Shown here: positions 1 through 26,657 of the stretch, piece after piece
How positions within the stretch are numbered: position 1 is the first letter of the stretch
How the letters are laid out: each line of letters begins with the position of its first letter
IMG/VR virus record: IMGVR_UViG_3300042549_001172
Span: 1-26,657 of that record
From: a virus
Direction: 5' to 3' (one strand)
Length of the DNA stretch: 26,657 nt
Made by a program: the position numbers and the translations under genes
The notes under the pieces: model-generated
The model's database searches: none
The model's input: the letters and a program-made list of their open reading frames with translations, nothing else
Told to the model about the DNA's origin: nothing

Positions 1-548
1 GTGAGTATGAGCAACAGCAATTCATTGGTTTGTTGCAGACTTTGGGTGCTGAGACTCCTGTTTTGCCAATTATCCTCAAAGGAATTATTGGAAACAGCAG
101 TTTGTCTAACCGAATGGAGTTGATTGCCAAGTTAGATGAGATGATGCAACCAAATCCTGAACAACAGCAGATGCAACAGATGCAACAGCAGTTGGCTATG
201 CAAGCGGCACAGGCAAATATTGCAGTTCAGACTACTCAAGCTGAACAAAACAGGGCTGAAGCACAGAAATTGTCTGTTGAAACGCAGTTAATGCCTCAAG
301 AAGTACAAGCTAAGATGAGCGCAAGCCTGACAAAGAATCTTCCTAATCAAGATGATCTTGCTTCTAAGGAATTTGACAAGAGAGTTAAGATTGCCGAGTT
401 GATGTTGAAAGAAGCTGACATCAAGAACAAGTCTAAGATTGTTGAATTGCAAATGGCAGAGAAAAACAACAAGATTTCAGGCATGGAATCTGACTTCCTC
501 GACCAATTGACTAGAGAACTGAATGCTGGACAGACAGGAATTCAATAA
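1..548 (+). CDS. Portal protein, C-terminal part (partial at left edge)
   Basis: The frame is open to the left edge, with its first whole codon at base 3, so this is the 3' end of a longer gene. A TTG at 30 is internal, not a start. The visible 182 residues begin with a short region ([19 protein letters not shown]) that I associate with P22-like portal proteins. A long Gln/Met-rich, helical, coiled-coil-like tail follows ([20 protein letters not shown] and onward). The portal forms the dodecameric vertex ring through which DNA is packaged and ejected; in P22-type portals the C-terminal helices form an internal barrel. The stop overlaps the next start by one base (TAATG). The position, with scaffold and capsid genes downstream, fits. 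The assignment rests on remembered family features; another Gln-rich virion protein is the alternative. Confidence 0.72.
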
Positions 549-3475
549 TGGATATTGAAAATCTAGCCAAAGAGTTAATTCTCAAGAATATGACTCCTGA
601 ACAGCAGATGGCTGTACTGGAATCAGTGCGTCAGTCTGTTGCCAATGCCAAAGAGGTGCAAAAGAAGAAGATTGGTGAGAATGTTGACTTAGTTGTCCAA
701 GCCTTAAAGAAGATCGAATCTGATATTCGTTCTCGTTTTGACGATGTAGGCAATGCCATTGAAAAGCGTGTTGCTTCTATCCAAGATGGTCGTGATGGTA
801 GTAACGGCAAGGATGGAAGGGATGGCAAAGATGGAAAATCAGGTCGAGATGGCGCAAAGGGTGATAAGGGTGACTCTGGTCAAGATGGGCGTGATGGAGT
901 GGATGGTGTTGATGGTATTTCTGTTACCTCTGCTCGGATTGATTTTGACGGTAGTCTTATCATTGCATTGTCTTCTGGTGTTGAACTCAATGTTGGTGAG
1001 GTTGTTGCTCCTGACCTTGCAGAACGCATCAAAGTCATTACTAATGGTGGCGGCACTTCTCAGTCTGTTCTTGATACTCTAGCTTCCCTGCAAACAGAAA
1101 TTGATAATCTTATTCCTAGCCAGACAGGTAACGCTGGAAAGGTTTTAACCACTAATGGCTCTGTCCTTTCATGGGCTTCTGTTGCTGGTGGACTGAGTTA
1201 TCAGGGAACTTGGAATGCTTCTACCAATACACCTACGCTGGCATCTGGTGTTGGTGTAAACGGCTACTACTACATCACTGCTACGGCTGGTTCTACTAAC
1301 CTTGATGGCATTACCGATTGGCAGATAGGCGATTGGTTAATGTTCAATGGTACTGTTTGGCAGAAGATTGACCAAAGCAACTTGGTTACTTCTGTTAACG
1401 GACAAACTGGTGCGGTATCGGTTGGCACTGTCACTTCAGTTGCGGCTACGGCAGGAACAGGAATTACCGTAACTGGTAGCCCAATTACTACCTCTGGAAC
1501 TTTAACCATTACCAACACTGCTCCAGATCAGACGGTGAGCCTGACAGCAAGCACAGGTATTAGCACATCAGGTACTTACCCTAATTTCACAATCACTAAT
1601 TCCGCACCCGATCAAACGGTAAGTCTGACTGCTAGTACAGGTATATCTACAAGTGGGACTTATCCAAGTTTTACTATAACTAATACTGCACCAGACCAAA
1701 CTGTTGCATTGACTGCTGGCACAGGAATCAGCACAAGCGGAACTTATCCCAACTTCACAATTACCAACTCTGCGCCTGACCAAACAGTTGCGTTAACTGG
1801 TGCTGGTACAACTAGCATCACTGGTACTTACCCTAACTTCACCATTACCTCTGCTGACCAGTTCCAAGGAACTGTAACTTCTGTCACAGGTAGTTCTCCT
1901 ATTGTGTCATCAGGTGGTGCTACTCCTGATATTTCATTGGCGGCAAATTATGGCGACACTCAGAATCCCTACGCATCTAAGACTGCAAACTTTGTTTTAG
2001 CCGCACCCGATGGTACTGCTGGAGTTCCGACATTCAGGGCAGTTGTTGCCACTGATATTCCTACACTCAATCAAAATACAACTGGTACTGCAAGCAATGT
2101 TACTGGTACTGTTGCAATTGCCAATGGTGGTACAGGTCAGACTACTGCAACAGCGGCATTTGATGCTCTTGCACCTAGCCAAACAAGCAATTCGGGTAAA
2201 TACCTAACCACCAACGGTTCTACAACCAGTTGGGCAACAGTTGCTGGAGCAGGAACAGTCACAAGTGTTGGTGGGACAGGCACAGTTAATGGAATTACAT
2301 TAACTGGAACGGTTACATCAAGTGGCAATTTAACGCTTGGTGGAACATTGGCAAATGTCAGTCTTACAACGCAAGTGACTGGTAATTTACCAGTTACAAA
2401 TCTGAATAGTGGAACAAGTGCAACTTCAAGCACTTTTTGGCGTGGTGATGGCACATGGGCTACGCCATCTGCATCAGTAACCCCTGCCGCAGTATCAGAT
2501 CAGAACAACACATCTACTGGTTATTTCGATTTGCCTGTTGGAACAACTGCCCAACGTCCCGGCAGTCCAACTGTGGGAATGATTCGTTACAACACTACTG
2601 AATCAAAGTATGAAGTTTATAGCGGAACAGCGTGGCAATTCATTTCTTCTACAGGATACCCATACAACATTGAGTATCTTGTTGTTGCTGGCGGTGGTGG
2701 TGGTGCTAGTGGCGGTGGAGGTGCTGGTGGATATAGAACTGCAAATGGTTTTACAGTAACACTTGGAACAAGTTATACAGTTACTATTGGGGCTGGTGGA
2801 GCAGGCGGGACAGGTGGTACTTCTGGTGCAGCAGCAACGGCTGGACAAAATTCTGTATTTTCTAACATTACATCAACAGGCGGCGGTGTTGGCTCAAGAA
2901 CAAGCAACACTGGAGATTCAGGTGGTGGTAATGGTGGTTCAGGTGGTGGCGGCGGTGGAAGTGGAAGTAATTTAATGACTGGGGGAACTGGCAACACCCC
3001 AGCAACAAGCCCATCCCAAGGAAATAATGGCGGTAGCAATTCAAGTTTTATTGCGTCTCCTTATCCTGCTGGCGGGGGTGGAGGTGCAACTTCTGCTGGG
3101 GCTAATGCAGTAAATGGCACTACATCAGGAGCAGGGGGCGCTGGCACAGCATCTTCCATTTCAGGCTCATCTGTTACATACGCAGGCGGTGGTGGTGGCG
3201 GAAGTTTTGGTGGCGGCACGGCTGGTGCAGGCGGTGCAGGCGGAGGGGGAGCAGGAAGTGGAACGACAAATGGAACGGCAGGAACTGCAAATACTGGTGG
3301 CGGCGGCGGTGGCGCAATTAACACTGGAACTGGCGGCGCAGGCGGCTCTGGTGTAGTCATTCTTTCTATTCCAACAGCAAATTACAGCGGAACAACAACA
3401 GGTTCACCAACAGTTACCACATCAGGTTCAAACACAATTTTGACATTTACTGGTAGCGGTTCATATACTGCATAA
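548..3475 (+). CDS. Large tail fibre-like protein with collagen-like stalk and glycine-rich C-terminus
   Basis: A 975-residue modular protein, probably an extended, trimeric, surface-exposed virion appendage. Residues 1-78 are helical and coiled-coil-like. Residues 81-123 are an unbroken Gly-X-Y collagen-like run of 14 triplets rich in GRD, GKD and GVD. Residues about 190-215 and 544-567 carry two copies of a module of the form SQT-G-K-LTTNGS-SWA-VAG. Residues about 325-435 are four tandem 28-residue repeats beginning APDQTV. From about residue 705 to 940 is a very Gly-rich domain opened by [20 protein letters not shown], typical of phage Gly-rich tail domains, ending near [10 protein letters not shown]. 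It starts in TAATG overlap with the portal gene. Its position between portal and scaffold is unusual for an adhesin. No enzymatic domain was seen. The fibre role is inferred from architecture; a head fibre is the alternative. Confidence 0.8.
1520..1852 (+). repeat. Four tandem 84-bp coding repeats in the fibre gene
   Basis: Copies start at 1520, 1604, 1688 and 1772, exactly 84 bases apart; the last is slightly shorter. Each encodes about 28 residues of the form [24 protein letters not shown]. The protein repeat is nearly exact, but the copies use different synonymous codons; the first six residues are spelt differently in all four. Confidence 0.9.
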
Positions 3476-3483
3476 GGATAAAC

Positions 3484-3849
3484 ATGGCGCACTTTGCAAA
3501 AATTGGTTTAAACAACATAGTCACAGATGTTTTGGTTGTTGCCAATCGAGAAACAATGGATGCCCAAGGCAATGAACAAGAATCTATTGGCATTGAGTTT
3601 TTGAAAACTCTGACAGGCCATGAGACATGGATTCAGACTAGCTACAACGGCAACATCCGTAAGAACTACGCTGGTGTAGGGCACACCTACGACAGTCAGC
3701 GTGATGCGTTTATCCCCCCACAACCATATCCAAGCTGGACGCTGGTAGAAGAAACTTGCCAATGGATTGCGCCTGTTGCTATGCCTACTGATGGCAAGAT
3801 GTATCAATGGGATGAAGCTACATTGACATGGATTGAGGTAACTCCATGA
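3484..3849 (+). CDS. Conserved virion-associated small protein
   Basis: A 121-residue protein beginning MAHFAKIGLNNIVTDVLVV, with a central WIQTSYNGNIRKNYAGVG and a later RDAFIPPQPYPSW. I recognise this arrangement as a small protein common in marine and freshwater phages, often beside tail or fibre genes. Its biochemical function is unknown to me. It has no signal peptide, membrane segment or catalytic motif and is rich in aromatic residues, suggesting a compact beta fold. An AAGGA Shine-Dalgarno element lies just upstream, and the stop overlaps the next start as ATGA. Its place directly after the fibre gene suggests a structural or fibre-accessory role, which is inference. Confidence 0.75.
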   Translation: MAHFAKIGLNNIVTDVLVVANRETMDAQGNEQESIGIEFLKTLTGHETWIQTSYNGNIRKNYAGVGHTYDSQRDAFIPPQPYPSWTLVEETCQWIAPVAMPTDGKMYQWDEATLTWIEVTP

Positions 3850-4085
3850 CCCCAGAACTACAAAATTACTACGAAAGTAGGTTTGAAATGATGGGGATGG
3901 AGGGTTGGAAGGATTTGTGCATAGATATTGACAATATGATAGAGTCACTCAATAATCTAAGCGTTATTCCTGATGAAAAGACCTTGATGTTCAAAAAAGG
4001 TGAACTTTCCATCTTGACTTGGCTGAAAACCTTGAAAGAGGTCAGCGAAAGAGCGTATGAGGAATTGAATGAAAAGAATGTTTGA
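3846..4085 (+). CDS. Small acidic helical protein of unknown function
   Basis: A 79-residue, mainly helical, acidic protein (MTPELQNYYESRFEMMGMEG at the start). The pattern of YYE-F--M-MEGW followed by DEKTLMFKKGEL and a C-terminal helix resembles a small family I recall next to the zinc-ribbon gene and scaffold in podovirus-like aquatic phages. It is coupled to both neighbours: ATGA overlap upstream and a 17-base overlap with the zinc-ribbon gene downstream. No known domain was identified. A role in head assembly or packaging is suggested only by position between portal/fibre and scaffold genes. Confidence 0.72.
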   Translation: MTPELQNYYESRFEMMGMEGWKDLCIDIDNMIESLNNLSVIPDEKTLMFKKGELSILTWLKTLKEVSERAYEELNEKNV

Positions 4086-4296
4086 TTTTGCCTGTGAAAA
4101 TGGGCATAAAACTGAAAGACTTGTTGATTATGAGACAACAAGTTTTCGATGTGAGTGCGGAGAAACAGCCAACCGTACTCTATCTGCTCCAAACTTCAAG
4201 TTAGAAGGGTGGTCTGGTTCTTTTCCATCAGAGCATGGAAGGTTCGAGAAAAAACACCTAGATCAACTGAAGTGGGAGCAAAAACACAACTCATAA
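4069..4296 (+). CDS. FmdB-like zinc-ribbon protein
   Basis: A 75-residue protein starting MKRMFDFACENGHKTERLVD, with a potential metal site made of Cys9, His13 and the pair Cys28-x-Cys30 (FRCECGE). The layout resembles the FmdB-type putative regulatory zinc ribbon, in which a short aromatic strand precedes the first Cys knuckle. The first knuckle here is degenerate (C-x3-H instead of C-x2-C). Start choice: a GAGGA element five bases upstream favours ATG 4069, while the family usually begins at the MFDF methionine (4078). It overlaps the preceding gene by 17 bases. Target and role are unknown; nucleic-acid or protein binding during assembly is a guess. Confidence 0.68.
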   Translation: MKRMFDFACENGHKTERLVDYETTSFRCECGETANRTLSAPNFKLEGWSGSFPSEHGRFEKKHLDQLKWEQKHNS

Positions 4297-4353
4297 GCAG
4301 AAATGCCGAGTTGAATGTCCTAGAACCGATAACGGCAGGAAAAAGGTAAAAAT

Positions 4354-5109
4354 ATGTTGATTGACAATGAAGATGAGTCGCTAAGTGAGTTAGATGCAGT
4401 TGAGCAAAAGAAGCAACTACCTGAAGTAGCACCCTTATCCGAGATGCCTGAGAAATACAGGCAGAAATCTTTGGAAGAAGTGGTCAAAATGCACCAAGAA
4501 GCTGAGAAGTTAATTGGAAAGCAAGCGCAGGAAGTTGGGGAAGTGCGGAAGCTGGCAGATGAACTTATAAAGCAAAACCTCTCCTCTAAACAACAACCTA
4601 TTGAGGAAGAGCCAGAAGTAGATTTTTTCGAGAATCCACAGGCGGCGGTTCGTAAGACTGTTGATAACCATCCCGATGTACTTGCGGCTAGACAAGCTGG
4701 TCAAGAGTTCAAAAAGATGCAGATTCAGCAAAAGCTGGCGCAAGAACACCCTGATTTCGGTCAGATTGCTCAAGATGCAGACTTTGTGAATTGGGTGAAA
4801 TCTTCACCTATTCGCCTTGGTTTGTATGCAAAAGCTGATGGTGAGTTTGACTATGACAGTGCAAACGAATTGTTAAGCACCTATAAGCAGTTGCGAGGAA
4901 TTAAGGCAAAACAGACTACAGATGCAGGGGAAACTCAGCGCAAGTCAAACCTTAAAGCGGCAAGTGTCGATGTAGGTGGAAGTGGAGAATCTGGAAAAAG
5001 AGTCTATCGCAGGGCTGATCTAATTCGGCTGAAGATGACTGACCCAGATCGTTATGAGGCGTTAAGCGGAGAAATCATGCAAGCGTATCAAGACGGCAGG
5101 GTTAGATAA
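4354..5109 (+). CDS. Probable capsid scaffolding protein
   Basis: A 251-residue, highly charged, helix-rich protein directly upstream of the major capsid gene, the usual place for a scaffold. The N-terminal 60 residues are acidic (DNEDESLSELDAVEQKK), followed by a helical stretch (YRQKSLEEVVKMHQEAEKLI) and coiled-coil-like segments. The C-terminus is basic (KRVYRRADLIRLK and a final QDGRVR), fitting scaffolds that contact the coat protein through a basic C-terminal helix. Scaffold directs procapsid assembly and then leaves or is degraded. No protease motif is visible. The assignment rests on composition and position, not on a specific sequence signature. Confidence 0.78.
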   Translation: MLIDNEDESLSELDAVEQKKQLPEVAPLSEMPEKYRQKSLEEVVKMHQEAEKLIGKQAQEVGEVRKLADELIKQNLSSKQQPIEEEPEVDFFENPQAAVRKTVDNHPDVLAARQAGQEFKKMQIQQKLAQEHPDFGQIAQDADFVNWVKSSPIRLGLYAKADGEFDYDSANELLSTYKQLRGIKAKQTTDAGETQRKSNLKAASVDVGGSGESGKRVYRRADLIRLKMTDPDRYEALSGEIMQAYQDGRVR

Positions 5110-5127
5110 TTTAACTTATCGTTTTTT
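5105..5127 (+). terminator. Weak AT-rich hairpin with T-run before the capsid gene
   Basis: GATAA at 5105-5109 can pair with TTATC at 5116-5120, followed by G and six Ts. The stem is only five mostly A-T pairs, so at best this attenuates transcription or marks an mRNA end near the capsid ribosome-binding site. Confidence 0.25.
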
Positions 5128-5138
5128 GGAGATTTAAC

Positions 5139-6092
5139 ATGGCAACATCATTTTCCCCCACAAACTCAGTTACGGTAACAACCGCTGAAAAATTCATCCC
5201 AGAAATTTGGTCAGATGAAATCGTTGCGGCTTACAAGAAAAACCTCGTTTTAGCTAACTTGGTTATGAAGATGAACTTTAAAGGTAAGAAGGGTGATGTG
5301 GTTCACATCCCTGCACCTACACGAGGTTCTGCTTCTGCTAAAGCCGCTGAAACAGCAGTCACTTTGATTGCCGCTACAGAGTCTGAAGTTCAAGTTTCTA
5401 TCAATAAGCATTACGAATACAGCCGTTTGATTGAGGATATTGTCGAAGCCCAAGCCTTGAACAGCTTGCGTAACTTCTACACATCTGACGCTGGTTACGC
5501 TTTGGCTAAACAAGTCGATACTGACTTGGTTCAGTTGGGTCGTTCAACCAATGGCGGTGGTGGTACAAATACTTATGCAACTGGTGCGTTTATTGGTGGT
5601 GATGGTACTACTGCTTATGTTGCCGCAAGCAACAATGAGTCAGCATTGACCGATGCCGCTATTCGCCGCACTATTCAGCGTCTTGATGACACTGATACCC
5701 CAATGGATCAGCGTTTCTTCTTGATTCCTCCCTCAAGCCGCAACACATTGATGGGTTTGGCTCGTTACACTGAACAAGCCTTTGTTGGTGGTACAAACAG
5801 TACCATTCGCACAGGTGAGATCGGTAACTTGTACGGTATCCCTGTGTTTGTCTCAAGCAATTGCGACACAGCATCAGGTAGTAACAATGCACGAGTTTGC
5901 TTGATGGGTCATAAAGACTCACTGGTTTTGGTTGAACAAGTGGCTATTCGCTCACAAGTTCAGTACCAACAGCCGTACCTTGCAACTTTGTACACAGCAG
6001 ACACGCTGTATGGAGTGCAAATTCTGCGTTCAGCGGCAAGCACTGGTGCGGCTAAGTCTGCATCAATGTTTGCTTTGATCGTTCCAGCCTAA
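5139..6092 (+). CDS. Major capsid protein
   Basis: A 317-residue protein whose start (TAEKFIPEIWSDEIVAAYKK followed by NLVLANLVMKM) and later KGDVVHIPAPTRGSASAK segment are characteristic of major capsid proteins with an HK97-type fold. The family has an N-terminal arm, a spine helix with DIVEAQALN, and an A-domain carrying IPPSSRNTLMGLARYTEQAF and YGIPVFVSSN. It assembles into the icosahedral head around the scaffold encoded just upstream. A TTGGAG Shine-Dalgarno element precedes ATG 5139. A strong intrinsic terminator follows within ten bases of the stop, consistent with separate high-level expression of capsid mRNA. Length is near that of T7-like coat proteins; the exact subfamily is uncertain. 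Confidence 0.92.
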   Translation: MATSFSPTNSVTVTTAEKFIPEIWSDEIVAAYKKNLVLANLVMKMNFKGKKGDVVHIPAPTRGSASAKAAETAVTLIAATESEVQVSINKHYEYSRLIEDIVEAQALNSLRNFYTSDAGYALAKQVDTDLVQLGRSTNGGGGTNTYATGAFIGGDGTTAYVAASNNESALTDAAIRRTIQRLDDTDTPMDQRFFLIPPSSRNTLMGLARYTEQAFVGGTNSTIRTGEIGNLYGIPVFVSSNCDTASGSNNARVCLMGHKDSLVLVEQVAIRSQVQYQQPYLATLYTADTLYGVQILRSAASTGAAKSASMFALIVPA

Positions 6093-6100
6093 TTGCAGTT

Positions 6101-6142
6101 GTCCCTCCTATCTCTAGAAATAGGGGTAGGGGGACTTTTTTT
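6101..6142 (+). terminator. Strong intrinsic terminator after the capsid gene
   Basis: A 15-bp stem with one bulged T and a GAAA loop (arms 6101-6116 and 6121-6135, including several G-T pairs) is followed directly by seven Ts at 6136-6142. It sits just after the capsid stop and before the next ribosome-binding site. Confidence 0.9.
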
Positions 6143-6164
6143 AACCTAATTAGGAGAAATCAAA

Positions 6165-6488
6165 ATGGCAACAGCAAGTGCAGTTGTAACACGCAGAGGC
6201 AATGACAGTTTTCGGGGTTTGTTCTCCGATACTTGGTCAGTTGTTTGTACCTTAAATGCTGGCTCATTAGTCGATGGTGCTGGTGAAACAGATGATGTAA
6301 CAGTTCCCGGTGTCGCTTTGGGTGACATGGTTCTTTGTGCATCTTTGGCTGTAGATTTGGTTGGTTTAACAGTTACTGGCTATGTCAGTGCCGCAAACAC
6401 AGTCAAATTCCGCATCCAAAACGAGTCAGGTTCTACAGCAGACTTGGCATCAGCCACTATGGATATTATTGTTGTCCGTATGGTATAA
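6165..6488 (+). CDS. Probable head decoration or small virion protein
   Basis: A 107-residue protein rich in Val, Thr, Ala and Gly with alternating hydrophobic strands (LGDMVLCASLAVDLVGLTVT and GYVSAANTVKFRIQNESGS), indicating an all-beta fold. The start is set by AGGAG seven bases upstream of ATG 6165. It lies between two terminator-like hairpins right after the capsid gene, the usual place of decoration proteins that stabilise the expanded head. I recognise no diagnostic motif, so decoration is inferred from position, size and strand-rich composition. Confidence 0.7.
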   Translation: MATASAVVTRRGNDSFRGLFSDTWSVVCTLNAGSLVDGAGETDDVTVPGVALGDMVLCASLAVDLVGLTVTGYVSAANTVKFRIQNESGSTADLASATMDIIVVRMV

Positions 6489-6492
6489 AGAT

Positions 6493-6513
6493 AGGGGGGC
6501 TAGTCCCCCCTTT
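6493..6513 (+). terminator. G/C hairpin after the decoration-like gene
   Basis: AGGGGGG at 6493-6499 pairs perfectly with CCCCCCT at 6505-6511 around a five-base loop, followed by TTCTCATTT. The stem is strong but the T-tract is poor, so it may act as a leaky terminator or an mRNA-stabilising end. Confidence 0.6.
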
Positions 6514-6529
6514 CTCATTTAAGGGTTTT

Positions 6530-6745
6530 ATGGCTACTTTTCGTTGTCTTCAATCAGGTAACACTGTGACTTTTACATATCAACATGATATTGATTCTAT
6601 GAAGGGTCATCAAGGGTATGTAAGGATAGATGAACCAGAAGTAACCATAGAATCAGTTGATTCTGAGCGTACAGATACCGCTTTTGCGCCTGTCATTCCT
6701 ACAATCAAGCGTATGGGTAGACCTCGAAAGGTTGAAAATGTCTGA
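6530..6745 (+). CDS. Small hypothetical protein
   Basis: A 71-residue protein beginning MATFRCLQSGNTVTFTYQHD and ending in a basic tail (KRMGRPRKVENV). The frame is open further upstream, but ATG 6530 follows the 6493-6511 hairpin and an AAGGG element, so it is the likely start. The first half is strand-like; the second holds acidic and Thr/Ser-rich residues before the RPRK motif, which resembles an AT-hook core, though one short motif is weak evidence. The stop overlaps the next gene by eight bases. Function unknown. Confidence 0.68.
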   Translation: MATFRCLQSGNTVTFTYQHDIDSMKGHQGYVRIDEPEVTIESVDSERTDTAFAPVIPTIKRMGRPRKVENV

Positions 6746-6941
6746 AATTGACGCAAGAGATTTTGGTAGGTTAGAGGCTCAAGTAGAGGCTCTACATAGT
6801 CAGGTATCTCAATTGAGTAGCGATGTAAAAGCCTTACTTGAACTTGCCAATAAAGGCAAAGGTGGATTTTGGATGGGTATGACAATCGCTTCATTCATGG
6901 GCGGTGTCATTACCTTTGTTGCTGATCGACTCTGGAAATAA
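6738..6941 (+). CDS. Small coiled-coil protein with one C-terminal membrane helix
   Basis: A 67-residue protein. Residues about 8-40 form a heptad-like helix (LEAQVEALHSQVSQLSSDVK); residues about 44-62 are a hydrophobic segment (WMGMTIASFMGGVITFVA) followed by DRLWK. A coiled coil then a single C-terminal membrane helix is the layout of XhlA-like holin accessory proteins. It lies far from the lysis cassette, among head genes, so a membrane or DNA-entry role is equally possible. ATG 6738 overlaps the previous stop by eight bases; codons further upstream in frame lie inside the previous gene and were not used as the start. Confidence 0.7.
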   Translation: MSEIDARDFGRLEAQVEALHSQVSQLSSDVKALLELANKGKGGFWMGMTIASFMGGVITFVADRLWK

Positions 6942-6951
6942 GGAGAATACT

Positions 6952-7137
6952 ATGCCTTCAGTTGGAAAAAAGAAGTTTCCCTACACCGAAAAAGGGGAAA
7001 AAGAAGCAAAAGAATACGGCAAGAAAAAGGGTATTCCTGTAACTGTCATGGTAGCTATTGGCAAGCCAAAGGGTATGCCTATGCGTGGTGGTAGGACTGC
7101 TACCAACATGATGAAGAAATCCTCAAGAGGTAAATAA
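6952..7137 (+). CDS. Very small Lys-rich basic protein
   Basis: A 61-residue protein, about a quarter Lys/Arg, beginning MPSVGKKKFPYTEKGEKEAK and ending in TNMMKKSSRGK. The KKFPYT start is common in tiny basic proteins of aquatic phages, function unknown to me. AAGGAG lies six bases before ATG 6952, a strong signal for such a small gene, implying high expression. The stop is joined to the next start as TAATG. With three more Lys-rich proteins downstream, it could be a DNA-binding or packaged internal head protein; this is inference from charge and position. Confidence 0.72.
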   Translation: MPSVGKKKFPYTEKGEKEAKEYGKKKGIPVTVMVAIGKPKGMPMRGGRTATNMMKKSSRGK

Positions 7138-7454
7138 TGTCTACATTCCAATTAGACCCCAATCAAGTTGCCTTGGGCGTTCCAAGTTTAGGCACTACGC
7201 AGATTTTTACAGTTACCAATTCAAGTGTTCAATCAACTGCTTTTGGCGCATCAACCACCATGATTCGTGTATCTTGTTCTTTAGGACACTGCCATTTTGA
7301 AATTGGTACAAACCCAACAGCAAGTATAACAACCTCTCCCATGATGCCTAATAACTTTTCTGAAATTATTAAGGTAAGTGCAGGGCAAAAGATTGCTGTC
7401 ATTAAGGATGCTACTGTTACGTCATCAACCTTTTCCGTTACGGAGTTAGTATGA
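7137..7454 (+). CDS. Small beta-rich virion-type protein
   Basis: A 105-residue protein with a Thr/Ser/Val-rich, strand-like composition (GTTQIFTVTNSSVQSTAF and SAGQKIAVIKDATVTSSTF), typical of small decoration or connector-associated proteins. No signal or membrane segment. It is translationally coupled at both ends (TAATG upstream, ATGA downstream). It resembles the 8075 gene in size and general make-up, including an acidic or basic turn then KI before the final strands, but I cannot show homology by eye. Function unknown; structural role inferred. Confidence 0.68.
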   Translation: MSTFQLDPNQVALGVPSLGTTQIFTVTNSSVQSTAFGASTTMIRVSCSLGHCHFEIGTNPTASITTSPMMPNNFSEIIKVSAGQKIAVIKDATVTSSTFSVTELV

Positions 7455-7618
7455 AAACCAAAGCACAAAAGAAGGTTAGCAAGGTAATGCGTGAATATAA
7501 GGCAGGAGAACTGCATTCTGGCTCTAAAAAAGGCAAAGTTGTGACCAATCCCAAACAAGCGGTGGCAATTGCCTTGTCTGAGGCAGGAATGTCCAAGCCT
7601 AAGAAGAAAATGAAATGA
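7451..7618 (+). CDS. DUF6496-like Lys-rich small protein
   Basis: A 55-residue protein starting MKTKAQKKVSKVMREYKAGE, continuing LHSGSKKG and QAVAIALSEAGMSKPKK. This matches my memory of the DUF6496 pattern: KAQKKVSKVMREFK, then HSGS-KG, then KQAIAIALSEAG. The family is widespread in phages and some bacteria with no assigned function. It is ATGA-coupled to both neighbours. Its high positive charge and place between head and connector genes suggest nucleic-acid contact, which remains inference. Confidence 0.78.
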   Translation: MKTKAQKKVSKVMREYKAGELHSGSKKGKVVTNPKQAVAIALSEAGMSKPKKKMK

Positions 7619-7773
7619 AACAGGGTCTTTATGCCAATATTCATGCCAAACAAGCTCGAATCAAGGCAGGTTCTGGCGAGAAGATGAACAAGGTGGGTTC
7701 TAAGAATGCACCTACTGCCGCTGACTTTAAACAGGCGGCAAAGACTGCAAAGAAACCTAAAAAGGTGAAGTGA
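7615..7773 (+). CDS. Tiny Lys-rich protein (MKQGLYANIHAK type)
   Basis: A 52-residue basic protein: MKQGLYANIHAKQARIKAGS, then GEKMNKVGSKNAPTAADFKQ and a Lys-rich end. The start MKQGLYANIHAK and the GEKM-K-GSK-APT core recur in many phage genomes as an uncharacterised family, as I recall. It overlaps DUF6496-like and DUF6321-like genes through ATGA and TGATG junctions, so the three are probably made together. No fold is recognisable; the sequence looks helical or disordered and would bind nucleic acid or acidic partners by charge. Confidence 0.75.
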   Translation: MKQGLYANIHAKQARIKAGSGEKMNKVGSKNAPTAADFKQAAKTAKKPKKVK

Positions 7774-8078
7774 TGAAAACTCCTGCTTGGCAACGCTCCG
7801 AGGGCAAAAATGTTAAAGGGGGGTTGAATGCCAAGGGGAGATCATCTTATAATGCAGAAACTGGTGGCAACTTAAAAGCACCAGTAAAGTCGGGGGATAA
7901 CCCTCGCAGAGCAAGTTTCTTGGCTCGTATGGCTGGCAATGATGGTGCTGAATACGACAAGAAAGGTGAACCAACAAGACTGCTTCTTTCGCTCAAGGCA
8001 TGGGGTGCAACCTCAAAGGCTGACGCAAAGGCAAAAGCTAAAGCTATCTCCGCAAGGAATAAGGCAAAAGCGAAATGA
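7773..8078 (+). CDS. DUF6321-like protein
   Basis: A 101-residue basic protein: KTPAWQRSEGKNVKGGLNAK, then GRSSYNAETGGNLKAPVKSG and DNPRRASFLARMAGNDG, with an Ala/Lys-rich tail. This order matches what I remember of DUF6321, a phage family of unknown function. A GTG just upstream is also in frame, but ATG 7773 forms a TGATG junction and is the better start. The Gly/Asn-rich conserved core and conserved Arg pair suggest binding to a structured partner, while the tail (KADAKAKAKAISARNKAKAK) resembles histone-like Ala/Lys tails. Function unknown. Confidence 0.76.
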   Translation: MKTPAWQRSEGKNVKGGLNAKGRSSYNAETGGNLKAPVKSGDNPRRASFLARMAGNDGAEYDKKGEPTRLLLSLKAWGATSKADAKAKAKAISARNKAKAK

Positions 8079-8410
8079 GAGCATTATCAGTTGGTGTTAG
8101 TCCTACAGCGGCAGTAGACACAACAGTCTATACCTGTCCTACTGGCTATTACTCTAAATTTACTGTAATGTACATACACAATACAGGTGGCTCTACCAAG
8201 CACATAACTGTGCAATGGTTTGACGCAAGTGCCAACTCTACCCTTGATATATTGACTCAATACGATTTCACATCAAAGACCTATTTGCAGTTTGATGGCA
8301 ATGCCTACATTGTTTTAGAAGAAGGCGACAAAATCAAAATAACTACTCAATCTGCAAGCTCATTCAGTTTTATTGCAACATTTGAAGAAGAAGGGTTGAC
8401 AAGAGCATGA
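8075..8410 (+). CDS. Small beta-rich virion protein
   Basis: A 111-residue protein with strong strand propensity: YYSKFTVMYIHNTGGSTKHI, VQWFDAS, YLQFDGNAYIVLEEGDKIKI, then SFSFIATFEEEGL. This jelly-roll-like pattern is common in small phage proteins between head and connector genes, often found as decoration or head-fibre components. ATGA coupling at both ends ties it to the DUF6321-like gene and the connector gene. There is no membrane or enzymatic motif. The structural role is inferred from neighbourhood and fold type. Confidence 0.72.
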   Translation: MRALSVGVSPTAAVDTTVYTCPTGYYSKFTVMYIHNTGGSTKHITVQWFDASANSTLDILTQYDFTSKTYLQFDGNAYIVLEEGDKIKITTQSASSFSFIATFEEEGLTRA

Positions 8411-9054
8411 CCTACCTTGAACTAATCAATGATGTACTTATCAGATTGCGTGAGACAACAATTTCATCAATCAATGAAACCACTTATTCAACTTTGATAG
8501 GCAAGTTTGTCAATGACGCAAAGCGTCAAGTTGAAGATGCCTTTTCATGGAATGTCTTGGGTCAAACTGTTACTGTTTCTACAGTCGCATCGACTTCATC
8601 CTATTCTTTGACAGGTGCAGGACAGAAGTTTCAAGTCATGGATGTCATCAATACAACAAGCAATGTTGGCTTGATGAACATCAGTTTTGTGGACATGAAC
8701 CGCAAACTAAACTTTACGCCACTTGTGAACTCTCTTCCCACAGAATTTGCTTTTGATGGCGTTGATGGTAATTACGACACTAAGGTAAATTTATATCCAA
8801 TACCTGATGGCGTATACACAATCAAGTTTTCCTTGACAGTGCCACAAGCTACTCTGGCATCAGGTTCGACAGTTGTGCTTGTCCCTGATGTTTTGGTGGC
8901 TCAGAATGCTTATGCTCGTGCATTGGTAGAGCGTGGTGAAGATGGTGGTCTGTCTTCATCTGAAGCGTATCTGTTGTACAAATCTATGCTCTCTGACCAC
9001 ATTGCTTTAGAAGGCACTCGTTACCCTGAGAATCAGGAGTTTGTAGCAATATGA
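8407..9054 (+). CDS. Head-to-tail connector (gp4/gp11-like adaptor)
   Basis: A 215-residue protein starting MTYLELINDVLIRLRETTIS, followed by FVNDAKRQVEDAFSWNVL. This N-terminal helical pair is characteristic of podovirus connector or tail-tubular A-type proteins (T7 gp11, P22 gp4 functional class). The middle is beta-rich and the C-terminus helical (ALVERGEDGGLSSSEAYLLY). The protein would form the ring between portal and nozzle. It is ATGA-coupled to the 519-residue nozzle candidate, as expected for this pair. The class is clear from start motif and position; its exact phage family is uncertain. Confidence 0.82.
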   Translation: MTYLELINDVLIRLRETTISSINETTYSTLIGKFVNDAKRQVEDAFSWNVLGQTVTVSTVASTSSYSLTGAGQKFQVMDVINTTSNVGLMNISFVDMNRKLNFTPLVNSLPTEFAFDGVDGNYDTKVNLYPIPDGVYTIKFSLTVPQATLASGSTVVLVPDVLVAQNAYARALVERGEDGGLSSSEAYLLYKSMLSDHIALEGTRYPENQEFVAI

Positions 9055-10610
9055 GCAAGCAACTAGAAATTGCAAGCATTTCAGCCCCCGGCTTTTTTGG
9101 GTTGAATACTCAAGACTCGCCTCTTGATTTGAATGCTGGCTTTGCTTTGGTCGCGACAAACTGCATCATTGACCAGTTTGGTCGTATTGGTTCACGCAAA
9201 GGTTTTTCTAGGCTTAACTCATCTACTGGCAACTTGGGTGCAAACGATGTTACTGTGATGAATGAGTTGGTTCAGGCAGATGGTACTTTGACTGTATTGT
9301 TTGCTGGCAACAATAAGTTGTTTAAACTTGATGGGTCTAATGCTATTGTGGAGTTGACCTATGGGGGTGGTGGTACAGCACCAACCATCACCGCAAGCAA
9401 CTGGCAAACAGCATCTTTAAATAACATCACATACTTCTTTCAGTCAGGGTTTAACCCGCTGATCTATGACCCTGCTGTAAGTACAACTACATATCGTAGA
9501 GTGTCAGAAAAGACAGGTTATGTAGGCACTGTGCCTGATGCCAATATTGTGATCTCTGCGTTTGGTAGATTGTGGGCGGCAAACACCACAGCCAATAACG
9601 CAACAGTCTTTTTCTCTGACTTGATTGCTGGTCATGTTTGGTCAACAGGAACATCAGGTTCTTTGAATGTAGACCGTGTTTGGGTCAATGGTGCTGATGA
9701 GATCACAGGTCTTGCGGCACACAATGGTTTCTTGTTTATCTTTGGTAAGCGTCAGATTCTGATTTATCAAAATGCCACAACACCAGCATCGATGTCATTG
9801 CATGACACTGTTGAGGGTATTGGTTGCATTGCCAGAGACAGTATTCAGACAACTAGCACTGATGTGCTTTTCTTGTCTAACTCTGGTGTCAGATCATTGA
9901 TGAGGACTATTCAAGAGAAATCATCTCCTGAGAGGGACTTGTCTAAAAACATTCGCAATGACTTGATGGATATTGTGGCTGGTGAGACATTGGCTAATAT
10001 CAAGTCTGTCTATTCAGAGCGTGAAGCGTTTTACTTGTTGACTACACCTAGTACAAAGTCAGTGTTCTGTTTCGACACCAAAGCCTACTTGCAGGATGGT
10101 GCGGCAAGGGCTACAACTTGGGACTCTATAGAACCAACATCATTATTGTCTCGCAGAAACGGTGATTTGTTAGTTGGTAAGAATGGTTATGTAGGCAAGT
10201 ACGGTACTTTCCAAGACCATGATACTAAGTACAGGATACTGTATTACACGAACCACTCTGACCTTGGCGATCAAAATGTCACTTCTATTTTGAAGAAGTT
10301 GTCTACTGTTGTGATTGGTGGAAGTAATCAGGTAGTTACATTTAAGTGGGGATTTGACTTCAAGACCAACTACTTGTCTGACAGTGCAACTATCCCAACT
10401 CAAGGCGAAAGTCTGTATGGTGTTGCAGAGTATGGAGCAAACGCTACTGTCATTGCAGAGTATGTTGATGGTATTGCTTTGCAAACATTGACAGTTTCAG
10501 CATCAGGTTCTGGCAAGGTTGTGCAATCGGGGTATGAGTCTGATATTAATGGGACACCATTATCATTTCAAAAGATTGAAATTCAATCCAAACAAGGTAG
10601 ATTAAGTTAA
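9051..10610 (+). CDS. Probable tail nozzle / tubular B-type protein
   Basis: A 519-residue beta-rich protein. It opens SAPGFFGLNTQDSPLDLNAG then ATNCIIDQFGRIGSRKGF, a start I associate with nozzle proteins of aquatic podoviruses. The centre holds blade-like repeats (TVLFAGNNKLFKLDG, LFIFGKRQILIYQN, VLFLSNSGVRSLMR), consistent with the beta-propeller of P22 gp10/T7 gp12-class nozzles. The protein would form the distal tail tube that contacts the cell surface. It follows the connector with ATGA overlap, and a short gap with AAGGAT leads to the collar-type fibre gene. Product class is inferred from length, fold and order. Confidence 0.78.
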   Translation: MSKQLEIASISAPGFFGLNTQDSPLDLNAGFALVATNCIIDQFGRIGSRKGFSRLNSSTGNLGANDVTVMNELVQADGTLTVLFAGNNKLFKLDGSNAIVELTYGGGGTAPTITASNWQTASLNNITYFFQSGFNPLIYDPAVSTTTYRRVSEKTGYVGTVPDANIVISAFGRLWAANTTANNATVFFSDLIAGHVWSTGTSGSLNVDRVWVNGADEITGLAAHNGFLFIFGKRQILIYQNATTPASMSLHDTVEGIGCIARDSIQTTSTDVLFLSNSGVRSLMRTIQEKSSPERDLSKNIRNDLMDIVAGETLANIKSVYSEREAFYLLTTPSTKSVFCFDTKAYLQDGAARATTWDSIEPTSLLSRRNGDLLVGKNGYVGKYGTFQDHDTKYRILYYTNHSDLGDQNVTSILKKLSTVVIGGSNQVVTFKWGFDFKTNYLSDSATIPTQGESLYGVAEYGANATVIAEYVDGIALQTLTVSASGSGKVVQSGYESDINGTPLSFQKIEIQSKQGRLS

Positions 10611-10618
10611 GGATAGAT

Positions 10619-11299
10619 ATGACAAATTACACAAAAGCAACCAACTTTGCAACCAAAGATGCCTTATCTTCTGGTAACCCTTTGAAGATTGTCAAAGGTA
10701 CTGAGATTGATACTGAGTTCAACAACATTGCTACTGCTATTGCAACCAAGGCAGATTTGGCAAGCCCTACCTTTACTGGTACGCCTACATTGCCAACAGG
10801 TACTATTGCAACTACTCAGTCTGCTGGCAACAATACAACTGCAATAGCTACAACTGCTTTTGTTCAAGCGGCAATTGCTTTGTTGTATCCAGTTGGTTCT
10901 ATTTACACAAATGCTTCTGTTAGCACTAACCCTGCAACCTTGCTTGGCTTTGGTACATGGACTGCATTTGGTGCTGGTCGTGTTCCTGTTGGTTTTGACT
11001 CAGGCAATGCACTGTTTGACACTGCTGAAGAAACTGGTGGTAGTGCAGATGCAATTACTGTCAGTCACACTCACACTGCAACTGTTACCGACCCCGGTCA
11101 CAGCCACACTGTCAATTCATATAACACTACAGGTGGTTGTGTGGCTGGGCCAAATGGGGTCGTTACTCCGGCGGGAACAGTAACAGCGGCTACTGTTACT
11201 ACAGGCATTACTGTTGCAAATAGTACAACTGGTTCAAGTGGCACAAATGCTAACTATCAGCCGTACATTACTGTTTATATGTGGAAGAGGACTGTATGA
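10619..11299 (+). CDS. Tail collar-type fibre / receptor-binding tip protein
   Basis: A 226-residue protein. Residues 1-90 form a Thr/Ala-rich segment (GTEIDTEFNNIATAIATKAD then SPTFTGTPTLPTG), as in fibre stalks. From about residue 97 comes the collar-like motif LLYPVGSIYTNASVSTNPAT then LLGFGTWTAFGAGRVPVGFD, characteristic of phage tail collar domains. Then follow HTH and HSH motifs (SHTHTATVTDPGHSHTVNS) and the C-terminus YQPYITVYMWKRT. Paired HxH motifs bind metal ions in the needle-like tips of some long tail fibres (T4 gp37 is the known case); by analogy this end may contact the receptor. The stop overlaps the cupin gene as ATGA. Confidence 0.82.
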   Translation: MTNYTKATNFATKDALSSGNPLKIVKGTEIDTEFNNIATAIATKADLASPTFTGTPTLPTGTIATTQSAGNNTTAIATTAFVQAAIALLYPVGSIYTNASVSTNPATLLGFGTWTAFGAGRVPVGFDSGNALFDTAEETGGSADAITVSHTHTATVTDPGHSHTVNSYNTTGGCVAGPNGVVTPAGTVTAATVTTGITVANSTTGSSGTNANYQPYITVYMWKRTV

Positions 11300-11604
11300 A
11301 AAACCCTGAAATATTGCATCACTTTTCTGATGGGTTGTATGCCAAGCAGTCATGTTTTCCTGCTGGCATGGCTATCTTGAAGCATACGCATGACTTCAGT
11401 CATTTGTCGATATTGTCACAAGGTAAGGTTGCTGTGTTGCGTGGTACTGAGATTGACATTGTTGAAGCACCAGCGTGTATTGAGATTGAAGCAGGGTTGA
11501 CTCATGGAGTCAAAGCGATAACAGATTGTGTTTGGTTTTGTATTCATGCCACAGACGAGAAAAACCCGTCAAAAGTGGATGAAATTTTGATTAAAGGGGA
11601 ATGA
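11296..11604 (+). CDS. Cupin-fold protein
   Basis: A 102-residue protein with the core of cupin motif 1: GMAILKHTHDFSHLSILSQG, where HTHDFSH supplies metal-binding histidines and the following Gly-rich turn closes the motif. A second His lies near residue 70 (LTHGVKAITD) and a third in FCIHATDE, together resembling motif 2. Cupins hold a metal ion in a small beta-barrel, with roles from sugar isomerisation to storage. The substrate is not deducible here. ATG 11296 is chosen over an in-frame GTG 15 bases upstream because it makes an ATGA junction. Sitting between fibre tip and ejection genes, it could modify or be part of the tail. Confidence is good for fold, low for role. Confidence 0.75.
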   Translation: MKNPEILHHFSDGLYAKQSCFPAGMAILKHTHDFSHLSILSQGKVAVLRGTEIDIVEAPACIEIEAGLTHGVKAITDCVWFCIHATDEKNPSKVDEILIKGE

Positions 11605-11605
11605 T

Positions 11606-12682
11606 ATGCCTATAGCCGCCGCCGCAATAATGGGAGGTGCATCACTGCTTGGCGGTTCGATGCAGAGTAAAGCCGCTGGAGATGCGGCACGACAATCAGC
11701 ACAAGCACAACTTGAGTCTGCACGAATTGCGGCTGAGGCGGCTAAGTTTCGCCCTGTTGGTGTAACTACTCGCTACGGCACTTCAAACTTCCAGTTTGAC
11801 CCTAGTGGTTATCTGTCTGGTGCTGGTTACACAGTCAGTCCTGAACTCAAAGCCTATCAAGACCGATTACAGGCTCTTACAGGCGGTGCTTTAACTCAGG
11901 CTGAGATGGTTGGTCAACAGTATGCGCCACTTCAACAAGGTGCTCAAGGACTGTTTGGATTGGGTCAACAGTACCTACAGCAGACTCCTGAACAAGTTGC
12001 GGCTCAATATATGCAACAGCAACAAGATTTGCTTGCACCTAGTCGTGAGCGTCAATATGCTCAGTTGCAAAACCAATTGTTCCAAACAGGTCGTGGTGGG
12101 TTGTCTGTAGGTGCTACAGGATTGCGTCCAAGTGGTGCTGGTGGCTTGGGTGCTACAACTCCTGAGATGGAAGCCTACTACAACGCATTGGCGCAACAAG
12201 ACTTGGCATTGGCTTCTCAGGCTCAACAAGCTGGTCAGCAAAATGTGGCTTTTGGTGCAGGTTTGCTAGGTTCTGGTGCTGGCTTAATGGGTCAGTATCA
12301 AGCTGGTCAAGTCGGTGCTTTGAGTCCATTTACAAGCTATTTGGGTGCTGGCTCTACGATTGAGTCTCTTGGTCAACAACCTTTAGCTTTGGGTTCTGAA
12401 CTTGGTGGTCGTTCTGCTACTGCGGGTGGTAATGTTGGTCAATCACTCCTTGCTGGTGGATTGGGTGCGGCTAGGACTATGCAAGCCGCATCAGGACAAA
12501 GTGGATTAGGAACATTCTTGTCAAGTTTAGGTAGAAGTCCTGAGTTTGGTAGTGGTGTGGCTAATGCCTTTAGCGATTACACAATGAACAGAAATATTGC
12601 TGGCGCAGTGCCTACATCTACAAGACCTTTAAATCCCATGAGTGGTGCGGATTTAGAGGCACTTGGATATGGTTATTTATAA
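11606..12682 (+). CDS. Probable DNA ejection / internal virion protein 1
   Basis: A 358-residue protein rich in Ala, Gly and Gln. The N-terminus is hydrophobic (MPIAAAAIMGGASLLGGSM), followed by an Ala/Gln helix (AAGDAARQSAQAQLESARIA). Long Gln-rich segments (QQGAQGLFGLGQQYLQQTPE) and Gly-rich stretches (GAGLLGSGAGLMGQYQAG) follow. This resembles the first of three internal proteins in podoviruses (P22 gp7/gp20/gp16 functional set), which leave the head with the DNA and form a channel across the cell envelope. It lacks any enzymatic motif. ATG 11606 is one base after the cupin stop. Role inferred from composition and from being first in a three-gene set. Confidence 0.72.
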   Translation: MPIAAAAIMGGASLLGGSMQSKAAGDAARQSAQAQLESARIAAEAAKFRPVGVTTRYGTSNFQFDPSGYLSGAGYTVSPELKAYQDRLQALTGGALTQAEMVGQQYAPLQQGAQGLFGLGQQYLQQTPEQVAAQYMQQQQDLLAPSRERQYAQLQNQLFQTGRGGLSVGATGLRPSGAGGLGATTPEMEAYYNALAQQDLALASQAQQAGQQNVAFGAGLLGSGAGLMGQYQAGQVGALSPFTSYLGAGSTIESLGQQPLALGSELGGRSATAGGNVGQSLLAGGLGAARTMQAASGQSGLGTFLSSLGRSPEFGSGVANAFSDYTMNRNIAGAVPTSTRPLNPMSGADLEALGYGYL

Positions 12683-12692
12683 AGGATAAATC

Positions 12693-14291
12693 ATGGCAAC
12701 ATCAGACATCTTAGGTTTATTCGCAAGCCCACAGCAGTATGAGCAACAGCGTCAAGCCGCTATGGAGGCTCAAGCCTTGCAAATGGCAAGACTTAGCCCT
12801 ATGGAGCAAGGGCAGTTTGGCATTGCTCTTGGCGCACAGCAATTAGGTCGTGCCATTGGTGGTGCTTTGGGTGGTGTAGACCCACAGTTGCAGAAGATCA
12901 CTCAGCGTCAGCAATTGCTTGGCATGATTGACCCAAGCAATCCTGATTCTTATGCTCAAGCAATTCAAGCCGCACTACAAACTGGTGACCAAGAAGCGGC
13001 ATTCCTATTGCGTAATGAGATGATGAGGGCGAAAGAACAGTTTGCTGTTGCAGAGGCTCGTGGCTTTGAGCGTGAGAAGTTTTTGATTGATCGTGGCGAG
13101 GGTATCAGAGCAAGAAGTCTACAAGCAGATGCACTCGAAAAGGCAAAATTACTTGTCAGAGAAGATGGCACTATAGATCAAACCGTTTATGCTGACTTGA
13201 TAAATAACTATGGTCAAGTTGGTGCAACTGTTGCCAAACAAAGACTTGACAGTATGCAAGGTATTAAATCAATGCAAGCGCAACAATTGGCTCAAGGATT
13301 GTTTAATCCAGATGGAACTCCTAACCTAGCAATTGTTGGTGAATTACGCCAAACACCTGAAGGTAGAAAAATCCTTGAGGAAAACGCTCCCAAAACAATG
13401 ACAGTTAAAGGTGATGAAACAATAATGTCTGTTCCTGTTTTGGGTGAAACTCCTAAAGTAATTAAACAAGGTCAAAAAGTTGAACCATTTACAGGAACTA
13501 TGGCTAATGCCGCTAATTTTCTTTATCAAACAACAGACCCTAAGAAAATATTTTCTACTTATGGTCAGGCTGGTCTTGATAAGGTAAGCCAAAAAGCAGA
13601 AGAACTTTCAACAAGAGAAAGACCTGTTACAAACATAAATGTGTCGAATCAAATGCAAAAAGGTTTTGGAGAAAACCTTACAGACACTATTACATCAAAC
13701 ATTAAGGCTGGAAGTTTAGCTAGACCTATTTTGAGTGCTGTTGATAGTATGCAAATCTTGTTAGATGAGGGTGTAAAAACTGGATTTGGTCAAGAAACAA
13801 TGTTGCAAGTTGGTAGGGTTGGTCAAGTATTCAATCCTGATTTCAACATTAAAGGATTGGCTGGACAAGAAGCATTACAGTCAATTTCAACTAACTTAGT
13901 CTTGCCACAAGTTAAGCAACTTGGTGTTAATCCAACCGATACTGATTTGAAGTTCATCAACACTGGTTCACCTAGCCTGTCAAAAACAGTTGCTGGTAAT
14001 AAGTTGATGTTGTCTGCCTTGAGGTTAAAAGGTGAGCGTGACCAAGATTTGGCAAGATTTACAAATACTTGGTTGTCTCAAAACACTAAATTGACAACAA
14101 CAAATCCAACTCAAGCATATGTCAAATTTAATACTGATTTTGATGCATACACACAAAGTAGCCCTCTATATGCACCATCAGCAAATAGACTTAGAGAGCA
14201 ATTTAATGCACTTGGGTCATCAGGACAACCAAGAGCAGGACAACCAAACGCTCGTGATGCTTTGAAGCGTGGCGGTTTAATAAATCCATAA
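12693..14291 (+). CDS. Probable DNA ejection / internal virion protein 2
   Basis: A 532-residue, helix-rich protein. It begins MATSDILGLFASPQQYEQQR with Gln/Ala-rich helices, then ALGAQQLGRAIGGALGGVD and a helical middle. A disordered-looking region lies around residues 220-260, and a long helical C-terminus ends in Gln/Arg-rich sequence. Second of three large proteins after the tail genes, it matches the size and composition of podovirus internal core proteins that form the ejectosome. No lysozyme or peptidase motif was seen. AAGGAT precedes ATG 12693. Function is inferred from gene order. Confidence 0.72.
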   Translation: MATSDILGLFASPQQYEQQRQAAMEAQALQMARLSPMEQGQFGIALGAQQLGRAIGGALGGVDPQLQKITQRQQLLGMIDPSNPDSYAQAIQAALQTGDQEAAFLLRNEMMRAKEQFAVAEARGFEREKFLIDRGEGIRARSLQADALEKAKLLVREDGTIDQTVYADLINNYGQVGATVAKQRLDSMQGIKSMQAQQLAQGLFNPDGTPNLAIVGELRQTPEGRKILEENAPKTMTVKGDETIMSVPVLGETPKVIKQGQKVEPFTGTMANAANFLYQTTDPKKIFSTYGQAGLDKVSQKAEELSTRERPVTNINVSNQMQKGFGENLTDTITSNIKAGSLARPILSAVDSMQILLDEGVKTGFGQETMLQVGRVGQVFNPDFNIKGLAGQEALQSISTNLVLPQVKQLGVNPTDTDLKFINTGSPSLSKTVAGNKLMLSALRLKGERDQDLARFTNTWLSQNTKLTTTNPTQAYVKFNTDFDAYTQSSPLYAPSANRLREQFNALGSSGQPRAGQPNARDALKRGGLINP

Positions 14292-14302
14292 AGGAAAACA
14301 AA

Positions 14303-16354
14303 ATGTCATCTCTCAAAGACCAAATTTTAGACTTGCGTGACGAGTTAATGATTGCCAAAGATGAGGGCAAGTTAACTCCTGATGGTCAAAAAATGCTAGA
14401 TCAACTTGAGACAAAGAGTTGGACTACTGGAGGTTTTGGTCAGTTTATGCAAGGGTTAACCGCTAATTTTTCTGACAGTGTAATTGGCTCAATTAAATCT
14501 TATTTAAGTCCTGCACCAACTGCAATTGCAAAACAAGTTGGTATGGCTACACCAGATCAACCACCACCATCACCATCAGATGTTGGTGTTGCAATGGAAC
14601 GAATTGGTTTAGAAGAATATAGTAAAGAGTCCCCTGTTAAATCAGTTGCGGCAAATATTGCTGGTGCGGCTACACCAGCATTTCTCACGAAAAGACCAAT
14701 AACTTCATTGCCAGCACAAGCTGGAATTACCACACTTAGCGGTGTTACTGCTGGAATAGGTGAGTCTGAAGCTGAATTGTTTAGTCCTGAGTCCATGAAA
14801 AGCGGTGCAGTGGGAGGTGCAACAGCATTAGCGATGCTACCTCTCACTAAAGGGTTAGGCATGGCGGGTGGAACTGTTTATCGTGGTGTCGTAAAGTCAA
14901 TTTTTGATAACCCACAAAAATTAGGAACTGATGAGGCTAGGTCACTAATTAAACAAGCATTAGTGGCTGATGTTGGTGGGGTTGATGAAGCTATTAAATA
15001 TGTTTTAGAGCGTAAGGGAAAGCCTTATGTTTTGGCTGATGTTGGGGCAAATACTAGGGCATATTTAGATGCCGCCAATACCATACCAAGCGTTGGGAAA
15101 GCAACTGCTAAAAATTTCATAGAGCAAAGAGACAAGGGAATATTATCAAGACTGACAACAGACTTGCAAGTTGCTTTTGGCTCAAAAGCCGCATTCTTTG
15201 ATGAGTTCAATGCTCTGAAACAAGCACGATCTCAACTTGGTGGCGCACTTTATGAGAGAGCATTAAAAAAAGATATTCCTGTTACCTCTGAGTTGGTTTC
15301 TTTGATGGACAGACCTAGCGTCAAAAATGCTTTTGTAAGAGCGCAAGAATTAGCCAAAGAACAAGGAGTTAAATTACCTGATGTACAAGTAGTAAATGGG
15401 AAACTTGTTACATCAGATGGGAGTCCAGTTACAAGTATAAACACAACTTTTTTGCATTATGTAAAAATGGGTTTGGATGATGGTATTTTTACTGGCAAAA
15501 GTCCAACTAGTGGAATTGGGTCAACTCAACTCAATGCCTTTAAAGACACTAGATCAAATTTCCTTGCGTTGTTAGATTCATCTAATGGCACATATAAAAA
15601 TGCAAGGCGTGTTTGGGCATCTGATACAGCAGTAATGGATGCTATGGAAGAGGGTCGGACAGTCTTCAACAAAAGCCCTAAAGATGTTGACATTTTGTTA
15701 AACGATATGAAGACAATGACTAAATCAGAACTTGAAGGCTTGCGTCTTGGAACTATGCAAAATCTTCTAGACAGAATAGGTGGGGCGCAAGTGGCTGATA
15801 CGGTTGTAGGTGCAACTGGAAATCCAGCGTTGAAGATCATCAATAACCCAAAGAATTTAAAAATTATTCGTGAGACTTTTCCTAAAGATGAAGCTGGAGA
15901 CAAGTCTTTTGGTCAGTTCATTAAGAACTTGAAAACTGAAGTTGAGATGAAAAGCACTTCAAAACAAGTTTTACAAGGGTCACAAACTGCCGAAAGAACT
16001 CAAGCAATTCAAGATGTTCGTGCTGGCGGTAAAGCTATGCGTGAAATGCCTGTGATGAGTATTCAAGGCATTCTGACTAGGGCATTGCAAAGAGACTATG
16101 CAAACTTAGGTGATGAACAAACTAGGGCTGTTGCCTCTGAAATGGTTAGAATTTTGACAACAACAAAACCTGAAAAGTTGCAAAAAATTGGAAAAGAGTT
16201 GGCTGGTCGCAGTCTTTACGATGTAATCAGTAAAGATGTTCCAGAACTTTTACCAGCTTTAGGTAGAACTATTTTGAGTCCATCATCTGTTGGTATTATG
16301 TCTGGTACAGCCGCACCGAACATTCAAAATGCAATGGGCTTATTTAGCCAATAG
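14303..16354 (+). CDS. Probable DNA ejection / internal virion protein 3
   Basis: A 683-residue protein and the largest of the three-gene set. The N-terminal 60 residues are helical (SSLKDQILDLRDELMIAKDE). A Gly/Ala-rich stretch follows around residues 120-200 (VGGATALAMLPLTKGLGMAG), potentially membrane-interacting, then long helical regions and a C-terminus ending AAPNIQNAMGLFSQ. This fits the P22 gp16-like or T7 gp16-like position, but no transglycosylase or peptidase catalytic motif is evident. AAGGAA precedes the ATG. The stop TAG at 16352 is in the same frame as the next gene, nine bases ahead of its ATT start, so readthrough would give a fused product. Confidence 0.72.
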   Translation: MSSLKDQILDLRDELMIAKDEGKLTPDGQKMLDQLETKSWTTGGFGQFMQGLTANFSDSVIGSIKSYLSPAPTAIAKQVGMATPDQPPPSPSDVGVAMERIGLEEYSKESPVKSVAANIAGAATPAFLTKRPITSLPAQAGITTLSGVTAGIGESEAELFSPESMKSGAVGGATALAMLPLTKGLGMAGGTVYRGVVKSIFDNPQKLGTDEARSLIKQALVADVGGVDEAIKYVLERKGKPYVLADVGANTRAYLDAANTIPSVGKATAKNFIEQRDKGILSRLTTDLQVAFGSKAAFFDEFNALKQARSQLGGALYERALKKDIPVTSELVSLMDRPSVKNAFVRAQELAKEQGVKLPDVQVVNGKLVTSDGSPVTSINTTFLHYVKMGLDDGIFTGKSPTSGIGSTQLNAFKDTRSNFLALLDSSNGTYKNARRVWASDTAVMDAMEEGRTVFNKSPKDVDILLNDMKTMTKSELEGLRLGTMQNLLDRIGGAQVADTVVGATGNPALKIINNPKNLKIIRETFPKDEAGDKSFGQFIKNLKTEVEMKSTSKQVLQGSQTAERTQAIQDVRAGGKAMREMPVMSIQGILTRALQRDYANLGDEQTRAVASEMVRILTTTKPEKLQKIGKELAGRSLYDVISKDVPELLPALGRTILSPSSVGIMSGTAAPNIQNAMGLFSQ

Positions 16355-16357
16355 GAG
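16353..16357 (+). promoter_or_regulatory. Shine-Dalgarno element deciding an ATT start
   Basis: AGGAG at 16353-16357 overlaps the previous stop codon and lies six bases upstream of ATT 16364, ideal spacing. No ATG, GTG or TTG occurs in this frame between the upstream stop and GTG 16487. The TTG at 16365 is in another frame. Confidence 0.65.
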
Positions 16358-16363
16358 ACTGAA

Positions 16364-17062
16364 ATTGACCCAATCAGCATTTGCCTCCTTGCGGCAGGAC
16401 TTGTCAAACAGATTCAAGCTGGCTGTGAACTTTACAAGCAAGCAAAAGAATCTTTTGTTGAGATTAAAGACACAACCGATCAGATTGTGGCTACTAGCAA
16501 GGAACTTGGTGGCTTATGGAGCAAGCTACGCAAGTTCTTTGCTGGTAGCCCAAAGCCTCAAGTTGCAAAGCCTGTGGCTAAGTCTAAGAAATCTGTTTAC
16601 AAATCTGTTGACGAAACTCAAGTCAAAATTGACATCGTTTCTAACCTAACATCGTTTTTCAAACTTCAAGAACAACTTGCGGCACACATCAGAGAAGAAG
16701 AAGAAAAGAGTCTGACAGTCTATGACCCTGACCAGAACCACATGGAAGCGGCTTTAAAGAGGGTGATGGCACAACAGGAGATGGATGCGTTAGTTGTGCA
16801 GATTCGTGAGTGTATGGTGTATCAAAGCCCTCCTGAGATGGGCGCACTTTACTCAGAAGTCTTCAGCATGAAGGACAAGATTGAAGAGGAGCAAACCCAA
16901 GCAAGGTTAAAGGAAGAGGCTAAAAAGAGGCAAGAGGTATGGCTACGCAAGGAAGAGGAAAGAAACTTCCAGTTAAAGCTAGGGTATCTAGCGGTGACTT
17001 TTATCTTCCTCCTCTACCTGTGGCTGTGGTTACTGTTCGTAAGTCAGTTGAGGAAGACATAA
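16364..17062 (+). CDS. Membrane-anchored coiled-coil protein, probable ATT start
   Basis: Read from ATT 16364 the protein has 232 residues: (M)DPISICLLAAGLVKQIQAGC, then a helix (ELYKQAKESFVEIKDTTDQI), a basic linker rich in Lys/Pro, a charged coiled coil (residues about 105-205), and a C-terminal membrane helix (YLAVTFIFLLYLWLWLLFV). The MDP- start followed by a hydrophobic helix and VKQIQAG resembles small phage membrane-associated proteins I recall beginning MDP. Starting at the first ordinary codon, GTG 16487, would remove 41 residues of good protein sequence and has no clear ribosome-binding site. The gene opens the lysis region; function is unknown. The stop overlaps the next start as TAATG. 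Confidence 0.7.
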   Translation: MDPISICLLAAGLVKQIQAGCELYKQAKESFVEIKDTTDQIVATSKELGGLWSKLRKFFAGSPKPQVAKPVAKSKKSVYKSVDETQVKIDIVSNLTSFFKLQEQLAAHIREEEEKSLTVYDPDQNHMEAALKRVMAQQEMDALVVQIRECMVYQSPPEMGALYSEVFSMKDKIEEEQTQARLKEEAKKRQEVWLRKEEERNFQLKLGYLAVTFIFLLYLWLWLLFVSQLRKT

Positions 17063-17226
17063 TGGGATGGATTGCCGCTTGTGTCTTGATTGCTTTGCTT
17101 TTGCCATTGATGGGGTTTCTTTATATTGACATCTTGGAGACTAAAAATGAAGCAAAGTCTCAGATTGAAAAAGTAGAGAAACTCAGAAGACAGGTTGAAC
17201 AAAAAGAGAGGGAGAAAGAGAAATGA
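17062..17226 (+). CDS. Small membrane protein with charged coiled coil
   Basis: A 54-residue protein from ATG 17062, which forms a TAATG junction and has GAGGAAG eight bases upstream. Residues 2-22 form a membrane helix (GWIAACVLIALLLPLMGFLY), followed by a charged heptad-like helix (EAKSQIEKVEKLRRQVEQKE). The frame is open further upstream to ATG 16939, which would add 41 basic, Pro-containing residues overlapping the previous gene by 124 bases; I favour the short form. The design (one helix plus cytoplasmic or periplasmic coil) is common in phage lysis regions, where such proteins act as holin partners or inner-membrane scaffolds. ATGA overlap follows. Confidence 0.68.
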   Translation: MGWIAACVLIALLLPLMGFLYIDILETKNEAKSQIEKVEKLRRQVEQKEREKEK

Positions 17227-17396
17227 AAATAGTTTGCTTAATGGCACTGGTTCTATTGTCTGCCTGTGAAGACAGGTTCAGATACCCTTGCCAAGACCCT
17301 CAGAATTGGCAGAATACCGAATGTAAACCCCCGATCTGTACCGCTACAGGTACTTGTCCAGAGCAACTCGTTAAACCTGAACAGGAGAAAAAGTAA
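17223..17396 (+). CDS. Small phage lipoprotein
   Basis: A 57-residue protein with a short lipoprotein signal, MKIVCLMALVLLSACEDRFR: hydrophobic core followed by lipobox LLSAC, so Cys15 would be lipidated. The mature part is short and Cys-rich (CQDPQNW, ECKPPIC, GTC), with five further cysteines, and ends in a charged tail. ATGA and TAATG junctions link it to both neighbours. I recall similar tiny lipoproteins (CEDRFRYPC type) beside holin and spanin genes in many aquatic phages; a role in lysis or superinfection interference is possible but unproven. Asp at +3, not +2, argues against inner-membrane retention by the usual rule. Confidence 0.8.
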   Translation: MKIVCLMALVLLSACEDRFRYPCQDPQNWQNTECKPPICTATGTCPEQLVKPEQEKK

Positions 17397-17719
17397 TGCC
17401 AACAGTAGGATACAAACAAAACACACGCATGACTGCTGAAGAGATTGAAGTTCGAATTTGGGCAGTCGTTATCTTCTCACTGACCATGATTCTTCTTGGC
17501 TCTGTGGCAATGTTCCTGTACTCAGTTTCATTCGTGACGCAACCCATGTCAGGCATGGCGGCAATTGATAAGGTCTACACCCAACAGATCAACACCATCA
17601 TGGTGTTCATCACTGGTGTTTTGGGTGGTGTAGCTGGTCGTAGTGCTGTTTCAGCCAGTGCCAAGGCTTTTGCCAAGGCAGATGCAGATGCTGACTCTGA
17701 CGAGCCACCAAAGCCATGA
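17396..17719 (+). CDS. Holin-like two-helix membrane protein
   Basis: A 107-residue protein with two predicted membrane helices: IWAVVIFSLTMILLGSVAMF (residues about 22-45) and INTIMVFITGVLGGVAGRSA (about 65-85). The C-terminal tail is charged (DADADSDEPPKP). Size, helix number and its place before Rz/Rz1 and endolysin fit a class II-like holin, which makes inner-membrane holes that release endolysin. The start forms TAATG with the lipoprotein stop. Holins have no catalytic motif, so this is assigned by topology and neighbourhood; another small membrane protein in this cassette could be the true holin. Confidence 0.72.
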   Translation: MPTVGYKQNTRMTAEEIEVRIWAVVIFSLTMILLGSVAMFLYSVSFVTQPMSGMAAIDKVYTQQINTIMVFITGVLGGVAGRSAVSASAKAFAKADADADSDEPPKP

Positions 17720-18198
17720 GCCTGTTCAACCCTTATGTAATTCTTGGCATCGTCTTGGCGGTGCTGAGTGCTTTTGGCAGTGGGTACTGGAAAGGTTCAG
17801 AGGATGAGATTACTCGTCAGCAACTTGAGATTGCGAAACTCAATGCTGAAGCTAGGCAGAAAGAACAAATCCTAGTCTCAGCAATCCAAACCCAAGCCAC
17901 TAAACTTCAGAAAGCAAATCAAGATGCAAAACTTGTTCAACAAAAGCGTAATGCTGACATTGATTCTGGTGCTTTACGGTTGCGGATTCCTGTCAAAGCA
18001 ACCCACTGCCCCGTACAAACCACCACAGATACCGCCCCTGCCAGCGGAGATAGCGGTCAAGAGAGAGCCGAACTTGACGCAGAGACTGCTAAATCTCTTG
18101 TCACCATCACAGACGATGGAGACGAAGCCATTAGACAACTTACCGCCTGTCAGCAAGCCTACGAATCCATCTACGAAACCTTGAAAGGAAAACCATGA
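17716..18198 (+). CDS. Rz: Rz-like i-spanin
   Basis: A 160-residue protein with an N-terminal membrane helix (FNPYVILGIVLAVLSAFGSG) and a periplasmic coiled coil (ITRQQLEIAKLNAEARQKEQ and onward). The C-terminal half has Cys and Thr residues (ATHCPVQTTTDTAPASGD) and the usual ending with a conserved Cys (IRQLTACQQAYESIYETL). I-spanins span the periplasm and, with the lipoprotein Rz1, fuse inner and outer membranes in the last step of lysis. A nested Rz1 ORF in the +1 frame confirms the pair. ATGA overlaps connect it to the holin-like gene and to the endolysin. Confidence 0.88.
   Translation: MSLFNPYVILGIVLAVLSAFGSGYWKGSEDEITRQQLEIAKLNAEARQKEQILVSAIQTQATKLQKANQDAKLVQQKRNADIDSGALRLRIPVKATHCPVQTTTDTAPASGDSGQERAELDAETAKSLVTITDDGDEAIRQLTACQQAYESIYETLKGKP
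17924..18184 (+). CDS. Rz1: Rz1-like o-spanin, nested inside Rz in the +1 frame
   Basis: An 86-residue lipoprotein read entirely within the Rz gene. The signal is MQNLFNKSVMLTLILVLYGC, with a lipobox-like LYGC giving lipidated Cys20. The mature protein is Pro-rich (KQPTAPYKPPQIPPLPAEIA), has the common LTQRLLNLLSP element and ends in PPVSKPTNPSTKP. Pro-rich mature regions and nesting within Rz are hallmarks of o-spanins (lambda Rz1 is the known example). It would sit in the outer membrane and bind the Rz C-terminus. A later ATG at 17951 is possible but would leave a very short signal. Confidence 0.86.
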   Translation: MQNLFNKSVMLTLILVLYGCGFLSKQPTAPYKPPQIPPLPAEIAVKREPNLTQRLLNLLSPSQTMETKPLDNLPPVSKPTNPSTKP

Positions 18199-18659
18199 AC
18201 TTATCAGCCAACTTCACCCTAAAAGAACTCACCAAGTCAGACACTGCCACTCGTTTGGGTTTAGACAATACACCTGATGAACAGGCACTTGAGAACTTGA
18301 AGACTCTTTGCGAAAAGGTATTGCAACCAGTTCGTGAACACTTTGGTAAGTCTGTCACCGTGAACTCTGGCTATCGTAGCCCTGAGTCCAATGCCGCTGT
18401 AGGAGGTTCTAAGACCAGTGACCATTGCAAGGGTCAGGCGGCAGATATTGAGATTACTGGTGTTGCCAATGCTGATCTGGCTCAATGGATTATGGACAAC
18501 TTGGACTACACACAATTGATCTTAGAGTTCTATACCCAAGGAGTCCCCGATTCAGGTTGGGTTCATGTTAGCTATGACCCAAACAACCTGAAGAAACAAG
18601 AGTTGACTGCCACTAAGATAGCTGGTAAGACTACTTATCTGAATGGACTTGTAGCTTAA
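18195..18659 (+). CDS. Endolysin, peptidase M15-type
   Basis: A 154-residue protein with the M15_3-like zinc peptidase core: NSGYRSPESNAAVGGSKTSD then H77 in SDHCKGQAADIE, with D84 as the second ligand and H124 in GWVHVSY as the third. These His-Asp-His positions match the known D-Ala-D-Ala carboxypeptidase/endolysin fold. The N-terminus is FTLKELTKSDTATRLGLDN, usual for this group. It cleaves peptide cross-links in peptidoglycan at lysis. There is no signal peptide, so it needs the holin to reach the wall. It overlaps Rz as ATGA; its last 29 bases overlap the converging minus-strand gene. Confidence 0.92.
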   Translation: MNLSANFTLKELTKSDTATRLGLDNTPDEQALENLKTLCEKVLQPVREHFGKSVTVNSGYRSPESNAAVGGSKTSDHCKGQAADIEITGVANADLAQWIMDNLDYTQLILEFYTQGVPDSGWVHVSYDPNNLKKQELTATKIAGKTTYLNGLVA

Positions 18660-18816
18660 TCTGAGTCTTGCAGAAGTGTTTGGAGATAAGGTGTTCGTAC
18701 AGAATCACCTCTCCACACTTCTGGCATAACCAAGCTACGCCTTGGTCAACCTTAGTCTCCCTCTCGCCTCGCAGACCTCTGCTTCTGCCATAAAAGGTGC
18801 GTATCTTGACGATCAT
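18631..18816 (-). CDS. Small zinc-finger-like protein, last gene of the minus operon
   Basis: A 61-residue basic protein with a compact Cys/His cluster: C31QKC34 then H42, H47 and C49 (WLCQKCGEVILYEHLISKHF). The spacing is zinc-finger-like. The N-terminal 29 residues are Arg-rich (KIRTFYGRSRGLRGERETK). Start ATG 18816 overlaps the upstream stop as ATGA. The 3' end runs 29 bases into the endolysin gene on the other strand. I do not recognise a family. A nucleic-acid-binding or host-targeting role would fit an early small protein, but this is inference. Confidence 0.68.
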   Translation of the reverse strand: MIVKIRTFYGRSRGLRGERETKVDQGVAWLCQKCGEVILYEHLISKHFCKTQIKLQVHSDK

Positions 18817-18995
18817 TTCTTAGCATTTGCCTTTGAGTAGGTGAGGCATTGCTTGCGTTCATTTAAAGACTGCTCTGTCTTCCTGATCTGCTCTCTGCGT
18901 TTCAAACCAAGAATTTTGCCATTATTTATCATCTTCAACTCAGCATCTCTTGTCCAGATTGATGGTTGACCCTTGTAGTCCCATGCTGAATTCAT
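18813..18995 (-). CDS. Small basic hypothetical protein
   Basis: A 60-residue protein, MNSAWDYKGQPSIWTRDAEL, continuing with a basic helical region (LGLKRREQIRKTEQSLNERK) and ending KANAKK. The Trp-containing start and Lys/Arg-rich helix could bind nucleic acid, but there is no recognisable family motif. It is ATGA-coupled to the genes on both sides, so it is cotranslated within the minus operon. Function unknown. Confidence 0.68.
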   Translation of the reverse strand: MNSAWDYKGQPSIWTRDAELKMINNGKILGLKRREQIRKTEQSLNERKQCLTYSKANAKK

Positions 18996-19282
18996 GTGTT
19001 GAGTTCCTTTAATTTAGATTCAATGTAGTCAATGACTGCCTCAATGCCATCGGGTGCGTCTTGCATATACTTAGCGCACAAGCGGTCTTCTTTTGCCAGC
19101 CCTACCCATGTGCGCTGTGCCAAGGCTTTGGCGGCTACCAGTTTGGCACAATGTACAAGTTGTTCTAGCGTCATTGGCACAATTAAGCCCTTAATTGATG
19201 ACCAATCAAACTTTGCCCATTCTGTATAAACATCAGGACAGCCAGCCTGTCTTGCCATCTCAATGATTTCATCTTGTGTCAT
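18992..19282 (-). CDS. Conserved small phage protein
   Basis: A 96-residue protein beginning MTQDEIIEMARQAGC. This start, with ARQAG followed by a variable middle and a C-terminal helix, is one I recall as common in phages of Burkholderiales and related bacteria, always uncharacterised. The middle has LEQLVHCAKLVAAKALAQRT and the end AVIDYIESKLKELNT. Mostly helical, without membrane or metal motifs. ATGA overlap at both ends places it firmly in the operon. Function unknown; its neighbourhood suggests an early host-interaction or regulatory role. Confidence 0.75.
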   Translation of the reverse strand: MTQDEIIEMARQAGCPDVYTEWAKFDWSSIKGLIVPMTLEQLVHCAKLVAAKALAQRTWVGLAKEDRLCAKYMQDAPDGIEAVIDYIESKLKELNT

Positions 19283-19458
19283 TTCTTCATCCCCCGAATA
19301 AAAATCCCAAACGAATCAAGAGTATCTTTGCCGAACCCTTGCATCTTCTCAATCTCAAGTACAACCTGTTCAAGGATGTCGTTCCTCAACTCGTCATATA
19401 CCTCTTGTTGGGTTTTGTACTCCTCAACCTGTCTCTTCCTGTTCAATGATTCATTCAT
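19279..19458 (-). CDS. Small coiled-coil protein
   Basis: A 59-residue, highly charged helical protein (MNESLNRKRQVEEYKTQQEV, then DELRNDILEQVVLEIEKMQG). ATG 19458 is chosen over the in-frame TTG at 19464 because CAGGAG stands seven bases upstream of it. It overlaps the upstream gene by eight bases and the downstream gene as ATGA. Heptad-like spacing suggests self-assembly or pairing with the coiled-coil protein encoded just upstream (19451-19669). Function unknown. Confidence 0.65.
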   Translation of the reverse strand: MNESLNRKRQVEEYKTQQEVYDELRNDILEQVVLEIEKMQGFGKDTLDSFGIFIRGMKK

Positions 19459-19669
19459 GTCCAAACTCCTGAAGTTCTGTGATGCGTTTGTAAAGCCTAA
19501 AGATTCTTTGCTCGTTGTAGTTCACAATGGCTTGCGAATATTCAACTGAAGTCTCTGCTTGCAACTTGGCAAGTTGTGCCTCAACCAGTTCCTTTTGCAC
19601 CATCTCCAAAGGAGTTTTTGGTCTGAGCAAATCCTTTACATACTTGATTGTTAAATCTCTCCAGTTCAT
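19451..19669 (-). CDS. Small coiled-coil protein (MNWRDLT type)
   Basis: A 72-residue helical protein: MNWRDLTIKYVKDLLRPKTP, then LEMVQKELVEAQLAKLQAET and a YN-containing tail. The start, RPKTPLEM and the Glu/Ala/Leu coil resemble a phage family I recall, commonly beginning MNW and containing RPKTPLEMA-RELA. No function is assigned to that family. ATG 19669 overlaps the upstream stop as ATGA. It could pair with the 59-residue coil downstream. Confidence 0.72.
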   Translation of the reverse strand: MNWRDLTIKYVKDLLRPKTPLEMVQKELVEAQLAKLQAETSVEYSQAIVNYNEQRIFRLYKRITELQEFGHE

Positions 19670-20022
19670 GCCTTTTTCCTTTTGCTGTGGCTGATGACCA
19701 AAACTCTTTCAACCTTTTCCTTGGTCACGAATCGGTGCAAGTTTGCACACTCGTAGCGTCTGTAGGTTGACTTGTCTGACCTATCTCGTGTTTCTAGGGT
19801 TCTCACCCACTTCTCACAAACTGGACATTTCACTCTTGTTCGCTTTCTCTTAGTAGCCAAAAAACAAATGCTACGCAGACTGCTATTCCCAATGCGAATC
19901 CGAATATCACTATCAGCATGAAACTTACTATGGTTTCTAGCATTTGTTGTCTCCTTAGAGTCAAAGTAAAAGAGTGCGCCAGCACAAAGCAAAGCTATGA
20001 TGACTTTGTGCCAGTGGCTCAT
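19666..20022 (-). CDS. Zinc-ribbon protein; 118-residue frame with likely internal GTG start
   Basis: From ATG 20022 the frame gives 118 residues: a hydrophobic N-terminal segment (KVIIALLCAGALFYFDSKE), an odd His/Arg-rich middle, then a zinc ribbon. The ribbon starts at about residue 64 with KCPVCEKWVRTLETRDR and later YRRYECANLHRFVT, giving Cys, Cys, Cys and His ligands. Phage ribbons of this type normally begin at MKCPVC, which here corresponds to GTG 19833 and yields 55 residues (19666-19833). That GTG overlaps the stop of a 37-codon ORF in another frame as GTGA. So the region may encode two or three small proteins. ATG 20022 is ATGA-coupled upstream, so the long form may also be made. 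A DNA-binding or regulatory role is likely by family; target unknown. Confidence 0.66.
   Translation of the reverse strand: MSHWHKVIIALLCAGALFYFDSKETTNARNHSKFHADSDIRIRIGNSSLRSICFLATKRKRTRVKCPVCEKWVRTLETRDRSDKSTYRRYECANLHRFVTKEKVERVLVISHSKRKKA
19830..19943 (-). CDS. Hidden 37-residue single-helix membrane protein
   Basis: Lies in another frame inside the 118-codon ORF. ATG 19943 has a perfect AAGGAG six to seven bases upstream. The product is MLETIVSFMLIVIFGFALGI followed by AVCVAFVFWLL and a charged end RESEQE, a clear single membrane helix of about 27 residues. Its TGA overlaps the GTG start of the zinc ribbon (GTGA), matching the coupling style of this operon. Too short for standard length cut-offs. 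Function unknown; small phage membrane proteins often act in lysis control or host exclusion. Confidence 0.6.
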   Translation of the reverse strand: MLETIVSFMLIVIFGFALGIAVCVAFVFWLLRESEQE

Positions 20023-20282
20023 TTTGTTGCAACAATCAATTCAATCTCAGTATCCTTGAGTTGCTCCTTGATAATTGTCAACTCTTGCTCAATGACCGTG
20101 AGTTTCTTGTCCATGCGTTCTCTGGTCAACTTCTCAGCGTGGCAGTACCCAATCAAGGATGCGTCAGTTGCCACCTTGCGGATGAGTTGAATGATCTGGT
20201 CACGACTCATAAAGCCACCAGCGATATCTTTGGATGGCGCAATCTTGGCAATCAATTCTTCTAAGTCTTTTTCGATGCTCAT
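20019..20282 (-). CDS. Small helical protein of unknown function
   Basis: An 87-residue protein from ATG 20282 (MSIEKDLEELIAKIAPSKDI), chosen over an in-frame ATG 30 bases upstream because it makes an ATGA junction. Residues 20-45 have a possible helix pair (SRDQIIQLIRKVATDASLIG). The C-terminal half is a charged coil (LTVIEQELTIIKEQLKDTEI). No metal or membrane motif. It is coupled to the zinc-ribbon frame downstream. It could be a small oligomeric regulator, but I do not recognise it. Confidence 0.68.
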   Translation of the reverse strand: MSIEKDLEELIAKIAPSKDIAGGFMSRDQIIQLIRKVATDASLIGYCHAEKLTRERMDKKLTVIEQELTIIKEQLKDTEIELIVATK

Positions 20283-20527
20283 GCTGTCTCTCCTTGTTGG
20301 TATGTGTTCCATGCAGTTTGTAGTGCGGTGAAGTTCATGGGTGCAATGGTGACTGTGGACAGGAACAGACCCTTACCATGCGTTCTGCGCCCCCAATCGT
20401 CTGTTGCCTTGGTGTTCGTGAGTTCACCCTTTTTGACTGCGCTATAGACGCTATTAGGTTTGAACCCTGCCTCTACAAGGTCTTCCATAGTGCGAGGTTC
20501 TTGGCAGAAGTCTTGTAGTGGTGTCAT
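20279..20527 (-). CDS. Possible helix-turn-helix small protein
   Basis: An 82-residue protein. Residues 11-34 (PRTMEDLVEAGFKPNSVYSA and VKKG) read as a helix-turn-helix: a helix, a Gly turn, then NSVYSAVKKGEL as recognition helix. The continuation ELTNTKATDDWGRRTHGKGL resembles the wing of winged-helix regulators. The C-terminal third is polar and helical. ATG 20527 overlaps the upstream stop as ATGA. It may regulate this operon or host genes; family not recognised, so the call rests on pattern only. Confidence 0.62.
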   Translation of the reverse strand: MTPLQDFCQEPRTMEDLVEAGFKPNSVYSAVKKGELTNTKATDDWGRRTHGKGLFLSTVTIAPMNFTALQTAWNTYQQGETA

Positions 20528-20616
20528 TTCACTAACTCCTTTGCAATCTCAATCAAGAAAGGCACAGCCAGAATCAAGCCCACTAGGGTGGCTTGCAGGG
20601 TTTGCTTAAGCGTCAT
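20524..20616 (-). CDS. Hidden 30-residue membrane protein
   Basis: Three consecutive ATGs end at 20616. GAGGAG lies seven bases before the third (20616), which gives MTLKQTLQATLVGLILAVPF followed by LIEIAKELVK. This is one membrane helix with a basic start and amphipathic end. The frame is open upstream to 20748, but that part is antisense-like sequence overlapping the 20606-20758 gene in another frame. Stop overlaps the next ATG as ATGA. Function unknown; the size and form match small membrane peptides of phage early regions. Confidence 0.6.
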   Translation of the reverse strand: MTLKQTLQATLVGLILAVPFLIEIAKELVK

Positions 20617-20758
20617 CATCATTCTCCTCACAGAGTTCACAGGTTGGGTGGTCAGGGTCACGGCAGTCGGGGTGGTTGAGCAGTTGGAATCGGTAGCGTC
20701 TGAGGTGACGAGCCTCAGACTTGATCTCCTCTGCTTCTGAATCATCAATGGGGTACAT
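20606..20758 (-). CDS. Hidden 50-residue acidic protein with Cys/His cluster
   Basis: ATG 20758 follows AAGGA by five bases. The product begins MYPIDDSEAEEIKSEARHLR, continues with a basic stretch (RYRFQLLNHP) and a Cys/His group: H29, C32, H37, C40 and C43 (HPDCRDPDHPTCELC), ending in acidic DDDA. The cluster could bind one zinc ion. Its last 11 bases overlap the 30-residue membrane gene. Below common size cut-offs, but with a good start signal and coding-like sequence. Function unknown. Confidence 0.62.
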   Translation of the reverse strand: MYPIDDSEAEEIKSEARHLRRYRFQLLNHPDCRDPDHPTCELCEENDDDA

Positions 20759-20774
20759 GGTGTTCCTTAAATTT

Positions 20775-20790
20775 GGGGGTCTATGCCCCC
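20775..20790 (-). terminator. Intergenic G/C hairpin in the minus operon
   Basis: GGGGG at 20775-20779 pairs with CCCCC at 20786-20790 around a six-base loop, between two minus-strand genes. On the minus strand it lacks a T-run, so it is more likely an mRNA-processing or stabilising element than a terminator. Bases 20785-20797 are identical to 21058-21070 (13 bases), at a second hairpin. Confidence 0.4.
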
Positions 20791-20799
20791 TTGGGTTGG

Positions 20800-21021
20800 T
20801 TAGTTAACGACTCTCAGAACACCAGTGTGACCAGTGCCTTTTAAGAACTCGACCATTTCGGCAAGCAATTCCTTTTTGGAATTTGCAGAGAACTCAATGG
20901 GTGTATCTGCAAGATCGACAATATTGGTGCGAATATTGATGCCCTCAATCTCGCCAAGAAAATACTCGCCAGAGTAGCAGTCATCTTTTTCGTACACATA
21001 TGCTTTGTAAATTTTTGTCAT
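20800..21021 (-). CDS. Small hypothetical protein
   Basis: A 73-residue protein (MTKIYKAYVYEKDDCYSGEY, then FLGEIEGINIRTN and PIEFSANSKKELLAEMVEFL). Beta-strand-rich first half and an amphipathic helix around residues 46-62 give a small alpha/beta fold faintly like HicB-type domains, but there is no clear motif match. AGGAG lies seven bases upstream of ATG 21021. Flanked on both sides by G/C hairpins sharing a 13-base repeat, so its message may be processed as a unit. Function unknown. Confidence 0.7.
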   Translation of the reverse strand: MTKIYKAYVYEKDDCYSGEYFLGEIEGINIRTNIVDLADTPIEFSANSKKELLAEMVEFLKGTGHTGVLRVVN

Positions 21022-21048
21022 TTCAATTCTCCTGTTAGGTTGAAAGAT

Positions 21049-21062
21049 GGGGCTTGCGCCCC
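21049..21062 (-). terminator. Intergenic G/C hairpin in the minus operon
   Basis: GGGGC at 21049-21053 pairs with GCCCC at 21058-21062 around four bases. Read on the minus strand it is followed by ATCTTTC, a weak T-tract, and lies just after the stop of the first minus gene. It may be a leaky terminator or processing site. Confidence 0.45.
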
Positions 21063-21069
21063 CTTGGGT

Positions 21070-21276
21070 TTAGTAAATTGTGAATCCAATTAATTCATTG
21101 ATGTCGTGACCCGCTTCTTCAGCCACTTGACCAGCTCTGCTACAAGCCGCCAAGTACAAAGATTTGTCACTTGTTGGGTCAACTGCATTCTCAGCATCAA
21201 CGCACATATCAGAAAGGTCTAAGCCAGTTTGCTTTTCAATCACTTGAAGTTTTTGGATTAGTTCTGAGTAGGTCAT
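21070..21276 (-). CDS. First gene of the minus operon, small hypothetical protein
   Basis: A 68-residue protein from ATG 21276 (MTYSELIQKLQVIEKQTGLD, then LSDMCVDAENAVDPTSDKSL and AGQVAEEAGHDINELIG). AGGAA is seven to eight bases upstream. The frame continues upstream across the promoter, but those codons would lie before the predicted transcript start, so they are excluded. Helical, acidic, with no recognised family. As the promoter-proximal gene it should be the most abundant early product on this strand. Confidence 0.7.
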   Translation of the reverse strand: MTYSELIQKLQVIEKQTGLDLSDMCVDAENAVDPTSDKSLYLAACSRAGQVAEEAGHDINELIGFTIY

Positions 21277-21310
21277 TTTGTTTTTCCTGTTTGCTTTATT
21301 GATGTAGTGA

Positions 21311-21338
21311 ATCATATACCGATTAACTACCTTGTCAA
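21311..21338 (-). promoter_or_regulatory. Leftward sigma70-type promoter
   Basis: On the minus strand, TTGACA (21338-21333) and TATGAT (21316-21311) are separated by 16 bases. The -35 is perfect and the -10 has one mismatch. Transcription would begin near 21304 and run through all the minus-strand genes. Confidence 0.8.
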
Positions 21339-21354
21339 CTACCCTATAACTAAT
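21325..21354. repeat. Short AACTACC direct repeats over the leftward promoter
   Basis: AACTACC occurs at 21325-21331 and 21337-21343, exactly 12 bases apart and flanking or overlapping the leftward -35. A related AACTAAT is at 21348-21354, and AACTC/AACTA at 21366-21375. Candidate operator for the adjacent Cro/CI-type protein. Confidence 0.5.
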
Positions 21355-21391
21355 CCCCCACAATTAACTCAACTATTAAATCACAAAGGGC

Positions 21392-21420
21392 TTGACCAAT
21401 GGATTAAAAGTCTTTAGACT
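21392..21420 (+). promoter_or_regulatory. Rightward promoter for the repressor-like gene
   Basis: TTGACC (21392-21397) and TAGACT (21415-21420) with a 17-base spacer. The -35 matches five of six, the -10 four of six. The start of transcription would be near 21427, only about four bases before ATG 21431. Confidence 0.6.
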
Positions 21421-21430
21421 CCTCCCCACT

Positions 21431-21661
21431 ATGAACACACAAACTATGCAAACCATTGAAAACATTAAGGAAAAGGCTGAAGTAGCTGGCTACACCATCA
21501 CCGATGTTGCTCGTCATGCTGGCTTTCACCCTGCTCAAGTCAGCCGATACGCCACAGGTAAAACCATACCACTTGTGACAACCATCAGGCGGCTAGATGA
21601 GTCGGTAGATTCCCTGATTCAGGCTCGTTTTAAGGCTATCAGAGGGCTTCTCAATGACTAG
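21431..21661 (+). CDS. Cro/CI-type helix-turn-helix regulator
   Basis: A 76-residue protein with an HTH of the Cro/CI kind at residues about 18-45: AGYTITDVARHAGFHPAQVS and RYATGKTIPLVTTIRRL. The start ATG 21431 is chosen because upstream in-frame TTG 21392 lies inside the -35 box. There is no Shine-Dalgarno element, and the promoter places the RNA start about four bases ahead, so the mRNA may be almost leaderless, as for lambda cI from PRM. It probably binds the repeats in the adjacent divergent control region and balances the two operons. Overlaps the resolvase gene by eight bases. Confidence 0.82.
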   Translation: MNTQTMQTIENIKEKAEVAGYTITDVARHAGFHPAQVSRYATGKTIPLVTTIRRLDESVDSLIQARFKAIRGLLND

Positions 21662-22127
21662 GCGCACCATTGGTATTGATTGCGGTCTGAATGGTGCTCT
21701 TGCCCTCATAGTCGATGGGGAACTGGTCAAGGTTGAGGATATGCCTACAGTCACCCTCACCAGAAACGGCAAGAACAAGCGTCAGGTGTCAGTGCCTGAA
21801 CTGGTTCAGATCGTCAAGGACTTTGACCCCAACGAAGCATTCACCGAAAAAGTGTTTGCTATGAGTGGGCAGGGCGTGACTTCAGTCTTTTCTCTGGGGC
21901 GCAGTCTTGGGGTTGTAGAGGGAGTGTTAACAGCCCTACAGATCAAGACCACCATGATGACACCACAGACTTGGATTAAAGCAATGGGTGTTGTTGGTGG
22001 TAAGGATGGGTCAAGAGCCAGAGCGATGGAGTTGTTTCCTGAACACATGAGCCTCTTTAAGAGGGTCAAGGATGATGGGCGTAGTGATGCCAGTTTGATT
22101 GCACTTTGGGGGTATCGCAATGGATGA
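21654..22127 (+). CDS. RuvC-like Holliday junction resolvase
   Basis: A 157-residue protein with the RuvC/RNase H-fold layout: first acidic residue D9 in RTIGIDCGLNGALALIVDG, second E65 in AFTEKVFAMSGQG, and the C-terminal pair D141 and D145 in KRVKDDGRSDASLIALWG. These match the four catalytic acids of RuvC, which bind Mg and cut four-way junctions. The middle GRSLGVVEGVLTALQ and TPQTWIKAMG are usual for phage members. It would resolve replication and recombination branches before packaging. It overlaps both the regulator and the next gene by eight bases. Confidence 0.87.
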   Translation: MTRRTIGIDCGLNGALALIVDGELVKVEDMPTVTLTRNGKNKRQVSVPELVQIVKDFDPNEAFTEKVFAMSGQGVTSVFSLGRSLGVVEGVLTALQIKTTMMTPQTWIKAMGVVGGKDGSRARAMELFPEHMSLFKRVKDDGRSDASLIALWGYRNG

Positions 22128-22344
22128 AAAAGAACGGCAAACCTTGCGTGAACACATTGTCTGGCTTGCCTCTCAACTTGAGCAAGAGAGAAAGCAAAAC
22201 CAGCACACTGTTGTGTTCCTAAAGCGCATCCTTGACCCTGAAGACTTGGGTCATGCAGTATCAAACGAAACCAGACAACTAGCCTACCAATTACTCATTG
22301 AACATCACCACATCGAAAGATCATCATGGCAACAAAGCAACTAA
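22120..22344 (+). CDS. Small hypothetical protein
   Basis: A 74-residue charged helical protein from ATG 22120 (MDEKERQTLREHIVWLASQL, then EQERKQNQHTVVFLKRILDP and a His-rich end HHHIERSSWQQSN). It overlaps the resolvase by eight bases and the nuclease gene by 19 bases, so it is cotranslated with the recombination genes. No recognised motif. It could be a small accessory subunit of the neighbouring nuclease, which is inference. Confidence 0.7.
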   Translation: MDEKERQTLREHIVWLASQLEQERKQNQHTVVFLKRILDPEDLGHAVSNETRQLAYQLLIEHHHIERSSWQQSN

Positions 22345-23417
22345 ACATCAGACCATCAGGTATTGGACGCACTATTGCTTGCCCTGCAAGCGTCAGGTTA
22401 TCAGCACAAGTTCCTTACCAAGAGGGTGGTGAGGCGGCAAAGATTGGCACTGCAATTCATGCACTAGCAGAGCATTGCTTTAAAGATCAATCAGACCCCA
22501 TGCTCTTAGTTGGCACAGTCGTTGAGGGCATCACAATGACAGAGGAGAACTGTGACTTTGCCAAACAATATCTTGACGCTATTTTTAATATATACAACGA
22601 GGTTGAATGGGCTTGCGAGGGCGAAGTTGAGAAATTCCTACCCTACCAAGATACCCCTGCATACAAGTGTGGTGGTACTGCTGATTTTATTGGCATCAGC
22701 ACTTCATGGCGCAAACTCATCATTGCAGACTTGAAAACTGGTAGAGGGTATGTCGATGCTGATAGTGAACAGTTGAAGCTATACGCATTGGCGGCAATGG
22801 AGTCTGAAGGTTTATATCAAGACATCGACACCATCGAACTCCAGATTATCCAACCCCATCACGGTGAGGTACGCAAGCACACAATGACAACTCAGGAGTT
22901 GGTTGATTGGGAGCATTACATCCTGACCCCTGCCATTGAGAATGCTCTTAACCCTGCATACCCACCTGTACCTAGTGACTCTGCTTGCCAGTACTGTGCG
23001 GCTAAAACTATCTGCCCTGCACAAGCAAACATGGTTGAGGTTGTTCACTCTGCACCTCCAGTTGAAGTGCTGACAGAAGAACAGATCAGCGTCTTGCTGA
23101 CCAAGTTCGACATGGTTGAGGACTACATCAAGGCGGTCAGAGATCATGCCCTTAAACGCATGGAGAAGGGTGCTGTGATTGCTGGATGGCAACTTGCACC
23201 CAAGAGAGCGTTAAGGTCTTGGACTTCAGAAGATGAGGCGATGAAGCATCTCATGTTCCTTGGCATGGGCATTAAAGAGATAACGAAGACCGAACTCATC
23301 ACCCCTGCACAGGCAGAGAAACTATTGCCTAAAGGCTTAAAGGAGTCCATCGAACCTTTAACTTCCCGCATATCTTCAGGATTGACGCTTGCCAGAGACA
23401 AAGGTTTGAGTCAATAA
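22326..23417 (+). CDS. Cas4-like PD-(D/E)XK nuclease (DUF2800-type)
   Basis: A 363-residue protein starting with RPSGIGRTIACPASVRLS, then GTAIHALAEHC (residues 41-51), GGTADFIG (116-123) and the nuclease motif IADLKTGRG with D135-x-K137. Cys19 plus C221, C224 and C230 (CQYCAAKTIC) form the one-plus-three cysteine pattern of Fe-S-cluster nucleases such as Cas4 and AddB. The combination matches DUF2800 proteins, phage PD-(D/E)XK exonucleases. It probably resects DNA ends for recombination alongside the RuvC-like and SSB-like proteins. There is no CRISPR array nearby, so adaptation is not implied. Confidence 0.87.
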   Translation: MATKQLNIRPSGIGRTIACPASVRLSAQVPYQEGGEAAKIGTAIHALAEHCFKDQSDPMLLVGTVVEGITMTEENCDFAKQYLDAIFNIYNEVEWACEGEVEKFLPYQDTPAYKCGGTADFIGISTSWRKLIIADLKTGRGYVDADSEQLKLYALAAMESEGLYQDIDTIELQIIQPHHGEVRKHTMTTQELVDWEHYILTPAIENALNPAYPPVPSDSACQYCAAKTICPAQANMVEVVHSAPPVEVLTEEQISVLLTKFDMVEDYIKAVRDHALKRMEKGAVIAGWQLAPKRALRSWTSEDEAMKHLMFLGMGIKEITKTELITPAQAEKLLPKGLKESIEPLTSRISSGLTLARDKGLSQ

Positions 23418-23438
23418 TCCCAACCCCAATCCCCCACA

Positions 23439-23458
23439 GTGACATCAGTCACATTTTT
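23439..23458 (+). terminator. Small hairpin with T-run before the SSB-like gene
   Basis: GTGAC (23439-23443) pairs with GTCAC (23448-23452) around ATCA, then A and five Ts (23454-23458). The stem is short; it may be a weak terminator or a protein-binding palindrome. Confidence 0.35.
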
Positions 23459-23487
23459 CAACTTCAACTTTTAACAGGAAACATCAA

Positions 23488-24078
23488 ATGAACTTAAACC
23501 TTTCAAACAGCGGTGGCTCAGGCAACTACATTCGCTTCTCTCCTCAATCAAACGCATGGACTAACCAAGATGGTGAGTTCACCTTTGAGAAGTCGGTCTT
23601 TGACTATGAGAACCTTGAAACAGGTTGGATGCTGATTGCAACTGGCATCTTTGAATTCTTGCCTGATGGCAGTCTTGGTCAAAAAGGCTCTCAGCCAAGT
23701 GCAGAGCACAAGCGTGGCTTCAAAGCAACTTTCTACAACAAGACTATGGGGGTTGCCGAATTTAGTGCAAACGGTGCGGGTGCAAACATGGGCTTAGAGG
23801 CTCTCTGGAAGCAAGTGCAAGCACAGCAATCAGCTAACCCTAGCAAGTTGCCTGTGGTCGAGTACAAGGGTTCACGCCCTGAGAAGGTTGGAAAGGGAAC
23901 TACACGAGTGCCATTGTTTGAGGTGGTGAGTTGGGTGGCACGGCCAGCGGCTATGCAAGAAGGTGCGGTCATGGAAGCGGCGGCATCAGAGTTTGATGTA
24001 CCAACACCAAAGCCAGTAGCCAAGCCAGCACCTAGCAAGCCAGCACCCTCACAAAGTGATGATGAGATGTTCAGCTAA
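23488..24078 (+). CDS. Single-stranded DNA-binding-like protein
   Basis: A 196-residue protein with a beta-rich N-terminal domain (GNYIRFSPQSNAWTNQDGEF, then FEKSVFDYENLETGWMLI) and a Pro/Ala/Lys linker (PTPKPVAKPAPSKPAPS). It ends in an acidic tip DDEMFS, like the acidic C-terminal tails through which SSB proteins recruit partners. I recall similar proteins in aquatic podoviruses next to recombination genes. Its location between the nuclease and the primase-helicase fits ssDNA protection during replication. AGGAAA precedes the ATG. The canonical OB-fold signature is not obvious, so this is a functional inference. Confidence 0.7.
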   Translation: MNLNLSNSGGSGNYIRFSPQSNAWTNQDGEFTFEKSVFDYENLETGWMLIATGIFEFLPDGSLGQKGSQPSAEHKRGFKATFYNKTMGVAEFSANGAGANMGLEALWKQVQAQQSANPSKLPVVEYKGSRPEKVGKGTTRVPLFEVVSWVARPAAMQEGAVMEAAASEFDVPTPKPVAKPAPSKPAPSQSDDEMFS

Positions 24079-24095
24079 ACACTGAATCAACCAGC

Positions 24096-24129
24096 ACCAG
24101 AGTTTTCGGGGGAGAACTCTGGTTTTTTT
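24096..24129 (+). terminator. Strong intrinsic terminator after the SSB-like gene
   Basis: Arms ACCAGAGTT (24096-24104) and AACTCTGGT (24115-24123) pair perfectly; three more inner pairs leave a four-base GGGG loop, followed by a run of Ts to 24129. It separates the recombination genes from the methyltransferase/primase segment. Confidence 0.9.
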
Positions 24130-24146
24130 GTCTCTTTAACTTTGGT

Positions 24147-24153
24147 AGGTGGT
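24147..24153 (+). promoter_or_regulatory. Shine-Dalgarno-like element shared by two overlapping frames
   Basis: AGGTGGT at 24147-24153 matches AGGAGGT with one mismatch. It directly abuts ATG 24154 (methyltransferase frame, too close) but is four bases from ATG 24158 (second frame), a more usual spacing. Confidence 0.5.
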
Positions 24154-24900
24154 ATGAATGAGTTGGCTTTATTCGCAGGTGCTGGTGGAGGAATACTTGG
24201 CGGCAAACTGCTTGGATGGAGAACAGTCTGTGCAGTCGAGTGGGAAGCCTATCCAGCAAGCGTACTGTGCGCCCGACAAAATGACGGTCTTCTCCCGCCT
24301 TTCCCGATTTGGGATGACGTTCAAACCTTTGACGGAAAACCTTGGCGAGGAATTGTCGATGTCGTCAGTGGTGGCTTTCCATGTCAGGACATTAGTGCCG
24401 CAGGAAAAGGCGCAGGAATTGATGGAGAACGATCAGGAATGTGGTCAGAAATGGCTCGCATCATTCGTGAAGTACGACCACGATTCGTCTTTGTGGAGAA
24501 CTCACCAATGCTCACTTCTAGGGGGCTTGGACGAGTTCTCGGAGACTTGGCCGCAATGGGGTTTGATGCGAGATGGGGAGTGTTGGGAGCAAAAGACATT
24601 GGAGCAAGCCATCAGAGGGACAGAATCTGGATTGTCGGCAAAGTTTCCAACACCAGACACAACGATGGCAAACAGAGGGACATCACCAAACTGGAAGCCA
24701 AAAAGACCATCTGGAGCACAGGCTCAGTATTCACTAAATCAAGCACTCAGGGACTTAACTGGGTTGACTGGAAAACCGAACCCGATATTTGTCGAATGGT
24801 TAATGGGTTGGCCACAGGGATGGACAGACTTAAAGCCCTTGGAAATGGACAAGTCCCACTTTGTGCCGCAACAGCATGGCGAATCCTTACAGAAAGATAA
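24154..24900 (+). CDS. Cytosine-C5 DNA methyltransferase (Dcm-like)
   Basis: A 248-residue protein with the ordered C5-methyltransferase motifs: motif I LFAGAGGG (6-13) for SAM binding, motif IV GGFPCQDIS with catalytic Cys77, motif VI FVFVENSPM with E115, motif VIII QRDRIWIV (154-161) and motif X LGNGQVPLCAATAW (229-242). It transfers a methyl group from SAM to C5 of cytosine in a target not readable here. Such enzymes protect phage DNA from host restriction. The target-recognition region is short (about residues 163-210). The whole gene overlaps another 248-codon frame. It follows a strong terminator, so a nearby promoter or readthrough is needed; none is obvious. It may also be translated poorly because AGGTGGT abuts its ATG. 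Confidence 0.9.
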   Translation: MNELALFAGAGGGILGGKLLGWRTVCAVEWEAYPASVLCARQNDGLLPPFPIWDDVQTFDGKPWRGIVDVVSGGFPCQDISAAGKGAGIDGERSGMWSEMARIIREVRPRFVFVENSPMLTSRGLGRVLGDLAAMGFDARWGVLGAKDIGASHQRDRIWIVGKVSNTRHNDGKQRDITKLEAKKTIWSTGSVFTKSSTQGLNWVDWKTEPDICRMVNGLATGMDRLKALGNGQVPLCAATAWRILTER

Positions 24901-24904
24901 CTAA
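24158..24904 (+). CDS. Overlapping +1-frame ORF resembling a methyltransferase-associated phage protein
   Basis: Also 248 codons, shifted by four bases, sharing 743 bases with the methyltransferase. It reads MSWLYSQVLVEEYLAANCLD, SRLSRFGMTFKPLTENLGEE, KYDHDSSLWRTHQCSLLG, then FSETWPQWGLMRDGECW, KFPTPDTTMANRG and FVEWLMGWPQGWTDLKPLE. I recall phage proteins, often annotated as methyltransferase-related, with the order KYD-SS-RTAQ-SLLG, FSETWPR-G-MR-G, WPTP, and EWLMG-P-GWT. The last resembles the LMGFP-GWT element near the C-terminus of C5 methyltransferases. ATG 24158 has the better spacing to the only Shine-Dalgarno-like sequence, and its stop abuts the next ATG (TAAATG). Whether it is expressed, or only a mirror of the first gene, cannot be decided here. 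Confidence 0.5.
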   Translation: MSWLYSQVLVEEYLAANCLDGEQSVQSSGKPIQQAYCAPDKMTVFSRLSRFGMTFKPLTENLGEELSMSSVVAFHVRTLVPQEKAQELMENDQECGQKWLASFVKYDHDSSLWRTHQCSLLGGLDEFSETWPQWGLMRDGECWEQKTLEQAIRGTESGLSAKFPTPDTTMANRGTSPNWKPKRPSGAQAQYSLNQALRDLTGLTGKPNPIFVEWLMGWPQGWTDLKPLEMDKSHFVPQQHGESLQKDN

Positions 24905-26657
24905 ATGTCAGCACAACAAATAGCCACCACACTCGGCAACGCTAAGAAAGTGGGAAATGGTTACCTAGCAAGTTGTCCTGTTCCTCATCATGGTCAGGGC
25001 AATGGAGACAAGAACCCATCCCTATCAGTGACAGATGGTGAGGATGGCAACATACTCTTTAAGTGTCATGGTGGGTGTGAGCAGTCAGCAGTGTTCAGCA
25101 CCATCAAGGACATGGGCTTACTGCCAGCACTACCAGACAGACCAGAATACCTATCAAATGTCAGACCCATCATGCCAGCAATACCAATCCTAGAGAATGA
25201 ATGGGTCTATACAGACGAGAACGAAATCCCGCTGTTCCTCAAGCAAAGATACAAGACCTTTGATGCCAAAGGTAAGACCTATAAGACTCTCAGAGTCATG
25301 GCTGATGGCAGTCGTGTAGGGAAGTTGGGAGATTGCAGAATCGTGCCTTACAGACTCCCCGAGGTGCAACAGGCAGTTGCCGAGGGAAGAGCAATCTATA
25401 TCTGTGAGGGTGAAAAGGCGGCAGATGCCTTGTGCAGTCTTGGAGTAGTAGCCACCACCTCGCACGCTGGTGCAGGAGGCTGGAATCAAGACCTGAACCA
25501 ATACTTCACAGGCGCAAATGTTGTTGTCGTGCCAGACAATGATGCCGCTGGTTGGGGTTATGCAGACAAGATCGTTCAGTCGTTGCTTGGCATAACCAAA
25601 AGCATCAGGGTCATTGATCTGGAGTTGCCAAAGCCAAAGGAAGATGCACATGAGTTTGTCCATAAATACTCAGGCACAAAGGAAATACTGGCAAGCAAAG
25701 CCAAGAAGTCTCAGCCATTGACGCATGAAGATGTCATCCTGATACCCAAAAGATTGATTGAATCAGCAATTGATTCCCTGTTAAGCCACAACAATGAACC
25801 TAAAGAAGAACAGCAACAGCAACCCAATGCCCGAAAGAAGCTACTGGTCGAGTCTTGGGACTCCATTAAGGATGAGCCAGTTGAGTGGCTGGTCGAGTCG
25901 ATCATTCCTAAGAAAGCCTTTGTTGCCCTGTACGCACCCCCTGCCTCATGGAAGTCGTTTATTGCCTTGGATTTGGCAGAGGCGATAGCTACAGGTAGGG
26001 ATTGGATGGGTTACAAGATACCCAAAAAAGGCGCAGTTTTATTCATATCTGGTGAAGGGTATGGCGGTATGGGCGCAAGGGTGTCGGCTTGCAAGATACA
26101 GAACCAGAGTCCAGATGGCGCAAACCTGTACATCATCAGGGCGCAACTCAACCTCAGATCGTCACCCGAGGACTTCACCGAACTACTCAACGCCATCAAT
26201 GACCTGATTGCTGAGATAGGTGAACCCATAGAACTCATCATCTTGGATACCCTGATGAGGATGGCAGGCGGTGAGTTCAACGAGTCATCATCTGAGGATA
26301 TGGGTGGGTTTATCACCCAAACAGGCAAGTTGCAAGAGATATTTGAATGTGCCTTGCTGGTGATTCACCACACAGGCAAGGACATTAGTAAAGGTTTGCG
26401 TGGGCATAGTTCATTGTTAGGTGGGTGCGATACGGTGCTTGAGATCGTGAGACAGGATTCAGTCATCAACTCATCAGATGTGAGCGTGATAGGGAATGCA
26501 ATCCTCAAAGTGTCAAAGCAGAAAGATGGGGCTGACTCCATCGAATTAGGCATTGAGATCGTACTGGTGGAGATTGGAACATCAACGCTAGGCTTTGAAA
26601 TTAACACCAGTTTGGCTATCAGGCACAACCAAGACATAGCTGGTGGGAACTCAAAAG
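24905..26657 (+). CDS. Primase-helicase (zinc-binding, Toprim, AAA/RepA-like), partial at right edge
   Basis: An open frame of 584 codons running off the right edge. Residues 20-60 form a primase-type zinc site (C24 and H28/H29 in SCPVPHHGQG; C54 and C58 in KCHGGCEQ). A Toprim domain follows with YICEGEKAADAL (E168) and VVVVPDNDAAGWG (D211-x-D213). A Gln/Glu linker (about 297-310) leads to a RecA/AAA_25-like ATPase with Walker A-like ALYAPPASWKSF (344-351), Walker B IELIILDTL, and VIHHTGKDISKGLRGHSSLL, typical of RepA-like helicases. The protein would make primers and unwind DNA at phage forks. The Walker A lacks the usual GxxGxGKS glycines. The start immediately follows the TAA of the overlapping second frame. 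Confidence 0.88.
   Translation, partial: MSAQQIATTLGNAKKVGNGYLASCPVPHHGQGNGDKNPSLSVTDGEDGNILFKCHGGCEQSAVFSTIKDMGLLPALPDRPEYLSNVRPIMPAIPILENEWVYTDENEIPLFLKQRYKTFDAKGKTYKTLRVMADGSRVGKLGDCRIVPYRLPEVQQAVAEGRAIYICEGEKAADALCSLGVVATTSHAGAGGWNQDLNQYFTGANVVVVPDNDAAGWGYADKIVQSLLGITKSIRVIDLELPKPKEDAHEFVHKYSGTKEILASKAKKSQPLTHEDVILIPKRLIESAIDSLLSHNNEPKEEQQQQPNARKKLLVESWDSIKDEPVEWLVESIIPKKAFVALYAPPASWKSFIALDLAEAIATGRDWMGYKIPKKGAVLFISGEGYGGMGARVSACKIQNQSPDGANLYIIRAQLNLRSSPEDFTELLNAINDLIAEIGEPIELIILDTLMRMAGGEFNESSSEDMGGFITQTGKLQEIFECALLVIHHTGKDISKGLRGHSSLLGGCDTVLEIVRQDSVINSSDVSVIGNAILKVSKQKDGADSIELGIEIVLVEIGTSTLGFEINTSLAIRHNQDIAGGNSK

Follow-up and report, generated by a model that had tools for sequence, protein, structure and literature searches.

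Does a second long reading frame that lies over a phage cytosine methyltransferase gene encode a protein of its own, or does it stay open only as a by-product of the gene on which it lies? The question is raised by a locus in the IMG/VR virus record IMGVR_UViG_3300042549_001172, of which positions 1 to 26,657 were analysed (this whole stretch of 26,657 nucleotides is called the window below). Two frames, f1 and f2, are found there on the + strand, as are all the motifs and regions placed in the following. f1 (24154–24900) runs from an ATG at 24154 to a TAA at 24898–24900, and f2 (24158–24904), in the +1 frame over f1, from an ATG at 24158 to a TAA at 24902–24904. Each has 248 codons and they share 743 nt, so that the coordinates given in the initial annotation are exact; it had left a choice between a genuinely overprinted gene pair and a conserved open mirror frame that fills databases with spurious proteins. 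The third frame across the locus contains 14 stops. The window also holds a DUF2800/PD-(D/E)XK nuclease-type gene at 22326–23417 and a primase/helicase-type gene at 24905–26656.

A Shine–Dalgarno-like AGGTGG, common to both frames, is located at 24147–24152, 1 nt 5′ of the f1 ATG and 5 nt 5′ of the f2 ATG, which bears out the earlier remark that it is better spaced for f2. The f2 stop directly adjoins the primase ATG at 24905, also as had been described. For comparison, two sets of 80 loci were gathered, one by searching with f2 and the other with f1, giving 109 distinct genes after de-duplication; 54 of the 109 came from the f1 search and were therefore not selected for f2. In all 109 genes f2 starts with ATG and its N-terminus reads M(S/T)WL. 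The codon aligned with the f1 methionine is ATG in 56 genes, GTG or TTG in 29 and a non-start codon in the remaining 24, where f1 must therefore begin elsewhere. Most of the 109 genes have a Shine–Dalgarno-like site 5–12 nt upstream of the f2 ATG; it is AGGTGG with a 5-nt spacer in 11 of them, other such motifs being found in most others. The following gene begins at the base right after the f2 stop in 63 of the 109, as it does in the window. The f2 start lies 27 nt farther upstream in 12 genes (L007, L025, L035, L060, L061, L096, L101, L106, L118, L121, L129 and L137), with MSWLIS.AL or similar at the N-terminus, and the underlying f1 stretch (e.g. MVNQQS) is unrelated to the usual NELALFA. 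In most of these 12 loci the candidate f1 ATG is found just downstream of that of f2 and not 4 nt upstream.

Domain content of the two frames

f1 belongs to the C5-cytosine methyltransferases, with matches to PF00145 (Pfam, E 1.1e-32) and phrog_363 (E 7e-66), and the catalytic motifs of these enzymes are found in it with invariant residues. Motif I (LALFAGAGGG, 24163–24192) lies inside the PF00145 match, motif IV (GGFPCQDIS, 24370–24396) contains the catalytic cysteine in a P-C-Q that is invariant in the f1 alignment, motif VI (FVFVENSP, 24484–24507) has the invariant E-N, and motif VIII (HQRDRIWIVG, 24610–24639) the RxR with R155 and R157 invariant. Motif X, of the GNxxxP type, is present as ALGNGQVP (24835–24858), with N231 invariant. 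The initial annotation credited f1 with all main motifs, and this holds for I, IV, VI, VIII and X; the target-recognition region (TRD) and motif IX, however, are absent from this polypeptide, since the PF00145 match covers only profile positions 4–191 of 324. An AF2 model of f1, calculated from an alignment that left out the phage-record loci, is modest overall (pLDDT 54); it has structure up to residue ~165 and at 235–246, and is very weak over residues 168–230 (pLDDT ~28–40). With this model Foldseek matches M.HaeIII, M.HhaI and DNMT1, and ~170–180 residues of the two bacterial enzymes are aligned.

What is f2, then? Searches of Pfam and NCBIfam with f2 gave no match, and phrog_1008 (‘DNA methyltransferase’) is matched with E 5e-23. 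The AF2 model of f2 is poor overall (pLDDT 57) and best over residues ~180–230, so that the confidence of the two models, both of them modest, is complementary along the locus. A Foldseek comparison of the f2 model with viral structures was set aside, the model being too weak for interpretation.

A search with the f2-frame protein of mycobacteriophage Firecracker identified contiguous single-ORF methyltransferases (L214, L216, L217, L218 and L222), in which motifs I–VIII, PTP modules of the f2 type, motif IX and motif X follow one another in one frame. Their sequences read ...QRERVFILAY..., repeated LLPTPTA.. modules, LNPRFAEWMMGWPLDW and RICGNGVVPQQA. A comparison of the f2 profile with these enzymes gives 96.8% probability and E 2.1e-10, the aligned stretch being the PTP module and motif IX; pairwise, the window f2 matches them weakly (best E ~0.003 at fixed database size), and the homology is based on the profile comparison together with intermediates. 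The profile of the contiguous enzymes in turn aligns by position, below significance, with M.HhaI 271–309, LHPRECARVMGYPDSY...QFGNSVV, which comprises motifs IX and X. Intermediates are represented by Firecracker, where gp6 stops shortly past motif VIII and the TRD, IX and X are found on gp5, which is read in the f2 frame (gp5 has no usable match in Pfam or NCBIfam), and by L212, L213 and L215, which are split likewise. Among the 113 loci found by f2-type queries, f1 is in the same relative frame as in the window in 103, and at least 80 of the 113 are nested, that is, f1 continues beyond motif IX of f2. Such f1/f2 pairs occur widely, in phages as well as prophages from many different hosts.

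Since the TRD and motif IX of the f2 type are homologous to the small domain of the contiguous enzymes, f2 has just what is missing from f1, and the two frames carry complementary domains. In the window the putative recognition region of f2 is a PTP-type module, short at ~45 aa (24641–24778), followed by motif IX (NPIFVEWLMGWPQGWTDL, 24779–24832), which aligns with motif IX of the contiguous methyltransferases. Upstream, above f1 motifs VI–VIII, f2 contains a block that is near-invariant in its alignment (SLWRTHQCSLLGGLDEFSETWPQWGLMRDGECW, 24488–24586). The idea, put forward in the initial annotation, that the WPTPTA-type motif and the ADT/ANT-type motif of methyltransferases are a single piece of DNA read in two frames turned out to be true in the loci examined.

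Some relatives show variations on this arrangement. Several repeated PTP-type recognition modules are found in L033 (3001–4134), L214 and L216 and are common to distant phages; these repeats could be a modular specificity code. The E. coli PT62 prophage has an intact nested pair, and in the PCP07014 prophage stops at one site break both frames (L322, L323). In mycobacteriophage Llama (L187, 1194–1953) an indel that shifts the frame relative to Spikelee (L189) breaks and swaps both frames, and the locus is annotated as two separate ‘DNA methyltransferase’ genes.

We consider it highly probable that f1 and f2 are one cytosine-C5 methyltransferase split by domain, f1 being the large catalytic and f2 the small recognition polypeptide. 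The same domain content could also be delivered by a programmed +1 frameshift in the neighbourhood of motif VIII, yielding one fused chain in the order I–VIII, TRD, IX and no separate f2. The contiguous enzymes show that a methyltransferase can function with its parts in this fused order, and the two frames do overlap at the join. Frameshifting, however, needs neither an ATG of f2's own with M(S/T)WL conserved in 109 of 109 genes, nor a Shine–Dalgarno-like site before it, nor a frame that is open throughout, and motif X is back in f1; we therefore regard this possibility as unlikely. It is still more doubtful that f2 is a genuine overprinted protein with some other function, such as an inhibitor or an accessory factor. 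Its first 130 residues appear to have no counterpart in the contiguous methyltransferases, where only the C-terminal part aligns, and would fit such a role, but the TRD and motif IX of f2 are homologous to the small domain, f1 is missing precisely these, and in the split intermediates it is the f2 frame that encodes IX and X.

Coding evidence for f2

f2 is a genuine protein-coding frame. None of the 109 de-duplicated homologues has a stop inside it, and the +2 frame of the same genes has on average 16.9 stops per gene. The initial annotation put the chance of an open f2 at about one in 10^5 under a naive uniform-codon model, in good agreement with the 6.7e-6 that we computed, and more realistic expectations were obtained by synonymous recoding of f1. 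When the synonymous codons of f1 itself were shuffled, 4.7 f2 stops were expected per gene and 0.4% of simulated genes were free of them; with codons drawn from neighbouring genes the values were 8.3 and 0.1%. For the window, 4.1 stops are expected with own codons and 7.8 with neighbour-gene codons, and f2 was free of stops in 0 of 200 simulations under either codon source. Codons 5–130 of f1 alone should have produced 259 f2 stops in total, and 0 are observed. These counts across the 109 genes are not independent trials because the genes share kinship.

The substitution pattern resolves which frame is constrained where. At 65–80% protein identity, differences at f1 position 3 amount to 0.30–0.35, versus 0.50–0.56 in neighbouring genes, and f1 positions 1 and 2 differ as they do in neighbouring genes at matched protein identity. 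Up to motif VIII the most variable position is the third of f1, except in codons 37–48 and 133–144; under the conserved f2 block described above f1 third positions are nearly frozen, for example at codons 118 and 136. Constraint on f2 is partial over its first 130 residues, weaker than in the remainder, and no stops occur there. Across the recognition region and motif IX the most variable position becomes the first of f1, which is the third of f2, and over motif X it is the third of f1 again (f1 positions 1/2/3 at 0.084/0.025/0.39), so that substitutions there follow f1 codons.

In the recognition region the test was done on loci aligned as DNA only, with phase kept in 1,140 of 1,141 matches, and at 70–75% nucleotide identity f2 positions 1/2/3 differ by ~0.19/0.13/0.49–0.50. 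Loci found by f1 alone give 0.19/0.14/0.49. A variable position that coincides with the third of f2 between motifs VIII and IX means that f2 is constrained there and f1 is its shadow. Two E. coli prophages that were put through a pairwise phase test have different modules in this region. The f2 string PTAHN.KEGAYP......TPTLA...GG is common to a Stenotrophomonas phage (L180) and a freshwater phage (L007), and the f1 readings of this f2-conserved stretch look unrelated. The coding-type phase of f2, present also in loci selected by f1, together with the TRD and motif IX homology, supports the overprinted pair among the two alternatives left by the initial annotation. The proposed division of one enzyme over the two frames went beyond what had been claimed, and in the recognition region it is f1, not f2, that is the shadow.

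Database annotation is consistent with the remark that the mirror frame has filled databases, in that annotators name f1 in some records (L172, L174 and L192) and f2 in others (L173, L180 and L185: phPA-G CDS0044, ‘hypothetical’; SOVA965, ‘DNA-cytosine methyltransferase’; DosHalletts gp71, ‘hypothetical’). Among the nested records viewed, the two frames are never annotated as an overlapping pair. Genomes with the second protein and without the first, which the initial annotation had proposed to look for, did not emerge: the ‘standalone’ f2-like database proteins that were fetched overlie a methylase in the other frame, and one further candidate (L235) starts at a contig edge.

Could f2 nevertheless be a mirror frame, open only through the amino acids and codon bias of f1, with spurious database proteins? 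The missing Pfam and NCBIfam match, the poor AF2 model and the many records in which f1 alone is annotated would all be expected then. For such a frame, stops should arise at the rate of synonymous change in f1 and f1 third positions should be free, the outcome that had been named in advance as speaking against f2. Instead, recoding predicts 4.7–8.3 stops per locus where none is found, f1 third positions are constrained, the variable position of the recognition region is that of f2, and the contiguous methyltransferases contain a domain homologous to f2, so the mirror frame is hardly credible. The converse, that f2 is the sole functional frame and f1 is decaying, could draw on the two of 109 loci with a premature f1 stop and intact f2, but it is scarcely tenable, as f1 is otherwise intact with invariant catalytic residues, substitutions track its codons over motifs I–VIII and X, and the two loci may be sequencing errors or pseudogenes. 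These loci are L044 (833–1693) and L139 (3001–3921), and the reverse case occurs in none of the 109 genes; beyond sequencing error or pseudogenes, the stops are possibly a sign of f2 outliving f1.

The proposed split enzyme and its precedents

In the split methyltransferase that we propose, a single ribosome-binding site would direct initiation at both ATGs, whose positions differ by 4 nt. f1 would provide S-adenosylmethionine binding, the catalytic cysteine and motifs I–VIII plus X, and f2 the small domain, with motif IX and the target-recognition region. Pairing of the two chains is likely, since C5 methyltransferase domains are known to complement one another as separate fragments. Together they would methylate the DNA of the phage itself, with the f2 module selecting the sites. 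Phage methylases usually serve to protect against host restriction, and evading it is the probable purpose here too.

If f1 and f2 are split in this way, many short phage methylases that seem to have no recognition domain would have it in the second frame, where it frequently goes unannotated or is labelled ‘hypothetical’, and annotation and specificity predictions made from f1 alone would be corrected. The natural series of contiguous, split and nested forms would make the evolution of an overlapping pair from one gene traceable, and would offer a ready supply of naturally split methylases. To our knowledge, the reality of long coextensive overlaps in double-stranded DNA phages has rarely been demonstrated, and here more than 100 distinct homologues allow a clean frame-by-frame test. 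We are evenly divided on a broader proposal, namely that such pairs belong to a large class of C5 methyltransferases in phages and bacteria that has so far escaped recognition, with catalytic and recognition domains in coextensive frames, and that they originated stepwise from contiguous genes via a simple split, the front half of f2 being newly overprinted and aiding pairing. Recognition modules would then be swapped in f2, with f1 tolerating its shadow reading.

A literature search on overprinted methylase genes and on the WPTPTA/EWLMG motifs found nothing on the f1/f2 family; several known systems are nevertheless instructive. In the phage element of ShiLan, an HNH endonuclease is hidden in the other frame of a phage methylase as a mobile insertion (PMC11855218). 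The likeness is that the gene of a phage DNA methylase conceals a second protein in a different frame; f2, in contrast, extends over the full gene, gave no HNH match in Pfam and is taken to be part of the methylase. With the monomeric M.HhaI and M.HaeIII f1 shares the catalytic fold and motifs, and the order of domains along the DNA is the same, but those enzymes use one frame where the TRD and IX are here in another. Detached fragments of C5 methyltransferases complement one another, and enzymes of two polypeptides exist naturally in M.EcoHK31I and M.AquI (PMC3404938). In M.AquI (CYCGRG) one chain bears motifs I–VIII, and its partner bears IX with some or all of the variable region (PMC3404938). 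Catalytic motifs and motif IX are thus on separate chains as in f1/f2; the second chain of M.AquI also holds X, however, which is here in f1, and Firecracker gp6/gp5, with IX and X on gp5, is nearer to this type.

The closest precedent of the f1/f2 pair is M.EcoHK31I (YGGCCR), an enzyme that has been used in targeted methylation (PMC3439449). Its larger chain has I–VIII, X and a predicted TRD, and its smaller chain has IX (PMC3404938). Both systems thus keep I–VIII and X on one chain (f1 here) and IX on the other (f2). The f1 and f2 frames overlap by 743 nt. For M.EcoHK31I, Lee, Kam and Shaw reportedly found in 1995 that an alternative frame within the gene of the larger chain encodes the smaller one and that both chains are required in vitro. 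The differences are that the TRD of M.EcoHK31I is predicted on the larger chain, whereas here phase and homology put it in f2; that the present frames are coextensive, 248 codons each with starts 4 nt apart; and that the f1/f2 pair is phage-borne and without an identified restriction enzyme. To these systems we add contiguous and split relatives of the pair, and what appears to be new is the frame-resolved placement of recognition in f2, the coextensive overlap of both genes and their wide distribution among phages.
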